Shown here in pieces: positions 1 through 64,000 of a DNA stretch of 64,000 nucleotides (positions are counted from its first letter, which is position 1; the number at the start of each line of letters is the position of its first letter). The stretch is taken from the NCBI RefSeq assembly GCF_000017505.1, contig NC_009675.1:3667001-3731000 (forward strand), written 5' to 3'. This stretch comes from Anaeromyxobacter sp. Fw109-5 (GTDB lineage Bacteria > Myxococcota > Myxococcia > Myxococcales > Anaeromyxobacteraceae). The notes under the pieces were generated by a model. That model was not told the DNA's origin and ran no database searches. It worked only from the letters and a program-made list of their open reading frames with translations. A program made the position numbers and the translations under genes.

Positions 1-317
1 TGCTGAACGGCGACGAGCGCTGGACGGCGTTCGCGCCGGACGGCACCGCGATCCCGCAGGACCTCGGGTTCTCGACCAAGGCGGCCCTCGGCTGGGGCGT
101 GCTGTTCGAGGGGAGCTACCCCGATCGCCTCCTGTCGGCGGCGCGCGAGCTCGCCACCGAGCGAGGGCTCTACGCCGGTCGCTACGACCACGACGGCTCG
201 GTGAACCGCGCCCTGTCGCTCAACACGAACGCGATCGTCCTCGAGGCGCTCGCGTATCGCACGCGCGGTCCGTGGCTGCGGCCGGACGAGCCGGACGCGC
301 GGGAGGCCCGGCGATGA
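1..317 (+). CDS. DUF3131-like protein, C-terminal part (5' end outside window)
   Basis: This is the end of a reading frame that is already open at base 3 and stops at 315-317. The last residues (an N-T-N-A-I-V-L-E-A-L segment) match the same region of the next gene (N-T-N-G-V-I-L-E-A-I), so the two are tandem paralogues. DUF3131 proteins resemble alpha/alpha-barrel glycan-active enzymes and are usually secreted or envelope-bound. The stop overlaps the ATG of the next gene as ATGA, which implies translational coupling. The N-terminus, any signal peptide and the catalytic residues lie outside the window, so the activity cannot be judged. Confidence 0.7.
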   Translation, partial: LNGDERWTAFAPDGTAIPQDLGFSTKAALGWGVLFEGSYPDRLLSAARELATERGLYAGRYDHDGSVNRALSLNTNAIVLEALAYRTRGPWLRPDEPDAREARR

Positions 318-2362
318 GCGCCCGCGTCGCCGCCGCCGCCCTCGCCGCGGCGATCGCGCTCGCGGCGCCCGGCGCCGTCGCCGCCGAGGACGTGGAAGCT
401 CCGTCCCCCCCCCGGCCGGACGCGCCGCCGCGGGCGCCGGCCGGCGGCGATCCGCAGGGCTCGCTCCAGGATCCGGAGCTCGAGGCGGCGCGGATCGCCT
501 GGCGCTACTTCGAGCGGAACTACCAGCCCGCGACCGGGCTCGTGAACTCGGTCGAGGGCTACGCGAGCACGACGATGTGGGATCTGGGCTCGACGGTGCT
601 CGCCACGCTCGCCGCCCGCGAGCTCGGCCTGCTCGAGCCCGCCGCGTTCGACGAGCGCGTCGACACGCTGCTCTGGACCCTGGCGATGCAGCCGCTCTTC
701 CAGGGCGAGCTGCCGAACAAGGCGTACGACGCCGCCACCGGCAGGATGGCGAACTACGCGAACCAGCCCACCGCCACCGGGATCGGCTTCTCCGCCGTCG
801 ACCTCGCCCGCCTGTCGTCGGCCCTGTCCATCCTCGCGGAGCGCGCCCCGCAGCACCGCGCCGGGGTGAGGCGCGTGCTCGGGCGCTGGCGCTACTGCCG
901 CCTCCTCGGCGACGGCGAGCTGCACGGCGCCCACGTCGACGACCGCGGGAAGGTGCAGATCGTCCAGGAGGGGCGGCTCGGCTACGAGCAGTACGCGGCG
1001 GAGAGCTTCGCCCGGCTCGGCTTCGCGATGTCGCGCGCGCGCGACTTCGATCGCCACGCCGCGGACACGCCGATCCTCGGCGTGCCGGTCCGCCGCGACA
1101 CCCGGGACCGGCACCGCTTCGGGGCCGTGGACGCGCTCGTCACGGATCCCTGGGTCCTCGGCGCGTTCGAGCTCGGGCGCGACGGCGAGCGGGGCGAGCT
1201 GCTGCGGCGGGTGTTCGAGGTGCAGAAGCGGCGATGGGAGCAGACCGGGATCCCGACCGCGGCCGGCGAGGACCACGTCGACGAGGCGCCGTGGTTCGTG
1301 TACGGCGCCATCTGGGCGGACGGCGTGCCCTGGAACGTCGTCACGACGGAGGGGGCGGACGCCACGCGGTTCCGTGCGCTCTCGACGAAGGCGGCGTTCG
1401 CGCTCGCGACGCTCTTCCCGGAGGATCCGTACGCGCGGGTGCTCCGCCGCGCCATCGCGAGGGCGCGCGATCCGGACCGCGGCTGGTACGCGGGGATCTA
1501 CGAGCGCGGCGGCCTGAACGAGTCGCTCAACGCCAACACGAACGGCGTCATCCTGGAGGCGATCCTGTACGCGCGCGCCGGCCTGCTCCGCGCCCCGCCG
1601 GGCCGCGCCCCCGTGGCGGCCCGCCGGGGCGGGGTCACCGTCCCCGCCGCGTTCCCGGTCGTCCCCGGCGCGTGCTACCCCGGGACGCCGGAGGCCGCGC
1701 GCGCGGAGGCGACGCCGATCACGCCCGGCGGCGCGGGGCAGCCCGCGGCGCGACGTGCCCGGCTGTACGCGCACCCGCTCACGTTCACCGCGTTCGCCAA
1801 CTACCGCGGCGTCGATCGCGCCGGAGCGGGCGCGGTCGCGACGCTCTGGCCCTGGCGCGCCTCGTTCTTGCGCGTCGGGGCGGAGGCCACGCCGTACTCG
1901 CCCGGAGGCCGGGTGCGCATGCTGTGGGGGATCGGCTGGGACGACTGGCGCGCTCGGACGCCGTACCTGCGCCTCGAGAACTGGGGGCCCATCCGGCCGG
2001 GGGACGGGCTCGCGATGGACGTCGCCGAGCTCAACTTCGGCTATCGCGGGCCGCGGCTCTGCGGCGGCGCCCTCTGCCTCTCCCCGCTCCTCGGCGGCAC
2101 CGTGCCGTTCTCCGGGGGTCCCTACGTGAGCGCACGCGCGACGCTCACCATCGCGGGGACGTGGTTCGCGATGGGCGGCATCGGCTGGACCGTGCCGCAG
2201 GTGTTCGAGGGGCCGGCCGGCACGCCCCGCTGGCGCATCGTGTACGGGTTCGGCCGGTGGGACTGGCGGCCGGGGACCCTCTACGTCACGTACCACGACT
2301 GGGGCCCGACCAGCCGGTCCCACAACGGCGTGCTCGCCGTCGGCGTGAACCTCGCGTTCTAG
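314..2362 (+). CDS. Secreted DUF3131 protein with C-terminal beta-rich domain
   Basis: The 682-residue product starts at the ATG that overlaps the previous stop. The start gives a clean signal peptide (MSARVAAAALAAAIALAAPG, cut after the AVAA region). A Pro-rich linker is followed by a DUF3131-like domain (about residues 60-430) that resembles the previous gene. The last 200 residues are rich in aromatic and Gly beta-strands and end in L-A-F, as outer-membrane or surface beta domains often do. A run of nine C at 405-413 lies inside the linker codons and could slip. An envelope glycan enzyme is an inference from DUF3131 and from the GH16 gene 18 bases downstream. The exact substrate is unknown. 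Confidence 0.75.
   Translation: MSARVAAAALAAAIALAAPGAVAAEDVEAPSPPRPDAPPRAPAGGDPQGSLQDPELEAARIAWRYFERNYQPATGLVNSVEGYASTTMWDLGSTVLATLAARELGLLEPAAFDERVDTLLWTLAMQPLFQGELPNKAYDAATGRMANYANQPTATGIGFSAVDLARLSSALSILAERAPQHRAGVRRVLGRWRYCRLLGDGELHGAHVDDRGKVQIVQEGRLGYEQYAAESFARLGFAMSRARDFDRHAADTPILGVPVRRDTRDRHRFGAVDALVTDPWVLGAFELGRDGERGELLRRVFEVQKRRWEQTGIPTAAGEDHVDEAPWFVYGAIWADGVPWNVVTTEGADATRFRALSTKAAFALATLFPEDPYARVLRRAIARARDPDRGWYAGIYERGGLNESLNANTNGVILEAILYARAGLLRAPPGRAPVAARRGGVTVPAAFPVVPGACYPGTPEAARAEATPITPGGAGQPAARRARLYAHPLTFTAFANYRGVDRAGAGAVATLWPWRASFLRVGAEATPYSPGGRVRMLWGIGWDDWRARTPYLRLENWGPIRPGDGLAMDVAELNFGYRGPRLCGGALCLSPLLGGTVPFSGGPYVSARATLTIAGTWFAMGGIGWTVPQVFEGPAGTPRWRIVYGFGRWDWRPGTLYVTYHDWGPTSRSHNGVLAVGVNLAF
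405..413 (+). repeat. Poly-C tract (9 C) inside a coding region
   Basis: Nine consecutive C bases lie just after the signal-peptide codons of the DUF3131 gene. A one-base slip would frameshift the whole mature protein. Two longer C runs in this window (23650-23660 and 54318-54329) are intergenic. Confidence 0.8.
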
Positions 2363-2380
2363 GAACCACGGGAGGAAGGC

Positions 2381-3256
2381 GTGAACCGTTCCGCGTGGAC
2401 GAGGGCGATGCTGCTGGCCGCGGCGGTGGTCGCGCCGTGCTGCGGCCTCACGCCGCCGCCCGAGCCGTCGGCGGAGCAGCCTGCGGCGCCTCCGGAGGAG
2501 GTCCCCGGGGACACGAACCCCGCCGCGCTGCCCCCGCCCGGCTACCAGCTCGTGTGGCAGGACGACTTCGACGGCGAGGCGCTCGGGCCGGACTGGACCG
2601 CCCTCTCCGCTCCACGCCTCGACGCGATCGCGACGCCCGAGGCCGTCGAGGTGCACGGCGGCCTCCTCACGCTGACGACCTTCACCGACACCTCCGGACG
2701 GCACCACACCGGCTTCATCGGCACGCAGGGGACGGTCGAGGTGACCTACGGGTACTTCGAGGCGCGGATCCGCTTCAACGACTCGCCGGGCGGGTGGTGC
2801 GCGTTCTGGATCGACTCGCCGACGAACGGAGACCCGATGGGCGACCCCGGCGCCGCGGGCGTGGAGATCGACGTCGTCGAGCACCGCGCCACCGACCAGG
2901 ACGGCTGGTTGGCGCTGCGCGACATGTCGGCGATGAACCTGAACTGGGATCGCACCGCCTCGTCGCGCCAGAACGTCCAGAAGATCGTGGCGCTGCCCGG
3001 CAACGCGCCGATCCAGGGAGCGTGGCACGTCTTCGGCGTGCTGTGGACGGACGCGGGCTACACGTTCTACATCGACGACCTGCCGGTCTGGACCACGGCC
3101 GCGGCGATCTCGCACCGCAGCGAGTACCTGCAGCTCACCTGCGAGGTGGCGAGCGCGAGCTGGGCCGGGTACGTGCCGGCCGGCGGCTACGGCTCCCGCG
3201 AGACGAGCACGACGAGGATGGAGGTGGACTGGGTCCGGGTCTGGCAGGCGCGGTGA
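2381..3256 (+). CDS. Glycoside hydrolase family 16 (beta-glucanase type), exported
   Basis: The 291-residue protein should cleave beta-1,3 or beta-1,3/1,4 glucan-type polymers outside the cytoplasm. The GTG start is chosen for the GGAGGAAG site just before it. An N-terminal hydrophobic segment ends in A-P-C-C around residue 20, so it is either a non-canonical lipoprotein or a cleaved signal. A Pro-rich linker runs to about residue 55 and the GH16 jelly-roll follows. The family signature E-I-D-V-V-E is intact at residues 162-167, giving nucleophile E162, helper D164 and acid/base E167. The flanking strands (Y-G-Y-F-E-A-R and the final V-D-W-V-R-V-W) are typical of the fold. It follows the DUF3131 pair by 18 bases and converges on the DksA-like gene. 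Confidence 0.92.
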   Translation: MNRSAWTRAMLLAAAVVAPCCGLTPPPEPSAEQPAAPPEEVPGDTNPAALPPPGYQLVWQDDFDGEALGPDWTALSAPRLDAIATPEAVEVHGGLLTLTTFTDTSGRHHTGFIGTQGTVEVTYGYFEARIRFNDSPGGWCAFWIDSPTNGDPMGDPGAAGVEIDVVEHRATDQDGWLALRDMSAMNLNWDRTASSRQNVQKIVALPGNAPIQGAWHVFGVLWTDAGYTFYIDDLPVWTTAAAISHRSEYLQLTCEVASASWAGYVPAGGYGSRETSTTRMEVDWVRVWQAR

Positions 3257-3271
3257 ACGGCGTACCAGCCG

Positions 3272-3613
3272 TCACTCGTCCACGCCCTGGCGCGCCCACG
3301 GCACCGCCCGCAGGCGCTCGTAAGGGATGGGATCGCCGGTCGTCTCGCTGAGGCCGTACGTGCCCGCGGCGAGCTTCGCGAGCGCGTGCTCGACCTCGAC
3401 GAGGAGCGCGCGCTCGCGCGCGGCGACGTCCAGCTGGCGGCTCGCGTCCGTCTCGCGCTGCGCCAGCTCCTCGAGCTCGCGCGTCTGATCCGGCGCCGGC
3501 GCCGTGTCCGCCGGCGCCCGGAGCACCTGCTGGATCCGCCTTCGCTCGTCTTCGAGCTTCTTTCGAAGCTCCTCGCGCTGCGTATCGGTGAGCGGAGATT
3601 GGGCGTTGGCCAC
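3272..3613 (-). CDS. DksA/TraR-like protein lacking zinc-finger cysteines
   Basis: The 113-residue protein begins at a GTG preceded by GGGAGG. It has the DksA/TraR plan: a charged N-terminal coiled coil (about 8-80) and a C-terminal segment G-T-Y-G-L-S-E-T-T-G-D-P-I-P. In zinc-containing members the same place reads C-x-x-C. Here S89 and T92 replace both cysteines and no second Cys pair follows, so the protein cannot bind zinc. Cys-poor DksA variants are known in other bacteria and can act when zinc is low. The end Y-E-R-L-R-A-V-P-W-A is the usual family ending. It is divergent from the GuaB1-like gene and would be expected to act on RNA polymerase through the secondary channel. Confidence 0.85.
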   Translation of the reverse strand: MANAQSPLTDTQREELRKKLEDERRRIQQVLRAPADTAPAPDQTRELEELAQRETDASRQLDVAARERALLVEVEHALAKLAAGTYGLSETTGDPIPYERLRAVPWARQGVDE

Positions 3614-3877
3614 GATCGCTGCCTCCCTGGCGGAGCGGGTGCGCGGAGCGCTCCCGCGGGACGTACGATCGGACGTGTAACGTCTCGGCTCACGTTCGCT
3701 CGAGGCGCGGCTGGGTGCGCGCTCTCCTTGGTTCCCCCGCGGGGGCGCGGGCGGGCCGATGCCCGCCCCCTCCGAGCGAGCGGCGTGCCGATCCGCCGCA
3801 GGGCGCCCAGGCGGGCCGGGTCGAGGACCGCTGCGCAAAAAGTTCCCTCGCGGACCCGTCTGGCTTATCGCGTCCGC
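3614..3877. promoter_or_regulatory. Divergent intergenic region between DksA-like gene and guaB1-like gene
   Basis: This 264-base gap separates two divergent genes and must hold both promoters. An A-rich patch (GCGCAAAAAGTT) lies about 35-45 bases upstream of the plus-strand ATG. I cannot assign boxes with confidence. Confidence 0.4.
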
Positions 3878-5314
3878 ATGCGCTTCCTCCATCCCGAGCA
3901 CGACGAGACGCTCGAGCTCTCCCTCGACGACGTCTTCCTCGTCCCCGGCTACTTCGACGGCAGCTCCCGGCTCGACGTGAACCTGCGCCCGGTGGACTTC
4001 GCGGGGGGCGCGCACCCCATCGTGTCCGCGAACATGAACGCGGTCACCGGCAAGCGGATGGCGGAGACCGTGGCGCGCCTCGGAGGCCTCGGGGTCCTGC
4101 CGCAGGACATGGACCTCGAGACGGCGGCGCGGATCATCGCGCAGATCAAGTCGGCGGACCCGCGCTACGACACGCCGCTCTCGGTCTCGCCGCGGGCCAC
4201 CTTGCGCGACGTGCTCGGCATCATCCACAAGCGCGCGCACGACATGGTCGTCGTGGTGGACGACGAGCGCCGCCCGGTGGGCATCGTCACGCACGCGGAC
4301 CTGCGCGACCGGGATCAGTACTCGCCCGTCGGGTCCTTCATGTCGTCCCGCCTCGTCACCGTCCCCGTGGGCACGCCGAACCGTGACGCGTTCCTGCGCA
4401 TGGACGATCACCGCGTCAAGGCCGCGCCCGTCGTGGACGCGGCGGGCCGGCTCGTGGGCGTGCTGACCCGCGACGACGCGGTGCGCCTCGAGCTCGTCGA
4501 GCCTTCGCTCGACGCGCGCGGGAAGCTCATGGTGGCGGCGGCCGTCGGGATCTCCTCGACCGCAGGCGCCACCGCCGCGCGCCTCGCGGAGCTGGCCGTC
4601 TCGGCCATCGTGCTCGACACCGCGCACGGGCACCAGCGCCGCATGCTCGAGGCGATCCGGGACGTGCGGCGCGCCATCGGCCCCGAGCGGCCGCTCGTGG
4701 CGGGGAACGTCTGCACGGCGGAGGGCACCCGCGCCCTCCTCGACGCGGGCGCCGACGTCGTGAAGGTGAACGTGGGCCCGGGCGCCATGTGCACGACGCG
4801 CATGCAGACGGGCGCCGGCCGGCCCACCTTCTCGTCGGTGCTGGCGTGCGCGCGCGAGGCGCACCGGCGCGGCCGGCACGTCTGGGCGGACGGTGGAGTG
4901 CGCGAGCCGCGCGACGTGGCCCTCTACCTCGCGGCGGGCGCGTCGCGCGTCATGATCGGCACCCTGCTGTCCGGGACGTACGAGAGCCCCGGCGACGTGA
5001 AGGAGGACCGCGAGGGCCGCAAGTACAAGGAGAACTACGGGATGGCCAGCGCGCGCGCCGTGAGCGATCGCGCGGCCGGCCTCGACGCGTTCGAGCGGGC
5101 CAAGAAGGGCTTCTTCCGGGAGGGGATCTCCACGTCGCGGATCTACATCCGCGAGGGCCGCGAGAGCGTCGGAGACATCCTCGTGGACGTGATCAGCGGC
5201 GTGCAGTCGGCGTTCACGTACGTCGGCGCGACCACGCTGCCCGAGTTCCACGAGAAGGCGGTGGTGGGGGTGCAGAGCCCCGGTGGCTACACGGAGGGCA
5301 AGCCGCGCGGGTAG
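3878..5314 (+). CDS. guaB1: GuaB1-type IMP dehydrogenase/GMP reductase family protein
   Basis: The 478-residue TIM-barrel enzyme has an internal CBS pair (about 98-210). The catalytic loop G-P-G-A-M-C-T-T-R carries the nucleophile C305, and S-A-N-M-N at 50-54 and D-T-A-H-G-H at 247-252 are further family signatures. Length and loop fit the GuaB1 group, whose mycobacterial member has been shown to be a GMP reductase, better than canonical IMP dehydrogenase (G-S-I-C-T-T-R). The likely role is therefore GMP to IMP conversion with CBS-domain allosteric control, balancing adenine and guanine pools. This is inferred from the family and not from an active-site difference I can prove. The gene is divergent from the DksA-like gene, so the two may share stringent-response-related control. 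Confidence 0.85.
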   Translation: MRFLHPEHDETLELSLDDVFLVPGYFDGSSRLDVNLRPVDFAGGAHPIVSANMNAVTGKRMAETVARLGGLGVLPQDMDLETAARIIAQIKSADPRYDTPLSVSPRATLRDVLGIIHKRAHDMVVVVDDERRPVGIVTHADLRDRDQYSPVGSFMSSRLVTVPVGTPNRDAFLRMDDHRVKAAPVVDAAGRLVGVLTRDDAVRLELVEPSLDARGKLMVAAAVGISSTAGATAARLAELAVSAIVLDTAHGHQRRMLEAIRDVRRAIGPERPLVAGNVCTAEGTRALLDAGADVVKVNVGPGAMCTTRMQTGAGRPTFSSVLACAREAHRRGRHVWADGGVREPRDVALYLAAGASRVMIGTLLSGTYESPGDVKEDREGRKYKENYGMASARAVSDRAAGLDAFERAKKGFFREGISTSRIYIREGRESVGDILVDVISGVQSAFTYVGATTLPEFHEKAVVGVQSPGGYTEGKPRG

Positions 5315-5385
5315 CCCTCGGCGGCGCTCCCCGGAGGCCTGCGCGCGAGCGAGCGGCGGCGCCTCCGGGTCCGCATGCTTGGCCC

Positions 5386-6546
5386 ATGACGGGCGGCGCG
5401 ATCCGTATCGGCGGCGTGCGGGGCATCCCCATCCGCATCCACGTGAGCTTCCTCGTCGTGCTCCCGTTTCTCGCGCTCGGGTTCGGGCGCATGTTCGGAG
5501 AGGCGACCCGGATCGCGGGGATCCCTCCCGAGCGGCTCCACGGCTCGCCGTTCCTGTGGGGGCTCGGGATCGCGCTGGCGCTGTTCCTCTCCGTCCTGGT
5601 CCACGAGCTCGCGCACTCGCTGTACGCGCTGCGGGCGGGGGGCCGCGTCCAGGCCATCACGCTGCTCATGATCGGCGGCGTGTCGCAGATCTCCGAGCCT
5701 CCGAAGACCGGGCGCGGCGAGGCGGTGATGGCGTTCGTGGGCCCGCTCGCGAGCCTCGTGCTCGGCGGGCTGTTCTACGTCGTCCACCGCGCGATGGCGG
5801 GCACCGCGCTCTTCGACCTGAGGTTCGCCGTCTTCCACCTCGCCTACCTCAACGTCGTCCTCGGGCTGTTCAACCTGCTGCCGGCCTTCCCGATGGACGG
5901 CGGTCGGGTCCTGCGGGGACTCCTCGCCGAGCGCGTCGGGCTGCTGCGGGCGACGCGCACCGCGGCGGCCGCCGGCAAGGGGTTCGCGGTGCTGTTCGCG
6001 ATCTACGCCGTCGTCTCGGCGAACCTGGTGCTCATGGCGGTGGCCTTCTTCGTCTACCTCGGCGCGGAGGCCGAGAGCCGGAGCGTGCTCGTGAAGGCCC
6101 TCCTCGGCCACATCCGCGTCCGGGACCTGCTGCGCTCGCGGCCGCCCTTGATCGACCTCTCGGTCTCCGTCTACGACGTCGGCGAGCGGATGCTCCGCGA
6201 GCGCTGCGTGGCCTTCCCCGTCGGCGACGGCGGGCGGGTGGCCGGCGTGGTCGGGCTGGCGGACGTCCAGCGCGTCCCGCGCGGCGAGCGCGGGCGCGTC
6301 AGCGTCGGGGACATCGCACGCCGCATCGACCCGGTCGACGCCGACGACGAGGCGTCCAAGGCGCTCCGCGTCCTGGCGGAGACTCGCGCCCCCGCGGTGC
6401 CGGTGCTGGAGAGCGGCGTCCTCGTGGGCCTCCTCTCCAGCGGGGACGTCGCGCGCGCCCTCCAGCTCGGCGAGCTGGAGGCGACGCAGCACCCCGCGCA
6501 GCCCGTGCGGCGGGCGGCGCGTCCCAACCTGGAGCAGCACGCGTGA
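5386..6546 (+). CDS. Site-2 protease family (M50) membrane metalloprotease with CBS domains
   Basis: The 386-residue membrane protein has the zinc motif H-E-L-A-H at 73-77 inside a hydrophobic helix and the second active-site motif F-P-M-D-G-G-R at 168-174 (ligand D171). About six membrane helices span 15-235. Two CBS domains fill the C-terminus (about 240-370) and probably sense adenine nucleotides. It belongs to the SpoIVFB-like bacterial group of intramembrane proteases. Substrates of such stand-alone members are generally unknown; release of a membrane-tethered regulator is the usual role. It sits 71 bases after guaB1 and 60 before the pirin gene. Confidence 0.92.
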   Translation: MTGGAIRIGGVRGIPIRIHVSFLVVLPFLALGFGRMFGEATRIAGIPPERLHGSPFLWGLGIALALFLSVLVHELAHSLYALRAGGRVQAITLLMIGGVSQISEPPKTGRGEAVMAFVGPLASLVLGGLFYVVHRAMAGTALFDLRFAVFHLAYLNVVLGLFNLLPAFPMDGGRVLRGLLAERVGLLRATRTAAAAGKGFAVLFAIYAVVSANLVLMAVAFFVYLGAEAESRSVLVKALLGHIRVRDLLRSRPPLIDLSVSVYDVGERMLRERCVAFPVGDGGRVAGVVGLADVQRVPRGERGRVSVGDIARRIDPVDADDEASKALRVLAETRAPAVPVLESGVLVGLLSSGDVARALQLGELEATQHPAQPVRRAARPNLEQHA

Positions 6547-6606
6547 GGCGCAGGCGGGTTGCGCCGCCGCCGCCGCCCGTTACCTCATTCGCCGGAGGGA
6601 GCGGCG

Positions 6607-7446
6607 ATGACGGAGCGGAGAGTCCTCGAGGTGATCACCCCGGTCGTCGCGAGCGACGGCGCGGGCGTGCGGCTGAAGCGCAGCATCGCGACGGAGCGCC
6701 TCGATCACCTCGATCCCTTCTTCCTGTTCGACCACTTCGGGTCGGAGAACGCCGACGACTACGTCGCCGGCTTCCCGCTCCACCCGCACCGCGGCATCGA
6801 GACGATCACGTACATGCTCGACGGGAGCGTCGCCCACCGCGACAGCATCGGGAACTCCGGCGTCGTCGGCCCGGGCGACGTGCAGTGGATGACGGCGGGG
6901 AGCGGCATCCTCCACGAGGAGATGCCGAAGATGGGCCCGCGCCGCCTCGACGGCTTCCAGATCTGGGTGAACCTCCCCCGCGAGCTCAAGATGACGAGGC
7001 CCCGCTACCAGGACGTGCCGGCCGCGCGGATCCCGGAGGTCGTGCGGCCGGACGGGGCCCGCGTCCGCGTGGTGGCGGGGCACGTGGACGGGGTGGACGG
7101 GGCGGTGAAGGAGATCTTCGCGGGCCCGACCTACCTCGACGTCTCCCTGCCGGCGGACGGGAGCTTCGAGCACCCGGTGCCGCGCGGGCACACGGCGCTC
7201 GTGTACGTGTTCCAGGGCGAGGTGACCGCGGGCGGGAAGGCCGTCGGGGCGCCTCGCCTCGCGATCCTGGGCGACGGCGACGTCGTGCGTCTCCGCGCGA
7301 GCGGCGGGCCGGCCCGGTTCCTGCTCCTGTCAGCGCAGCCCCTCGAGGAGCCCGCGGTGCGCTGGGGGCCGTTCGTGATGAACACGCAGGAAGAGATCCG
7401 GCAGGCGCTGCAGGAGCTCCGTGACGGCACGTTCATCAAGGCCTGA
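6607..7446 (+). CDS. Pirin family protein (bicupin)
   Basis: The 279-residue protein starts at an ATG with a GGAGGGAGCGG site. The N-terminal cupin holds the four metal ligands of pirins: H59 and H61 in H-P-H-R-G, and H103 and E105 in G-I-L-H-E-E. A second, pirin_C cupin occupies about 165-279. Bacterial pirins bind Fe and act as quercetinase-like dioxygenases or as redox-linked modulators of partner enzymes. The sequence does not say which. A strong hairpin lies 42 bases after the stop. Confidence 0.93.
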   Translation: MTERRVLEVITPVVASDGAGVRLKRSIATERLDHLDPFFLFDHFGSENADDYVAGFPLHPHRGIETITYMLDGSVAHRDSIGNSGVVGPGDVQWMTAGSGILHEEMPKMGPRRLDGFQIWVNLPRELKMTRPRYQDVPAARIPEVVRPDGARVRVVAGHVDGVDGAVKEIFAGPTYLDVSLPADGSFEHPVPRGHTALVYVFQGEVTAGGKAVGAPRLAILGDGDVVRLRASGGPARFLLLSAQPLEEPAVRWGPFVMNTQEEIRQALQELRDGTFIKA

Positions 7447-7488
7447 GCGCCGGCGAGGGCGGTGACCGGCGGGCGGGGCGACGCGTGC

Positions 7489-7531
7489 GCGCCAGCGGAC
7501 CGCCGCGGGCGTGGCGGCGGTCCGCTGGCGC
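7489..7531. terminator. Perfect 18-bp inverted repeat, probable terminator
   Basis: The arms 7489-7506 and 7514-7531 are exact reverse complements separated by 7 bases (GGGCGTG). The stem is almost all GC and has no U-tract after it. It stands downstream of the pirin gene and before a separate transcription unit, so a factor-assisted or hairpin-only terminator is the simplest reading. Confidence 0.6.
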
Positions 7532-7672
7532 CAGAGGCTCACTCCACGAAGCGCCCCGCCGTATACTCGCCCGTCCGGGAACTGACGTCCGGGCCCGTGC
7601 GTTCATGCACGGACGCCGGCGTGCGGCGGCGGAGCCGGTGCCGGCGGCCAGCCAGGCGAGGACCTCGAGACG

Positions 7673-8227
7673 ATGGTGACGACGGATCGATTCGCGGACA
7701 CGCGCGGGGCCGGGAAGGCCGCAGCCGCCTGGGGCCTCATCGGCGTGACCGCGCTCCTCCTGAACGCCGTGGTCCGGCTCACGCCGGTGGCGGTCCAGGG
7801 GTTCGCGGCCTACCGCCTGGAAGCCTGGCAGTGGGCGCTCGCCGCGGGGAACGTGGCCTTCATGGGGTACTTCGAGGGTTATCGCGGCTTCCAGCAGGGC
7901 TTCGCGCCCCGCGTGGTGGCGCGGGCGCTGCACCTCGCCCGCCATCCTCGCCCGCTGCACGTGGCGCTCGCGCCGCTCTTCTGCATGGGCCTCTTCCACG
8001 CGTCTCGCCGGCGTCTCGTCACGAGCTGGACGCTCCTCCTGTCGATCGTCGGGATCGTGCTCGCGGTGCGTACCATCGCGCAACCCTACCGCGGCATCGT
8101 GGACGCGGGCGTGGTCGTCGGGCTGGGCTGGGGGCTCGCCGCGCTGGCCGCGTCCGCCTGGCGCGCGATGGCCGGCGACCCACCGCGCGTCTCGCCCGAG
8201 CTCCCGGTCTCGACGCCTTCGCGCTGA
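7673..8227 (+). CDS. Small multi-pass membrane protein of unknown function
   Basis: The 184-residue protein has about four to five predicted membrane helices (roughly 18-40, 52-68, 95-110, 117-135 and 140-160), a hydrophilic head and a Pro/Ser tail. A conserved-looking cytoplasmic or loop segment contains Y-F-E-G-Y-R-G-F-Q-Q-G. I do not recognise the family. It stands alone between a hairpin and the exonuclease gene, and third-position GC bias supports it as a real gene. Confidence 0.7.
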   Translation: MVTTDRFADTRGAGKAAAAWGLIGVTALLLNAVVRLTPVAVQGFAAYRLEAWQWALAAGNVAFMGYFEGYRGFQQGFAPRVVARALHLARHPRPLHVALAPLFCMGLFHASRRRLVTSWTLLLSIVGIVLAVRTIAQPYRGIVDAGVVVGLGWGLAALAASAWRAMAGDPPRVSPELPVSTPSR

Positions 8228-8386
8228 GCCCCCGCCGCGCTCGCGCCCACCCACCCGTCGCCCGGCAGCCCCCACGCATCCCCGCCGGCAGGCGCCACGT
8301 GGTGCTTGACGGGCGCGCATCGCAGAGCCATCGAACCAGCGGCCGGAGCTCGCCTGCGCTTCCGTTCGCCGCCATGGGACTCGCTC

Positions 8387-8947
8387 GTGTACTGGGCGAT
8401 CGACGTCGAGACGGGGGGGCTCGACGCGAAGCGCGATCCGCTCCTCGCGATCGGGATGGTCCCCGTCCGCGCCGGGAGGATTCGCCTCGGCGAGTGCTAT
8501 CGCACGCTCGTCCGACCGCACGCCGGGACCCGCATCACCTCCGCGTCCGTCACCGCGCACCAGCTGGTGTCGAACGACTTCGAAGCGGCCCCCCCGCTCG
8601 GCGACGTCCTCCCGGAGGTCGAGCGGCGCGCGCGCGAGGGCGCCCTGCTCTTCCACCACGCGGCGATCGACGTGGCGTTCCTCCGGCGCGACTTCGCGCG
8701 GACGGGGCTCACCTGGCCGTCCTGTCCGGTGGTGGACACGGCGCGCCTGCTCGTCCGCCACGCGCAGCTCCGCGACCCCACCCGCCCGCGCGATCACATC
8801 GCGCTGAACCTCTCCGTCGCGCGCGCGGAGCTCGGGCTGCCGGAGTACCAGGCGCACGACGCCCTGTCCGACGCCATCGCCACGGCGGAGCTGTTCCTGG
8901 CGCTCCGCATGGCGCTCGGCGCGCGGACCCTTCGAGACCTGCGCTGA
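8387..8947 (+). CDS. DEDDh 3'-5' exonuclease domain protein
   Basis: This is a 186-residue single-domain exonuclease of the DnaQ fold. The motifs are D6 and E8 in D-V-E-T-G-G-L-D (ExoI), D95 in H-A-A-I-D-V-A-F (ExoII), and H157 and D162 in H-D-A-L-S-D-A (ExoIII), giving the full two-metal set. The GTG at 8387 places the first motif next to the start, as in other short DnaQ-like proteins. An in-frame TTG at 8306 would add 27 residues without clear homology. Without a polymerase or helicase domain it could proofread, trim RNA or degrade DNA. No neighbour narrows this. Confidence 0.85.
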   Translation: MYWAIDVETGGLDAKRDPLLAIGMVPVRAGRIRLGECYRTLVRPHAGTRITSASVTAHQLVSNDFEAAPPLGDVLPEVERRAREGALLFHHAAIDVAFLRRDFARTGLTWPSCPVVDTARLLVRHAQLRDPTRPRDHIALNLSVARAELGLPEYQAHDALSDAIATAELFLALRMALGARTLRDLR

Positions 8948-9150
8948 CCCCCCTCGGAAGTGAGCGAGCGGCGGTGCAAGGGGCCCTCGCGAATCGCTGC
9001 GGCACGCATGGTGACATCGAGGCGTGCTCCACCCCGAGCGGGAGTGGCGCCGGAGCGTCAACTCTCGTTTGGACCGTGGTGACGCACTGTCGCGCGTCGG
9101 AATGCCTCGCCCGTTCGCCTGGCGCGACGCGCCGCACGCAGGGGGACACG

Positions 9151-9429
9151 ATGCTGACTCAACTCACACAGGAGCAGCGCGAACGTTACTGGAAGTACAA
9201 CATCCGGCTCACGGTCATCCTGCTCGTGATCTGGTTCGTCGTCGCCTACGTCCTCGGTGGGCTCCTCGCCGGACAGCTCAACAAGATCGTCATCCTGGGC
9301 TTCCCGCTCGGCTACTACATCGCGGCGCAAGGCTCCCTCGCCATCTTCGTCATCGAGATCGCGGTCTACGCGAGGCTCATGAACAAGAAGGACCTCGAGT
9401 TCGGGATCCGAGAGGAGGCGACGCCGTGA
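9151..9429 (+). CDS. DUF4212 small subunit of sodium/solute symporter
   Basis: The 92-residue protein has two membrane helices (about 20-42 and 55-80) and the family's Y-W-K-Y-N-I-R-L-T start and F-P-L-G-Y-Y-I-A-A-Q-G centre. DUF4212 proteins are always paired with a large SSS-family transporter and play the part DUF485 plays beside ActP. Its stop overlaps the GTG of the next gene (GTGA), so the two are coupled. It opens the transporter operon at 9.15-15.8 kb. The GGGGGA before ATG supports the start. Confidence 0.92.
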   Translation: MLTQLTQEQRERYWKYNIRLTVILLVIWFVVAYVLGGLLAGQLNKIVILGFPLGYYIAAQGSLAIFVIEIAVYARLMNKKDLEFGIREEATP

Positions 9430-11339
9430 ACCTCCGCAAGGTCTTCGGGCTGTACACGATCTCGTTCATCGGGGTGACGATCCTCATCGGCCTCGCCGAG
9501 TGGCTCTTCGACCTCCCCAACCGGTGGATCGGCTGGATCTTCATGGGCCTGTCGATGGGCATCTACGTCGTCATCGGCATCGTCACCCGCACCTCCGAGG
9601 CCGACCAGTACTACGTCGCCGGCCGCGGCGTGCCCGCGGTGTTCAACGGGATGGCGACCGGCTCGGACTGGATGTCCGCCGCGTCGTTCATCTCGATGGC
9701 GGGCGCGCTCTCCGCGCAGGGGTTCGGCGGGCTCGCCTACGTGATGGGCTGGACCGGGGGGTACCTGCTCCTCGCCGTGTTCCTCGGCCCCTATCTGCGC
9801 CAGTTCGGCCGCTACACCATCCCCGACTTCCTCGGCGCACGGTACGGCGGCAACGCCCCGCGCGTCGTCGGCGTGGTCGCGGCGATCCTCGCGTCGTTCA
9901 CCTACCTCATCGCCCAGGTCACCGGCGTCGGCCTGATCGTGTCGCGCTTCATCGGGCTCCCGTTCCAGATCGGCGTGTTCGTCGGCCTCATCGGCGTCCT
10001 CTTCTGCTCCGTGCTGGGCGGGATGCGCTCCGTCACCTGGACGCAGGTCGCGCAGTACATCATCCTCATCATCTCGTACCTCGTGCCGGTGGTCGTGCTC
10101 TCCTTCAAGCTGTTCGCCGTCCCGATCCCGCAGCTCACCTACGGGCAGCTCCTGCAGCGGAACAACGCGCGCGTGATCGAGCTCGCGCGCGATCCGCAGA
10201 ACGTGGCGACACGGGAGGCGTGGGCGGCCGAGTCGAAGCAGCTCGGGGAGAAGCTCAAGGACCCGGCGCTGCCCCCCGCGGAGAAGGCCAAGCTCGAGGC
10301 CGCCAAGAAGACCGCGGACGGGCAGGCGAAGCCGCTCGTCGCCCCGAACGACCGGATCGAGAACTACCTCAAGGTCCCGACCGGCACCGGGATGTGGAAC
10401 TTCCTCGCGCTGACGTTCTGCCTCATGGTCGGCACCGCCGGCCTCCCGCACATCCTGACGCGCTACTACACCACGCCGTCGGTGCGCCAGGCGCGCCAGT
10501 CGGTGGCCTGGTCCCTCCTCTTCATCTTCCTCCTCTACTTCACGGCGCCGGCCTACGCGTCGTTCGCCCGGCACGCCGTGTTCCACAACCTCGTGGGATC
10601 CAACGTCTCGGACCTGCCGCGCTGGGTCACGCTGTGGGCGCCGGCGGGGCTCTTCAGCGTGGTGGACAAGCTGGGCGACGGGGTGGTCCAGCTCGGCGAC
10701 TTCGTCGTGAAGAGCACCGACTTCGTGGTGCTGGCGACGCCGGAGATCGCCGGGCTCCCGTTCGTGATCACCGGCCTCGTGATGGCCGGTGGCCTCGCCG
10801 CGGCGCTCTCCACCGCCGACGGCCTCCTCCTCACCATCGCGAACGCCATCTCGCATGACCTCTACTACAACGTGATCAACCCGAAGGCCTCGCTGATGCG
10901 ACGGCTCACCATCACGAAGGTCCTGCTCATCGTGACGGCCCTCATCGCGGCGTGGACTGCGACCTTCCGCCTCGCCATCATCGTCGAGCTGGTCGCGTGG
11001 GCGTTCAGCCTCGCGGCGGCGTCGTTCTTCCCGGCCCTGGTGATGGGCATCTGGTGGAAGCGGGCCAACAAGCCGGGCGCCCTCGCCGGCATGATCGTCG
11101 GCCTCGGGACCACGCTGTACTACATGGTCGGGAGCCGGTTCTTCGGCGTGTCGTGGTTCGGCACCACGACCATCGCCTCCGGCGTGTTCGGGATTCCGCT
11201 CGGGTTCCTGACCATCTGGATCGTCTCGCTCCTGACGCACGCGCCCGCGAAGGAGATGCAGGACCTCGTCACCGAGATCCGCTACCCGCGGTCGGGCGGA
11301 GTGGCGGTCCCCGGGACCGTGGTCCCGATGCCTTCCTGA
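9426..11339 (+). CDS. Sodium:solute symporter large subunit (acetate/monocarboxylate type)
   Basis: The 637-residue protein has about 12-13 membrane helices of the SSS family and probably couples Na+ to uptake of acetate or a related small carboxylate. Recognisable pieces are Y-Y-V-A-G-R near residue 60, the G-S-D-W-M-S-A-A-S-F segment of the first repeat, and L-P-H-I-L-T-R-Y-Y after the loop. A charged helical insertion (about residues 239-319, rich in Lys, Glu and Ala) interrupts the core between two helices. Pairing with a DUF4212 subunit and with DUF294 proteins downstream fits the acetate-permease branch. The substrate is inferred, not shown. Confidence 0.9.
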   Translation: MNLRKVFGLYTISFIGVTILIGLAEWLFDLPNRWIGWIFMGLSMGIYVVIGIVTRTSEADQYYVAGRGVPAVFNGMATGSDWMSAASFISMAGALSAQGFGGLAYVMGWTGGYLLLAVFLGPYLRQFGRYTIPDFLGARYGGNAPRVVGVVAAILASFTYLIAQVTGVGLIVSRFIGLPFQIGVFVGLIGVLFCSVLGGMRSVTWTQVAQYIILIISYLVPVVVLSFKLFAVPIPQLTYGQLLQRNNARVIELARDPQNVATREAWAAESKQLGEKLKDPALPPAEKAKLEAAKKTADGQAKPLVAPNDRIENYLKVPTGTGMWNFLALTFCLMVGTAGLPHILTRYYTTPSVRQARQSVAWSLLFIFLLYFTAPAYASFARHAVFHNLVGSNVSDLPRWVTLWAPAGLFSVVDKLGDGVVQLGDFVVKSTDFVVLATPEIAGLPFVITGLVMAGGLAAALSTADGLLLTIANAISHDLYYNVINPKASLMRRLTITKVLLIVTALIAAWTATFRLAIIVELVAWAFSLAAASFFPALVMGIWWKRANKPGALAGMIVGLGTTLYYMVGSRFFGVSWFGTTTIASGVFGIPLGFLTIWIVSLLTHAPAKEMQDLVTEIRYPRSGGVAVPGTVVPMPS

Positions 11340-11392
11340 ACGGCCGCCGGGGCGGAGGGCGCCGTCCCTCCGCCCGCGCCAGGAGCGCCGAG

Positions 11393-11674
11393 ATGGACTC
11401 ACCGCTCGTCAGCGCGTTCACGATGCTCCGGCTCCTGGCCTTCATGGTGCTGCTCTATCTCGCGCTCGGCTGGCTCGCCGAGCGCTACGTCACCCGGCCC
11501 GACAGCAAGCTGAAGGGGTTCTTCCGGCTGCTGTGCGGGCCGGTGACCCGGCTCGTCGCCCGCGCCATGCCCGGCCCGGCGAGTCAGCGCCGCCTGCTCG
11601 CGGTCTCGATGGGGGTCGTCGCCGGGGTGTGGGTCGTGCTCATCGTCGTGACGGAGGTGCTCCGGGCGCGATGA
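11393..11674 (+). CDS. Small two-helix membrane protein in symporter operon
   Basis: The 93-residue protein starts at an ATG with AGGAG upstream. Two hydrophobic helices (about 9-30 and 67-88) flank a basic loop (residues 32-65, with R-Y-V-T-R-P-D-S-K-L-K-G-F-F). I do not recognise a named family. It lies 53 bases after the symporter and 54 before the next gene, so it could be an accessory or stability factor of the transporter. Confidence 0.75.
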   Translation: MDSPLVSAFTMLRLLAFMVLLYLALGWLAERYVTRPDSKLKGFFRLLCGPVTRLVARAMPGPASQRRLLAVSMGVVAGVWVVLIVVTEVLRAR

Positions 11675-11728
11675 CCGGAGCTGAACGGCGCCACGTCTCT
11701 CGCGCGCGCGCCGGGTCGGGAGGTCGCC

Positions 11729-12157
11729 ATGGGGTTCCTTGGGAGGGTGCTCGGGACGGAGAAGCACAATCCTCCGCTCGATCCGTCCTCGCCCGCGGCG
11801 GCGCGCCTCGCGCGCGACCGTGCGACGGTCGAGGAGTTCGCGCACCGGGTCCACGACAAGCTCGAGCTGGTCCCGGGCGAGCGGGCGATCTACGTCTTCA
11901 TCGGCAAGCCGCCCGAGGCCTTCGGGATCGCCTGGCTCGAGCGGGGCGAGGAGCACAACTTCAAGCGGCTCATGAAGGAGAAGGGCCTCTCGGACGCGCA
12001 GGTGCGCGCGCGCTCGGAGGAGCTGCGGGCGGCGTACGTCCGCAGCAAGGAGGAGCCTCGGTACACGGCCGACGTCGGGGGGAAGCACGTGCTCGTGACG
12101 CCGTCCCCGTCGCTGGAGCGGGAGCTCGTCGACATCATCCACCGGGTCGAGGAGTGA
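11729..12157 (+). CDS. Soluble protein of unknown function in symporter operon
   Basis: The 142-residue protein has no signal or membrane segment and starts after GGGAGGTCGCC. The core includes Y-V-F-I-G-K-P-P-E-A-F-G-I-A-W and a C-terminal G-G-K-H-V-L-V-T-P-S motif before an amphipathic helix. I do not recognise the family. It ends 7 bases before the first DUF294 gene, so co-translation with the presumed transporter regulators is likely. Confidence 0.75.
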   Translation: MGFLGRVLGTEKHNPPLDPSSPAAARLARDRATVEEFAHRVHDKLELVPGERAIYVFIGKPPEAFGIAWLERGEEHNFKRLMKEKGLSDAQVRARSEELRAAYVRSKEEPRYTADVGGKHVLVTPSPSLERELVDIIHRVEE

Positions 12158-12164
12158 TCGCCGC

Positions 12165-13991
12165 GTGACGCCTGGCGAGGTGGGCACGCTCGACCCGGTG
12201 GCCTACGTCCGCCGCATCCCGCCCTTCGACTCGCTCCCGGAGGGCGAGTTCCTCGAGGCGGCACGCGGGCTCGAGATCGGCCTCTTCGAGACGGGCACCC
12301 GCCTGGTCGCGGCCGGCGGCGAGCCGCTGCGGGATCTCTACGTCATCCGCAAAGGCGCCGTCCGCCTCGAGCGGGAAGGGCACGTGCTGCAGGTGCTCGA
12401 GGAGGGAGAGGTCTTCGGCTACACCTCGCTCATCTCGAGCCGGGCGTCGCTCGACGTCCTCGTGGACGACCGCCTCCTCGCCTACTGCCTGCCGGCGGCC
12501 GCCTTCGAGCGGCTGCTCGCGGACGCCAGCTTCGCCGCGCACTTCGCCGTGGTGCTCGCCGACCGCCTCAGGGCGAGCCTCACCCCCGCCCGCGTCGCCC
12601 GGTTCGAGCCCGACGTCGGCGTCCCCATCGAGCAGCTCATCCGGCGCCCGGTCGTGTGGGCGAGCGCGGAGGCGACCGTCGCCGACGTCGCTCGCGTCAT
12701 GCGCGACGAGCACGTGTCCTCGGTCCTCCTGCCGGAGGTCCCGCCCGCCATCGTGACCGATCGCGACCTGCGCAACCGCGTCCTGGGGGAAGAGCTCGGC
12801 CCCGAGATCGCGGCGACCCGCGTCGGCTCGCGCCCGCTCCGCACGGTCGCGGCGTCCACGCCGGTGTGGGAGGCGTGGCGGGCGTTCCTCGACGCGGGGG
12901 TGAACCACCTCGCGGTCGTCCGCGACGACGAGATCGTCGGCGTCCTCACGTCGACGGATCTGCTGAAGCACTCGGCGCGGGGCCCGATGGCGGTGCTGCG
13001 ACGGTTCGAGCGGCTCTCGTCGCGGGATCGCCTGCCGGACTACTCCCGCACCGTGACCGAGATGTGCGCGACCGTGCTCGGGGCCGGGATCGACGTGGCG
13101 ATCGTCTCGGGGTTCGTGTCCCAGCTGAACGCGGCGCTCCTGCGCCGGCTCCTGGTCCTCGCCGAGACCGACCTGGGCCCGCCTCCGGGCCCCTACGCGT
13201 GGCTCGCGTTCGGCTCCGACGCCCGGCGCGAGCAGACGCTGCCCACCGACCAGGACAACGCCCTCGTCCACGTCGATGGCGCTCGGCCCGACTGGTTCCA
13301 GGCCCTGGCCCGCCGCGTCAACGCGGATCTCGAGGCGGCGGGGTTCCCGCCCTGCCCCGCCGACCGCATGGCGCGGAGCTGGAGCGGCCCGCTCGCCGGG
13401 TGGGTACGCGGGATCGACGCCTGCGTGGACGAGCACCCGTTCCACGCGGGCATCCTGTTCGATCTCCGCCGCGTCGGCGGGACGCTCGACGTCGGCGCGC
13501 TCGACGGCGCGCTCGCGCGCGCGGCGCGCCGACCGCCGTTCGTGCGCCTCCTGGCGAAGCAGGCGCTCGCGGTCGCACCGCCGCTCGATCTCCTGCTCCG
13601 GATCCGCGGGGGCTCCGCGCGCGTGGACCTGAAGCGCCAGGGGATCTTCCCCATCGTGCTCCTCGCGCGATGCTTCGCCCTCGACGCGGGGAGCCGCGCG
13701 CGGAGCACCCTCGAGCGGCTCGAGGACGCGTCGAAGGCGGGCCTGCTGTCGGAGCGGATGCACGCGGACGTCGCGGGGGCGTTCCGGTTCCTGCTCGGCC
13801 TGAGGCTCGCGGTGCAGCTCCGCGCGCTGGAGGCGGGCACTCCCGCGGCGGACCAGGTGCAGCTCTCGGAGCTCACCGGAACGGAGCGCGGCCGCCTGAA
13901 GGACGCCTTCCGCGCCATCCGGCAGTGGCAGGACAGCGCGTCCCTGCGATACCAGCCGGAGCTCGTCCCGACCGGCCCGGCGGGCGGGTAG
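12165..13991 (+). CDS. cNMP-binding/CBS/DUF294 nucleotidyltransferase-like regulator, copy 1
   Basis: The 608-residue protein has a cyclic-nucleotide-binding domain (about 20-140), two CBS domains (155-275), a DUF294 nucleotidyltransferase fold (295-440) and a DUF294_C helical domain (450-590). The NTase motif is G-S-D-A-R-R-E-Q-T-L-P-T-D-Q-D-N (350-365), with the metal-binding D362 and D364 intact. This architecture resembles GlnD-type uridylyltransferases that modify partner proteins, and such genes regularly sit beside acetate-type symporters. The likely job is nucleotide-dependent control of the transporter or of acetate use. The target is unknown. Confidence 0.9.
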   Translation: MTPGEVGTLDPVAYVRRIPPFDSLPEGEFLEAARGLEIGLFETGTRLVAAGGEPLRDLYVIRKGAVRLEREGHVLQVLEEGEVFGYTSLISSRASLDVLVDDRLLAYCLPAAAFERLLADASFAAHFAVVLADRLRASLTPARVARFEPDVGVPIEQLIRRPVVWASAEATVADVARVMRDEHVSSVLLPEVPPAIVTDRDLRNRVLGEELGPEIAATRVGSRPLRTVAASTPVWEAWRAFLDAGVNHLAVVRDDEIVGVLTSTDLLKHSARGPMAVLRRFERLSSRDRLPDYSRTVTEMCATVLGAGIDVAIVSGFVSQLNAALLRRLLVLAETDLGPPPGPYAWLAFGSDARREQTLPTDQDNALVHVDGARPDWFQALARRVNADLEAAGFPPCPADRMARSWSGPLAGWVRGIDACVDEHPFHAGILFDLRRVGGTLDVGALDGALARAARRPPFVRLLAKQALAVAPPLDLLLRIRGGSARVDLKRQGIFPIVLLARCFALDAGSRARSTLERLEDASKAGLLSERMHADVAGAFRFLLGLRLAVQLRALEAGTPAADQVQLSELTGTERGRLKDAFRAIRQWQDSASLRYQPELVPTGPAGG

Positions 13992-14000
13992 GAGCTCCCC

Positions 14001-15806
14001 ATGCTCGGGATCGATCCCGTCGCTTACGTCAGGTCGCTCCCGCCGTTCGACGCGCTCCCGAAGGCGCTCTTCGACGCGGTGGCGCCGACCATCGACGTGA
14101 GCTTCGATCCCGCCGGGGCCCGCCTCGTGTATCCCGGGGGCGAGCCGCTGCGCCACCTGTACGTCATCCGCAAGGGCTCGGTGAAGCTGCTGCGCGAGGG
14201 CCGGGCCCTGCAGCTGCTCGAGGAAGGGGAGGTCTTCGGCTACACCTCGCTCCTCCGGCACGAGGCGATGCTCGACGTCGTGGTGGAGGAGGACCTCGTC
14301 GCGTACCGGCTGCCCGAGCGAAGCTTCGCGCTGCTGCTCTCGGACGCGCGCTTCGCCCGGCACTTCGCGGCGCGGGCCGCGGAGCGCCTGCAGGCGAGCC
14401 TCTCGGGCGGCGAGGTCGCGAGCTACCGGCCGGATCTCGCGGTCGAGGTCGGGCAGATCGCGGTCCGGGCGCCCGTGTGGGTCACGCCCGACGCCCGGGC
14501 GGGCGAGGCGGCGCGGACGATGCGAAGGGAGCGGATCTCGTCCGTCCTCGTGCGAGGCGATCCGCCCGGGATCCTCACGGATCGCGACCTGCGCGGCCGC
14601 GTGCTCGCGGAGGGGCTCGGGCCCGGGACGCCCGTGGACCGGATCTGCACGAGGCCGCTCGGCACGATGCCGGCGACGACTCCGGTCTACGCGGCCTGGA
14701 CGTATCTGCTGGACAAGGGCGTGCACCACCTCCCGATCACGCGCGACGGGGAGATCGTCGCCGTGATCACCTCGACCGATCTCATGCGGCACACGACCCC
14801 CGGACCGATCACGGTCCTGCGGCGCGTCGAGTGGCTCCCGTCGCGCGAGCACCTGCCCGGCTACGCGGGCAGGCTGGCGGAGATGGCCTCCTCGCTCCTG
14901 GCGAGCGGCCTCGACGCCGTCGCCATCGGGGGGTTCGTGGCGCGGCTCAACGAGGTGCTCCTGCGACGGATTCTCCAGTGGACGGAGGCCGATCAGGGCG
15001 CGCCCCCCGCGCCGTACGCCTGGATCGTGTTCGGGTCCGAGGGGCGGATGGAGCAGACGCTGCTCACGGATCAGGACAACGGGCTCGTCTACGCCGACGC
15101 GGGCGCCGGGAGGCGCGAGTGGTTCCGATCCTTCGCGGAGCGTGTCAACGCCGACCTGATGGCGGCGGGTTTCCCGGAGTGCCCCGGCCGCTACATGGCG
15201 CGCTGGTGGCATGGCCCGCTGTCGGAGTGGGAGGAGCGGTTTCGCGGCTGGATCGACGTGCCCGATCCGAAGGCGCTCCTCGTCGCGTCCATCTTCTTCG
15301 ATTTCCGCCGGGCCGGCGGCGCGCTCGAGCTCGCGCCGCTCGACGCGATCCTCGCCGAGGCGAGGAGGAAGATCGTGTTCCTTCGCCTGCTCGCGAGCGC
15401 GTCGATGGAGCACCACCCTCCCGAGCGGCTCCTGCTCCGCGTCCGCGGCGACGCGTCGACCGTCGATCTCAAGACGCAGGGTCTGTCGCCCGTCGTCCTC
15501 CTCGCCCGCTGCTACGGGCTCGAGGCCGGCACGCGCGCGCGGAGCACCCTCGAGCGCCTCGAGGCCGCGGCGCGGGCCGGGCTCCTCGCCGAGGACGAGC
15601 GCGCGACGGTGGCGGGGGCCTTCCGCTTCGTGCTCGGGCTCCGCCTCCGGCGTGAGCTCGAGGCCCAGACCCGGGGCACGCCCGCGACGACGAGGCTGTC
15701 GCTCGGCCAGCTCAGCGCGATCGAGCGGACGCGGCTCAAGGAGGCGTTCCGCGACATCGAGCGCTGGCACGACGCGGCGAGGCACCACTACCACGTCGAG
15801 TCCTAG
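14001..15806 (+). CDS. cNMP-binding/CBS/DUF294 nucleotidyltransferase-like regulator, copy 2
   Basis: The 601-residue protein is a full-length tandem paralogue of the gene 9 bases upstream, with the same domain order. The NTase motif is G-S-E-G-R-M-E-Q-T-L-L-T-D-Q-D-N (345-360). The strongest shared stretches are Y-V-I-R-K-G and G-E-V-F-G-Y-T-S-L in the cNMP domain and the R-A-R-S-T-L-E-R-L-E block near the C-terminus. Both copies keep catalytic Asp residues, so neither looks dead. They could form a heterodimer or answer different ligands. This is the last gene of the operon and converges on the BON-domain gene 23 bases away. Confidence 0.9.
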   Translation: MLGIDPVAYVRSLPPFDALPKALFDAVAPTIDVSFDPAGARLVYPGGEPLRHLYVIRKGSVKLLREGRALQLLEEGEVFGYTSLLRHEAMLDVVVEEDLVAYRLPERSFALLLSDARFARHFAARAAERLQASLSGGEVASYRPDLAVEVGQIAVRAPVWVTPDARAGEAARTMRRERISSVLVRGDPPGILTDRDLRGRVLAEGLGPGTPVDRICTRPLGTMPATTPVYAAWTYLLDKGVHHLPITRDGEIVAVITSTDLMRHTTPGPITVLRRVEWLPSREHLPGYAGRLAEMASSLLASGLDAVAIGGFVARLNEVLLRRILQWTEADQGAPPAPYAWIVFGSEGRMEQTLLTDQDNGLVYADAGAGRREWFRSFAERVNADLMAAGFPECPGRYMARWWHGPLSEWEERFRGWIDVPDPKALLVASIFFDFRRAGGALELAPLDAILAEARRKIVFLRLLASASMEHHPPERLLLRVRGDASTVDLKTQGLSPVVLLARCYGLEAGTRARSTLERLEAAARAGLLAEDERATVAGAFRFVLGLRLRRELEAQTRGTPATTRLSLGQLSAIERTRLKEAFRDIERWHDAARHHYHVES

Positions 15807-15829
15807 CCGCGCGCCACCGCTGCGCGAGC

Positions 15830-16354
15830 TCAGTGGGTCGACCGCCCCGGCCCCGTCTCCTGGCCGGGCGCGTCGGTGCGCGCGACGCGCAGGTGATCGT
15901 GTACGTCCTCGACGCCGAACACGCCCTCCACCAGCTCCTCGAGCCACCACTTCTCGCGGCGGCTGCGCACGGTCCCGGTGAGCGTCACCTCGCCGTTCTC
16001 GACCTTCACCTCCACGTCGCTCGCGTCGACCGGGCTGCGGGCGATCCGCTCGCACACGGCGTCCTGGATGCGGTCGTCGGCGCGCCTGTAGCCCTTCGGA
16101 CCGTGCGGGCGTTTTCCGGTCGCCTCACGCGCCCGCTCTCCCATCCACGCGAGGGGGCCGCGATCTTCCCACTCGATGAGCCCGCGGGTGTCGGCGTCCG
16201 CGCTCCGTGCGTACGGGCCGCGCTCCACCCACGGCGGGTCGAGCTCCTCGCGCTCGCGCCAGCGCCCCGCCCGCGCCTCGCCGTACCCACGTTCCCCTGC
16301 CGCTCGCTCCCGCTCGTCCCAGCGTGGATCCTCCCAACCTCCGTAGCGTGTCAT
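15830..16354 (-). CDS. BON-domain protein
   Basis: The 174-residue protein has no signal peptide. The first 95 residues are rich in Arg, Glu, Gly and Trp and look disordered. A BON domain follows at about 97-158, with the pattern V-E-V-K-V-E-N-G-E-V-T-L-T-G-T-V near 120. BON domains bind membranes or phospholipid, and relatives such as OsmY respond to osmotic and envelope stress. A cytoplasmic version with a charged head is common in myxobacteria-like genomes, but its function is not known. It is divergent from the hemerythrin gene. Confidence 0.85.
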   Translation of the reverse strand: MTRYGGWEDPRWDERERAAGERGYGEARAGRWREREELDPPWVERGPYARSADADTRGLIEWEDRGPLAWMGERAREATGKRPHGPKGYRRADDRIQDAVCERIARSPVDASDVEVKVENGEVTLTGTVRSRREKWWLEELVEGVFGVEDVHDHLRVARTDAPGQETGPGRSTH

Positions 16355-16654
16355 GGCTCGGCCTCCCGTCCGCGGCGCCGGCGCCGGAGACCCGGCGCCG
16401 GGCGCCACTCGGAAAAGGTACGCACCGACCCGCCGGTCACGTGGGCCGCCCGGACGCCGCAAGCCTGGCGCCGGGCACCGATATGGCGTTGCTCGTTCAA
16501 CGGGGGCTGGGTGCCGCCTCGCCCGCCCGGCCGGAAGAGGCCGGAAAGGTCGACCCGTCACCGTTGGCCGGCTCCTTGCTGTGATCCGGGGGCGAACGGG
16601 CGCCGCCGGAAGTCTCCGGCGCATCCCCCTCCCCTTCCCTCGACCGGAGCGACC
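16355..16654. promoter_or_regulatory. Divergent intergenic region, BON gene / hemerythrin gene
   Basis: This 300-base region lies between divergent starts. I see no conserved operator or convincing promoter pair. The bases just before 16655 (GACCGGAGCGACC) provide the ribosome binding site of the plus-strand gene. Confidence 0.35.
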
Positions 16655-17605
16655 ATGAGCCAGACCTGGCGCGAGTTGCTGATGACCGACCACGAGACCA
16701 CCGAGCGCGTCTTCTCGGCGGCCGAGAAGGCCCTCGCGGCGCCAGAAGGCCCGTCGCCGGGGATGGTCGCGAACCTGCGCGAGTACCTCGTCGGCTACGT
16801 CGATCGCTGCCACAACCAGAAGGAGGAGCAGACCGTGTTCCCGCTGCTGCAGCGCGCCGGCCTGCCGGTCGAGGGCGGCCCGCTCGCGGTGATGCTGGCG
16901 GAGCACCGGCAGGCCAAGGCGCTCGTCGAGCGGATCGACGGCGCCGCCGCGGCCTTCGTGGCCGGGGACCGAGCGCGGCTGGACGACCTGCGCGACGCCT
17001 TCGGCGCGTACGCGGCGCTCTGCAAGGATCACTTCTGGAAGGAGAACGACATCCTCTACCCGCTCGCGGCGCGCATGCTCGACGAGGCGACGCAGGCCGG
17101 CATCGTCCCGGGCATCGAGGCGGTGGAGGCCGCGCTCGGGCCCGACACCCGCCGGCGCTACTACCGGATCGCGGACGAGCTCGTGCGGGCGGTGGAGCTC
17201 GAGGACCTCTCCTACGGCCTCGACCGCCAGGTGCTCGCCGCGATCCTCAACACGCTGCCGGTGGAGCTGTCCTTCGTGGACGAGGAGGACCGGGTCCGCT
17301 ACTTCAGTCACGAGCGCGGCGAGAAGATCTTCCCGCGAAGCCGCGGCGCCATCGCGACCAACGTCCGCAACTGCCACCCGCAGAAGAGCGTCCACCTCGT
17401 GGAGAAGATCCTGGCGGACTTCAAGGCGGGCCGCCGCGAGGTGGCCGAGTTCTGGATCGACATGGGCCCGCGCAAGGTCCACATCCGCTACTGGCCGGTG
17501 CGCGACGAGGCCGGCCGCTATCTCGGCTGCCTCGAGACGGTGCAGGACGTCTCCGGCATCCAGCGGCTGACCGGGCAGCGCAGGCTGCTCGAAGAGGCGG
17601 CCTGA
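16655..17605 (+). CDS. Hemerythrin-like/PAS sensor protein (DUF438-type)
   Basis: The 316-residue protein has a hemerythrin-like four-helix domain (about 1-150) with H14, H52 and E56 in the H-N-Q-K-E-E segment, the E-H-R-Q-A segment, and a final K-D-H-F-W-K-E-N-D. These are the expected di-iron ligands. A PAS domain follows (about 195-305), beginning I-L-N-T-L-P-V-E-L-S-F-V-D. This arrangement is seen in DUF438 proteins, thought to sense O2, NO or redox state through the di-iron centre and pass it on through PAS. No output domain is attached, so it probably works through a partner. Confidence 0.88.
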   Translation: MSQTWRELLMTDHETTERVFSAAEKALAAPEGPSPGMVANLREYLVGYVDRCHNQKEEQTVFPLLQRAGLPVEGGPLAVMLAEHRQAKALVERIDGAAAAFVAGDRARLDDLRDAFGAYAALCKDHFWKENDILYPLAARMLDEATQAGIVPGIEAVEAALGPDTRRRYYRIADELVRAVELEDLSYGLDRQVLAAILNTLPVELSFVDEEDRVRYFSHERGEKIFPRSRGAIATNVRNCHPQKSVHLVEKILADFKAGRREVAEFWIDMGPRKVHIRYWPVRDEAGRYLGCLETVQDVSGIQRLTGQRRLLEEAA

Positions 17606-17748
17606 GCGGAGGCCGAGGCCGCCGCGGCCCGTAACCGATCCGCCGGCTCATCCGTGTCTCAGGGCGGAGGGACCTGGAGCCGAAGGTCCCTCCGGCCGTG
17701 CCGAGGTCCTCGAGCGGCACGGCGTCCACCCGACGACCGGAGAAGACG

Positions 17749-18222
17749 ATGACGAGACGCATCGACCTCGAGCACGTGGCGCCCGGCGCGGCGCGCGCGA
17801 TGCTCACGCTCGAGCAGTACGTGCGCGGTTCGGGCCTGGAGCACGAGCTCCTCGAGCTCGTGAAGCTCCGCGCCTCCTACCTGAATGGCTGCGCCTACTG
17901 CGTGGACATGCACACGAAGGACGCCCGCGCCCGCGGCGAGTCGGAGCAGCGGCTGTATGCGATCCCGGTGTGGCGCGAGACGCCGTTCTACACCGTCCGC
18001 GAACGCGCCGCGCTCTCGTGGACGGAGGCGGTGACGGAGCTCGGAAGGACCGGCGTGCCCGACGCGGTGTTCGACGACGTCCGGCGCCACTTCTCCGACG
18101 CCGAGCTCGTGAACCTGACGATGGCGGTGATCGCCATCAACGCGTGGAACCGCCTCGCCGTGAGCTTCCGCAAGGAGCCGGGGACCTACCAGCCGCGCGC
18201 GGCCGCGGCGGCGGCAGGCTGA
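17749..18222 (+). CDS. AhpD-like/carboxymuconolactone decarboxylase family protein
   Basis: The 157-residue protein starts at an ATG after GGAGAAGAC. It contains the AhpD redox signature C-A-Y-C-V-D-M-H (C48, C51, H55) with the preceding acidic helix. This is the peroxidatic and proton-relay centre of alkylhydroperoxidase-like proteins. Such stand-alone members act as small peroxidases or disulphide reductants; the substrate is unknown. It follows the hemerythrin-PAS gene, so both may answer oxidative or nitrosative stress. Confidence 0.9.
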   Translation: MTRRIDLEHVAPGAARAMLTLEQYVRGSGLEHELLELVKLRASYLNGCAYCVDMHTKDARARGESEQRLYAIPVWRETPFYTVRERAALSWTEAVTELGRTGVPDAVFDDVRRHFSDAELVNLTMAVIAINAWNRLAVSFRKEPGTYQPRAAAAAAG

Positions 18223-18359
18223 CGCGCCCGGGGATCACGGCCGCGCCTGGAACGAGGAGCTGTCAGATCGAGGCGCTCCTCCGGTCCACCTCTGCGAGGC
18301 CGATGCGGTCGGCGCTGGGCTGGCTCGCACCCGGCCTGCTCACGAACGAGGAGATCCCC

Positions 18360-18530
18360 ATGGGTAAGCGAAGCGAGAAGACCACTCGACCTGCGGCGCC
18401 GAAGGCGCTCGGCACCGAGGAGCTCGGGAAGGTTTCCGGAGGGAGCCTGCACCCCGTCTTCCCCCCCGGCCAGTTCCCTTCGCCGGAGAAGCCCGGCTGG
18501 CACCCGGGCCACGACGAGGGCAAGCCCTAG
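18360..18530 (+). CDS. Small peptide precursor with double-glycine leader
   Basis: The 56-residue peptide starts at an ATG preceded by GAGGAG. The first 28 residues are a Lys/Arg-rich leader ending in E-E-L-G-K-V-S-G-G, the classic bacteriocin-type double-glycine signal (G27-G28) cut by C39-peptidase ABC exporters. The predicted mature part is 28 residues, has six or more Pro, two His-Pro pairs and no Cys, and ends in D-E-G-K-P. Without Cys or obvious Ser/Thr clusters it is not a typical lanthipeptide. No exporter, immunity or modification gene lies nearby. It may be a signalling peptide or orphan bacteriocin. Function is not established. Confidence 0.65.
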   Translation: MGKRSEKTTRPAAPKALGTEELGKVSGGSLHPVFPPGQFPSPEKPGWHPGHDEGKP

Positions 18531-18691
18531 CAGGGCGTCTCCGGACCCGCGACGCGCGGCCGCGCTCGTGACGTGATGCCACGTGACGGGCGGGCGGCGC
18601 GGCGCGGGTCGGGAGGTCACTCTCCGTAAGGCCCACCACCTCCGCCGAGGCGGCTCAAGTTTCGTTCGAGGTGGGCACGAGGGAGGGAGCC

Positions 18692-19021
18692 GTGACGGTA
18701 CGCGAACGTTGCCTCTCGCTGCTGGGCGCCGTGCTGCTGGCAGGCACGCTCGCCTGTCCGGAGCGTCCGGGTCAGCCGCGAACAGGCGAGGTAGGACGCC
18801 AGGGGAGCACCGCGGCGAAGGCGGAGGAACGGCCGGACGACCCGGGCCGCGCCAGCCGGGACGGACCCTCGACTCCCGGCGGGACGGGCTCGGCCTCGCC
18901 GAGCGGCCCGCCCAGCTCGGTGGGGACCACGGGCGACTCGCGCAGCGTCGGGACGACGGGCGACACCGGTGCGCCGGGCGGGACCGACACGGCGCCGGAG
19001 AAGTCGGGCACGTCGCGCTGA
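18692..19021 (+). CDS. Small low-complexity exported protein, possible lipoprotein
   Basis: The 109-residue product starts at a GTG after GAGGGAGGGAGCC. A hydrophobic signal (L-S-L-L-G-A-V-L-L-A-G) ends in T-L-A-C, an imperfect lipobox. The remainder is Pro/Gly/Thr/Ser/Asp-rich and contains the near-repeat S-V-G-T-T-G-D twice, so it is probably disordered and surface exposed. No family is recognisable. It ends convergently with the barrel gene at 19182. Confidence 0.6.
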   Translation: MTVRERCLSLLGAVLLAGTLACPERPGQPRTGEVGRQGSTAAKAEERPDDPGRASRDGPSTPGGTGSASPSGPPSSVGTTGDSRSVGTTGDTGAPGGTDTAPEKSGTSR

Positions 19022-19181
19022 CCGCGGTCGCACCGACGTGGACGAGACTCCTGCGCCGCGGCCGACGTACGGTCAGCCGGCTTCAGCAACGCCGCAGAGC
19101 TTGCCGGGGAAGACCACTCGCAGCCGCGCGGCAGCCGAGCCGCGCTTGCGTGACCTCGAGATCGTCACCAGGCCGATCCGG

Positions 19182-19832
19182 CTACAGGTCGAGAGTGGCG
19201 CGGATTCCGAGCTGGAGCCAGCCGTGGAGGGTCTCGCTGGCGATCTCGCCGTCCAGCGAGCCGCCCTCGGACTTCACCTGCACCCGCTCGAACCGGCCGA
19301 TCGAGGCGGAAGCGTACGGCCCGAGGCGGCCTCGCCCGAGCCGGACCACGTCGGCGCCGAGCTGCACGTTGAGCCACTCCCAGCCGCGGTACGTGACCGT
19401 GCCCGAGCCGCTCGGGTCTCGAGCGGAGTACGAGAGCGCTTCGTAGGCCGTCCCCACGGCCCCCCAGGTCGTCACCCGGCCCGAGCCGTCGAACAGCCAG
19501 AAGAGCTGGGCGCCCGCCCGGAGGACCCGGGCGTCCTCGCAGCGGGAGCCGGTGTCGGCGCAGGCGCCCGAGCCGAGCGGCGCGCTCGACGAGAGGGCGC
19601 CGGGAGCGTACTGGAGGAACGGGCCGACGCTCAGGCGAGGCGAGACGCCGAAGGTCAGCTCGGCGGTGATCGGCAGCGCGAAGCGGAGCTCGTCCGAGAG
19701 CGCGGCGGCAGAGGCGGTGCGGCCGTAGGGGACGCCGCCTCCCGCGCGGAGGCTCAGCGTGATGTCCGAACGCGCGCGCGCTGCGCCCGCCGGGACGGCG
19801 AGCGCGGCGGCGAGGAGGACCAGGGTGCGCAT
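19182..19832 (-). CDS. Outer-membrane beta-barrel-like protein
   Basis: The 216-residue protein has a signal peptide (MRTLVLLAAALAVPAGAARA). It is followed by alternating hydrophobic/polar strands with many Gly and aromatic residues and a terminal strand I-R-A-T-L-D-L. Two Cys around residue 100 (G-A-C-A-D and S-R-C-E-D) may form a loop disulphide. It starts 2 bases after the stop of the large FN3-like lipoprotein, so the two are translated together and may form a surface complex. I cannot assign a transport or assembly role. Confidence 0.75.
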   Translation of the reverse strand: MRTLVLLAAALAVPAGAARARSDITLSLRAGGGVPYGRTASAAALSDELRFALPITAELTFGVSPRLSVGPFLQYAPGALSSSAPLGSGACADTGSRCEDARVLRAGAQLFWLFDGSGRVTTWGAVGTAYEALSYSARDPSGSGTVTYRGWEWLNVQLGADVVRLGRGRLGPYASASIGRFERVQVKSEGGSLDGEIASETLHGWLQLGIRATLDL

Positions 19833-19834
19833 GC

Positions 19835-21826
19835 TCACGGCTCCTCGTAGAGGACGTGGGGGAGGCGGTCGGGGTCTGCGTACGCCGTCGAGCGGCCGAT
19901 CCCCATGAGGACCCACAGCTTGCCCGCGGGCGTGAAGCCGAGCGCGAACTCCCCCTCCACCGCGGCGAGGGGGCGGACCGTCCAGCCGCCGGCGTCCCGG
20001 ATCGCGACCCGCGGCGGGCTGCTCGTCGTGGCGATCGCGATCCGCGTCCCGTCCGGCGAGCTGGCCGCCCGGTAGGCGGGCCAGCTGTCCGTCGCCGCGA
20101 GCGCGGGCTCCGCGGCGGACCAGCTCGACCCCTCCCGCACGCTCACCCCGATGACCGCCGTTCCGCTCGTGTCGCTCCAGCGCCCGACCAGCACCACGCG
20201 GTCGACCGCGGGGAGCAGCACGGGGCCCCAGGCGGCCCCGGACGTCCCGGCCGTCGGGAGGGGCTCATCGGACCAGCCCCCGCTGCCGTGACGCAGGAGG
20301 AGCGTCGAGGCGCCCTGCATCAGGAACGCGGGCTCGTTCGCCGGATCCGTCGCGATGCGGCTCGTGGCGTAGGCGGTGTCCCAGGGCGCCGTGAAGACCT
20401 CCTCGGTCCAGGCGCCCTCGCGCCGGACGGCGTACGTCATGGGCAGGCTCGCGCCGAGGGCGGTGCAGCAGTCCTGCCAGAGCAGGTGCGGATCACCTCC
20501 CGCGTCGAGCGCGCTGGAGGAGGCCCCGGCGCCCAGGGCGAGGATCGTCCCGGCGCGCTCGTCCCGCCAACCTGCCGAGTCCTGCCAGCGATGGCGGACG
20601 TCCCAGTGTCGTGCGTCGGTCTCCTGCTCGTACAGAACGTGAAGCCGTCCCTGCGCGTCGAAGTGGACGCCGGGGCGCGCGGCCCGCACGCGGTCCGCGG
20701 TCGCGGGGAACCAGCGCTCCCAGCCGTCCGGCGTGGGCACGTGGACGGCGAGCGTGCTCCAGCCGTCGCCGGACACCACCGCGAACGCGCCCGACGGCGC
20801 GCGCGCGACCTCGTCCGCCTCGGGCAGCTCGATCACCGAGGCCTCGAGGACTCCCGCGAGCGCGGGATCGGGCACCAGCACCGACGCCGAGGCCGGCGTC
20901 GAGAGGAGGTCCCAGTCGTACCAGCTCGCGTCCGGGCTCTTCGCCTGGACGACGTACGTGTAGAATCCGGGCGGGGGCGCCGGCATCTCGAACGAGGTCG
21001 CGGGCGGGTCTGCCACCCCGAGCTCGACCTCGGCTGCGCCCAGCGGGCGCCGGGTCACCCTCACCTGGATCGGGGCCGCTCCGGCGTACGTCCAGCCGAC
21101 GCGAACGACTCCGGCGTCGTGGACGGCGGTTGCGGCCAGGGCGAGCGGCCGCCCACCCGGGCTGCGCGCCTCGACGGGCTCGCTCTCGACGTCGCCCGCC
21201 AGGTACACGATGCGATAGGCGAGGCGCGCGCCGTCGCGCCACTGCGCCGTGTCGGCGTCGTCGTACCTCGTGGTCGCGGCGCTCGCGAGGAGGACCTGCT
21301 GCCAGGGGGAGGCCGGCCCCGTGGCCGGCTCGATGCGCCGCTCCACCCTCACGGCGGTGGCGCCCTGGGAGGTCCTCTGCCACCACACCGACACGGGCCC
21401 GGCGACGCTCCATCCGACCTGCGCGTTCGCGGCGGCCGCAACCGGGAGCTGGACGGCGGCCTGGTTCGTGGGAGTGGAGCGGACGCCGTTGTCCACGGCG
21501 ACCGCGCGGAACGTGAGCCGTGCGCCGTCCTCGACCTGGGACAGCGCGAGCGTGCCGGCCGTGGCGCTGCCGCCGAACCAGTACCCCTGCGTCCAGGGCC
21601 CCTCCCCCGTGCGCATCTCGAGGACGATGCCGTCGGGGACGGCGCCCGGAGGGCGCGACCACTCGGCCTGGAGCTCCGGCCACCCCCACGCGGAGGACGA
21701 GAGCGCGACGCGCAGGTCCGATGGCGGGGCCGGGGCGGGCGGTCCTTCGACGTCGAACCCGCTGCAGCCGCACACCAGGATCGCCGCGGCCAGGGCGGCG
21801 GGTCGGCTCACGGAAGGAAGGCTCAC
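19835..21826 (-). CDS. Large lipoprotein with FN3-like domains and a repeat region
   Basis: The 663-residue protein starts at a GTG with AGGGGG upstream. The signal peptide ends in I-L-V-C-G-C, giving a lipid-anchored Cys. Three fibronectin-III-like segments follow (about 35-125, 125-225 and 225-320), each with W and Y-R-I/F-R-A strand signatures. The second half (about 330-660) has recurring G-W-x and G-x-L-H-V-L strands, suggesting a beta-propeller of six or so blades. This is a surface-exposed binding protein by appearance. No catalytic motif is visible. The barrel protein follows directly. Confidence 0.75.
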   Translation of the reverse strand: MSLPSVSRPAALAAAILVCGCSGFDVEGPPAPAPPSDLRVALSSSAWGWPELQAEWSRPPGAVPDGIVLEMRTGEGPWTQGYWFGGSATAGTLALSQVEDGARLTFRAVAVDNGVRSTPTNQAAVQLPVAAAANAQVGWSVAGPVSVWWQRTSQGATAVRVERRIEPATGPASPWQQVLLASAATTRYDDADTAQWRDGARLAYRIVYLAGDVESEPVEARSPGGRPLALAATAVHDAGVVRVGWTYAGAAPIQVRVTRRPLGAAEVELGVADPPATSFEMPAPPPGFYTYVVQAKSPDASWYDWDLLSTPASASVLVPDPALAGVLEASVIELPEADEVARAPSGAFAVVSGDGWSTLAVHVPTPDGWERWFPATADRVRAARPGVHFDAQGRLHVLYEQETDARHWDVRHRWQDSAGWRDERAGTILALGAGASSSALDAGGDPHLLWQDCCTALGASLPMTYAVRREGAWTEEVFTAPWDTAYATSRIATDPANEPAFLMQGASTLLLRHGSGGWSDEPLPTAGTSGAAWGPVLLPAVDRVVLVGRWSDTSGTAVIGVSVREGSSWSAAEPALAATDSWPAYRAASSPDGTRIAIATTSSPPRVAIRDAGGWTVRPLAAVEGEFALGFTPAGKLWVLMGIGRSTAYADPDRLPHVLYEEP

Positions 21827-22011
21827 CGAATCCCCCTGGGAGAGAGCGCGCAGGACAGCACGTACCGTCGGAGGAGTCGATGACCGCGCGCAAGATCGCG
21901 CACGCGAGGCGCGAGCCGCGGCGCCTCGCGCGACGGCGCGTGCCTCGGCGACTTCGAAGGCGACGGCGCCGACTGCCACGACACCGCGGTCGCGTCCGGG
22001 GGCGCGACGGG

Positions 22012-22593
22012 TCAGCGGCGCACGAGCAGCACCGTGCAGAACTCGCCTGGAGAGCGGCGGGCCACGACGCGGCAGCCGAGCCGCGCATAGGCGCGCTCGA
22101 GCTCGTCGGCCCAGCCGCGCAGGAGGCCGGACAGGAGGAGCCGGCCGCCCGGACGCGCGAGCGGGGCGATCCGCGCCGCCTCGTCGAGGAGGAGCTCGCC
22201 GCCGATGTTCGCGACGACGAGGTCGAAGCGCTCCCCCGCGAGGTCGCCGGCGCTTGCGCAGCGGTGCTCCAGCCGCTCGGCGGCGCCGTTCGCGGCGCCG
22301 TTGCGGCGCGCGCTCGCCACCGCGTCGGGGTTCACGTCCACGCACACGGCGCCGGCGGCGCCGAGGCGAAGGGCCGCGATCCCGAGGATGCCGCTCCCGC
22401 TCCCGAGGTCCAGCACCCGCAGCCCGGTGAGGGGCGCGACCGCGGCCAGCTCCTCCAGGCAGCTCACGGTGGTCGGATGCGTGCCGCCCCCGAACGCGCT
22501 CGTCTCGAGGACGAGATCCATGGGACCGCCCGCGCCCGCCGCCTGCGCGGGCGGAAAGATCCGGAAGGGATGACGGGCGGCGGTGCTCGACAT
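22012..22593 (-). CDS. PrmA-like SAM methyltransferase lacking the N-terminal substrate domain
   Basis: The 193-residue protein aligns with the catalytic half of ribosomal protein L11 methyltransferase. It has the PrmA-specific F-G-G-G-T-H-P-T-T (34-42), SAM motif I V-L-D-L-G-S-G-S-G-I-L-G (60-71), motif II V-D-V-N-P-D-A (85-91) and V-V-A-N-I-G-G (126-132). PrmA is normally about 290 residues, the first 100 of which recognise L11. That part is absent and no upstream frame supplies it. It may modify another protein, or be a shortened paralogue with the true prmA elsewhere. It lies 39 bases downstream of the Met-rich lipoprotein gene on the same strand. Confidence 0.82.
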   Translation of the reverse strand: MSSTAARHPFRIFPPAQAAGAGGPMDLVLETSAFGGGTHPTTVSCLEELAAVAPLTGLRVLDLGSGSGILGIAALRLGAAGAVCVDVNPDAVASARRNGAANGAAERLEHRCASAGDLAGERFDLVVANIGGELLLDEAARIAPLARPGGRLLLSGLLRGWADELERAYARLGCRVVARRSPGEFCTVLLVRR

Positions 22594-22632
22594 CTCGCTC
22601 GGAGCTCTCCCTCGCGGCGCGGACTCCCTCTC

Positions 22633-23580
22633 CTACCGGAGCTCGCCCGACGACGCGGAGAGCTTGTTCATCAGCGGCTGCATGTCGGCGAGCGGAACAC
22701 CGGAGCGGTTCATGTTCGAGGTGATGAACTGACCCATCGCCGTGGCGAGCTCGGTCGTGCCGGTCGCGCTCGGCATCGTCATCGTGCCGCCCATCATGCC
22801 GCCCATCCCGCCCATCGAGACCTGCGTCGAGCCCATCATGCCGTTCATCGTGCCGTCGGAGGCGTCCTGCATCATCGCGGTCACCATGCCCGAGGACGAG
22901 CCCGTCATGCCGAGCATCATCGCGTACTGCGACATCGCCGCGAGCGTCATGCCGTAGTTCTTCGTCTCCTGCGTCGCGTCGGCGCCCGACCCCGAGACGA
23001 GCGGGTCCATGGGGATCGTGTGCAAGATGTCGCCGCACGAGAAGTAGCTGCCCACGCTCGAGTTGGCAGAGTCGACGTTCGCCTCCGTCATGCCTCCGGG
23101 CATCCCCTGGGCCATCACCTGCGCCATCGACGTGAGCGGCGTCACCTGGACCATCGTCGAAGATCCCGCGGCGAAGCTGGGGACGGCGCACGTCATCACG
23201 TCGGCGGCGCCCATGGGCATCGTCGCGTTCGTCGCCTCGTCGGTGTAGGTGCCGCTCCGGAGCTTGACGAGCAGCGGACCCGAGTAGCTCCCGACCCGCA
23301 TCGTGAAGCGACCCTGCGAGTCGGTATGGCCGGTCGCGAGCAGGGCCCCCTTCGCGCCGTTCGTCACCGCGAAGGCCGTGACCGTCCCGCTCGCCACCGG
23401 ACCCTTCCTCGCGGTCCCGGCGAGCGTGCCGTCCGTCGTCGGCGTCCCGCCGCCCTCCCCTCCTCCGTCGCCGCTCGAATCGCCTCCTCCGCAGGCGGCG
23501 AGCAGCAGGCCCGCGGCGACGAGAGCAGTCGCCGCGAGCCTGGGCGTCCTGGGCCGCGGATCGAATGCGAACCGTTTCAT
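22633..23580 (-). CDS. Met- and Gly-rich lipoprotein
   Basis: The 315-residue protein has a canonical lipoprotein signal ending L-L-L-A-A-C near residue 30, then a Gly/Ser/Asp linker. A carboxypeptidase-regulatory-like beta domain follows (about 50-125, T-D-S-Q-G-R-F-T-M-R-V). The second half is helical and very rich in Met, with blocks such as A-M-M-L-G-M, G-M-V-T-A-M-M, G-M-M-G and S-M-G-G-M-G-G-M-M-G-G-T-M-T-M. Met clusters of this kind bind Cu(I) or Ag(I) in some periplasmic proteins, but none of the classical copper genes is adjacent. The function is open. Confidence 0.75.
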   Translation of the reverse strand: MKRFAFDPRPRTPRLAATALVAAGLLLAACGGGDSSGDGGGEGGGTPTTDGTLAGTARKGPVASGTVTAFAVTNGAKGALLATGHTDSQGRFTMRVGSYSGPLLVKLRSGTYTDEATNATMPMGAADVMTCAVPSFAAGSSTMVQVTPLTSMAQVMAQGMPGGMTEANVDSANSSVGSYFSCGDILHTIPMDPLVSGSGADATQETKNYGMTLAAMSQYAMMLGMTGSSSGMVTAMMQDASDGTMNGMMGSTQVSMGGMGGMMGGTMTMPSATGTTELATAMGQFITSNMNRSGVPLADMQPLMNKLSASSGELR

Positions 23581-23649
23581 CGCGTGCCTCCGCGCTGGTG
23601 CTTACCGCGCGGATGACGCGCCGGCCACGACCTCGCGAGTCGGGTCTCG

Positions 23650-23660
23650 CCCCCCCCCCC
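23650..23660 (+). repeat. Poly-C tract (11 C), intergenic
   Basis: Eleven C bases (11 G on the minus strand) lie between the start of the Met-rich lipoprotein gene (23580) and the end of the hydrolase gene (23730), 70 bases upstream of the lipoprotein start. Length variation here could change promoter spacing. Confidence 0.75.
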
Positions 23661-23729
23661 GGCGTCTGCGGCGCGCGGGCACCGCTCCACCGCTCGCACG
23701 CCTTCCCCCGCCTCACCCCGCGGAGCAGC

Positions 23730-24536
23730 TCAGGGAGATCGTCGCTCCGGCCGCCTGACCCCTTCGAGGAACGCGCTCACCGCCCTCCGGTACTCGGCCC
23801 CGTTCACCGCGAGGATGGAGTTGTGGTCCCCGCGCTCGAACACCTGCAGCGTGACTTGACCGCCCGCCGCGGCGGCGAGCCGCTCGCCGTGGGACACGTC
23901 GATGAGGCCGTCCCGGCGCGTGTGGAGGATCAGCACGGGCCCGCGGTACCGGCGCAGCTTGGCCCGCTGATCGAGCCGTCCGCTCACCTCCGCCACGAAC
24001 GCCTCGGGCGAGACGCCCAGCTCGGCCGGGGCGACGCGGATCGAGAGCCGCTCGCTCACGTCCGCGATCCCGCTCTCGACGACCAGCCCCGCGGCCTGCG
24101 GGAAGCGGGACACCGCGTGCACCGCGAACAGCGAGCCCACCGACCGGCCGAAGAACACGATGCGGTCGGGCGCCACGCCGCTCGCCTCGACGATGCGCTC
24201 GACGTCGTCGAGCATCCTCCCGAGCTGCGGGGCGCCCGTGGACGCACCGTAGCCGCGGTACTCCGCGAGCAGCACGTTCCACCCGAGCGAGCCGAGCCAC
24301 CGCGCGAAGTCCTCCCAGTCGCCGGCCACCTCCCCGTTGCCGTGGAAGTGGACGAGCGTCGGCGCGTCGGGTGCGACCTTCCGGAAGGCGCACGCGAGGG
24401 TCGCGCCGTCCACCGCCACCAGCATGGGCGAGGCGAGCCGCTCGCGGCGCGGGAAGAAGTAGCGCTCCGAGATCAGCGGATGGTCGAGGAGGGAAGCCGT
24501 CATCGCGAACGCACCGAGCAGCGTGGCCGCCGTCAC
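23730..24536 (-). CDS. Alpha/beta hydrolase (BEM46/ABHD13-like)
   Basis: The 268-residue protein starts at a GTG with GAGGGAGG before it; a later ATG at 24503 has no such site. The first 20 residues are hydrophobic and may anchor it in the membrane. The catalytic triad is visible as S132 in G-R-S-V-G-S, D209 in H-T-R-R-D-G and H238 in R-G-D-H-N-S. The oxyanion segment H-F-H-G-N-G is at 63-68. It fits the serine hydrolase group related to BEM46/YfhR. The substrate is unknown. Confidence 0.9.
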   Translation of the reverse strand: MTAATLLGAFAMTASLLDHPLISERYFFPRRERLASPMLVAVDGATLACAFRKVAPDAPTLVHFHGNGEVAGDWEDFARWLGSLGWNVLLAEYRGYGASTGAPQLGRMLDDVERIVEASGVAPDRIVFFGRSVGSLFAVHAVSRFPQAAGLVVESGIADVSERLSIRVAPAELGVSPEAFVAEVSGRLDQRAKLRRYRGPVLILHTRRDGLIDVSHGERLAAAAGGQVTLQVFERGDHNSILAVNGAEYRRAVSAFLEGVRRPERRSP

Positions 24537-24609
24537 GGCCTCCCTCGCTCTCGAGCGGGGCGGATCATGAGGGAGGTGTAGCGCCCCCCGCCGGCGCCCG
24601 CCGCCCCGG

Positions 24610-25110
24610 CTAGGAAACCTTCTGGTACTTCGCCGCCGGCGCGCCGCAGATCGGGCACTTGTCCGGCGGAGCGCCGAATTCGAGATCGCCGCAGACGGGA
24701 CACAGGTAGACGTCCATCTGCGAGAGGTCCGCTCCGGCGCGGAGCGCGTCGAGCGCCTGCTTGAAGAGGCCCGCGTGTACCTGCTCGGCGCGGTTCGCGT
24801 AGTCCAGCATGACTCTCGCCTTGTGCCCCTCGGCCCTGGCCTGCTCCACCATCGGCGGGTACATCTGCGTGAACTCGTAGGTCTCGCCCGCGACGGCCTC
24901 CTCGAGGTTCTCGAGCGTGGTCTTCACGCCGCCCTTGTTCTGCAGGTGCGCGAGCGCGTGGAGCGTCTCGGCCTCGGCCGCCGCCCGGAAGAGCTTGGCG
25001 ATCTGCGCGTAGCCCTCACGCTCCGCCTGGCGGGCGAAGGCGAGGTATTTCCGGTTCGCCTGGCTCTCGCCGGCGAACGCGGTGGCGAGGTTCTCGGTGG
25101 TGGTCGGCAA
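24610..25110 (-). CDS. rbr: Rubrerythrin
   Basis: The 166-residue protein starts at a TTG seven bases after GGAGG. It has the ferritin-like di-iron domain with E15, E48 and H51 (E-A-E-T-L-H), E76, E109 and H112, then a C-terminal rubredoxin domain with C137, C140, C152 and C155 (C-P-V-C-G and C-P-I-C-G). Rubrerythrin reduces H2O2 in the cytoplasm of anaerobes and microaerophiles. It fits with the catalase, AhpD-like and hemerythrin genes in the same window. It is transcribed alone, upstream of the hydrolase and downstream of the peptidase. Confidence 0.95.
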   Translation of the reverse strand: MPTTTENLATAFAGESQANRKYLAFARQAEREGYAQIAKLFRAAAEAETLHALAHLQNKGGVKTTLENLEEAVAGETYEFTQMYPPMVEQARAEGHKARVMLDYANRAEQVHAGLFKQALDALRAGADLSQMDVYLCPVCGDLEFGAPPDKCPICGAPAAKYQKVS

Positions 25111-25243
25111 GGTGAGCCTCCAGCTGCGGCGGGTGAGCCGACCTTGTAGCCTCGCGACGGCGGCACGATCAAGCTCGACCCCGGCCCGGCGGCGACGCCT
25201 CCCCCACTTGCGCCGCCCAGCGCGTGAGCACACGCGGCGGCGC

Positions 25244-27322
25244 TCACCACACCCGTACGCGCTCGCCGGGCGCGAGGTAGAGGGCGTCCCCGGGCTGGAC
25301 GTCGAAGGCGGCGTACCAGGGGTCGAGGTTCCGCACGGTCAGGGCGCGATAGCGGCCTGGGGCGTGTCCGTCGGTGAGGAGCTGCCGTCGCAGGGCGGCT
25401 TCACGCGGCTTCGTCTGCCAGGTCTGGGCGTAGGCGACGAAGAACTGCTGCTCGCCGTCGAGGCCGCCGACCCGGGGAGGTGTCTCCCCGCCGAGTGAGG
25501 CGCGCCACGCGTCGTGAGCGGCCGCCAGCCCGGCGAGGTCGGCGATGTTCTCACCCAGCGTGAGCTTCCCGTCGACCGCGGCATCCGGGAACGGCCGGTA
25601 CGCGTCGTACTGGGCGGCGAGCTGCCGGCCCTCCGCCTGGAAACGCGCGAGATCGGCCGGCGACCACCAGCTCTCGAGCTCGCCGCGCGCGTCGAAGAGC
25701 GCGCCCTGGTCGTCGAAGCTGTGGCTGAGCTCGTGGCCGATGACGGAGCCGATGGACGCGTACTTCACCGCCGCCGTCGCCTGGCGATCGTAGAAGGGCG
25801 GCTCCAGGAACCCCGCCGGGAAGTTGAGCGCGTTGCGAACCGGGAGGTTCACCGCGTTCACGGTGTGCGGGAGCATGCACCACTCGCCGCGGTCGGGTGC
25901 CTTGCCGAGCTTGGCGAGCTGGCGGCGGTACTCGAAGAGCTCCGCGCGCTCCACGTTGCCGAGGAGGTCTCCCTTCACGATCTCGAGGCCGCCGTGATCG
26001 GTCCACCGGTCGGGGTAGCCGATGCCGACCTCGATCACCGCCAGCTTCTCCTTGGCGCGCGCCTTGGTGGTGGCCGTCATCCAGTCGAGCGCGTCGATGC
26101 GCCGGGCGAACGCCGCGCGGATGTTCCGCTCCATCGCCTGGATCTCGGCCTTCGCCTCGGGCGGGAAGTGCTTCTGGACGTAGAGGCGCCCGACGGCCTC
26201 GCCCAGCGCGAGGTCGACGACGCCGAGCCCGCGCTTCCAGCGGGCGCGCTGCTGCGGCGTGCCGGTGAGCGCCGTGCCGTGGAACGCGAACGACTCGGCG
26301 GCGAAGGCCTTCGACAGGAACGGCGCCGCGCGCTCGAGGGCGCGGGCCGCGAGATAGTCCTTCCAGGTGGCGAGCGGCGCGCTCTTCACGAGCGCCGCGA
26401 GCCCGGAGACGGCGGTGGGCTGCCAGACGATGAACCGGGGCTGCCCCTCGAGCCCCGCGGCGCCCAGGAACGCGCCCCAGTCCATTCCCGGCGCTTGCCG
26501 CTCGAGCTCCGCCCGCGTCCACGGGTGGTTCCCCTTCTGCACGTCGCCCGCGTCCTGCCGCGACCCGTGGGCCTTCGCGAGCTCGGTCTCGAACGCCAGC
26601 ACGCGCTGCGCGCGCGCCGCGGCGTCCGGGAACCCGGCGAGCCCGAACATCTCCTCGAGGTGCGCGAGGTACTTCGCCCGGAGCGCGGCCTGCCGCGGCG
26701 AGCGGTCGAGGTAGTAGTCGCGGTCCGGCAGCCCGAGGCCGCCCTGCACGAGGTAGACGGTGTTGCGCGACGGCTCGTTCAGGTCCTGCTCGATCCAGAC
26801 GCCCAGCGGACGCGGGGTCGTCAGGTCCGTGCAGTTGAAGATGTCCACGTCCGCGCGCACGGTCGCGCCGAGCTCCGCGGCCAGCGCCCGGGCGTCGGCG
26901 AGCGCCGCGATGCGGGCGAGCGCAGGGCGGAGCGGGTCCAGCCCCCTCGCCTCGATGCCGGCCTCGTCCATGAAGCTCGCGTAGAGGTCGCCGATCTTGC
27001 GCGCGTCGGAGCCGGCCGGCGCGTCGCCGCGCGCGGCCTCTTCCACGATCGCGCGGGTGCGCGCCTCCACCGTCTCGAAGACGCGCAGGGACGCGCCCGT
27101 GCTCGCCCGGTCCGGCGGGATCTCCGCCGTCCGCGTGAAGGTGCCGTTGGCGTAGGCGTAGAAGTCCATGCCCGGCTTCACGGCGGGGTCCATCGCGGCG
27201 AGGTCGACGCCGCGGGCGGAGGCGGGCTGCGCCGGCGGGACGGCCTCGGCGGGGACCGGCTTCTTGCCGGCGCAGGCGGCGAGCGCGGCGAGGGAGAGGA
27301 CCAGGGCGGCGCGCAGGATCAC
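25244..27322 (-). CDS. M13 family zinc metallopeptidase, lipoprotein
   Basis: The 692-residue protein starts at a GTG that leaves a compact lipoprotein signal ending L-A-A-L-A-A-C (C17). The neprilysin-type active site is H-E-L-S-H (530-534) with the third ligand in G-E-N-I-A-D (E591). The substrate-backbone motif of M13, N-A-V-N-L-P, is present upstream (human neprilysin N-A-Y-Y). The family's C-terminal C-x-x-W is V-R-V-W here, so the usual Cys is missing. It is a periplasmic or outer-membrane-anchored oligopeptidase. Upstream in-frame codons to 27394 exist but would spoil the signal. Confidence 0.93.
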   Translation of the reverse strand: MILRAALVLSLAALAACAGKKPVPAEAVPPAQPASARGVDLAAMDPAVKPGMDFYAYANGTFTRTAEIPPDRASTGASLRVFETVEARTRAIVEEAARGDAPAGSDARKIGDLYASFMDEAGIEARGLDPLRPALARIAALADARALAAELGATVRADVDIFNCTDLTTPRPLGVWIEQDLNEPSRNTVYLVQGGLGLPDRDYYLDRSPRQAALRAKYLAHLEEMFGLAGFPDAAARAQRVLAFETELAKAHGSRQDAGDVQKGNHPWTRAELERQAPGMDWGAFLGAAGLEGQPRFIVWQPTAVSGLAALVKSAPLATWKDYLAARALERAAPFLSKAFAAESFAFHGTALTGTPQQRARWKRGLGVVDLALGEAVGRLYVQKHFPPEAKAEIQAMERNIRAAFARRIDALDWMTATTKARAKEKLAVIEVGIGYPDRWTDHGGLEIVKGDLLGNVERAELFEYRRQLAKLGKAPDRGEWCMLPHTVNAVNLPVRNALNFPAGFLEPPFYDRQATAAVKYASIGSVIGHELSHSFDDQGALFDARGELESWWSPADLARFQAEGRQLAAQYDAYRPFPDAAVDGKLTLGENIADLAGLAAAHDAWRASLGGETPPRVGGLDGEQQFFVAYAQTWQTKPREAALRRQLLTDGHAPGRYRALTVRNLDPWYAAFDVQPGDALYLAPGERVRVW

Positions 27323-27517
27323 GGGTGGCCTCGGGGATGCGCAGGGTCGATGGCCCGGCGGGTGCCCGCCGGGCGCGGGAGCGGATTCTGTCACCGCCCC
27401 GGCGCGAAAGCTGCGAATTCCGACGGGTCGCGTGTCACTCCGGAACCGCTCCGCCCTTCCTTCGTCGGCGTCACCCCGAGTGATGCGTCACCGAGGCCGA
27501 CCGGCCAGGCCGATCGT

Positions 27518-28000
27518 TCAGGCACTTCGGCCGGAAGGGTGGACGGGATCGACCCACCTGACTTCCTCCGGCGGCTCGACGGCGGGGAGCTCGAGGTTCA
27601 CGACGACGGGCGTCTGATCGCTCCGCACGACCACGCAGCTCAGCGGCTCGTCCGCGCTGGCGTTGATCTCCTGGTGGGGCACGAAGGGCGGCACGTAGAT
27701 GAAGTCGCCGGGGCCTGCGTCGGCGACGAACTCCAGCCGGTCGCCCCACCGCATGCGGGCGTGCCCGCTCACGACGTAGATGACGCTCTCCAGCGCCCCG
27801 TGATGGTGGGCCCCCGTCCTCGCGTTCGGATGGATGACGGCCGTACCGGCCCAGAGCTTCTGCGCCCCGGCGCGGGCATGGTCGATCGCCGAGGCGCGGG
27901 TCATGCCGGCGGTCTGCGGGGTGTTCAGGTCGAGCTCGCCGGCGTGGACGATGCGCACCCCATGTTCGCGCCAGCTGGACGTGGCGGGTTCGGGCGTCAT
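27518..28000 (-). CDS. Cupin domain protein
   Basis: The 160-residue protein starts at an ATG after GGGAGGGACC. The single cupin has motif 1 T-G-A-H-H-H-G-A-L-E (H65-H67, E71) and motif 2 P-G-D-F-I-Y-V-P-P-F-V-P-H (H109), a full metal set. Such stand-alone cupins can be dioxygenases, isomerases or binding proteins. Nothing nearby points to a substrate. It stands alone upstream of the peptidase gene, about 195 bases away. Confidence 0.88.
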   Translation of the reverse strand: MTPEPATSSWREHGVRIVHAGELDLNTPQTAGMTRASAIDHARAGAQKLWAGTAVIHPNARTGAHHHGALESVIYVVSGHARMRWGDRLEFVADAGPGDFIYVPPFVPHQEINASADEPLSCVVVRSDQTPVVVNLELPAVEPPEEVRWVDPVHPSGRSA

Positions 28001-28148
28001 GATGGGTCCCTCCCGCGCTTGTCTTTGCCGCCGGAGCGCGCGGCCGCAACCGGCTGCACGCGCCTGGCGAGCCCACGGCGCCTACGGCCGCCGGGCCCCC
28101 CCGAACACGCTGGCGATCTCCTCGGGGCGAGGTCCACGCCAGAGAGGG

Positions 28149-28361
28149 TCACGGCGCAAGTCCCCCGGGCGTGGGCAGCCCGAGGACGTGCTCGCGCCGG
28201 GCAGTGCTGGCGTCCAGGCCAACCTGCCGGAGCGCGTCCTTGAGGTTCCACCAGGCTCGAACCAGCCGGCGCCAGCGCGCGGGAGTGCAGTCGCGGCGGG
28301 CGGCCGAGAGGGCGTGATGGTACGTCGTGCGAGCGAGCGTCACTCGCGCTTGCGAGGTCAC
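28149..28361 (-). CDS. Small basic protein, hypothetical
   Basis: The 70-residue product is supported by a GTG start with a strong GGAAGGAGGCTCG site and by third-position GC bias. It is Arg-rich and helical (W-R-R-L-V-R-A-W-W-N-L-K-D-A-L), with one Cys and a Pro/Gly tail. No family is recognisable. It is divergent from the VOC gene. Confidence 0.5.
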   Translation of the reverse strand: MTSQARVTLARTTYHHALSAARRDCTPARWRRLVRAWWNLKDALRQVGLDASTARREHVLGLPTPGGLAP

Positions 28362-28673
28362 CGAGCCTCCTTCCGGATGTGTGGGACGGGACGAGGTGTG
28401 CAGGTCCAAGACAATCTCGACGTTGGGTCCGCGAGGCGCAACGCCAGCGCGCCGCGCGGCTCCCGTGGTTCGGGAGGGGACCCGGGACCGGTCGGTCGTC
28501 CGGACGGGCTGGGGATCGAGCGTGAGGCGGCGAGTCGGCTCTCAGGCCCAGGGGCCCGACCGTCGACGCGCGCTTCGCTCCTTCGGGGAGATCGCACGCG
28601 GCCACGCCCGTATCACCACGGAGCGCCGATGAGCTCGAGCATCCTCAACGGTCCAACCCTGAAAGGAGGGGTC
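28362..28673. other. Intergenic region upstream of VOC gene
   Basis: This 312-base gap holds the divergent promoters of the small basic protein and the VOC gene. I see no repeat, RNA gene or operator. The last bases contain an in-frame alternative ATG for the VOC gene at 28629 with a weak ribosome site. Confidence 0.4.
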
Positions 28674-29045
28674 ATGTTCAGGGACTCGAAGGCGTTCAGC
28701 AGTTTCGCCGTACCCGACGTGGAGAAGGCTCGTGCGTTCTACGGCGACACGCTCGGGCTGAAGACGTCCATGGAGAACGGGCTCCTGACGCTGCACCTCG
28801 CGGGTGACCGGCCCACGCTGGTCTACCCCAAGCCGGATCACGCGCCGGCGACCTACACGATCCTGAACTTCCCGGTGGATGACATCGACGAGGCCGTCGA
28901 CGCGCTGTCCGCGCGGGGGATCCGGCTCGAGCGCTACGAGGGATTCGATCAGGACGAGAAGGGCATCTCCCGCCGCGAGGGTCCCTACATCGCGTGGTTC
29001 AAGGACCCCGCCGGCAACGTCCTGTCCGTGCTCCAGGAGAAGTGA
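28674..29045 (+). CDS. VOC family (glyoxalase/dioxygenase-like) protein
   Basis: The 123-residue protein starts at an ATG with AAAGGAGGGG, the best ribosome site in the region. It has two beta-alpha-beta-beta-beta repeats typical of the vicinal-oxygen-chelate fold (F-A-V-P-D-V-E-K-A-R-A-F-Y and the end W-F-K-D-P-A-G-N-V-L-S-V-L). Relatives include glyoxalase I, extradiol dioxygenases and antibiotic-binding proteins. The motif set does not fix the reaction. It lies 156 bases before the P-type ATPase. Confidence 0.88.
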   Translation: MFRDSKAFSSFAVPDVEKARAFYGDTLGLKTSMENGLLTLHLAGDRPTLVYPKPDHAPATYTILNFPVDDIDEAVDALSARGIRLERYEGFDQDEKGISRREGPYIAWFKDPAGNVLSVLQEK

Positions 29046-29201
29046 CGCGCGACCCGCGGCGACGTGTCGCTCATGGGCCGGGGCTCGGGACGTCGTCGGG
29101 CGGCTGCCCTTCCGTGCTCTACACGCGTCCCCCGGCAGGGCGTACGCTCATCGGCGCCCGCATCACCTCGGCAGCCTCTGGCCGACGGTCGCGAGCGACG
29201 C

Positions 29202-32042
29202 ATGGCCGCGAACTCGGATGCCCTCGCCGCGCGGGAGGAGCCGCTCCCGCCCTACCGGCGCCTCGCGGCGGAGGTGATCGCCTCGCTCGGCAGCGACGCC
29301 CGCCGCGGCCTCTCCTCCGCCGAGGCCGGGGCCCGGCTCGGGCGCCACGGCCGCAACGAGCTGCCCGCGCCGCCGCCGGTCCCGGCCTGGCGCCGCTTCC
29401 TCGCGCAGTTCAGGGACGTCCTGACGGTCCTCCTCCTCGTCGCGACCGCGATCTCGCTCGTCGCCTGGTGGATCGAGCGCGAGTCGTCCATCCCCTACGA
29501 GGCGCTCACCATCCTCGCGATCGTGATCGTGAACGGCGTGCTCGGGTTCGTCCAGGAGGGCCGGGCCGAGCAGGCGGTCGCGGCCCTCCGGGCCATGTCC
29601 GCCCCGAACGCACGCGTGCTCAGGGACGGGGAGCAGCGCGTGGTGCCGACGGCGGAGCTCGTGCCGGGCGACGTCCTCCTGCTCGAGGAGGGTGACACTC
29701 TCCCCGCCGACGCGAGGGTGCTGCAGGCCATCGCGCTGCGCGTCGCCGAGGCGTCCCTGACCGGCGAGAGCACGCCCGTGTCCAAGGACGAGGGTCTCCT
29801 CGACCAGGAGGTCGCGATCGCCGACCGGCGCAACATGGTCTTCAGCGGGACCGCGATCGCCTCGGGCCGCGGCCGCGCGCTCGTCACGGCCACCGGCCCG
29901 GCGACCGAGATCGGGAGGATCGCCGGCTCGCTCGTGGCGACGAAGGACGTCGAGTCCCCGCTGCAGAAGGAGCTCGACCGGACCGGCAGGCTCCTCGGGC
30001 TCGCCGTGATCGGGATCGCCATCGTCGTCAGCGTGACCATCCTCCTCACGGAGGAGCTGCGGTCGCTGACCGACGCCGTGGACGTGCTCCTGCTCGCGGT
30101 GTCGCTGGCGGTCGCGGCGGTGCCGGAGGGTCTCACCGCGATCACCACGGTCGTGCTGTCGCTCGGGACGCAGCGCATGGCGCGGCGGAACGTCATCGTC
30201 CGCAAGCTCGCCGCGGTCGAGACCCTCGGCTCGACCACGACCATCTGCTCGGACAAGACCGGGACGCTGACCCGCAACGAGATGACGGTCCGCACCGTCG
30301 TCACGGCGAGCGGCGCGGCCGACCTGACCGGCACCGGCTACGAGCCGGCGGGCGAGCTGCGGCAGGACGGCGCGCCGGTCTCCGACCCTTCGCTGCTGGA
30401 GGAGATCGAGTGGCTCCTCGCCGCCGGCGACCTCGCGAGCAACGCGGAGCTCGCGCAGCGGGACGGCCGCTGGACGATCCAGGGCGACCCGACGGAGGGC
30501 GCGCTGCTCGTGGCGGCCCGCAAGGTCGGTGGGAAGGCCGCGCAGCACCGCCAACGGTTCACGCGCGTCGGCGAGGTGCCCTTCTCCGCGGAGCGGAAGC
30601 GCATGAGCACTGCGCACGTGGACGCCGAGGACGAGCAGCGCGTGCTCGTGGTCTCGAAGGGCGCGCCCGACATCCTCCTCGCGCGCTGCTCGGCCGAGCG
30701 GGTGGGCGGCGGCACGCGTCCGCTCGGGCGGGAGCGCCGCGAGCAGATCGCGCGGACCGTGGAGGGGCTGGGCTCCGCCGCGCTGCGGACGCTGGGGGTC
30801 GCCTATCGCACCCTCGGGCGCGAAGCCGTGACCGGCGAGCTCTCCGACGAGGTGGAGCAGGCGCTCGTGTGGCTCGGCGTGGTCGGGATGATCGACCCTC
30901 CCCGGCCCGAGGCCCGCGCCTCGGTGGACGAGGCGCGGCGGGCGGGCGTCCGGCCCATCCTGATCACCGGGGATCACCCGGCGACGGCCGCGGCGATCGC
31001 GGCCGAGCTCGGGATCTCGGAGAAGGGCGCCCGCTCGATCGGCGGAGCGCAGCTCGAAGACATGGACGACGCCGAGCTACGCGAGGCCGTCCGCGAGGTC
31101 TCGGTCTTCGCCCGGGTCGCGCCGGATCACAAGCTGCGCATCATCCACGCGCTCCACGCGAACGGCGAGATCGCCGCGATGACCGGGGACGGCGTGAACG
31201 ACGCCCCGGCGCTCAAGGCCGCCGACATCGGGGTGGCGATGGGCATCACCGGCACGGACGTGGCGAAGGGCGCGTCCGACATGATCCTCACCGACGACAA
31301 CTTCGCGTCGATCGTCTCGGCGATCGAGGAGGGGCGCTCGATCTTCGCCAACATCCAGCGCTTCCTCCGCTACCTGCTCTCGTCGAACGTCGGCGAGGTG
31401 CTGGTGATGTTCCTCGGGGTCGTGCTGGCCGGGACGATCGGCCTCACGCCGGAGGAGGGGTCGGTGCTCGTCGTCCCGCTCCTCGCCACCCAGATCCTGT
31501 GGATCAACCTCCTCACCGACTCGGGCCCGGCGCTCGCGCTGGGCGTCGAGCCGCCGGACCACGACGTCATGCTGCGGCCGCCGCGCGATCCCCGCAGCGG
31601 CGTGATCACCGGCCGGATGTGGGCGGACATCGCGCTCGTCGGCCTGGTGATGGCCGCCGGCACGCTCGGGGTGATGGACTGGGCGCTCCCCGGCGGGCTC
31701 GTGACCGGCGGCGAAGGGCGGAGCCTGCGCGACGCGCACACGCTCGCGTTCACGACGCTCGTGCTCTACCAGCTCTTCAACGCCCTCAACGCGCGGTCCG
31801 AAGACCGCAGCGCCTTCCACCGGCTCCTCGCGAACCGCTGGCTGTGGTTCGCGATCCTGCTCTCGGTCGCGCTGCAGGTCGCGGTGGTCTACGCGCCGTT
31901 CCTGCAGCGCGCGTTCCGCACCTCCCCCCTGTCGCCCGGCGACTGGCTCCTCTGCGCCGCCGTCGCGAGCACGGTCCTCTGGGCGATGGAGCTGAGGAAG
32001 CTCGCGACGCGGGGGCGCCGGACGTCGGCCGCACGCGCGTGA
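29202..32042 (+). CDS. P-type Ca2+ ATPase (type IIA)
   Basis: The 946-residue pump has the phosphorylation motif D-K-T-G-T-L-T (D351), the actuator T-G-E-S (187-190) and the hinge G-D-G-V-N-D-A-P. Ca2+ site residues look conserved with SERCA: V-P-E-G-L in M4 (E309), S-S-N-V-G-E in M5 and N-L-L-T-D in M6. Both SERCA-like sites seem present, so Ca2+ is favoured over Na+/K+ or Mn2+, though PMR1-like specificity is not excluded. It should export Ca2+ across the inner membrane. It reads toward nadB, 27 bases away, so the two may be co-transcribed without a functional link. Confidence 0.92.
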   Translation: MAANSDALAAREEPLPPYRRLAAEVIASLGSDARRGLSSAEAGARLGRHGRNELPAPPPVPAWRRFLAQFRDVLTVLLLVATAISLVAWWIERESSIPYEALTILAIVIVNGVLGFVQEGRAEQAVAALRAMSAPNARVLRDGEQRVVPTAELVPGDVLLLEEGDTLPADARVLQAIALRVAEASLTGESTPVSKDEGLLDQEVAIADRRNMVFSGTAIASGRGRALVTATGPATEIGRIAGSLVATKDVESPLQKELDRTGRLLGLAVIGIAIVVSVTILLTEELRSLTDAVDVLLLAVSLAVAAVPEGLTAITTVVLSLGTQRMARRNVIVRKLAAVETLGSTTTICSDKTGTLTRNEMTVRTVVTASGAADLTGTGYEPAGELRQDGAPVSDPSLLEEIEWLLAAGDLASNAELAQRDGRWTIQGDPTEGALLVAARKVGGKAAQHRQRFTRVGEVPFSAERKRMSTAHVDAEDEQRVLVVSKGAPDILLARCSAERVGGGTRPLGRERREQIARTVEGLGSAALRTLGVAYRTLGREAVTGELSDEVEQALVWLGVVGMIDPPRPEARASVDEARRAGVRPILITGDHPATAAAIAAELGISEKGARSIGGAQLEDMDDAELREAVREVSVFARVAPDHKLRIIHALHANGEIAAMTGDGVNDAPALKAADIGVAMGITGTDVAKGASDMILTDDNFASIVSAIEEGRSIFANIQRFLRYLLSSNVGEVLVMFLGVVLAGTIGLTPEEGSVLVVPLLATQILWINLLTDSGPALALGVEPPDHDVMLRPPRDPRSGVITGRMWADIALVGLVMAAGTLGVMDWALPGGLVTGGEGRSLRDAHTLAFTTLVLYQLFNALNARSEDRSAFHRLLANRWLWFAILLSVALQVAVVYAPFLQRAFRTSPLSPGDWLLCAAVASTVLWAMELRKLATRGRRTSAARA

Positions 32043-32069
32043 TCGAGCGGTGTGCTACATCGGACCTCC

Positions 32070-33674
32070 ATGGCACCCCTCATGGAACGCGAGCGCGTCG
32101 ACTTCCTCGTGCTCGGCGGCGGCGTCGCCGGCCTGACCTTCGCGCTGCAGGCCGTGAAGCACGGCTCGGTCCTCGTCCTCACGAAGCGCCAGCGCTGGGA
32201 GGGCTCCACGCAGTACGCCCAGGGCGGCGTCGCCTCCGTGCTCGGCCCCGACGACGACTTCGACCTCCACATCCAGGACACGCTCGTGGCGGGCGCGGGG
32301 CTCTGCAAGCGCGACGCGGTGGAGGTCACCGTCCGCGAGGGACCCGACCGGATCCGCTGGCTCCTCTCGCTGGGGCTCGACCTCGACCGCGAGGGCGACC
32401 GGCTCCACCTCACGCGCGAGGGCGGGCACTCGCGCCGGCGCATCGCCCACGCGAAGGACGCCACCGGCCGCGAGGTGGAGCGCGCGCTCCTCGCTGCCTG
32501 CGCGGCCGCCGGCATCCGCATCGTCGAGGACCAGATCGCCATCGACCTCGTCACGAGCGGCAAGCTCGGGCTGGGCGGGCCGAACCGGGCGCTCGGGGCC
32601 TACGTGCTCGACCGCGCCACCGGCGCCATCGCGACGGTCTCGGCGGCGGTGACGGTCCTCGCCACCGGCGGCGCGGGGAAGGTCTACCTCTACACGCCGA
32701 ACCCCGACGTCGCGACCGGCGACGGCATCGCCATGGCCTACCGGGCGGGCGCGGCGGTCGCGAACATGGAGTTCTTCCAGTTCCACCCCACCTGCCTCTA
32801 CCACCCGCAGGCGAAGAGCTACCTCATCAGCGAGGCCTGCCGAGGCGAGGGCGGCATCCTGCGCAACGGGGCGGGCGAGGCGTTCATGTCGCGCTACGAC
32901 CCGCGGCGGGAGCTGGCGCCGCGGGACGTGGTGGCGCGCTCCATCGACGCCGAGATGAAGCGCCGCGGCGACGACTGCGCCTTCCTCGACATGACGCACC
33001 TGCCGAAGAGCTTCCTCATCGAGCACTTCCCGAACATCTACGCGACCTGCAGGGAGTTCGGGATCGACCTGGCGGTGCAGCCCATCCCGGTGGTCCCCGC
33101 GGCGCACTACCTGTGCGGCGGCGTGGTCACGGACCTGCTCGGCCGCACCACCATCCCGCACCTCTACGCCATCGGCGAGGTCTCCTGCACCGGGCTCCAC
33201 GGCGCCAACCGGCTCGCCTCCAACTCGCTGCTGGAGGGGCTGGTGTTCGGCTGGCGCGCGGCCGCCGCCGCGGCGGAGGAGCTCGGCGCGACGAGCGGCG
33301 AGGCAGCTGCCGTCCCCGGCTGGAACCCCGGGGACGCCCTCGCGCCGGACGAGGGCGTGGTGGTGGCGCACAACTGGGACGAGGTGCGCCGCCTGATGTG
33401 GAACTACGTCGGCATCGTGCGGACCGAGAAGCGGCTCGCGCGCGCCCATGGCCGGCTCGAGATGCTGCGGGCCGAGATCCGGGATTACTACTGGCAGTAC
33501 CACGTGACGCCGGACCTGGTGGAGCTGCGCAACCTCGCCGACGTGGCGATGCTCATCGTGGCGTGCGCCCGCCAGCGCAAGGAATCACGGGGACTGCACT
33601 ACGTCCTCGACACCCCGAGGGCCGACGACCGGTGGCTGCGGGATACGGTGCTGACGCGCGGCGATCTCGAGTGA
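32070..33674 (+). CDS. nadB: L-aspartate oxidase
   Basis: The 534-residue flavoprotein oxidises L-aspartate to iminoaspartate, the first step of NAD synthesis. It has the N-terminal FAD fold L-G-G-G-V-A-G-L (15-22), the family's S-T-Q-Y-A-Q-G-G-V segment, E-F-F-Q-F-H-P-T, P-R-D-V-V-A-R with the catalytic Arg, and the C-terminal H-G-A-N-R-L-A-S-N-S-L-L-E-G. The start at 32070 is the most N-terminal ATG; M5 at 32082 is possible, and neither has a clear ribosome site. nadA and nadC are not in the window. It converges with the TPR pseudogene. Confidence 0.95.
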   Translation: MAPLMERERVDFLVLGGGVAGLTFALQAVKHGSVLVLTKRQRWEGSTQYAQGGVASVLGPDDDFDLHIQDTLVAGAGLCKRDAVEVTVREGPDRIRWLLSLGLDLDREGDRLHLTREGGHSRRRIAHAKDATGREVERALLAACAAAGIRIVEDQIAIDLVTSGKLGLGGPNRALGAYVLDRATGAIATVSAAVTVLATGGAGKVYLYTPNPDVATGDGIAMAYRAGAAVANMEFFQFHPTCLYHPQAKSYLISEACRGEGGILRNGAGEAFMSRYDPRRELAPRDVVARSIDAEMKRRGDDCAFLDMTHLPKSFLIEHFPNIYATCREFGIDLAVQPIPVVPAAHYLCGGVVTDLLGRTTIPHLYAIGEVSCTGLHGANRLASNSLLEGLVFGWRAAAAAAEELGATSGEAAAVPGWNPGDALAPDEGVVVAHNWDEVRRLMWNYVGIVRTEKRLARAHGRLEMLRAEIRDYYWQYHVTPDLVELRNLADVAMLIVACARQRKESRGLHYVLDTPRADDRWLRDTVLTRGDLE

Positions 33675-33705
33675 CGTGAGGGCCGCGGCGTCGCCGCTCG
33701 TGCGC

Positions 33706-35116
33706 TCAGCGTGCCCCGGCGAGCCGCGCCCTGAGCGCGCGCGCCTCCCGGAGCTCCGGGAGATCCGGATCCGCGGATCTCCAGAGCCGGAGGAGCGCCT
33801 CCGCCTCCTGCAGCGCCTCGTGCCGCCGCCCGAGCCGCTCGAGCGATCGCGCGGTGAACAGGAGGCTTCGCGGGTACACGAAGGCGTACTGCGGGAACTG
33901 CAGCGTGGGAGCGCGGAGCTCCCGCATCGCGCGCACGGTCTCCTCGTCGCGCCCGAGCTCCGAGAGGACCTCGCCGAGGAAGGACGACGCGAGCCGCCTG
34001 CTCATCGTCATCGAGCTGCCCCGGGCCGCGGCCTCGAGCCGCGCCACCGCCCGGACCCGATCGTCCCGTCGCCATGCCACGAGACCCTCGTGGAGCTCGC
34101 GGTCCGGGCCGGGCGGGAGACCGCGCGCGAGCTCCGCGCTGCGAGCGAGGTCGCCCGCGTACGCGAGCGGGAACGCCGCCAGGGCGCTGCCCCACCCGCG
34201 GGCTTCGAGCCGGAGCCGATCGCGGCCGGCCCCCGTGCGCGCGAGGGCCTCCAGCGCGAGCCGGTGGTAGCCCACCGGGTTCGCGGCGCGCTCCGCTGCC
34301 GGAATCCCCTCGAGGAGGCGCAGCAGGTCGCGGCGCTTCCCCTGCATCGCACGCACCTGGATCACCAGCGCGTATCCGCCGAGCCGCCAGTACGGGGGCA
34401 CGTCCCCGGCGAGGAGCCGCTGCCCCTCGGCTTCGGCCTCCTCGAGCCGATGGGCGAGGAGCAGCACCTGGGCGCCGTCCTTGATCGCCGCGGGGCCCCC
34501 GCCCGCCGTGGCCGCGCTCCGGAGTGCCCGGAGCGCCTCGTCCCACTCCCCCCTCGCCAGGTGCGCCCGGCCCAGTGCGCCGAAGGTGACCGGGCCCGGC
34601 GCCGCGTCGACCGCGCGCCGCGCCGACGCCAGAGCTCCTCCGGGCACCCGAGAGCCTCGAGGGCATCGAGCAGGTGGTTCAAGGGCGGGCCCCACCCCGG
34701 CCGCGCGTCGACTGCACGCTGGAAGAGCGGAACGGCACGGTCCACGTCTCCGGCGTGGAAGAGGTGGTCGGCCGCGAGGTAGAGCACGTCTGCGTCCTCG
34801 GGGTAGGCGTCGACGGCGTCGCGGTAGATGCGCCAGGCCGTCGCGTTCTCGCCACGCGCGTGCGCCACCCACCCCTCGACGAGGAGCCGCTCCTTCGCCG
34901 GGAGGCGAGCCCGGCCGCGAGCCAGCGCCTGCGCCGGAGCGCACCGCGGGTGCGCTCCCGCGAGGCCAGCACGCGGTCGGCCTCGAGCAGCCGCTCGAGG
35001 AGGACCTCGGCGTTCCGCGGGCGATCGTCCAGGGCGGAGATCCCCGGCGGTCCGGCGGTGCTCGCCACCGGCTTCTCGCCGGCCGGCTCGTCGCTCTCCC
35101 CGAGGCTGCGCGCCAC
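33706..35116 (-). pseudogene. Frameshifted TPR protein
   Basis: Three consecutive reading frames together spell one TPR-type protein. The first begins at a GTG (35116) after AGGGGGGT and carries a helix-rich head (R-N-A-E-V-L-L-E-R-L-L-E-A-D-R). The second, to about 34640, carries R-L-P-A-K-E-R-L-L-V-E-G-W and TPR helices (D-A-D-V-L-Y-L-A-A-D-H-L). The third carries the remaining TPRs to the stop at 33706. Switches fall near 34910-34935 and 34625-34645, in GC-rich stretches. Both shifts are in the same direction, so they do not restore each other. Either the gene is decaying or the assembly has two indels. The full protein would be about 470 residues, resembling TPR tails of myxobacterial kinases. 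Confidence 0.7.
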
Positions 35117-35316
35117 CCGGACCCCCCTGCCGCCACATCTAGCGGCCCTGCGTCCACGGATCACCGCCGCCGGCGGCTGGGACGGGCGAAGGCTCGCCGC
35201 CGGTCGGGACGGGCCGTGCGAGCGTGGCCCCGCCCGCCATGCGCCGCGGGGGGAGAGCCTCCGTAGGCCAGCTTTACGGCCGCCGTTCCGCGCGCACCGG
35301 GAGGCCCCGCCCCCCT

Positions 35317-36630
35317 CTACGAGGTGGCGCGGTCCGCCTTGGGCAGGGCGACCCGGAACACGCACCCGCCACCGGGATTGTCCTCCACCCAGATCTTCCC
35401 GCGGTGCAGCTCCACGATGTGCTTCGCGATGGCGAGGCCGAGCCCGGTCCCCTTCACGCCTTCCCGCTCCAGCCGCTCGAAGCGCGTGAAGATCCGCTGC
35501 TTGTCCTCGTCCCGGATCCCTTCCCCGCAGTCGGTCACGGCGACGACCCAGTGCTCGCCGGCGTCCTCGACGCCCACCGTGACCGTGCCACCCGCGCGGC
35601 CGTACTTGAGCGCGTTGGAGACGAGGTTGGCGAAGACCTCGCTGACGAGCGGGTTCGCGCGGACGGGCAGCTCGCCGAGCGAGGAGAGCGAGCTGCGCAG
35701 CCCGTCCTCCTGGAGCGTCTCCTGGAAGTCCGCGATCACGTCCTGCAGCACCCGTCGAAGATCGAGCGTGTCGAGCTCGAGCTGCTCCAGGGTCGAGATC
35801 TTCGCGTACTTCGCGGCGTGCTCGATCAGGTCCGTCAGCCGCGCGCAGCTCCGGCTCATCTTCTCGAGCAGCCGCGTGGCGGCCGGGCTCGCCTCGTTCT
35901 TCGCGAGGAGGTCGATGCCCATCCGGAGCGTGGCGGCGGGGCTGAGCAGATCGTGCCGCAGGATGTCGGCGAACAGGTCCTTCAGGCGGGTCGCCTCCTC
36001 GAGCTGCGTCGCGTAGCTCCGCAGCTCCTGCTCCGTACGCTTTCGCTGGGTGAGGTCGCGGATGATCCCCACGGCGGCGGTCGGCCTCCCCCGGGCGCCG
36101 AGCACGAGCGAGGTCGTCAGCCAGATGGGGAAGGACCGCCCGTCCTTGTGCCTCACCTCGACCTCCCCGGCCCAGCGTCCCGTCTGCTGGAGCGCGGGGA
36201 GGATGACGCGGCTCGCGAACTCCGGGTCGACGTTCATCGAGCTGACGTGCTTCCCCAGGAGCTCGTCCGGGGAGAACCCGTAGATCTCCTGCACGGCACG
36301 GTTCGAGTAGGCCACGTGGCCGTCGAGGTCCGCGATCTGCACGCCGTCAGGGGCCTCGTCGATCACGGACGCGAACAGGTGCAACCGGGCTCGCTCGCGG
36401 CCCAGGAGGAACACGACGAAGATCAGCGCGGCCACGAGGATCCGCATCCACACGTCGGACGGCGACGGCTGGAGCAGCTCCCGCACGAAGCCGCGGTCCC
36501 CGAGGAGGAGGCCGTCGGTCGCGGCGTCCACGACCCAGAACCCGACCAGCGCTGCGAGGGCGACGAGCGCGATCTTCCCGGCCCGCTTGCGCGGACGGTC
36601 GGAGAGCAACGCCGCCGTGGACAGGGGCAT
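35317..36630 (-). CDS. PAS-domain sensor histidine kinase
   Basis: The 437-residue membrane kinase has two helices (about 19-36 and 62-78) bounding a short periplasmic loop. A PAS domain follows (about 83-195, with its C-terminal cap I-I-R-D-L-T). The HisKA helix has R-H-D-L-L-S-P-A (phospho-acceptor H226), and the ATPase domain has N-L-V-S-N-A-L-K-Y-G, D-C-G-E-G-I and G-T-G-L-G-L. No receiver or response regulator is next to it, so it is an orphan kinase. The tiny periplasmic loop suggests the cytoplasmic PAS does the sensing, perhaps of redox or a ligand. Confidence 0.92.
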   Translation of the reverse strand: MPLSTAALLSDRPRKRAGKIALVALAALVGFWVVDAATDGLLLGDRGFVRELLQPSPSDVWMRILVAALIFVVFLLGRERARLHLFASVIDEAPDGVQIADLDGHVAYSNRAVQEIYGFSPDELLGKHVSSMNVDPEFASRVILPALQQTGRWAGEVEVRHKDGRSFPIWLTTSLVLGARGRPTAAVGIIRDLTQRKRTEQELRSYATQLEEATRLKDLFADILRHDLLSPAATLRMGIDLLAKNEASPAATRLLEKMSRSCARLTDLIEHAAKYAKISTLEQLELDTLDLRRVLQDVIADFQETLQEDGLRSSLSSLGELPVRANPLVSEVFANLVSNALKYGRAGGTVTVGVEDAGEHWVVAVTDCGEGIRDEDKQRIFTRFERLEREGVKGTGLGLAIAKHIVELHRGKIWVEDNPGGGCVFRVALPKADRATS

Positions 36631-36712
36631 TGTCGCCTACGTTAACCCGGGGACGCACTCGCCGCGCACCCCCGTCCGCGTCCGCCCGATCCCCGGGCTG
36701 TCGGGTCGCCAG

Positions 36713-39118
<2,406 letters not shown>

Positions 39119-39354
39119 GCGCAGGTGCTCCTCGGCGTGGACCGATCGGACGGGCGCGCTCCGATCCGGGGCCGCGAGGCGGCCTCCGAGAATCTCGGTC
39201 CGCCACCCGCGCCGCGGTAGGCCGGCTCGTACCGTGCGGCCTGCCGACGCTGGGGGCGGGACGGCGCCGCCCTCGGCCGAGCGCTCCTGGGCGTCCCGCG
39301 AGGTCGGGACCAAGGTTTCGCGGCTTCACCGGTGGTCGCGCGCGAGCGCGGCCT

Positions 39355-40686
39355 TCACAACACGCCGTCGATGGTCACGACGTCCACCAGTCCCGAGACC
39401 TGGTAGAGCGCGGGGATCACCTTCTCGGGCCGGTGGCGCCGTCTGAGCTCTCCGACCTTCTCGGTGCCGGCTCGGTAGCACGGCAGGTACATGCGCCCGT
39501 TGAGCGGGTGGCGGCCCCAGGCGCCCGAGAGCTTTCCGGCGCGCTCCTCGGAGCACAGGTACTCGCCCCGGAGCACCCGGGCGACCTCGTCCTGCGGCCG
39601 GCGCTCCTCCCACGTGAGCCAGGACGCCTGGTTCTTCGCGTCGTCCTGGAGGAGCGCCAGCAGGGAGCCGATCTGCAGGTCCGGGTCCTGCAGCTCGGAG
39701 ACCTCCGTCGCGCCGAAGGCCATCAGGAGGGCGTGGTTGGCGAGCCCCTCGGACAAAGCCGCGCCCCGCGTGTTCATGGTCAGCACGGTCGCCTCGAAGC
39801 CGAGCTTCCCCTGGACGTGGAGCGCCTGGGCGAGCGCGAAGTTGGTCACGTGTCCGGGCACTACCTCGTGCGCGACGAGGTTCACGAGCTCGGGCACCGA
39901 GATCTCGAGCGCCGCGTTGATCTCGTAGGTCGCCTCGTAGCGCGGCGAGCCGTCCCGGTTGCGGGCCCGGCCGACGTAGTTCATCGAGCCCGAGAACCAG
40001 GCGTTCTCGACGAGCAGGAACTCGACGTTCGCGCGCGGGACGGCGTGGAGCGCGGCCGGCAGGTGCGGCACCACGTGCCTGCGGGTGCCCTCCTCGAGCT
40101 GGGAGATGAAGCCGTCGGCGAGGAGCTTGATCGCCTTGCGCGGGACCAGCCGCTCGCCGCGCCAGGCGTCGACCGCCTCGAGCAGCCGCGCCGGCTCGGC
40201 CGGCACCCCGAGCAGCTTCGCGAGGAGCTGCCGCTTCGGCTCGGGACGCGAGGGCGCGGGAGGCGTCCCGGTCGCGGCGACCACGCAGCGCTCGTAGGGC
40301 ACCTCCTGCCCGCGCCCGCGCAGCTCCTCGGCGAGCTCCCACATGACGCGGAGGGACTCGCCCTGTCCGACGAGGAAGGCGCCGCGCAGCCCGCCGAGCT
40401 CGCGCCCCTGCGCGATCGCCTCGTCGATCGCCGCCGGCACGTCGACGGCCGCGAGGTAGGCTCCGACGGCGTCCTCGTCCGGCGACCGCGCGGCCACGCC
40501 GCCCGTCTCGCGCAGCCTCGCCGCTGCCCGGTGCGTGTAGGCCTCCGGGAGCGGCTCGTCCGAGAACCAGGAGTCTGCGATGAACCGCCCCGTACCGGAG
40601 GGGCTCATCACGTCGCCCCCCCAGAGCGTGTCGATCCCGAGGATCGCGGTGGCGAGGGTCCTCGCCAGCTTGGCCTCGTCGGGCAT
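39355..40686 (-). CDS. DUF885-like metallopeptidase-type protein
   Basis: The 443-residue protein starts at an ATG with GGAGGCGG. The motif H-E-V-V-P-G-H (273-279) matches the H-E-x-x-P-G-H signature of DUF885 proteins, with a further acidic segment (A-L-S-E-G-L-A-N-H) about 30 residues on that could supply the third ligand. It lacks a signal peptide, so it is cytoplasmic, unlike many DUF885 lipoproteins. It is shorter than the usual 550-600 residues. The substrate is unknown. It is divergent from the Pat-like gene. Confidence 0.8.
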   Translation of the reverse strand: MPDEAKLARTLATAILGIDTLWGGDVMSPSGTGRFIADSWFSDEPLPEAYTHRAAARLRETGGVAARSPDEDAVGAYLAAVDVPAAIDEAIAQGRELGGLRGAFLVGQGESLRVMWELAEELRGRGQEVPYERCVVAATGTPPAPSRPEPKRQLLAKLLGVPAEPARLLEAVDAWRGERLVPRKAIKLLADGFISQLEEGTRRHVVPHLPAALHAVPRANVEFLLVENAWFSGSMNYVGRARNRDGSPRYEATYEINAALEISVPELVNLVAHEVVPGHVTNFALAQALHVQGKLGFEATVLTMNTRGAALSEGLANHALLMAFGATEVSELQDPDLQIGSLLALLQDDAKNQASWLTWEERRPQDEVARVLRGEYLCSEERAGKLSGAWGRHPLNGRMYLPCYRAGTEKVGELRRRHRPEKVIPALYQVSGLVDVVTIDGVL

Positions 40687-40811
40687 GTCTGCCGCCTCCG
40701 TGCGTTGCGGCGGACCATAGCATCGGGCGCGGGTCATGAAACGCCTGCTCCGGGGGGCGCGCGAGAGATCTGCGCCCACCGCTTCGGCTCCGGCGGAGGT
40801 AGCATCACGAG

Positions 40812-43250
40812 GTGCGCCCCCACCCGTTCGTACGCGTCTTCGCCCCTCGCGCGATCGCGGTGTTCGGGGCCGGCGAGCGCGAGTCGCCCGGCGATCTCAT
40901 CCTCCGCAACGTGGTCGCGGGCGGCTTCGAGGGGCCGATCCACGTGGTCGGCGAGGCGGCTGAGCTCCCGGCCGGCGTGCGGCGCTGCGCTTCGCTCGCA
41001 GAGCTCGAGGGCGAGGTCGACCTCGCCATCGTGGCCGCACCCCCCGCGTCGATCCCCGAGATCGTGGGTGCGTGCGCGGAGCGCCACGTGGCCGGGGCCG
41101 TGATCGCGGCCTCGGCCTCGGGCTCGGTCGGACCCGGCGAGCCGGACCCGGACGCCGCCGCCGCGCTCCTCGCGGCGGCACGGGGCGGCGTGCGGCTCCT
41201 CGGCCCCAACAGCGTCGGGCTCGCCCGGCCGGACGCGAGGCTCAACGCGACCTTCACGAGCGGGAGCGCTTCCCCGGGCTCCATCGGGCTCGTCTCGCAG
41301 TCCGGCGCCCTCTGCGCCACCGCGCTCGACTGGGCGGCGGCCCACCGGATCGGGTTCTCGGCGGTGGTCTCGCTCGGGGACGCGCTCGACGTCGACTTCG
41401 GCGAGGTGCTCGAGTACCTGGCGCTCGACCCCGCGACGAAGAGCGTCCTCCTCTACGTCGAGACGCTCCGCGCCGCGCGTCCGTTCCTGAGCGGCCTGCG
41501 CCTCGCGGCGCGCCTGAAGCCCGTCGTGGTGGTGAAGGCGGGCCGGCACGGCGCGGGGGCGGACGGCGCGCCGCCGGCCTCTTCGGACGACGCCTTCGAC
41601 GCGGCGCTCGCGCGGGCCGGCGCGGTGCGGGTCGAGTCGATGGACCGGATGTTCGCCGCGGCGCGGCTCCTCGCGACCCCCCGCCCCGTGAGCGGCAACC
41701 GGCTCGCCGTCGTGACGAACGCCCGCGGGCCCGGCCTGCTCGCCGCGGATCGCGCCGACGAGCTCGGGGTCGTCGTCGCGCCGCTCGCGGACGCGACGCG
41801 AACGGCGCTCGACGCGCTCGTCCCGGAGAGCGCCCGCTCGAATCCGCTGGACCTCCTCGGCGACGCCGATCCCGCGCGCTACCGGTCGGCGGTGGAGCTC
41901 TGCCTCGGCGACCCGAACGTCGACGCGGTGCTCGCGGTGCTCGCCCCGTACGCGCGCTCGCTCCCGGCGGAGACGGCCGACGCGGTCGTGGCGGCGAGCC
42001 GGGGCGGGTCGAAGCCGATCGTCGCCTGCTGGATGGGAGAGGAGCTCGTGCGGAGCGCCCGCGCGCGCTTCGTCGAGGCGCGCCTGCCGGACTTCTCCTC
42101 GCCCGAGGCCGCGGTGGACGCGTTCGCGCTCCTCGCGAGCCACGCGCGCAACCAGCGCCTGCTCCGCCAGGTGCCGGGACCGCTCGCCCCGGACGCGATC
42201 CCTCACGTGGATCGCGCGCGCGAGCTCGTCCGCGCGGCGCTCGCGCGCGGGCACGACCGGCTCACCGCCGCGGAGCTCCGCCGGCTGCTGGCGGCCGTCG
42301 GGATCCGCGACCGCGACGCGGCCGGCCAGCGGGTCACGGGGACCGAGCTGTTCGTCCGCGTCGGACGCGACGCGCTCTTCGGACCGGTGATCCGGTTCGG
42401 CCGGGCGAGCGCCTCGGGGCCCGGGGGCGAGGCCGTCGTCGCGCTCCCGCCCCTCGACACGGCCATCATCCAGACGCTCGTGCGCACGAGCCGCATCGCC
42501 TCCGTGTTCACCGCGCCGGGGGGAATGACCGCCCCGGAGGTGGCCGCCTTCGAGCGCACGCTCTGGGGGCTCTCCGCGATCGTGAGCGAGCTGCCGGAGC
42601 TGCGTGAGCTCGAGATCGCACCCGTCGTGGTCTCGGGGGACGAGGTCTACGCCTCCGGCGCGCGAGCCTCCGTCGCGCCCGCCGTGCCCGAGGCGGGACG
42701 CTACGGGCACATGGCGATCCACCCGTACCCGACCGACGTCGGCGAGCGCTGGCGGCTCCCCGGCGGCGACACGATCACGGTGCGCCCCATCCGCCCCGAG
42801 GACGCGGAGATGGAGGCGAGCTTCGTGCGCAACCTCTCCGAGAACGCTCGCCACTTCCGCTTCATGATCGCGCTCCGGGAGCTCACGCGGGAGATGCTCA
42901 TCCGTTTCACCCAGATCGACTACGACCGCGAGCTCGCCCTCGTCGCCCTGGTCGAGCGGGAGGGCAAGGAGACCCAGATCGCGGTGGCGCGCTACGCCAG
43001 GACCGACCCGGAGACCGCCCACGTCGCGATCGTGGTCGCCGACGCGTGGCAGGGCCGGGGCATCGGCGCGCGGCTGTTCCGGATGCTCATCGCGGCGGCG
43101 CGGGCGCGCGGGATCACCCGCCTCGAGGGGGAGGTGCTGCACGAGAACACCTCCGCGCTCGCGCTGATGGAGCGGCTCGGGTTCTCGATCCGCCGGGACC
43201 CGGAGAGCCCCGACCTCTGCCTCATCGAGCTGGGCCTGGCGGGGAGGTAG
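40812..43250 (+). CDS. Pat-like protein lysine acetyltransferase (acyl-CoA ligase-like plus GNAT)
   Basis: The 812-residue protein has a CoA-binding Rossmann domain (about 8-115), succinyl-CoA-ligase-like domains (about 115-425), a shortened ATP-grasp-like part (about 480-620) and a C-terminal GNAT domain (about 645-805, motif A Q-G-R-G-I-G-A-R-L-F). The architecture matches Pat/YfiQ, which acetylates and switches off AMP-forming acyl-CoA synthetases. The catalytic His segment of ADP-forming ligases (A-S-H-T-G) reads A-S-S-D-D here, so the ligase half is probably a regulatory pseudo-enzyme, as in known Pat proteins. It lies beside an acyl-CoA ligase cassette, whose ligase keeps the P-x4-G-K acetylation site. 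The GTG start at 40812 follows GGAGGTAGC. Confidence 0.85.
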   Translation: MRPHPFVRVFAPRAIAVFGAGERESPGDLILRNVVAGGFEGPIHVVGEAAELPAGVRRCASLAELEGEVDLAIVAAPPASIPEIVGACAERHVAGAVIAASASGSVGPGEPDPDAAAALLAAARGGVRLLGPNSVGLARPDARLNATFTSGSASPGSIGLVSQSGALCATALDWAAAHRIGFSAVVSLGDALDVDFGEVLEYLALDPATKSVLLYVETLRAARPFLSGLRLAARLKPVVVVKAGRHGAGADGAPPASSDDAFDAALARAGAVRVESMDRMFAAARLLATPRPVSGNRLAVVTNARGPGLLAADRADELGVVVAPLADATRTALDALVPESARSNPLDLLGDADPARYRSAVELCLGDPNVDAVLAVLAPYARSLPAETADAVVAASRGGSKPIVACWMGEELVRSARARFVEARLPDFSSPEAAVDAFALLASHARNQRLLRQVPGPLAPDAIPHVDRARELVRAALARGHDRLTAAELRRLLAAVGIRDRDAAGQRVTGTELFVRVGRDALFGPVIRFGRASASGPGGEAVVALPPLDTAIIQTLVRTSRIASVFTAPGGMTAPEVAAFERTLWGLSAIVSELPELRELEIAPVVVSGDEVYASGARASVAPAVPEAGRYGHMAIHPYPTDVGERWRLPGGDTITVRPIRPEDAEMEASFVRNLSENARHFRFMIALRELTREMLIRFTQIDYDRELALVALVEREGKETQIAVARYARTDPETAHVAIVVADAWQGRGIGARLFRMLIAAARARGITRLEGEVLHENTSALALMERLGFSIRRDPESPDLCLIELGLAGR

Positions 43251-43306
43251 GCGGGAGGGCCGCCGCCGTCAGCCAGGGTTCATGGGGCGGGCGCGCTCCC
43301 GCGCGG

Positions 43307-44260
43307 TCACCTCAGCTTCGCCTGGAGCTCCGCCAGCGCCGGGAAGAGGTCGGCGACGAGGCCGTAGTCGGCGATCTCGAAGATGGGCGCGTCGGGGTCC
43401 TTGTTCACCGCCACGATCACCTTCGCGCCCTTCATCCCGGCGACGTGCTGCATCGCGCCGGAGATCCCGGCCGCGACGTAGAGCTCGGGCGCGACGACCT
43501 TCCCGGTCTGCCCGACCTGCCAATCGTTCGGCACCCAGCCCGCGTCGACCGCGGCGCGGGTCGCGCCGACGGCGGCGCCGAGCGCGTCCGCGAGCGCCTC
43601 GACCGGCTCGAAGTCGCCCTTCGTGCCGCGACCGCCCGCCACGATCGCCCGCGCCTCGGTCAGCTCCGGGCGCGCGCTCTTCACCTCGACGAAGCCCACG
43701 TGGCGCGTCCGGAGGCTCGCGGCGTCGACCGCGACGGGCGCGCGCCGGATCTCCCCCTGCCCTCCCCTGCGCGCGGGGGCGAACTCCGTCGCGCGCACCG
43801 TGAACACCTTCACGGCCGTCGCGAGCTCCACCTCCGCGAGCACGTTCCCCGCCCACATCGGGCGCCGGAACGTGAGGGCGCTCCCGTCGCCGCCGAACCC
43901 CACGACGTCCGTCGCCATCCCGGCCTCGAGCCTCGCCGCCACGCGCGGGAGCACGTCCTTGGAGACCGCGGTCGCGGCGGCGCCGACGTGCGTCGCCCCC
44001 AGCGACCGCGCGAGGTCGGCGACGACCGGGGCCCACGCCTCCGCGAGCGGGTGCTCGAGCACGGGCGCGTCCGCGACGTGCACCTCCACGCCGTGCGCGG
44101 CGAGCTCCGCCGCGGCCGCCTCGAGCCCGCTCCCGAGGAGCGCCGCCGCCAGCCTTCCCCCGGTGCGCGCCGCCAGCTCCCGTCCGGCCTCGAGCGCGTG
44201 CAGGCTCGCCCTCCGGAGGGTGCCCGCGTGCTGCTCCGCAACGATGAGAACGTTCGCCAT
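43307..44260 (-). CDS. etfA: Electron transfer flavoprotein alpha subunit
   Basis: The 317-residue protein binds FAD in its C-terminal domain (G-G-R-G-T-K-G-D-F near 200, W-Q-V-G-Q-T-G-K-V-V-A-P-E-L-Y and G-I-S-G-A-M-Q-H). With EtfB it takes electrons from acyl-CoA dehydrogenases to the membrane quinone pool. It starts 17 bases after etfB and ends convergently with the Pat-like gene. Its partner dehydrogenase is likely the acyl-CoA dehydrogenase at 46.3-48.1 kb. Confidence 0.95.
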   Translation of the reverse strand: MANVLIVAEQHAGTLRRASLHALEAGRELAARTGGRLAAALLGSGLEAAAAELAAHGVEVHVADAPVLEHPLAEAWAPVVADLARSLGATHVGAAATAVSKDVLPRVAARLEAGMATDVVGFGGDGSALTFRRPMWAGNVLAEVELATAVKVFTVRATEFAPARRGGQGEIRRAPVAVDAASLRTRHVGFVEVKSARPELTEARAIVAGGRGTKGDFEPVEALADALGAAVGATRAAVDAGWVPNDWQVGQTGKVVAPELYVAAGISGAMQHVAGMKGAKVIVAVNKDPDAPIFEIADYGLVADLFPALAELQAKLR

Positions 44261-44277
44261 GTGCGTTCCCCCTCCCG

Positions 44278-45081
44278 CTAGACCACCTTGGCCTCGTCGC
44301 GGAGCTTCCGGACGAGCTCGTCCACGTCCGCGACCTTCACGCCGCCCTCGCGCGCGGGCGGCGTCACGAGCTTCCTCACGATCACCTTCGGCGCGAGGTC
44401 CACCCCCAGCGTCGCGGCCGGCAGCTCCCGGACCTCCTTCTTCTTCGCCTTCATGATCCCGGGGAGCGACGCGAACCGGGGCTTGTTGAGCCTGAGGTCC
44501 GTCGTGACGACCGCCGGGAGGCGCACCTCCAGGGTCTCGACGCCCCCGTCCACCTCGCGCACGACGGTCACGCGCGTGCCGTCGGCCGACACGGCGAGCC
44601 CGGGCACCCGCTTCTGCTCGGCCTCGCTCTCGAGGCTCTCGCTCTTCGAGGCGAACGTCGCCTGGCCGAGCCCGAGCCGCTCCGCGAGGTACTGGCCGGC
44701 CTGGTTCTGGTCGTCGTCGATCGACTGCTTCCCCAGGATGACGAGGTCGGGCTGCTCCTGCTCGAACAGCCTCGCCAGGATGGCGGACACGACCACGGGA
44801 TCGAGCGGGCCGTCGTGCCGGACGAGGATGCCCCGGTCGGCCCCCATCGCGAGCGCGGCGCGGAGCTCGGTCACCGACCGCTCCCCGCCGATGGAGACGA
44901 CGACGACCTCCCCGCCGTGCTTCTCCTTGAGCCGCAGCGCCTCCTCGACGGCGATCTCGTCGAAGGGGTTCATCTTGTAGTTCACGCCGTCGGTCACGAT
45001 CCCCGTGCCGTCCGGCTTGACCTGGATCCTCGACTCCGGGTCCTCGACCCGCTTCGCGGTGACCAGCAGCTTCAGCGGCAT
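44278..45081 (-). CDS. etfB: Electron transfer flavoprotein beta subunit
   Basis: The 267-residue protein starts at an ATG with GAGGGAGGG. It has the EtfB head (V-T-A-K-R-V-E-D-P), M-N-P-F-D-E-I-A-V-E-E-A at about 37-48, and the AMP-binding G-K-Q-S-I-D-D-D-Q-N-Q segment near 120. It is the first gene of etfBA. Its upstream region carries the same three elements, at the same spacing, as the acyl-CoA ligase promoter, so it is probably controlled by the divergent AraC gene. Confidence 0.95.
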   Translation of the reverse strand: MPLKLLVTAKRVEDPESRIQVKPDGTGIVTDGVNYKMNPFDEIAVEEALRLKEKHGGEVVVVSIGGERSVTELRAALAMGADRGILVRHDGPLDPVVVSAILARLFEQEQPDLVILGKQSIDDDQNQAGQYLAERLGLGQATFASKSESLESEAEQKRVPGLAVSADGTRVTVVREVDGGVETLEVRLPAVVTTDLRLNKPRFASLPGIMKAKKKEVRELPAATLGVDLAPKVIVRKLVTPPAREGGVKVADVDELVRKLRDEAKVV

Positions 45082-45108
45082 GCCGTCCCTCCCTCGCAGT
45101 CGAGGCAC

Positions 45109-45175
45109 GACTGTAGGCACCGGCGCGGCGCCGGGCGATGCCCGGCGCGACCGGTCGGCTGGCGCTTTTTGCCAG
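45109..45175 (-). promoter_or_regulatory. etfB promoter with AraC-type operator
   Basis: On the minus strand, the palindrome CTGGC-N7-GCCAG (45159-45175, reading TGGCAAAAA at one arm) is followed by GGGCATCGC (45135-45143) and TACAGTC (45109-45115). TACAGT ends 28 bases before the etfB ATG and looks like a -10; GGGCATCGC is near -35. The same trio lies upstream of the acyl-CoA ligase. The GG/GC spacing of the palindrome is 8, not 10, so it is not a sigma-54 promoter. Confidence 0.6.
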
Positions 45176-45198
45176 TCATCCCGGCGGCGCAGTAAGAT
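45169..45198 (+). promoter_or_regulatory. Putative sigma-70 promoter of the AraC gene
   Basis: TTGCCA (45169-45174) and TAAGAT (45193-45198) are separated by 18 bases and lie 28 bases before the ATG. The -35 overlaps the shared palindrome, so the AraC protein could repress its own gene when bound. Confidence 0.45.
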
Positions 45199-45226
45199 CC
45201 GGGGTCCCGAAGCGGCCTCCAGAGCG

Positions 45227-46285
45227 ATGCAAAAGCACACCGTCTCCATGCATTTCGTGGGCGCCGCCGTCGCCGGGCTCTCGGGAGAGGCGCGCGCGCG
45301 GGTGCTGGCGTCCGCCGGCATCCCCTCGGAGCTCCTCGCGGCATCCCACGCGCGGGTGCCCGCCGAGTCCTTCTCGGCCCTGTGGCTCGCCGTCAATCGC
45401 GAGCTCGACGACGAGTTCTTCGGCCTCGATCGGCGGCGGATGAAGTGCGGCAGCTTCGCCCTGCTGTGCCACGCGGTGCTGCACGCCGGGAGGCTCGACC
45501 GCGCGCTGCGGCGGATGCTGAGGGGGTTCGCGGCGTTCCTGGACGACGTCCAGGCGGAGCTGCGCGTGGACGGGCCGGACGCGGTCGTCGCGGTCACGAA
45601 CCGCATCGAGGCCGCCCAGGCTCGCCGCTTCGCGGACGAGACCTTCCTCATCATGGTGCACGGGCTGATGTGCTGGCTGGCGGGGCGGCGGATCCCGCTC
45701 ACGATGGCGGAGTTCGCGCACCCGCGGCCCACCCACGCGCAGGAGTACACCGTCATGTACTCGCAGCGGCTGCGGTTCGACGCGGAGCGCACGGCGGTCC
45801 GGTTCGACGCGCAGCTCCTCGCGTTGCCCGTCGTGCAGAACGCCACCGCCCTGAAGACGTTCCTGCGCACCGCGCCGCAGTCGGTGTTCCTCAAGTACAC
45901 GAACGAGGACAGCTGGACGGCCCGGCTGCGCCGGCGCCTGCGCGGGAGCATCGGCCGCGAGGAGTGGCCCCGGCTCGAGGACGTGGCGCGCGAGTTCCAC
46001 GTCGCGCCGACGACGCTCCGCCGCAGGCTCGACGCGGAGGGGACGAGCTACCAGGGCATCAAGGACGAGCTGCGCCGGGACGCGGCCGTCCATCACCTGT
46101 GCGGCAGCCGCCTGAGCGTCGCCGAGATCGCCGCCTCCCTCGGCTTCCAGGAGACGAGCGCGTTCCACCGCGCGTTCAAGCGCTGGAGCGGCGTGCAGCC
46201 CGGGGAGTACCGCAGGCGGCAGGCCGAGCTCGGGCCGGGGCGGGCGGACGACGCGCCGCCCCCGCCCGCCCTGGCGCGAGGCTGA
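45227..46285 (+). CDS. AraC family regulator with arabinose-binding-like N-domain
   Basis: The 352-residue protein has a long N-terminal ligand domain (about 15-205) of the PF12625 type, as in VirS, OruR and ArgR-like AraC proteins. A C-terminal double helix-turn-helix follows (about 235-335), with L-E-D-V-A-R-E-F-H-V-A-P-T-T-L-R-R-R-L and V-A-E-I-A-A-S-L-G-F-Q-E-T-S-A-F. It is divergent from etfBA and convergent with the acyl-CoA dehydrogenase gene. A shared operator before etfB and before the acyl-CoA ligase makes it the likely local activator. Mycobacterial VirS, with the same layout, controls fatty-acid genes, which agrees with an acyl or acyl-CoA signal here. Confidence 0.88.
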   Translation: MQKHTVSMHFVGAAVAGLSGEARARVLASAGIPSELLAASHARVPAESFSALWLAVNRELDDEFFGLDRRRMKCGSFALLCHAVLHAGRLDRALRRMLRGFAAFLDDVQAELRVDGPDAVVAVTNRIEAAQARRFADETFLIMVHGLMCWLAGRRIPLTMAEFAHPRPTHAQEYTVMYSQRLRFDAERTAVRFDAQLLALPVVQNATALKTFLRTAPQSVFLKYTNEDSWTARLRRRLRGSIGREEWPRLEDVAREFHVAPTTLRRRLDAEGTSYQGIKDELRRDAAVHHLCGSRLSVAEIAASLGFQETSAFHRAFKRWSGVQPGEYRRRQAELGPGRADDAPPPPALARG

Positions 46286-46306
46286 GGGCCGCGGGCGGCG
46301 CAGCCA

Positions 46307-48103
46307 TCAGAACTGGTCGTCCTCGATGGCGAGCACCGCGTCGGCGCCCGAGACCACGGTCCGCGAGAGGCCCGCGGCGCGCACGAGCACGTGATCGGCG
46401 TAGAAGCGCGCCGTGGACACCTTGGCGCGGAGGAAGGCCGCCTCCCCCCGCCCGGCCTCGAGGTGCCGGTGCGCGGCCAGCGCGGCGCGGGCCATCTGCC
46501 AGCCGCCGGCCACGGTCCCGAAGAGCTCGAGGAACGGCACGGCGCCGACCGAGGCGCGGCGGGCGTCCTTGCCGTAGGTGGCGACGATGAACTGCACGGC
46601 CTGCTCGAGCGCGGCGACGCCCAGCCGCAGCCGTGCCGCGATCGCCGTGAGCGGCTCGCTCTCCTCCAGCTCGAGCTGGGTCTCGACCTCGCGCATCTCG
46701 CCCATCACGCGGCGGATCGCGTCGCCTCCGTCGCGCGCCACCTTCCGGCCGACGAGGTCCACGGCCTGGATGCCGTTGGTGCCCTCGTAGATCGAGGTGA
46801 TCCGGGCGTCGCGGAGGAGCTGCGCCGCGCCGGTCTCCTCGACGTAGCCCATGCCGCCGTGGACCTGGATCCCGAGGGAGGCGATCTCGATGGCGCTGTC
46901 GCTGCTCCAGGCCTTCACGATCGGGATCGTGAGCTCGACGAACGCCTGGCTCCGCGCGCGCCGCTCCGCGTCGGGGTGGCAGCGCGCCGCGTCCATCGCC
47001 GCCGCGGTGACGCACGCGACGGCGCGCATCGCCTCGGTCCGCGACTTCATGAGCAGGAGCATCCGGCGGACGTCGGGGTGGCGGAGGATCGGGACCTTCT
47101 CCTTGCTCCGCGCGCCGAGCTCCGTCCCCTGGAGCCGCTCGCGCGCGTAGGCGAGCGCGGCCTGGTAGGCGCGCTCCGCGAGGCCGACCGCCTCGAGGCC
47201 GACCGCGTACCGCGCCTCGTTCATGGTGATGAACATGTACTCGAGGCCGCGGTGCTCCTCGCCGACGAGCCACCCGACCGCGCCCTCCCTGTCGCCGAAG
47301 GCGAGGACGGCCGTGGGGCTCGCGTGGATGCCGAGCTTGTGCTCGATCGACACGCACCGAACGTCGTTCCGGGGGCCGAGGCTGCCGTCCGCGTTCACGA
47401 GGACCTTCGGCACGACGAACAGCGAGATCCCCTTGACGCCCTCGGGAGCGTCCGGCGTCCGGGCGAGGACGAGGTGGACGATGTTCTCGGTGAGGTCGTG
47501 GTCCCCGTACGTGATGAAGATCTTCTGCCCCTCGAGACGGTAGCTGCCGTCGCCCTGCCGCACCGCCCGGGTGCGCACCGCCGAGAGATCGGAGCCCGCC
47601 TGCGGCTCGGTGAGCACCATCGTGCCGGTCCACTCGCCCGAGGTGAGCTTCGGCAGGTACCTGCGCTTCAGCTCCTCCGAGCCCTTCAGCTCGAGCGCCG
47701 CGATGGCGCCGCGGGTGAGCATGGGGCAGAGCGTGAACGCCATGTTCGCGCCGTTCCACATCTCCTCGACGAGCGCCGAGACGAGGCGCGGGACCCCCTG
47801 CCCGCCGTACTCGGGGTCGCACGACAGGGCGTTCCAGCCCCCTTCGACGAACTGGCGATACGCCTCCCGCCAGCCGGTCGGCGTCACGACCTCGCCGTCC
47901 CGGGCGCGCGCGCCCTCGCGGTCGCCCACGGGGTTGAGGGGCGAGAGGACGCCGGCGGCGAGCTTCCCCGCCTCCGTGAGGATCGCCTCCGCCACCTCGA
48001 GGTTCACGTCGCCGCAGCCCGGGAGGCGGGAGACCTCGTCCAGCGGGGCGACCTCACGCAGGACGAACTGCATGTCGCGGAGCGGGGGGGTGTATTCCTT
48101 CAC
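46307..48103 (-). CDS. Acyl-CoA dehydrogenase, long form (DmdC-like)
   Basis: The 598-residue flavoprotein is longer than the usual 380 residues and matches the DmdC/AidB-like long acyl-CoA dehydrogenases. It has T-E-P-Q-A-G-S-D-L-S and Y-R-L-E-G-Q-K-I-F-I-T in the middle domain, and Q-V-H-G-G-M-G-Y and Y-E-G-T-N-G-I-Q in the C-terminal helical domain. It would introduce the alpha-beta double bond into a short or branched acyl-CoA and pass electrons to ETF. The GTG start has TGGAGG seven bases upstream and overlaps the stop of a 26-codon frame as GTGA. The gene probably belongs to the ligase-icmF transcript. Confidence 0.93.
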   Translation of the reverse strand: MKEYTPPLRDMQFVLREVAPLDEVSRLPGCGDVNLEVAEAILTEAGKLAAGVLSPLNPVGDREGARARDGEVVTPTGWREAYRQFVEGGWNALSCDPEYGGQGVPRLVSALVEEMWNGANMAFTLCPMLTRGAIAALELKGSEELKRRYLPKLTSGEWTGTMVLTEPQAGSDLSAVRTRAVRQGDGSYRLEGQKIFITYGDHDLTENIVHLVLARTPDAPEGVKGISLFVVPKVLVNADGSLGPRNDVRCVSIEHKLGIHASPTAVLAFGDREGAVGWLVGEEHRGLEYMFITMNEARYAVGLEAVGLAERAYQAALAYARERLQGTELGARSKEKVPILRHPDVRRMLLLMKSRTEAMRAVACVTAAAMDAARCHPDAERRARSQAFVELTIPIVKAWSSDSAIEIASLGIQVHGGMGYVEETGAAQLLRDARITSIYEGTNGIQAVDLVGRKVARDGGDAIRRVMGEMREVETQLELEESEPLTAIAARLRLGVAALEQAVQFIVATYGKDARRASVGAVPFLELFGTVAGGWQMARAALAAHRHLEAGRGEAAFLRAKVSTARFYADHVLVRAAGLSRTVVSGADAVLAIEDDQF

Positions 48104-48180
48104 GGGGAACCTCCATCAGCCGGGGCAGGAACGTTCGACCGGGGGGACTTCACTGCGAGAGTCATGAGCCGCACGCTCAT
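48100..48180 (-). CDS. 26-residue small ORF translationally coupled to acyl-CoA dehydrogenase
   Basis: The frame starts at an ATG after GGAGGAGGGAGCGCGG, one of the strongest ribosome sites in the window, and ends at a TGA that overlaps the GTG of the dehydrogenase (GTGA). The peptide begins M-S-V-R-L-M-T-L-A-V-K and ends P-A-D-G-G-S-P; it has no signal and no recognised family. It lies 26 bases after the icmF stop. It may be a coupling cistron that loads ribosomes for the next gene, or a real microprotein. Confidence 0.45.
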   Translation of the reverse strand: MSVRLMTLAVKSPRSNVPAPADGGSP

Positions 48181-48206
48181 CCGCGCTCCCTCCTCCGTGC
48201 GGCCCG

Positions 48207-51200
48207 TCACATGCTGCGCCGGTACTGCCCGCCCACCTCGAAGAGCGCGGCCGTGATCTGCCCGAGCGAGCACACCCGCACCGCGTCCATCAGGACCTCG
48301 AAGACGTTGCGATCCTCGAGGACGGCCTGCCTCAGGCGGCGCAGCGCGAGCGGCGCCTCGTCCGCGTGGCGCGCGTGGAAGTCCCGGAGCCGGTCGAGCT
48401 GGGAGCGCTTCTCCTCCTCCGTCGAGCGCGCCAGCTCGACGTGGCCGGGGACCGGATCGCCGTGCGGGTTCCGGAAGGTGTTCACGCCCACGATCGGGTA
48501 CTCGCCCGTGTGCTTCAGCAGCTCGTAGCGCATGCTCTCTTCCTGGATCCGGCCGCGCTGGTAGCCCGTCTCCATCGCGCCGAGCACGCCGCCGCGGTCC
48601 GCGAGCCGCTCGAACTCGGCGAGCACGGCCTCCTCCACGAGCTCCGTCAGCTCGTCGATCACGAACGCGCCCTGGTTCGGGTTCTCGTTCTTGGCGAGCC
48701 CCCACTCGCGGTTGATGACGAGCTGGATCGCCATGGCGCGGCGGACGCTCTCCTCCGTGGGCGTGGTGATCGCCTCGTCGTAGGCGTTGGTGTGGAGCGA
48801 GTTGCAGTTGTCGTAGATCGCGACGAGCGCCTGGAGCGTGGTGCGGATGTCGTTGAACGCGATCTCCTGCGCGTGCAGCGACCTCCCCGAGGTCTGGACG
48901 TGGTACTTCAGCTTCTGGCTGCGCTCGTTCGCGCCGTACCGGTCGCGCATCGCCACCGCCCAGATGCGGCGCGCCACGCGGCCGAGCACCGTGTACTCCG
49001 GGTCCATGCCGTTGCTGAAGAAGAAGCTCAGGTTCGGCGCGAACTCGTCGACGTGCATGCCGCGCGCGAGGTAGGCCTCGACGAACGTGAAGCCGTTCGC
49101 GAGCGTGAACGCGAGCTGGCTGATCGGGTTCGCCCCCGCCTCGGCGATGTGGTACCCGCTGATGCTCACCGAGTAGAAGTTGCGCACCTGGTTGCGCACG
49201 AAGTACTCGGCGACGTCGCCCATCACCTTGAGGCTGAACTCGGTCGAGAAGATGCAGGTGTTCTGGCCCTGATCCTCCTTGAGGATGTCGGCCTGCACCG
49301 TGCCGCGCACGCTCGAGAGCGTGCGGGCGCGGAGCTCCGCCGCCTCCCGCTCCGTCGGCGCCCGCCCGTGCTCGGCCGCGAACCGCTCGACCTGCTGGTC
49401 GACGGCGGTGTTCATGAACATCGCCAGGATCGCCGGCGCCGGGCCGTTGATCGTCATGCTGACCGACGTCGCCGGGTCGCAGAGATCGAACCCCGCGTAC
49501 AGCACCTTCATGTCGTCGAGCGTCGCGATCGAGACGCCGGAGTTCCCGATCTTCCCGTAGATGTCCGGGCGCGGGTCCGGGTCGCAGCCGTACAGGGTCA
49601 CCGAGTCGAACGCCGTGGAGAGCCGCCTCGCGGGCATGCCCTCCGAGACGAGCTTGAAGCGGCGGTTGGTCCGGAACGCGTCGCCCTCGCCGGCGAACAT
49701 GCGGGTGGGGTCCTCGTTCTCGCGCTTGAACGGGAACGTGCCCGCCGTGTACGGGAACGCGCCGGGCACGTTCTCCAGCATGAGCCAGGAGAGCCGCTCG
49801 CCCTCGTCCTCGAACCGGGGCAGGACGACCTTGCGGATCCTCGTGCCGGAGAGGGAGGTGTGCACGAGCCGGGTCCGCACCTCCCGGTCGCGGATCTTCA
49901 CGACGTGCTCGTCGCCCGCGTACGCCTTCACCAGCTCCGGCCAGCAGGCGAGCAGCCTCCGCGCGGCGGGATCGAGCTTGGCCTCGCGGGCCTGCGCGAG
50001 CGGCTCGAGCGCCTCGGCGGCGCCCGGCCGCGCCGGGTCCGCCGCGAGCGCCATGCGCTGCGCCGCGCGGAGCTGCTGCGCCTCTCGCGCGAGCGCCGCC
50101 TGCTCGCGGGCGCGGCGCTCGTAGCCGCGGACGGCGTCCGCGATCTCGGCGAGGTACCGGGCGCGCCCGCCCGGCACGATCGGGGTCCGGGGCGAGCTGT
50201 GGCGCGAGGAGACGGCCGGCAGCCGGCCCTCCCCTGCCGGGAGGCCCAGCTCCCGCAAGCGGGGGCGCAGCGCCTGGTAGAGCGCGGTGACGCCGTCGTC
50301 GTTGAAGCGGCTCGCGGTCGTGCCGAAGACCGGCATCGACTCCAGCGGCCGGTCGAACGCGCCGCGGTTGCGCTGCACCTGCTTCGAGACCTCGCGCAGC
50401 GCGTCGGCCGCGCCCCGGCGGTCGAACTTGTTGATGGCGACGAGCTCGGCGAAGTCGAGCATGTCGATCTTCTCGAGCTGGCTCGGCGCGCCGAACTCGG
50501 GGGTCATGACGTAGAGCGGCACGTCGACGAGGGACGCGATGGCGGCGTCGCCCTGGCCGATGCCGGGCGTCTCGACGACGACGAGGTCGAACCCGGCGAC
50601 CTTCGCGGCCGCCACCACGTCCGGGAGCGCGCGGCTCACCTCGCTGCCGGTGTCCCGGGTGGCGAGGCTCCGGAAGTAGACGCGCGGGCCGCGCGACCAC
50701 GGGCCGATGGCGTTCATGCGGATGCGGTCGCCGAGGAGCGCGCCGCCGCTCTTCCGGCGCGACGGGTCGATGCTGACGACCGCGATCCGCAGCGCGTCGT
50801 CCTGGTCGAGGCGCAGCCGCCGGATGAGCTCGTCCGTGAGGCTCGACTTCCCGGCGCCGCCCGTCCCGGTGACGCCCACCACCGGCACGCGGCGGGTGCG
50901 CGACTGCGCGTGGAGCGCCATGACGAGCTTCGCGTCGGCGGCGCCGTCCTCGAGGGCGGAGATGAGCCGCGCGAGCGCTCGCCACGCCGCGTCGCCATGG
51001 CCGGTGATCTCCTCGAGCGTCCTCGGGGCGAGCGGCGACGGGCCGGCGTCGCAGCGCGCCACGATCTCGCCCATCATCCCGGGCAGCCCCAGGCGCTGCC
51101 CGTCCTCGGGGCTGTAGATCCGCCCGACGCCGTACGCGTGCAGCTCCCGGATCTCCGCGGGCACGATGACCCCGCCGCCGCCGCCGAACACCTGGATGTC

Positions 51201-51500
51201 CTCGCCGCCGCGCGCCCGGAGCGAGTCGACCACGTACTTGAAGAACTCGAGGTGTCCGCCCTGGTACGAGCTGACGGCGACGCCCTGCGCGTCCTCCTGC
51301 AGGGCCGCCGTGACGATCTCGTCCACCGAGCGGTTGTGGCCGAGGTGGATCACCTCGGCCCCCTTGTCCATGAGGATCCGCCGCACGATGTTGATCGCCG
51401 CGTCGTGGCCGTCGAACAGCGCCGCGGCGGTGACGATGCGGACCTTGCGCCTCGGCCGAACCTCGAGGACGGGTGCGAGCTCGCGGGGCGCGCTGGTCAT
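48207..51500 (-). CDS. icmF: Fused isobutyryl-CoA mutase IcmF
   Basis: The 1097-residue fusion has a B12-binding domain (about 15-150; lower-axial H32 in F-D-G-H-D-A-A-I and V-F-G-G-G-G-G), a MeaB-like G-protein chaperone (about 205-430; P-loop G-T-G-G-A-G-K-S-S at 212-220 and N-K-F-D) and the mutase TIM barrel (about 545-1097). The active site carries the isobutyryl-type [10 protein letters not shown] and G-A-N-P-I-S-Q-L instead of the Tyr/Arg pair of methylmalonyl-CoA mutase. It interconverts isobutyryl- and n-butyryl-CoA; some IcmF proteins also act on isovaleryl- or pivalyl-CoA. Its ATG overlaps the ligase stop by ATGA. Confidence 0.95.
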
Positions 51501-53200
51501 GGACTCGCCTTCAGCTCGGGGAAGTCGTCCTCGAAGAACTCGCGCTCGCCGCGCGCCGCGGGCGACTCGTGCCGCTGCCTCTCGAGCCGGGAGAGCTCGG
51601 TGCGGCGGATCTTCCCGGAGATGGTCTTCGGGAGGTCGGCGATCTCGATGCGACGGACCCTCTTGTAGGGGGCGAGCACCGCCCGGATGTGCTGGAAGAT
51701 CGAGAGCGCCAGCTCCCGGCTCGGCTCGTAGCCGTCCCGCAGCACGACGAACGCCTTCGGCACGGTGAGGCGGCGCGGATCGGGGCTCGGCACGACCGCC
51801 GCCTCCGCGATCGCGTCGTGCTCGATGAGCGCGCTCTCGAGCTCGAAGGGGCTGATGCGGTAGTCGGACGACTTGAACACGTCGTCCATCCGGCCGACGT
51901 ACGTGTAGTAGCCCTCGTCGTCCACCGAGGCGACGTCGCCGCAGTGGTAGTGGCCGTTGCGCAGCAGGTGCGCCGTCTTCGCCGGGTCGTCCCGGTAGCC
52001 GGACATGAGCCCGACCGGGCGCTCCTCGAGCGACAGGCAGATCTCGCCCTCGCGTGCGGGCCGCTCCCCGTCGCCGAGCAGCGCGACCCGGTAGCCGGGC
52101 ATCGGCCGCCCCATCGATCCTGGCTTCACCTTCTGTCCGGGCGAGTTGCCGATCTGGCAGGTCGTCTCGGTCTGGCCGTAGCCGTCGCGGATGACGATGC
52201 CCCACGCCTTCTCGACCTGGTCGATCACCTCCGGGTTGAGCGGCTCGCCCGCGCCGACGAGCTCGCGGAGCCTCACGGGGTAGCTCGCCAGATCCTCCTG
52301 GATGAGCATCCGCCAGACGGTCGGCGGGGCGCACAGGGAGGTGACGCCGCAGCGCGTGACGACGTCGAGCGTCGCCTTCGCGTCGAACCGCGCCTGGTTG
52401 TAGATGAACACCGTCGCGCCCGCGTTCCACGGCGCGAAGACGTTGCTCCAGGCGTGCTTGGCCCAGCCCGGCGAGCTGATGTTGTAGTGCACGTCGCCGG
52501 GCATCAGCCCGATCCAGTACATGGTCGAGAGGTGACCGACCGGATAGCTCGTGTGCGTGTGGAGCACGAGCTTCGGCTTCGCCGTCGTGCCGGAGGTGAA
52601 GTAGAGGAGCAGCGGATCGTCCGCGGCGGTGGGCCCGTCCGGAGTGAACTCCGGCGCCGCGTCGCGAGCGCCGTCGTAGGCGATCCAGCCGGGGCGCTCG
52701 CGGCCGACGACGATCCGCGTGTAGTCGCCCGGGAGCGCGTCGAACTTGCCGGCGTCCGTGTCGCCGACGATCACGTGCCGGACCTTGCCTCGCTCGAAGC
52801 GGTCCTCGAGGTCGTCGGTGGTGAGGAGGGTCGTGGCGGGGATGATCACCGCGCCGAGCTTCATGCAGGCGAGCATGACCTCCCAGAGCGGAACGACGTT
52901 CCCGAGCATCATGAGGACCGCGTCGCCCCGCCGGACCCCATTCTCCCGGAGGAAGTTCGCGACCTGGGCCGACCGGCGGGAGAGCTCGGCGAAGGAGAGC
53001 TTCAGCTCGTCGCCGCCGCCGTCGACGAGCCAGAGCGCGGGGCGCTCGTTCCCCCTCGCCAGCAGGTCGAAGTGGTCGAGGGCCCAGTTGAACCGCTCCA
53101 GGCGCGGCCACCGGAAGTCCAGGTAGGCCTGCGCGTAGTCGGTCCGGTGGGCGAGGAGGAAGTCTCGCGCTTCGAGGAAGGGCCGTGACGGGCTCATCAT
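51497..53200 (-). CDS. AMP-forming acyl-CoA ligase
   Basis: The 567-residue adenylate-forming enzyme has the A3 loop [12 protein letters not shown]5 Y-G-Q-T-E-T and hinge [16 protein letters not shown]. The catalytic Lys motif is P-K-T-I-S-G-K (K530). The family resembles medium/short-chain and butyryl-CoA ligases. The P-x4-G-K signature is what Pat-type acetyltransferases recognise. Two adjacent ATGs are possible; the first follows GAGGTGC. It leads the ligase-icmF-dehydrogenase operon, so its acid is probably isobutyrate, butyrate or a similar branched acid. The C-terminus extends about 28 residues beyond the usual end. Confidence 0.92.
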
Positions 53201-53237
53201 GGACGCACCTCGGTCGAATCGGGGTGGATGCGTCCGT

Positions 53238-53305
53238 GACTGTACGCGGCGCCGCCGCGGGGCAGCGATGCCCGAGGCGGCCGCGGCAGCTGGCTGTTTT
53301 TGCCA
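53238..53305 (-). promoter_or_regulatory. Acyl-CoA ligase/icmF promoter with AraC-type operator
   Basis: On the minus strand TGGC-N7-GCCA (53291-53305, with TGGCAAAAA) is followed by GGGCATCGC (53265-53273) and TACAGTC (53238-53244). Offsets from the first base of TGGC are 33 and 62, against 32 and 60 at etfB. TACAGT ends 38 bases before the first ATG. A match in three separate elements at nearly identical spacing is unlikely by chance. Confidence 0.6.
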
Positions 53306-53368
53306 CACCCCAACCGCGGCGTCGGGGTCGCGGCCGTCCCGCTCGGCGTGGGCCCTGGCTCCTCCTCG

Positions 53369-54157
53369 TCAGGCGCCGGGCCTCGCGGCGTGCACGTTCA
53401 CGGCGCCGACGTGGTACTTCCGCGCGACCCTCTCCTTGGACGTCCCCAGGAACGGGTCGAACCGCTCCCGGAGCTCGACCCCCTCGAACCCGACGTCCGC
53501 GAGCAGCCACAGGAGCTCTGCCTCCGGCAGAGCGCCGCCGATTCAACCCGACCAAAGCTCGACGTCGTGTCGGATGGCGTCCGGCAGCTCCGCCGCGACC
53601 GCGATGTCCGCGTAGAGGAAGCGCCCGCCGGGGCGGAGAACCCTCAGCACCTCCGAGAAGGCGCGGCGCTTGTCGGGGGCGAGGTTCAGCACTCCGTTCG
53701 AGATCACGACGTCGGCCGAGGCGTTCTCGACGGGGAGCTCGAGGAGGTCGCCGCTCCGGAGCTCGACGTTCGGGAGCCCGGCTTCGCAGGCTGCCGCCTC
53801 CGCCTTGGCGAGCATGGCTTCGGTCATGTCGATGCCGACGGCCCGCCCAGCGGGACCGGCGGCGCTCGCCGCGAGCAGCAGATCCATCCCCGCGCCGCAC
53901 CCGATGTCGACCACCGTGGCGCCCGGAGGCACGGGCGCGATGCGCAGCGGGTTCCCGACGCCGGCGAACGATTCGACCGCGAGCGCCGGGAGTCGCGCGA
54001 GCGCCTGGGGCTCGTAGCGCAGGAACGTCTCGGCGTACTCGGCGCCGCGGTGGAAGTGGAACTCGCCGTCGGGCGCCGACGCCACCCGCGAGTAGACGGA
54101 TCGTATCTCGACGCGCAGCCGCGCGGTGTCCAGATCGACGGGGCAGGTGATGGCCAT
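53369..54157 (-). CDS. SAM methyltransferase, candidate selenoprotein (in-frame UGA at codon 205)
   Basis: The frame opens at 54157 and meets a TGA at 53543-53545 (codon 205). It stays open with the same GC-rich third positions for 57 more codons to a TGA at 53369. The full product is 262 residues, a normal length for this ArsM-like class I family; the 204-residue version would lack the last strands. SAM motif I is [11 protein letters not shown] (82-92). The UGA sits in L-W-S-G-[UGA]-I-G-G-A-L, where arsenite methyltransferases have a conserved arsenic-binding Cys (C-I-G-G-A-L). The other ArsM Cys (N-C-V-C-N-L) is G here (N-G-V-L-N-L), so the substrate may not be arsenic. A SECIS-like hairpin follows at once. 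Confidence 0.75.
53515..53533 (-). promoter_or_regulatory. Bacterial SECIS-like stem-loop after the UGA
   Basis: Nine bases after the UGA, GCTCTGCC pairs perfectly with GGCAGAGC around the loop GGA: an 8-bp stem with a 3-base loop starting in G. The loop begins 17 bases after the UGA. Published bacterial SECIS rules ask for a loop of 3-14 bases with G in the first two positions and 16-37 bases between UGA and loop; all are met. Confidence 0.7.
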
Positions 54158-54414
54158 GGCGCCCTCCGGCGACGTGTCGCCGGAGCGGGTATGGTCCGCG
54201 TCCCCGGCCGCGGCAACGCGCCGCTGCTCCTCGGTCCATCCGGGTGGCGTGAATCGATCTCCGCCGCCGGTCGACGGTGCAGCCGCTCGCCAGCGCGATC
54301 GCCCACCGGCTTCTCTACCCCCCCCCCCCGAGCCAGCACCGGCCGGCGGGGCGGCGTCGCCCCAGGGGCGTGCTCGCGGTAGACGCCCGTCAGCCCCATC
54401 CGGTAGAACGCGCC
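54158..54414. other. Divergent intergenic region with 12-C tract
   Basis: This 257-base region lies between the methyltransferase start and gpt. It holds a run of twelve C (54318-54329) about 86 bases before the gpt ATG. I see no purine riboswitch core. Confidence 0.4.
54318..54329 (+). repeat. Poly-C tract (12 C), intergenic
   Basis: Twelve consecutive C bases lie in the presumed promoter region of the gpt/nucleoside transport operon. This is the longest homopolymer I found in the window. Confidence 0.8.
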
Positions 54415-54975
54415 ATGGCGACAGAGTCGACCAACTCCTCCCCGGGCGAGGAGCGCGGCGCGGTGCCCTCCGACGAGGGTCCGTACAAGGACGAGATCGT
54501 CATCTCGTGGCCGGAGCTGCATCGCGACACGCGGTACCTGTCACGCGTGCTGCACGAGCGCGGTGACTGGAAGGGCATCATCGCCATCACCCGCGGCGGC
54601 CTCGTGCCGGCGGCGCTCGTCGCCCGGGAGCTCGAGATCCGGCTCATCGACACGGTCTGCATCGTCAGCTATGGCGCGGGCGAGTCCGGCGGCGCGGAGC
54701 AGAAGCAGGGCGAGCTCCGCTGGCTGAAGACGGTCCCCGGCGACGGGGACGGCTGGCTCCTCATCGACGACCTCGTCGACACCGGACGCACCGCGCAGGC
54801 GGTCCGGGAGCGGCTCCCCAAGGCGCACTTCGCGACGCTCTACGCCAAGCCGCTCGGGCGTCCCGTGGTCGACACGTTCGTGAAGGAGTTCCGGCAGGAG
54901 AAGTGGATCTACTTCCCCTGGGACATCGACTACCGGTTCGTCTCGCCGATCCGGCAGAGGCGCGTGACGGAGTGA
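54415..54975 (+). CDS. gpt: Xanthine-guanine phosphoribosyltransferase
   Basis: The 186-residue enzyme converts guanine, xanthine or hypoxanthine and PRPP to the nucleotide. The PRPP loop is L-L-I-D-D-L-V-D-T-G-R-T (115-126), and other family pieces are I-I-A-I-T-R-G-G-L-V-P and W-I-Y-F-P-W-D. Compared with E. coli Gpt (152 residues) it has about 22 extra N-terminal residues, Ser/Glu-rich. It leads directly into the nucleoside ABC importer, 13 bases away, so uptake and salvage are one operon. Confidence 0.93.
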   Translation: MATESTNSSPGEERGAVPSDEGPYKDEIVISWPELHRDTRYLSRVLHERGDWKGIIAITRGGLVPAALVARELEIRLIDTVCIVSYGAGESGGAEQKQGELRWLKTVPGDGDGWLLIDDLVDTGRTAQAVRERLPKAHFATLYAKPLGRPVVDTFVKEFRQEKWIYFPWDIDYRFVSPIRQRRVTE

Positions 54976-54988
54976 GGGACCGCCGGCA

Positions 54989-56527
54989 GTGAGCGCACCG
55001 CGCCTCGAGCTCCGTCAGGTCACGAAGCGCTATGGGGACGTCGTCGCCAACGACGACGTCGCCCTCTCCGTCGCGCCCGGGGAGATCCATGCGATCCTGG
55101 GCGAGAACGGCGCCGGCAAGTCGACGCTCATGAAGATCGTCTACGGCGCGGTCGCGCCGGACGCCGGCGAGCTCTTCTGGGACGGCGCGCCGGCCGCGAT
55201 CCGAAACCCGCACGACGCGCGCGCCCTCGGCATCGCGATGGTGTTCCAGCACTTCTCGCTGTTCGACTCGCTGACCGTGGCCGAGAACGTCTGGCTCGGC
55301 CTGTCCCGCGCGGTGAGCCTGCGGGAGGTGATCGACGGGATTCGCGAGAAGGGGGCCGAGTACGGCCTCGACCTCGATCCCCACCGGCCGGTGCACGTGC
55401 TGTCCGTCGGCGAGCGCCAGCGCGTCGAGATCGTCCGGGCGCTCCTCGCCAACCCCCGGCTCCTGATCCTCGACGAGCCGACCGCGGTGCTCACGCCCCA
55501 GGCCGCCGAGAGGCTGTTCGAGACCCTGCGCAAGCTCGCCGCGACGGGGTGCTCCATCCTCTACATCAGCCACAAGCTCCACGAGATCCTGGCGCTGTGC
55601 CACCAGTGCACGGTCCTGCGCGGCGGCCGCGTCGTGGCGAGCTGCGATCCCTCGCGGGAGAGCACCGCCAGCCTCTCGCGCATGATGATCGGCGCCGAGC
55701 CGCCGCGGCTCGAGCGGCGCCCCGCGCAGCCCGGCGCGCTCGCGCTCTCGACGCGAGGGCTCGCCCTCGAGAGCCACGATCGGTTCGGGGTCGAGCTCGA
55801 GGACGTCTCGCTCGACGTCCACGCGGGCGAGATCGTCGGCATCGCCGGGGTGTCCGGGAACGGGCAGCAGGAGCTGCTCGCCGCGCTCTCCGGCGAGGAC
55901 CCGCGCGCCGACGCCGGCGCGATCCAGCTCTTCGGGCAGCCCATCGGGCGGCTGGGCGCGGCCGCTCGCCGGCGGCGCGGCCTGCACTTCGTCCCCGAGG
56001 AGCGGCTCGGCCGGGGGGCGGTGCCGTCCCTCTCGCTGGCGAACAACATGCTGCTGACGCGCAAGGAGGCGCTGCGCGCGTTCGGCTGGATCGATCGTGC
56101 CGCGCTCCGCGACCAGGCGTCCGGAGTGCTCCGGCGGTACTGGGTGAAGGCCTCCGGGCCGGGCGCCGCGGCCCGGAGCCTCTCCGGCGGCAACCTCCAG
56201 AAGTACATCGTCGGGCGAGAGCTCGACGCCCTCCCGAAGGTGCTCGTCGTGGCGCAGCCGACCTGGGGCGTCGACGTCGGCGCGGCGTCGCAGATCCGGG
56301 CCGAGCTCGTCGCGCTCCGCGACGCGGGGTGCGCCGTGCTGGTCGTCTCCGAGGAGCTCGAGGAGCTGTTCGCGCTCGCCGATCGTCTCCACGTCATCGC
56401 GAAGGGGCGCCTCTCGCCGTCGCTCCCGACGGCCGCGGCCACCGTGGAGCAGATCGGGGAGTGGATGAGCGGGCTGTGGGACGGCGGCCCCGCGCGGACG
56501 GCCGCGCTCGCCGGAGACTCCCGATGA
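54989..56527 (+). CDS. Nucleoside/BMP-type ABC importer, double ATPase subunit
   Basis: The 512-residue protein carries two ATPase domains. The first has Walker A G-E-N-G-A-G-K-S-T, signature L-S-V-G-E-R-Q-R-V and Walker B L-L-I-L-D-E-P-T. The second has the usual degenerate Walker A of this group (G-V-S-G-N-G-Q-Q), L-S-G-G-N-L-Q-K and V-L-V-V-A-Q-P-T in place of D-E-P-T. This is the NupA/RbsA-like layout of BmpA nucleoside systems. GTG start after gpt; the end overlaps the permease ATG (ATGA). Confidence 0.93.
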   Translation: MSAPRLELRQVTKRYGDVVANDDVALSVAPGEIHAILGENGAGKSTLMKIVYGAVAPDAGELFWDGAPAAIRNPHDARALGIAMVFQHFSLFDSLTVAENVWLGLSRAVSLREVIDGIREKGAEYGLDLDPHRPVHVLSVGERQRVEIVRALLANPRLLILDEPTAVLTPQAAERLFETLRKLAATGCSILYISHKLHEILALCHQCTVLRGGRVVASCDPSRESTASLSRMMIGAEPPRLERRPAQPGALALSTRGLALESHDRFGVELEDVSLDVHAGEIVGIAGVSGNGQQELLAALSGEDPRADAGAIQLFGQPIGRLGAAARRRRGLHFVPEERLGRGAVPSLSLANNMLLTRKEALRAFGWIDRAALRDQASGVLRRYWVKASGPGAAARSLSGGNLQKYIVGRELDALPKVLVVAQPTWGVDVGAASQIRAELVALRDAGCAVLVVSEELEELFALADRLHVIAKGRLSPSLPTAAATVEQIGEWMSGLWDGGPARTAALAGDSR

Positions 56528-57612
56528 TCCGCCTCGACGTCCGCCCGGTCCCCTCGCTCGCGATGAGCGTCCTGTCTCCCATCATCGCCCTCGCCGTGAC
56601 CGTGGCCGCGGGCGGGGTGCTCTTCCTCGCGCTCGGCAAGGACCCGGTGCGCGTGCTCTCGATGTTCCTCGTAGAGCCCTTCAACGGCGTGCGCGCGCTC
56701 ACCGAGCTGGGGCTGAAGTGCACCCCGCTCGTGCTGTGCGCGCTCGGCCTCGGGCTCTGCTTCCGCTCGAACGTGTGGAACATCGGCGCCGAGGGGCAGT
56801 TCCTGATGGGAGCGATCTCCGGCGGCGGGCTGGCGCTGTGGGTCACGACCGCCTCGGCGGCGCTCTCGCAGTGGGCGTTCTTCCCCCTGGTGGTGGTGGC
56901 GGGGGCCGCGGGCGGCGCGGCGTGGGCCGCGATCGTGGCCCTCCTGCGGGACCGCTTCAACGCCAACGAGATCCTCGTCAGCCTGATGCTCGTCTACGTC
57001 GCGGACCTCCTCCTCTCCTGGCTCGTGTTCGGGCCGTGGAAGGACCCGCACGGCTTCAACTTCCCGCAGACGGTGCAGTTCGCCGCGGCGACCGAGATCC
57101 CGCGCTTCGTGCGCGGCATGCGGCTGCACTGGGGGTTCGCGTTCGCGCTCGTCGCGGCCGTCCTCATGTGGCTGTTCATGTTCCGGACGCACCGCGGCAT
57201 CCAGCTCCAGATCGGCGGCCCCGCCCCGGCGGCGGCGCGGTACGCGGGCTTCTCGTCCCGCGCGGCGGTCTGGACGACGCTCCTCGTCTCGGGCGCGCTC
57301 GCGGGGATCGCCGGCGCGTTCGAGGTCGCCGGCCCGATGGGCCAGCTCACGCCGCACGTCGCGAGCGGCTACGGGTTCACCGCGATCATCGTCGCGTTCG
57401 TGGGCCGCCTCCACCCGCTCGGCGCGGTGCTCGGGAGCGTCGTGCTCTCCGCGTTCGTGATCGGCGGGCAGCTCGCGCAGTCGCGGGTCGGCCTGCCCGC
57501 GTCGCTGAGCGGCGTGTTCCAGGGGATGCTGCTCCTCGCCCTGCTCGGCTGCGACACGCTCATCCACCACCGTCCGCGGCTCGCCGGGTGGACCTGGAGG
57601 GCCGCGCCGTGA
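56524..57612 (+). CDS. Nucleoside ABC importer permease 1
   Basis: The 362-residue inner-membrane protein has about 8-9 helices of the BPD_transp_2 type. It contains the family's F-R-S-N-V-W-N-I-G-A-E-G-Q near residue 80 and G-Y-G-F-T-A-I-I-V-A-F-V-G near 280. It pairs with the next permease. Overlaps at both ends (ATGA and GTGA) show tight coupling. Confidence 0.92.
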   Translation: MIRLDVRPVPSLAMSVLSPIIALAVTVAAGGVLFLALGKDPVRVLSMFLVEPFNGVRALTELGLKCTPLVLCALGLGLCFRSNVWNIGAEGQFLMGAISGGGLALWVTTASAALSQWAFFPLVVVAGAAGGAAWAAIVALLRDRFNANEILVSLMLVYVADLLLSWLVFGPWKDPHGFNFPQTVQFAAATEIPRFVRGMRLHWGFAFALVAAVLMWLFMFRTHRGIQLQIGGPAPAAARYAGFSSRAAVWTTLLVSGALAGIAGAFEVAGPMGQLTPHVASGYGFTAIIVAFVGRLHPLGAVLGSVVLSAFVIGGQLAQSRVGLPASLSGVFQGMLLLALLGCDTLIHHRPRLAGWTWRAAP

Positions 57613-58529
57613 ACGAGGTCGCCCTGCTCGTCGCCGCGACGCTCGCCGCCGGCACGCCCCTCGCCATCGCGGGGCTCGGCCTCCTCCTCAACGAGCGCGC
57701 CGGCGTGCTGAACCTCGGCGCCGAGGGCATGCTGCTCATCTCCGCGGTCGCCGGCTTCGCGGCGACGTACCACGGCGGGAGCGAGTGGCTGGGCTTCGCG
57801 GCAGGCGCGGCCGCGGGCGCCGCCGTGGCGGCCGTCTTCGGCTGGCTCGTCGTGTGGCTCAACACGAACCAGTACGCGACCGGCCTCGCGGTGAGCCTCT
57901 TCGGCTCGGGGTTCTCCGCGTTCGTCGGGATCGACTACGTCGGCAAGCAGCTCGGCGAGCAGCCCGCCCACGCGGTGCCGGTCCTCGCCGGCCTGCCGTT
58001 CCTCGGCCCGGCGCTCTTCCGCCAGCACCCGGTGGTCTACGCGGCGATCGGCCTCGTCGCGGCCGCGGCCGTCCTGCTGTACCGGACGCGCGCGGGGCTC
58101 GTGCTGCGGGCCGTCGGCGAGTCGCCGCAGTCCGCGCACGCGCTCGGGTACGGCGTGCGCCGGATCCGGCTCGCGGCCGTCGTGACGGGCGGCGCGCTCT
58201 GCGGCGTCGCGGGGGCGTTCCTCTCCGTGGTCTACACGCCGCTCTGGGTCGAGGGCATGGTGGCCGGGCGCGGCTGGATCGCGCTCGCGCTGACGGTGTT
58301 CGCGACGTGGCGGCCGGGCCGGATCCTCCTCGGCGCCTACCTGTTCGGCGGGGTGACCATGCTCCAGCTCCACCTGCAGGCGCAGGGCGTCCAGATGCCG
58401 AGCCAGTTCATGGCGATGCTGCCCTACGTCGCCACCGTGGTCGTCCTCGTCCTGATCTCCCGGAATCCGCTCTGGATCCGGCTCAACATGCCCGCCTCGC
58501 TCGGGAAGCCGTTCTTCCCGGGCGCCTGA
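57609..58529 (+). CDS. Nucleoside ABC importer permease 2
   Basis: The 306-residue membrane protein of the same permease family has about 8 helices, N-L-G-A-E-G-M near residue 35 and R-A-V-G-E-S-P in the cytoplasmic coupling loop. The GTG start overlaps the previous stop. It is followed 55 bases later by the binding protein gene. Confidence 0.92.
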   Translation: MNEVALLVAATLAAGTPLAIAGLGLLLNERAGVLNLGAEGMLLISAVAGFAATYHGGSEWLGFAAGAAAGAAVAAVFGWLVVWLNTNQYATGLAVSLFGSGFSAFVGIDYVGKQLGEQPAHAVPVLAGLPFLGPALFRQHPVVYAAIGLVAAAAVLLYRTRAGLVLRAVGESPQSAHALGYGVRRIRLAAVVTGGALCGVAGAFLSVVYTPLWVEGMVAGRGWIALALTVFATWRPGRILLGAYLFGGVTMLQLHLQAQGVQMPSQFMAMLPYVATVVVLVLISRNPLWIRLNMPASLGKPFFPGA

Positions 58530-58584
58530 CCCGCGGCACGGAGCGCCTCACCGCAGTCAACCACCGCACCTGAGAGGGGAACCC

Positions 58585-59715
<1,131 letters not shown>

Positions 59716-60026
59716 CCCCGGCCCATTCCGCCTGCCAACGGCCCCGTCCGGCGTCGCCGGGCGGGGCCCTTCCTTTCCGGCGAGACTTCGCGGCCGTCGG
59801 CAACGGAGCGGAGGGCTCGTATGGCGTGGCGCGCGATATCGCGGGGCGGCGCGCGGAGCCCGCGGCCGCGCCCCTGCGTCGCACGGTTGCGGTACCGAGT
59901 ACCTCGGCAGGTGGACACGGGCTCGTCCTTCGACCCCGAGACGCGCGACGTAAACGGTCCTTTGCAGAGCCGGTATGGCGCAATGCCACGTCGACGCACA
60001 CCGGCGCGCCGGGCTACAGCGTAGCA
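59716..60026. other. Intergenic region after the nucleoside operon
   Basis: This 311-base region contains the terminator at 59740-59778. The remaining 250 bases hold no convincing gene, repeat or RNA; a 67-codon frame at 59821-60024 lacks a ribosome site. Confidence 0.4.
59740..59778 (+). terminator. Rho-independent terminator of gpt/nucleoside operon
   Basis: GGCCCCGTCCGG (from 59740) pairs with CCGGGCGGGGCC (to 59768) with one G-U pair and a short loop, followed by a pyrimidine/T-rich tail CTTCCTTTCC (59769-59778). Confidence 0.75.
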
Positions 60027-60344
60027 ATGGCGGTGCGTCCCAAAGCTCGTTTGTCCGCGCACCTGGCGTTCCGGCGCGCCATCCTCGCGGACGCGGGCGA
60101 GGCGCTGTTCGCCGCGCTCCAGCTGCAGGTCGCCGGTTGCGGGCCCTGCGGGAGCCGCACCTGCACCGATCCAACGCATTTGATCGTGAGCGACCTCCGT
60201 GAGGCCTTGCGCGTCGACCGGGAGGCGCGACGTGCGGAGCGCGCCCGCGATCGGCGTCCTGCCGCCGGCGACGCCAGGCCCGCGCCGATGGCGCTCGTCC
60301 GGCTCGCGTGGCGGGTGAGCAAGCACCAGCCGCCCGAGCCGTGA
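60027..60344 (+). CDS. Small protein with CGPCGSRTC motif
   Basis: The 105-residue protein has a central Cys cluster C-G-P-C-G-S-R-T-C (residues 38-46) between a helical head and an Arg-rich tail. Three Cys in this spacing could bind a metal or form a redox pair. No family is recognisable and the ribosome site is weak, but third-position GC bias is good. It ends 9 bases before the amine oxidase gene. Confidence 0.55.
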   Translation: MAVRPKARLSAHLAFRRAILADAGEALFAALQLQVAGCGPCGSRTCTDPTHLIVSDLREALRVDREARRAERARDRRPAAGDARPAPMALVRLAWRVSKHQPPEP

Positions 60345-60353
60345 CCGCGAGCG

Positions 60354-61634
60354 ATGCGCTCCCCATCGACACGCGTGCTCGTCCTCGGCGGCGGTGCGGC
60401 CGGGCTCGCGGCAGCGGCGCGGCTCTCCCGGCGCGTCGCCGTCGTGCTCATCGAGGCTCGGGAGAGGCTCGGTGGTCGCGTGGACACGCGGATCGACCCG
60501 GCGCTGGGAGTCGCGGTCGAGCGCGGCGCGGAGTTCGTCCATGGAAGGCCGGAGCGGACGCTCGCCCTGGCGCGCCGGGCCCACGCGCGACTCCGCGAGG
60601 TCCCGGACCGGCACCTGCGGCTCGTGAAGGGACGCCTGTCGGACGCGACGCGGACGTTCTCCGCTGCCCAGGAGCTCCTCGGGCTCGACGGCCGCGACGA
60701 GGAGCCGTTCGCGACCGTGCTGCGGCGCGCCCGGCGTGAGCGCCGGTTCCCGCCCGCGGCGATCGACATGGCCGGGGAGTTCGTGCGCGGGTTCTACCTC
60801 GCCGACCCGAGCCGCGCGTCGTCGCTCGCCCTGGCCGACATGACGCGCGCGCTCGACCAGGTCGGCGGAGACGTGGCGTACCGCGTCGACGGCGGCTACG
60901 CCCGGGTGCTCGCCCCGTTGAGGCGGCAGCTCGAGCGCTCCGGCGTCGACGTCCGGCTCTCGACGGTGGTGGACGAGATCCGCTGGCGCCGAGGCACCGT
61001 GGACGTCCGCGCGGCGGGCGCCGCGGGCGGGCGGCTCCCCTCCCTGAAGGGCGATCGGCTCATCGTCACGGTGCCCGTCCCCGCGCTCGGGCGATTGCGC
61101 TTCGCACCGGCACTCGCCGCGCATCGCCGGGCCGCGACCGCGCTGACGATGGGGCCGCTCGTCAAGGTGCTGCTCCGGTTCCGGCGGGCGCCGTGGGGAT
61201 CGCGGCGCCTCGCGTTCCTGCACGTCCCGGGCGCTCCCGTCCCGGTCCTCTGGACGACCGCGCCGGCCCCCTCACCGGTGCTCGTCGGCTGGGCGGGTGG
61301 CCCGGACGGCCTGCGGCTCGCGGGCAAGCCGCGCACGACCATCCTCCGCGCGGCGATCGCCTCGGCGGCGCGGGGCCTGCGGAGGCGCCCGGCGGACCTG
61401 GAGGCGCAGCTCGACTCCGCGATCGTCGCCGACTGGACGAGCGATCCGTTCGCGCTCGGCGGTTACGCCGTGTTCCCGGTCGGCTCCGCGGAAGCACGGA
61501 GGGCCCTCGCGCGGAGCGTCGAAGGGACGCTGTTCTTCGCCGGGGAGGCCACCGCGGGTGGGGAGGCCGGGACGGTCGAAGGCGCGCTCCGGAGCGGCGA
61601 GCGCGCAGCGGGCGAGGTCATCGCGTCGCTCTGA
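60354..61634 (+). CDS. FAD-dependent amine oxidase/oxidoreductase
   Basis: The 426-residue flavoprotein has the N-terminal dinucleotide fold (V-L-V-L-G-G-G-A-A-G-L-A-A-A), G-G-R-V-D-T-R and the C-terminal FAD-contact segment L-F-F-A-G-E-A-T-A-G-G-E-A-G-T-V-E-G-A. This is the monoamine/polyamine oxidase family, but a desaturase-like role cannot be excluded. No signal peptide, so cytoplasmic. The substrate is not suggested by neighbours. Confidence 0.88.
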   Translation: MRSPSTRVLVLGGGAAGLAAAARLSRRVAVVLIEARERLGGRVDTRIDPALGVAVERGAEFVHGRPERTLALARRAHARLREVPDRHLRLVKGRLSDATRTFSAAQELLGLDGRDEEPFATVLRRARRERRFPPAAIDMAGEFVRGFYLADPSRASSLALADMTRALDQVGGDVAYRVDGGYARVLAPLRRQLERSGVDVRLSTVVDEIRWRRGTVDVRAAGAAGGRLPSLKGDRLIVTVPVPALGRLRFAPALAAHRRAATALTMGPLVKVLLRFRRAPWGSRRLAFLHVPGAPVPVLWTTAPAPSPVLVGWAGGPDGLRLAGKPRTTILRAAIASAARGLRRRPADLEAQLDSAIVADWTSDPFALGGYAVFPVGSAEARRALARSVEGTLFFAGEATAGGEAGTVEGALRSGERAAGEVIASL

Positions 61635-62021
61635 GGACCACCCAGTGGATCACGGGCGACGCGGCCGCCCGCAGCGCCTCCGCGAAGGTTGGCGTCGGTC
61701 CGGGTGTGTCCCCTGTAGCCGCTCGAGCGCCGCCTGCGCGCTTTCGCGTCGAGCATGTCGACTCACCTCCTCGCGTCGGCTGACGGCACCGGCGCGATCC
61801 GCACCCAGGCGACCCGGGAGCGCACGTTCCGACCGATCGGCCCCGAAGGGAAGCGGCGCGTCCGCGTACGCCCGGCGCGCCGCTCCCCGGCGCGGGCCCA
61901 TCCCGTCGCTGAAACCGGCGCCCTCCTCGTGCGTAGTGACCGTGGATCCCGCGGACCCGGCCACGTCAGGGCCCGCACGAACCTGCGTCCAGCACGCAGG
62001 AGGATGGCTCGGAGGTCCGCC
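61635..62021. other. Intergenic region upstream of the patatin gene
   Basis: This 387-base gap shows no supported gene on the plus strand. On the minus strand an ATG at 61756 has a strong GGAGGTGAG site, but its frame soon runs antisense into the amine oxidase, so I do not call it. No repeat or RNA is visible. Confidence 0.35.
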
Positions 62022-63941
62022 GTGAGCACGCCCGTCGACATCGCCCCCGCGAACCAACCGCTCGAGACCGGCGGGCGCGGCGACCTTCTCGGCGCCCTCC
62101 GGCGAGAGCGGCTCGCCTCGAGCCTCACCGCGCTGTTCGGCTCCGAGGACGCGGCCCTCACCGAGGGTCTCCTCCGGCAGGGGCAATGGGTGACGGTTCG
62201 CGGCGGAGAGCGCCTCTTCCTCCAGGGTGAGCCGGGCGACAGCATGTACATCGTCGTCGGCGGCCGCCTGGTGGCGCTGCGCGAGGACGGCGCCGGGAGG
62301 CGCCGCGTCGTGGGCCGGATCCGGCCCGGCGAGAGTGTCGGAGAGATGGGGCTGCTCGCGGGCCAGGCGAGGTCCGCCACGGTGCAGGCGTCGCGCGACA
62401 GCGTCGTCGTCCGCATCTCGGCGGACGCGTTCCGTGAGGTCGCCGCCGAGCACCCTCGGCTGCTCGCGACCACTGCGCGCCTCGTCATCCGCCGGAGCAC
62501 GGACCTCATGCACGGCGCCCCCTCGTCGGAGCGGCCGAAGAGCATCGCGATCGTTCCGCTGCGGCCGAGCGTCCGGTGCGCCGACTTCGTGGAGCGGCTC
62601 CGCAGGGCGCTGGAGCGCCGCGGGCCGACGCTGGTCGTGGACCGCGCGCGGGCCGACGCGGTGCTGGCGGCGAACGGCATCTCGCCCACGCGGGGAGACG
62701 ACGCGCGCAGCCTGGTGCTGTCCCGGTGGCTCGACGAGCAGGAGCTCCGCCACGACGCGGTGCTCTACCCCACGGAGGGGATGGCCGATCCATGGACCGA
62801 GCAGTGCACCCGTCAGGCAGACGTCGTCCTCCTGCTCGCGCCGGCCGGCGAAGCGCCGGAGCTCGACGCCGACGAGCGCCGGCTCGCGCGCGGGGGCGGC
62901 GATGGACCTCGCCGCGAGCTCGTGCTCGTCCACCCTCGCGGCGCGAGCTCGCCCGACGGGACCGACCGGTGGCTCGCGCCGCGCGGCGTCGCGCGCCATC
63001 ACCACGTCCGCTCGGGGAGCGACGACGACTTCCGGCGCCTCGCGCGCTACCTCGCCGGCGAGGCGGTGGGGCTCGTGCTCGGAGGCGGCGGCGCGCGCGG
63101 GTTCGCGCACCTCGGCGTCATCCGGGCGCTCCGCGAGGCGGGCATCCCGATCGACGCGGTCGGCGGCTCGAGCCAGGGCGCCATCGTGGCGGCCGCCGTC
63201 GCGATGGACTGGGACGACGAGACGATCGAGCGGGCGCACCGCGAGGGCTTCACGCGCAGCAATCCGCTCGGCGACTGGGCCCTCGTCCCGCACGTCGCGC
63301 TCGTGCGCGGCAAGCGCCTCGAGAGGGCGCTCGAGCGGTGGTTCGGCACCCGCGACGTCGCCGACACGTGGCGCTCCTTCTTCTGCACCTCGGCGAACCT
63401 CACGCGGGCGCGCGCCGAGATCCACCGGAGCGGCCCCCTCTGGAGAGCGCTCAGGGCCAGCGTCTCGCTCCCCGGCGTCCTTCCTCCCGTCGTGATGAGC
63501 GGCGACCTGCACGTCGACGGGGCCCTGCTCGACAACCTGCCCGTGGAGCCGATGCGCGAGAGCGGGGTCGGTCGCGTCGTCGCCGTCGACCTCTCGGTCA
63601 GGGACGAGGGGGGCATGATCGGCGGCGCGCTGCCTTCTACCGCCGACTTCCTCAAGGGCCGGCTCTTCACCGGAGGCGGGCACGTCGCCTCGCCGGGGAT
63701 CGCCTCCATCCTCGTGAAGTCGGCGATGCTGTCGAGCACGCAGCGCGCCCGGGAGCTCGCGTCGAGCGTCGATCTCTTCCTCGAGCCGCAGCCGGCCGAC
63801 ATCGGCTTCCTGGAGTGGAAGGCGCTCGACCGCGGCATCGACCTCGGGTACCGCTACGCGAAGCGGGAGCTCGCGCGTCGAGACCTCCGGCGATGCGTCG
63901 AGGAGGATGCCCCCCTCGCCGCCGCGGTGGATGATGCGTGA
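62022..63941 (+). CDS. cNMP-binding patatin-like phospholipase (NTE/RssA-type)
   Basis: The 639-residue protein starts at a GTG with GGAGG seven bases upstream; an ATG at 62004 is too close to its own ribosome site. It has a cyclic-nucleotide-binding domain (about 45-165), a linker resembling the middle of neuropathy-target-esterase proteins (170-345) and a patatin domain (348-560). The patatin domain has the oxyanion loop G-G-G-G-A-R-G, nucleophile S384 in G-S-S-Q-G and the dyad Asp in D-G-A (D499). It is a serine lysophospholipase or acyl hydrolase, possibly membrane-associated and gated by a cyclic nucleotide. It is the last gene; the final 59 bases hold nothing recognisable. Confidence 0.92.
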   Translation: MSTPVDIAPANQPLETGGRGDLLGALRRERLASSLTALFGSEDAALTEGLLRQGQWVTVRGGERLFLQGEPGDSMYIVVGGRLVALREDGAGRRRVVGRIRPGESVGEMGLLAGQARSATVQASRDSVVVRISADAFREVAAEHPRLLATTARLVIRRSTDLMHGAPSSERPKSIAIVPLRPSVRCADFVERLRRALERRGPTLVVDRARADAVLAANGISPTRGDDARSLVLSRWLDEQELRHDAVLYPTEGMADPWTEQCTRQADVVLLLAPAGEAPELDADERRLARGGGDGPRRELVLVHPRGASSPDGTDRWLAPRGVARHHHVRSGSDDDFRRLARYLAGEAVGLVLGGGGARGFAHLGVIRALREAGIPIDAVGGSSQGAIVAAAVAMDWDDETIERAHREGFTRSNPLGDWALVPHVALVRGKRLERALERWFGTRDVADTWRSFFCTSANLTRARAEIHRSGPLWRALRASVSLPGVLPPVVMSGDLHVDGALLDNLPVEPMRESGVGRVVAVDLSVRDEGGMIGGALPSTADFLKGRLFTGGGHVASPGIASILVKSAMLSSTQRARELASSVDLFLEPQPADIGFLEWKALDRGIDLGYRYAKRELARRDLRRCVEEDAPLAAAVDDA

Positions 63942-64000
63942 GCGGAGGCGTCACTCTGCGCGGGCGGTCGGCGCCGCCGGACGCTCGCACGGCTCTGGAC

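Follow-up and report, generated by a model that had tools for sequence, protein, structure and literature searches.

A double-glycine peptide precursor of Anaeromyxobacter sp. Fw109-5 with a predicted promoter shared with a remote C39 exporter

The window analysed here, a stretch of 64,000 nucleotides from the soil bacterium Anaeromyxobacter sp. Fw109-5, contains a small gene for a probable secreted-peptide precursor; the gene would be co-regulated with a remote C39 exporter and its product served by that exporter in trans. The probability assigned to this reading is roughly 78%. The open reading frame (ORF) with its leader and core, a homologue, the single exporter of the genome, a shared motif, the co-occurrence of these elements, and sigma factor orthologues beside the exporters were computed here. 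In the proposed mechanism, the ECF-type promoters of the peptide gene and of the distant export locus would be read together, and the ECF sigma factor of that locus is the likeliest one to read them. The C39 domain of the genome's single C39-ABC exporter would recognize the double-glycine (GG) leader and cleave it after Gly28, and the 28-residue Pro/His-rich core would exit via HlyD and the TolC-like channel to act outside the cell as a signal or bacteriocin. The gene in the window would be one among several dispersed cargo genes of the exporter. The promoter step is supported by the sequence, and translation, cleavage, export, and extracellular activity would most likely proceed as in the family. 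The features concerned are collected in Table 1.

Table 1. Features of the peptide gene, the exporter locus, and related loci (positions without a prefix are those of the window)
Feature	Position	Strand	Description
Predicted ECF-type promoter TGTCAG, 16-nt spacer, GGTC	18261..18286	+	Motif also before exporter operon and adjacent peptides
Ribosome-binding site GAGGAG	18348..18353	+	Seen in the sequence, six bases before ATG
Double-glycine peptide precursor gene	18360..18530	+	56 aa plus stop; ORF and translation
Leader, 28 aa, MGKRSEKTTRPAAPKALGTEELGKVSGG	18360..18443	+	Likeness to exporter-adjacent leaders, ALGDEELGAVSGA type
Core, 28 aa, Pro/His-rich, no Cys, SLHPVFPPGQFPSPEKPGWHPGHDEGKP	18444..18527	+	Motif common with the G008 homologue
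ECF-type sigma factor gene, 242 aa	L016:10194-10919	minus	Beside exporter-locus peptide genes
Q/N-repeat cores	L016:11054-12407; L021:10043-10255; L022:11195-12905; L150:1-1615		Exporter-adjacent
HlyD gene	L016:12672-14180		Exporter locus
C39-ABC gene	L016:14177-16330		Exporter locus
Second ABC gene	L016:16326-18335		N-terminal region without catalytic Cys, by eye
TolC-like gene	L016:18377-19723	minus	Exporter locus
44-aa peptide loci	L048 (G000, about C1:3257.2 kb); L163 (G022:C112)		No GG leader

The translation contains the elements described in the original prediction, namely a leader ending in EELGKVSGG and a 28-residue, Cys-free, Pro-rich core with two His-Pro pairs. The core comprises 8 Pro and two Ser. 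The leader has the GG or GA ending, preceded by a hydrophobic/acidic pattern, of C39-processed peptides and follows the pattern of the exporter-adjacent leaders. An alternative in-frame ATG lies upstream at 18303 with a poorer ribosome-binding site (GCGAGG only), and a start there would fall about 17 nt past the predicted -10 element. The window peptide has no match up to E=10 in NCBIfam and Pfam, and this includes leaders of the nitrile hydratase or Nif11 type (NHLP/Nif11 model). A scan around the ORF for a sigma-70 promoter and an intrinsic terminator found neither. Just upstream of the peptide gene is a CMD (AhpD-like) gene at 17749-18222 (Pfam PF02627). It was considered as a co-regulated target of the ECF41 type and rejected, as no GTCAG-type site is present within roughly 190 nt before it.

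Spurious frames are abundant in GC-rich DNA, and a chance open frame was considered as an alternative. A rule combining a ribosome-binding site, an ATG or GTG ORF of 40-110 aa, and a GG-leader motif was applied to the two strands of the 64-kb window and yields one ORF, the 18360-18530 gene; other loci, which lack the exporter and total 143,895 bp, contribute one further ORF. The stricter leader pattern LG[DTSN][DEA][DEALV]L..V[SA]G[GA] has a single occurrence in the window, all frames considered, and none on one strand of 3 Mb of simulated sequence. The leader rule, a homologue found at E=4.8e-9 per genome, and the first rank of the promoter site within the window already contradict a chance origin, the probability of which is negligible.

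The homologue in G008 is 58 aa long, with 61% identity in the aligned part and 56% over the full alignment, and retains the leader, core, and promoter. The core residues common to both peptides are S.HPV[FY]P..PPGQFP..E..GW.PG. Loss of the frame and leader in relatives had been named as evidence against the peptide; frame, leader, and core recur in G008, which bears the exporter. A homologue is present in 2/145 order-level genomes, G000 (the genome of the window) and G008, and is missing from G003 despite the exporter there. When 35 kb of the window around the gene were compared with 19 kb around the homologue by blastn at 1e-5, no match was found. The pair differs at codon positions 1, 2, and 3 by 13, 18, and 19 changes, with the third position not favoured, and dN/dS over 55 codons is about 0.6 (NG86) or 0.2 (ML). 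With these codon-position differences and the discordant dN/dS, the data resolve selection on this pair only poorly. The narrow distribution and the weak evidence of selection would both suit a decaying relic, or a precursor that is no longer exported and carries a vestigial leader. Such a relic is very improbable, as the promoter, leader, and core motif are retained in both species at unrelated loci.

Several other matches were rejected. The only two matches in a GTDB scan, both in Parafrankia, are frames without a GG leader, likely antisense to another gene that is presumably a transposase, and are ascribed to chance. The order-level matches in G009, G028, and G084 lie within long frames and have no properly placed start and leader, and these too are ascribed to chance. 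Weak tblastn matches within the genus (L004-L010 and L012-L015) contain no small GG-leader ORF by regular expression; L010, L013, and L014 were also inspected by eye.

The genome consists of one contig of 5,277,990 bp, in which the window is C1:3667001-3731000. It contains one C39 match, at C1:3654210-3654596 (E 2.9e-34). The exporter locus lies upstream, before the start of the window, and from the end of the C39 exporter gene it is about 29 kb to the peptide ORF, whose first base is C1:3685360. The original prediction described the peptide as an orphan with no exporter or modification gene nearby, possibly processed by a transporter encoded elsewhere. The ORFs overlapping window positions 15000-22000 bear out the lack of such genes close by, but the C39 exporter about 29 kb upstream, outside the window, provides a partner in the same genome. 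Both searches that had been proposed, for a C39-peptidase ABC exporter and for additional small genes carrying this leader, gave positive results, with one exporter and three small genes beside it. The single C39 exporter, the leader, the homologue, and the promoter all support a transporter encoded elsewhere as the likely processor.

The C39-peptidase ABC exporter that a C39-processed peptide should have in the same cell is present as one match, and its alignment with the solved PCAT 4ry2 is nearly full-length (query residues 6-707). The C39-ABC protein has the motif TECGAAS, seen by eye, which is presumably the catalytic Cys motif of the family. Among NCBIfam models, HlyD and the two ABC proteins come closest to those for type I secretion and NHLM, with all scores below cut-off: 684 bits against 853.3 for TIGR03796 (C39-ABC), 240.3 against 709.4 for TIGR03797 (second ABC), and 91.7 against 156.2 for TIGR03794 (HlyD). 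C39 is present in three of the nine genus genomes (G000, G003, and G008), and G022, from another genus, has the exporter at 80% identity. The locus is conserved in G008 and G003 and comprises a kinase, TPR, Tll0287-HAMP, sigma factor, peptides, HlyD, two ABC proteins, and TolC. The Anaeromyxobacter sp. Fw109-5 exporter was previously listed as a LanT homologue with an HlyD neighbour and no described cluster, according to an excerpt of PMC3951391.

The core could also be modified post-translationally by an enzyme encoded elsewhere, which would make the product a RiPP. A conserved core and remote genetics are shared with the prochlorosins, as these are described in parts of PMC10783134. This alternative is nevertheless rather improbable. 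The core has only two Ser and no Cys, and so lacks the combination of Cys with Ser or Thr of lanthipeptide cores, and no modification enzyme is evident among the genes of the conserved exporter locus.

The three small genes that adjoin the exporter have leaders ending in LGDEELGAVSGA (two genes) or LGDDELSAVSGA. A leader profile built from seven exporter-adjacent leaders, with the window peptide left out, ranks the window ORF as the top non-training match in its own genome at E=0.165, with the runner-up at 1.69. The exporter-less genomes, too, contain weak matches, at E 0.086 and above. Leader evidence by itself is therefore suggestive and not decisive. When the window peptide is part of the profile, which makes the profile circular for that peptide, matches at E<0.1 are confined to G000, G003, and G008, and G004 has one match at E=1.45. 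Judged by leader pattern, convincing candidate GG peptides with this type of leader are confined to the three C39-bearing genomes among the nine genus genomes. The exporter-adjacent cores have common Q/N-spaced repeats (TQTQSE, GDQSQSASQ, TQVNV), unlike the window core. Four exporter-adjacent peptides have only sub-cut-off matches in Pfam.

The predicted promoter connects the peptide gene with the exporter locus. Its site is 99 nt upstream of the peptide ORF, and the motif GTCAG-VTY-N13-V-GTC is common to the exporter operon and its peptides. Fourteen GG-peptide genes in G000, G003, and G008 are preceded by GTCAG, [ACG]T[CT], and then [N]GTC 16 nt after GTCAG; the G003o3 site deviates, with ATC in place of GTC. 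Twelve of these sites lie 99-126 nt from the ATG, and two lie at -52 and -33. In all four exporter-bearing genomes (G000, G003, G008, and G022), a separate site lies 44-45 nt before the start of the exporter operon. A matrix derived from 11 sites at exporter loci, which belong to peptide genes and exporter operons and all lie outside the window, gives the site at 18261 a score of 21.3 bits, the best on both window strands, with a runner-up at 12.3; no site equalling 21.3 bits was found in a 2-Mb simulation. Peptide gene and exporter seem to be switched on together via the same kind of promoter. This shared predicted promoter is an independent link between the two, beyond what the first reading of the sequence had observed.

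Genome-wide, the motif has 15 sites in G000, 16 in G003, 8 in G008, and 14 in G022, and the reversed pattern has 1, 1, 1, and 3, respectively. The six exporter-less congeners, among them G007 with a completeness of 66%, have 18 sites in total and three of the reversed pattern. When one rule is applied to all 71 sites, a GG-leader gene follows 5/15 sites in G000, 7/16 in G003, 2/8 in G008, and 3/14 in G022. This amounts to 17/53 in the four exporter-bearing genomes against 0/18 in the six exporter-less ones (Fisher p=0.003), with a leader pattern fixed when the positives were already known, and with counts that are not independent, since the compared genomes are related. G022 was left out of the pattern definition; it has three GG peptides after sites, one of them on a separate contig, which may simply be a broken-off end of the exporter locus. 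In G000, 9/15 motif sites precede neither a GG peptide nor the exporter.

The sigma factor of the locus scores 55.3 bits with TIGR02937 (cut-off 42.9) and matches Sigma70_r2 in Pfam. ECF control is known for some lantibiotics. It is unlikely, though the gene and its export would be as proposed, that the motif is read by a paralogous ECF sigma factor or bound by another regulator. Paralogues with 40-58% identity are present in 8/9 genus genomes, its own included, so the locus sigma factor is not proven to be the cognate one. Some sites precede lipoprotein-like or other secreted-protein genes, which implies that the regulon may be wider. Against a different regulator, the closest orthologues (81% in G008 and 74% in G003) sit at the exporter locus, and motif sites are fewer in exporter-less genomes (1-7 per genome) than in exporter-bearing ones (8-16). 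The best sigma matches in the exporter-less genomes are at 40-50% in five of the six and at 28% in G004. Reading by the locus sigma factor is still taken as most likely. ECF41 was rejected as the regulator. According to PMC3426412, ECF41 promoters resemble the present ones in their -35/-10 layout, 16-nt spacer, and CGTC-like -10. However, their -35 is TGTCACA in place of the GTCAG[ACG]T[CT] found here, and the locus sigma factor has no Pfam match to the C-terminal extension of the ECF41 type.

Other small genes accompany the motif or the leader. A remote 60-aa gene of G000 at 1.75 Mb (C1:1751.5 kb), MLRKNEKKALCAMSEEDLASVNGAIDKS..., was found by its promoter alone. The promoter scan of G003 found GG-leader genes at 3.21, 4.39, and 4.79 Mb, and a leader search there added three more: those at 5.29 and 5.40 Mb have a motif or near-motif site near the start, and the third, at 5.41 Mb, has none. 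One GG-leader peptide of G003 (L036 / L076, about C1:4787 kb) has the core ..ISITKVVDKASAKLFTACASGSHIKEATLVL, which we take to be lanthipeptide-core-like; its gene is about 20 kb from the G003 exporter and has the promoter motif. A conserved 44-aa peptide (MDADFDADLEQLETGHCT... / MDANFDADLEQLENGHCT...) follows the same motif in two genera. Two paralogous lipoprotein-like genes, L057 and L058 (G000, about C1:4269.0 and 4281.0 kb), lie 34 nt after near-identical sites, and the regulon may thus include surface proteins.

Anaeromyxobacteraceae may have, with somewhat better than even odds, a dispersed regulon of GG peptides under one locus ECF sigma factor, with a single HlyD/tandem-ABC/TolC exporter that serves all of them in trans, and including a new Cys-free, Pro/His-rich extracellular family that is mobile with its own promoter. 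Gene callers and cluster-based mining easily overlook small GG-peptide genes that lie at a distance from their exporter. A promoter that ties such genes to the exporter would allow a simple listing of the full cargo of one exporter. If the regulon reading is true, promoter scanning predicts remote cargo missed by homology searches, such as the 60-aa gene of G000. In the literature searched, no dispersed regulon of GG peptides with ECF-type control is reported for Myxococcota.

Class II microcins are short GG-leader peptides that use a C39-ABC protein, HlyD, and TolC in Gram-negative bacteria, and the present system is alike in its short GG leader, its C39-ABC, HlyD, and TolC components, and its Gram-negative host. 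Reading of the ORFs around the peptide gene recognized no immunity gene; immunity proteins are short and diverse. The NHLP/NHLM systems (TIGR03794, TIGR03796, and TIGR03797) also have HlyD and two ABC proteins, one with C39, but the exporter subunits here are all below the curated cut-offs. GG peptides and PCAT exporters are already known, and so is remote cargo, in pneumococcus (PMC7595303) and among prochlorosins (PMC10783134). The pneumococcal ComAB/BlpAB peptides, such as BriC, are alike in their GG or GA leader and C39-ABC exporter, and in having cargo genes remote from the exporter, a common regulator, and use in trans, as far as the excerpt of PMC7595303 describes them. In contrast, the present system belongs to a Gram-negative myxobacterium, has HlyD and TolC, a different Pro/His core, and an ECF-type promoter in place of ComE. 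Prochlorosins, according to PMC10783134, are lanthipeptides with leaders of the Nif11 type and one LanM, and resemble the present peptides in precursor genes scattered over the genome, a common leader, and diverse cores. The window peptide differs: it is Cys-free and its GG leader is short, no modification enzyme was seen, and the link is a shared promoter.

Follow-up and report, generated by a model that had tools for sequence, protein, structure and literature searches.

A predicted selenocysteine-containing ArsM-like methyltransferase with a conserved SECIS-type hairpin in Anaeromyxobacter sp. Fw109-5

A methyltransferase gene on the minus strand of the window, that is, of the whole 64,000-nucleotide stretch of Anaeromyxobacter sp. 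Fw109-5 DNA that was analysed, starts with an ATG at position 54157, ends with a TGA at 53369-53371 and contains a single internal TGA at codon 205. This locus raises two questions. First, is the internal TGA a stop, or is it read as selenocysteine (Sec)? Second, if Sec is inserted, which substrate would the enzyme methylate? The first-pass annotation had proposed a candidate selenoprotein; the frame and coordinates that it gave are exact, with 262 residues when UGA205 is decoded, and the strand, which it left unstated, is minus. The features of the gene are the following.

53369-54157, minus strand: Sec-containing ArsM-like class I SAM methyltransferase, predicted from homology and fold, 262 residues with UGA205 as Sec.
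53543-53545, minus strand: in-frame UGA at codon 205 within LWSG-U-IGGAL, a UxxG motif, from ORF reading and alignment.
53515-53533, minus strand: bacterial SECIS-type hairpin of 8 bp with loop GGA, the loop lying 17 nt past the UGA, from pairing, comparison and the published model.
53372-53542, minus strand: post-UGA stretch of 57 codons, encoding the last two sheet strands (residues 225-233 and 251-258), from purifying selection and the predicted fold.
53693-53701, minus strand: Ser-Asn-Gly at codons 153-155, where solved ArsM structures have Ser-Asn-Cys, from alignment (CmArsM Cys174 with Gly155).

If UGA205 were a true stop, the gene would give a truncated 204-residue protein or would be a decaying pseudogene, and a standard gene caller does stop this ORF at 204 residues, as had been predicted. 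The GC content at third codon positions is 0.917 before UGA205, remains as high after it (0.965), in line with the earlier observation that GC-rich third positions persist, and is 0.72 in the same frame beyond the real stop. Purifying selection downstream of UGA205 argues against a true stop: in comparison with Anaeromyxobacter oryzae, the nearest named relative in the scan of species genomes, pN/pS is 0.25 after UGA205 and 0.26 before it. With more distant orthologues the values are 0.6-0.74 after and 0.43-0.46 before, the tail being less constrained. The predicted model of the 262-residue protein (pLDDT 93.7, pTM 0.92) places residues 225-233 and 251-258 as the last two strands of the methyltransferase sheet, both past UGA205, so that a 204-residue product would be incomplete. 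Judged from these comparisons of sequence and predicted fold, the C-terminal part is required by the methyltransferase.

Full-length orthologues are present in five genomes of the order, from Anaeromyxobacter and another family, with 64-78% identity and one in-frame TGA each, at the codon matching UGA205. The gene was found in only three of nine sampled Anaeromyxobacter genomes, which makes it dispensable or mobile, and its absence from the other six would also suit a decaying gene. The scan of species genomes yielded 80 relatives from many phyla (42-78% identity), which were aligned with the window gene (n = 81). In the UGA205 column, 60 genes have TGA, 20 have Cys (TGC or TGT) and one (L093), excluded from the Sec and Cys counts, is frameshifted; the Cys/UGA exchange that had been anticipated here is thus found, with nothing other than Sec or Cys in 80 of the 81 genes. 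Sec forms occur in Myxococcota, Acidobacteriota, Chloroflexota, Planctomycetota, Actinomycetota, Pseudomonadota and others, and at least six Sec/Cys label changes are counted on a tree that was built with the column-205 residue masked. The homologues read on beyond this column, and most of them terminate where the window protein does, give or take a few residues.

Because independent genomes have UGA at the matching codon, the TGA is taken to be genuine, and a sequencing error over a codon that is really TGC or TGG has practically no chance of being the explanation. The TGC or TGT of the Cys homologues is its sole support, whereas 59 further genes, drawn from numerous independent assemblies, also have TGA in the column, almost always together with the hairpin, and the genome is a closed chromosome.

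Some relatives have larger architectures. A methyltransferase of about 40% identity with UGA in the 205 column (L030, G027:C23:52628-56311) carries an in-frame second methyltransferase-like domain, and two Sec methyltransferases (L108 and L122) are extended by 107-126 residues beyond the usual end, with Cys in the extensions. In the viral contigs searched, only remote methyltransferases were found.

The hairpin, GCUCUGCC-GGA-GGCAGAGC, begins 9 nt past UGA205 and has eight perfect pairs. The published bSECIS model specifies a loop of 3-9 nt with a G within its first two positions, a stem of 4-16 bp, a UGA-to-loop distance of 16-37 nt and an MFE of -7.5 kcal/mol or lower (PMC13188914). The window hairpin lies within all of these limits, with its 3-nt loop GGA, 8 bp, 17 nt and -19.7 kcal/mol, the last value being for the fold of a 40-nt stretch that holds the hairpin; the 9-nt spacing, eight pairs and 17-nt loop distance on which the first-pass annotation had based its agreement with bacterial SECIS rules were all reproduced. 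Taken as a single sequence, the signal exceeds chance but is moderate for DNA this rich in GC: the 40-nt fold has z = -2.35 relative to shuffles, 7 of 200 shuffles fold equally well, and random synonymous recoding of the window gene gave 8/8 pairs in 0.6% of draws.

Across the 60 Sec genes the mean pairing is 7.68 of 8, with at least seven pairs in 58 of them, compared with 4.3 in the 20 Cys genes, 5.4 after synonymous recoding and 2.5-4.2 with slid partners; such counts are inflated by sequence kinship, for which the Cys relatives, with their similar protein, are the fair control. Compensatory changes are seen at the sixth pair, where 51 Sec genes have G-C, 8 have C-G and 1 has U-A. At the last pair of the stem, 23 genes have C-G and 21 have U-A; 50 of the 60 share the loop sequence GGA. 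A SECIS-like element that is preserved in the Sec genes but not in the Cys genes is strongly supported by these alignments. A true stop at UGA205 is very improbable in the face of this covariation, of the UGA kept in the orthologues, of the Cys that substitutes for it in relatives, and of the two predicted strands that would be lost.

The closed chromosome (5,277,990 bp), in which the window occupies positions 3,667,001-3,731,000, was searched as a whole for the four Sec-decoding genes whose absence would have spoken against the proposal, and it carries all of them: selA, selB and selD, with profile scores of 545, 325 and 397 bits, respectively, all above the curated cut-offs, and a tRNA-Sec (selC) with anticodon UCA. 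The second-best tRNA-Sec-like match in the genome is a tRNA-Ser and was rejected. The selD gene (L018, G000:C1:4028582-4029508) itself carries a UGA in frame, at codon 11, which makes it likely that Sec decoding is in use in this genome. A GC-rich hairpin-like stretch is found after that codon.

With the UGA and the hairpin conserved, Cys exchanged for Sec and the machinery present, the candidate-selenoprotein reading is strongly supported, as securely as comparing sequences allows. The decisive evidence for it is comparative, namely the conserved UGA, the conserved pairing and the Sec/Cys exchange, and it is by comparison that the Sec insertion signals and the Sec/Cys equivalence are established. 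The best explanation overall, which we hold to be very probably correct, is a genuine selenoprotein, a 262-residue methyltransferase of ArsM fold in which the hairpin directs Sec into position 205. We propose that SelB together with Sec-tRNA(UCA) would recognise the hairpin just past UGA205, and that insertion of Sec at this codon would give the full-length enzyme.

The best PDB matches of the predicted model in Foldseek are CmArsM, CrArsM and human AS3MT (PDB 4fs8, 5evj and 8xt7), all ArsM/AS3MT enzymes, and comparison establishes that the fold is the same. Sec205 aligns with the conserved Cys of ECLGGAL in CmArsM (Cys224) or ECLAGAL in CrArsM, and Gly155 with the second conserved Cys, that of Ser-Asn-Cys (CmArsM Cys174), with positions counted by hand. 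Both had been recognised from the window alone, UGA205 as falling at a conserved Cys of arsenite methyltransferases and Gly as replacing the other. Cys174 and Cys224 of CmArsM are the residues that bind arsenic; the window protein has Cys at neither of these substrate-side positions. The ArsM/AS3MT enzymes differ from it also in having Cys, not Sec, and in their longer solved chains of 321-387 residues. A 42% identical paralogue in the same genome (L137), with Cys at both positions, was rejected as an orthologue; this two-Cys gene lies directly upstream of a radical SAM peptide-maturase-like frame, which is followed by a short Cys-rich frame (L137:1382-3513).

By its sequence the protein is a Sec-containing ArsM-like methyltransferase, for which 'arsenite methyltransferase' is a family label. 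This assignment comes from homology to the arsenite and Sec-fusion families, and the scores are below all of their cut-offs. NF008823, the NCBIfam arsenite methyltransferase family, gives 213.4 bits with a cut-off of 263, and NF041537 (ArsM/AhpD), NF041536 (ArsM/DUF2284) and NF047649 (methyltransferase/UXPK-star), which are among the best, give 221, 205 and 209 bits with cut-offs of 460-575. The last three share a homologous N-terminal methyltransferase domain with the window protein but are fusions with two or three Sec, whereas the window protein has 262 residues, one Sec and no fused domain.

A Sec-containing arsM was named as early as in a 2008 paper, and a 2016 survey counted 41 Sec arsenite methyltransferase genes in 39 organisms. 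The UxxG family is already catalogued (PMC13188914, PMC5029168): the prokaryotic selenoprotein catalogue lists 'Arsenite methyltransferase' as NF008823, UxxG, with one Sec and WP_011987699.1 (PMC13188914 Table 1; PMC9312934). The same catalogue files the family under the experimentally verified ones, citing Fomenko et al. 2007, assigns UxxG alike to NF041537, NF041536 and NF047649, and cites Haft & Tolstoy 2025 (mSystems) for the ArsM fusions (PMC13188914). The window protein resembles the catalogued family in being a stand-alone ArsM-like methyltransferase with one Sec; its U-I-G-G is a UxxG with the UGA in frame, and Cys homologues exist (20 Cys, 60 Sec). In this comparison with the published description of the family, no difference was found. 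Judging by its accession number, WP_011987699.1 may derive from this very strain. Since Sec UxxG arsenite methyltransferases are already catalogued, the novelty is low, and the gene is a well-supported, ordinary example of a known selenoprotein family.

As to the chemistry, we infer that the selenol at position 205 would occupy the place of the conserved substrate-binding Cys of ArsM/AS3MT (CmArsM Cys224), where it would most likely serve as a soft nucleophile or as a ligand of the metalloid, keeping the substrate in place while SAM donates the methyl group, or else as the residue responsible for the redox step of the cycle. For the substrate, the default guess is arsenite or a methylarsenical, with arsenite itself uncertain because the NF008823 score is under the cut-off and the Cys174 equivalent is missing. 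A new substrate, as surmised earlier from this Gly, is possible; the loss of the second Cys is common to the whole sampled subfamily. Sec would then be inserted into an enzyme that is no arsenite methyltransferase and that, having a single chalcogen ligand, methylates another soft nucleophile (sulfide, persulfide, a selenide, or an arsenical that already carries a methyl group), a reading that we regard as conceivable though doubtful. It is favoured by the Gly at position 155 in each of the 80 genes scored, whether they carry Sec or Cys, an invariance that looks inflated, because one of the patterns used in the search for relatives demanded Gly there, and it has to contend with arsenite methyltransferases being the closest folds by far.

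The genomic context bears on this reading from both sides. Read by eye, the window neighbours on one side are acyl-CoA synthetase-like, isobutyryl-CoA mutase-like and acyl-CoA dehydrogenase-like genes, and on the other side phosphoribosyltransferase and ABC-transporter genes. Among them there is no arsenic gene cluster beside the window gene, which would fit a non-arsenite substrate, but there is no sulfur context either. No neighbour conserved at most relatives' loci was found. A minority of these loci have an ArsR-rhodanese fusion, OsmC, DsrE or a rhodanese/metallo-beta-lactamase protein nearby, which may be a sign of reactive sulfur or metalloid chemistry, though the pattern is not a general one; an ArsR-family regulator, however, is also compatible with arsenic. 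The DsrE, OsmC and rhodanese/metallo-beta-lactamase genes (L108:5008-5460, L109:2741-3406 and L116:1759-2958) stand near Sec methyltransferases of Chloroflexota and other groups, a setting that suggests a link with sulfur. The fusion of an ArsR-family HTH with rhodanese was seen near the Sec/Cys methyltransferase in ten relatives of different phyla, its domains being checked for the L116 member, at the following loci.

ArsR-rhodanese loci: L116:175-852, L063, L122, L091, L098, L054, L056, L096, L103 and L131.

In the window itself, the genes on the phosphoribosyltransferase side (54277-59715, opposite strand) comprise a phosphoribosyltransferase-like gene and, after it, genes for an ABC transporter ATPase, for two permeases and for a lipoprotein-like binding protein, a set resembling nucleoside or purine uptake genes.

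A broader proposal, for which we would claim rather little likelihood, is that the relatives form a widespread one-Sec/Cys subfamily that lacks the partner Cys, acts on a non-arsenite substrate (perhaps sulfide, persulfide or selenide) and is under ArsR-rhodanese control in some lineages. For the organism, a metal-reducing soil and sediment bacterium, the gene model is corrected from 204 to 262 residues. For the family, the analysis contributes Sec/Cys exchanges that are clear and span many phyla, along with a SECIS that is conserved, and its wider interest lies in the substrate of this one-ligand ArsM-like subfamily.
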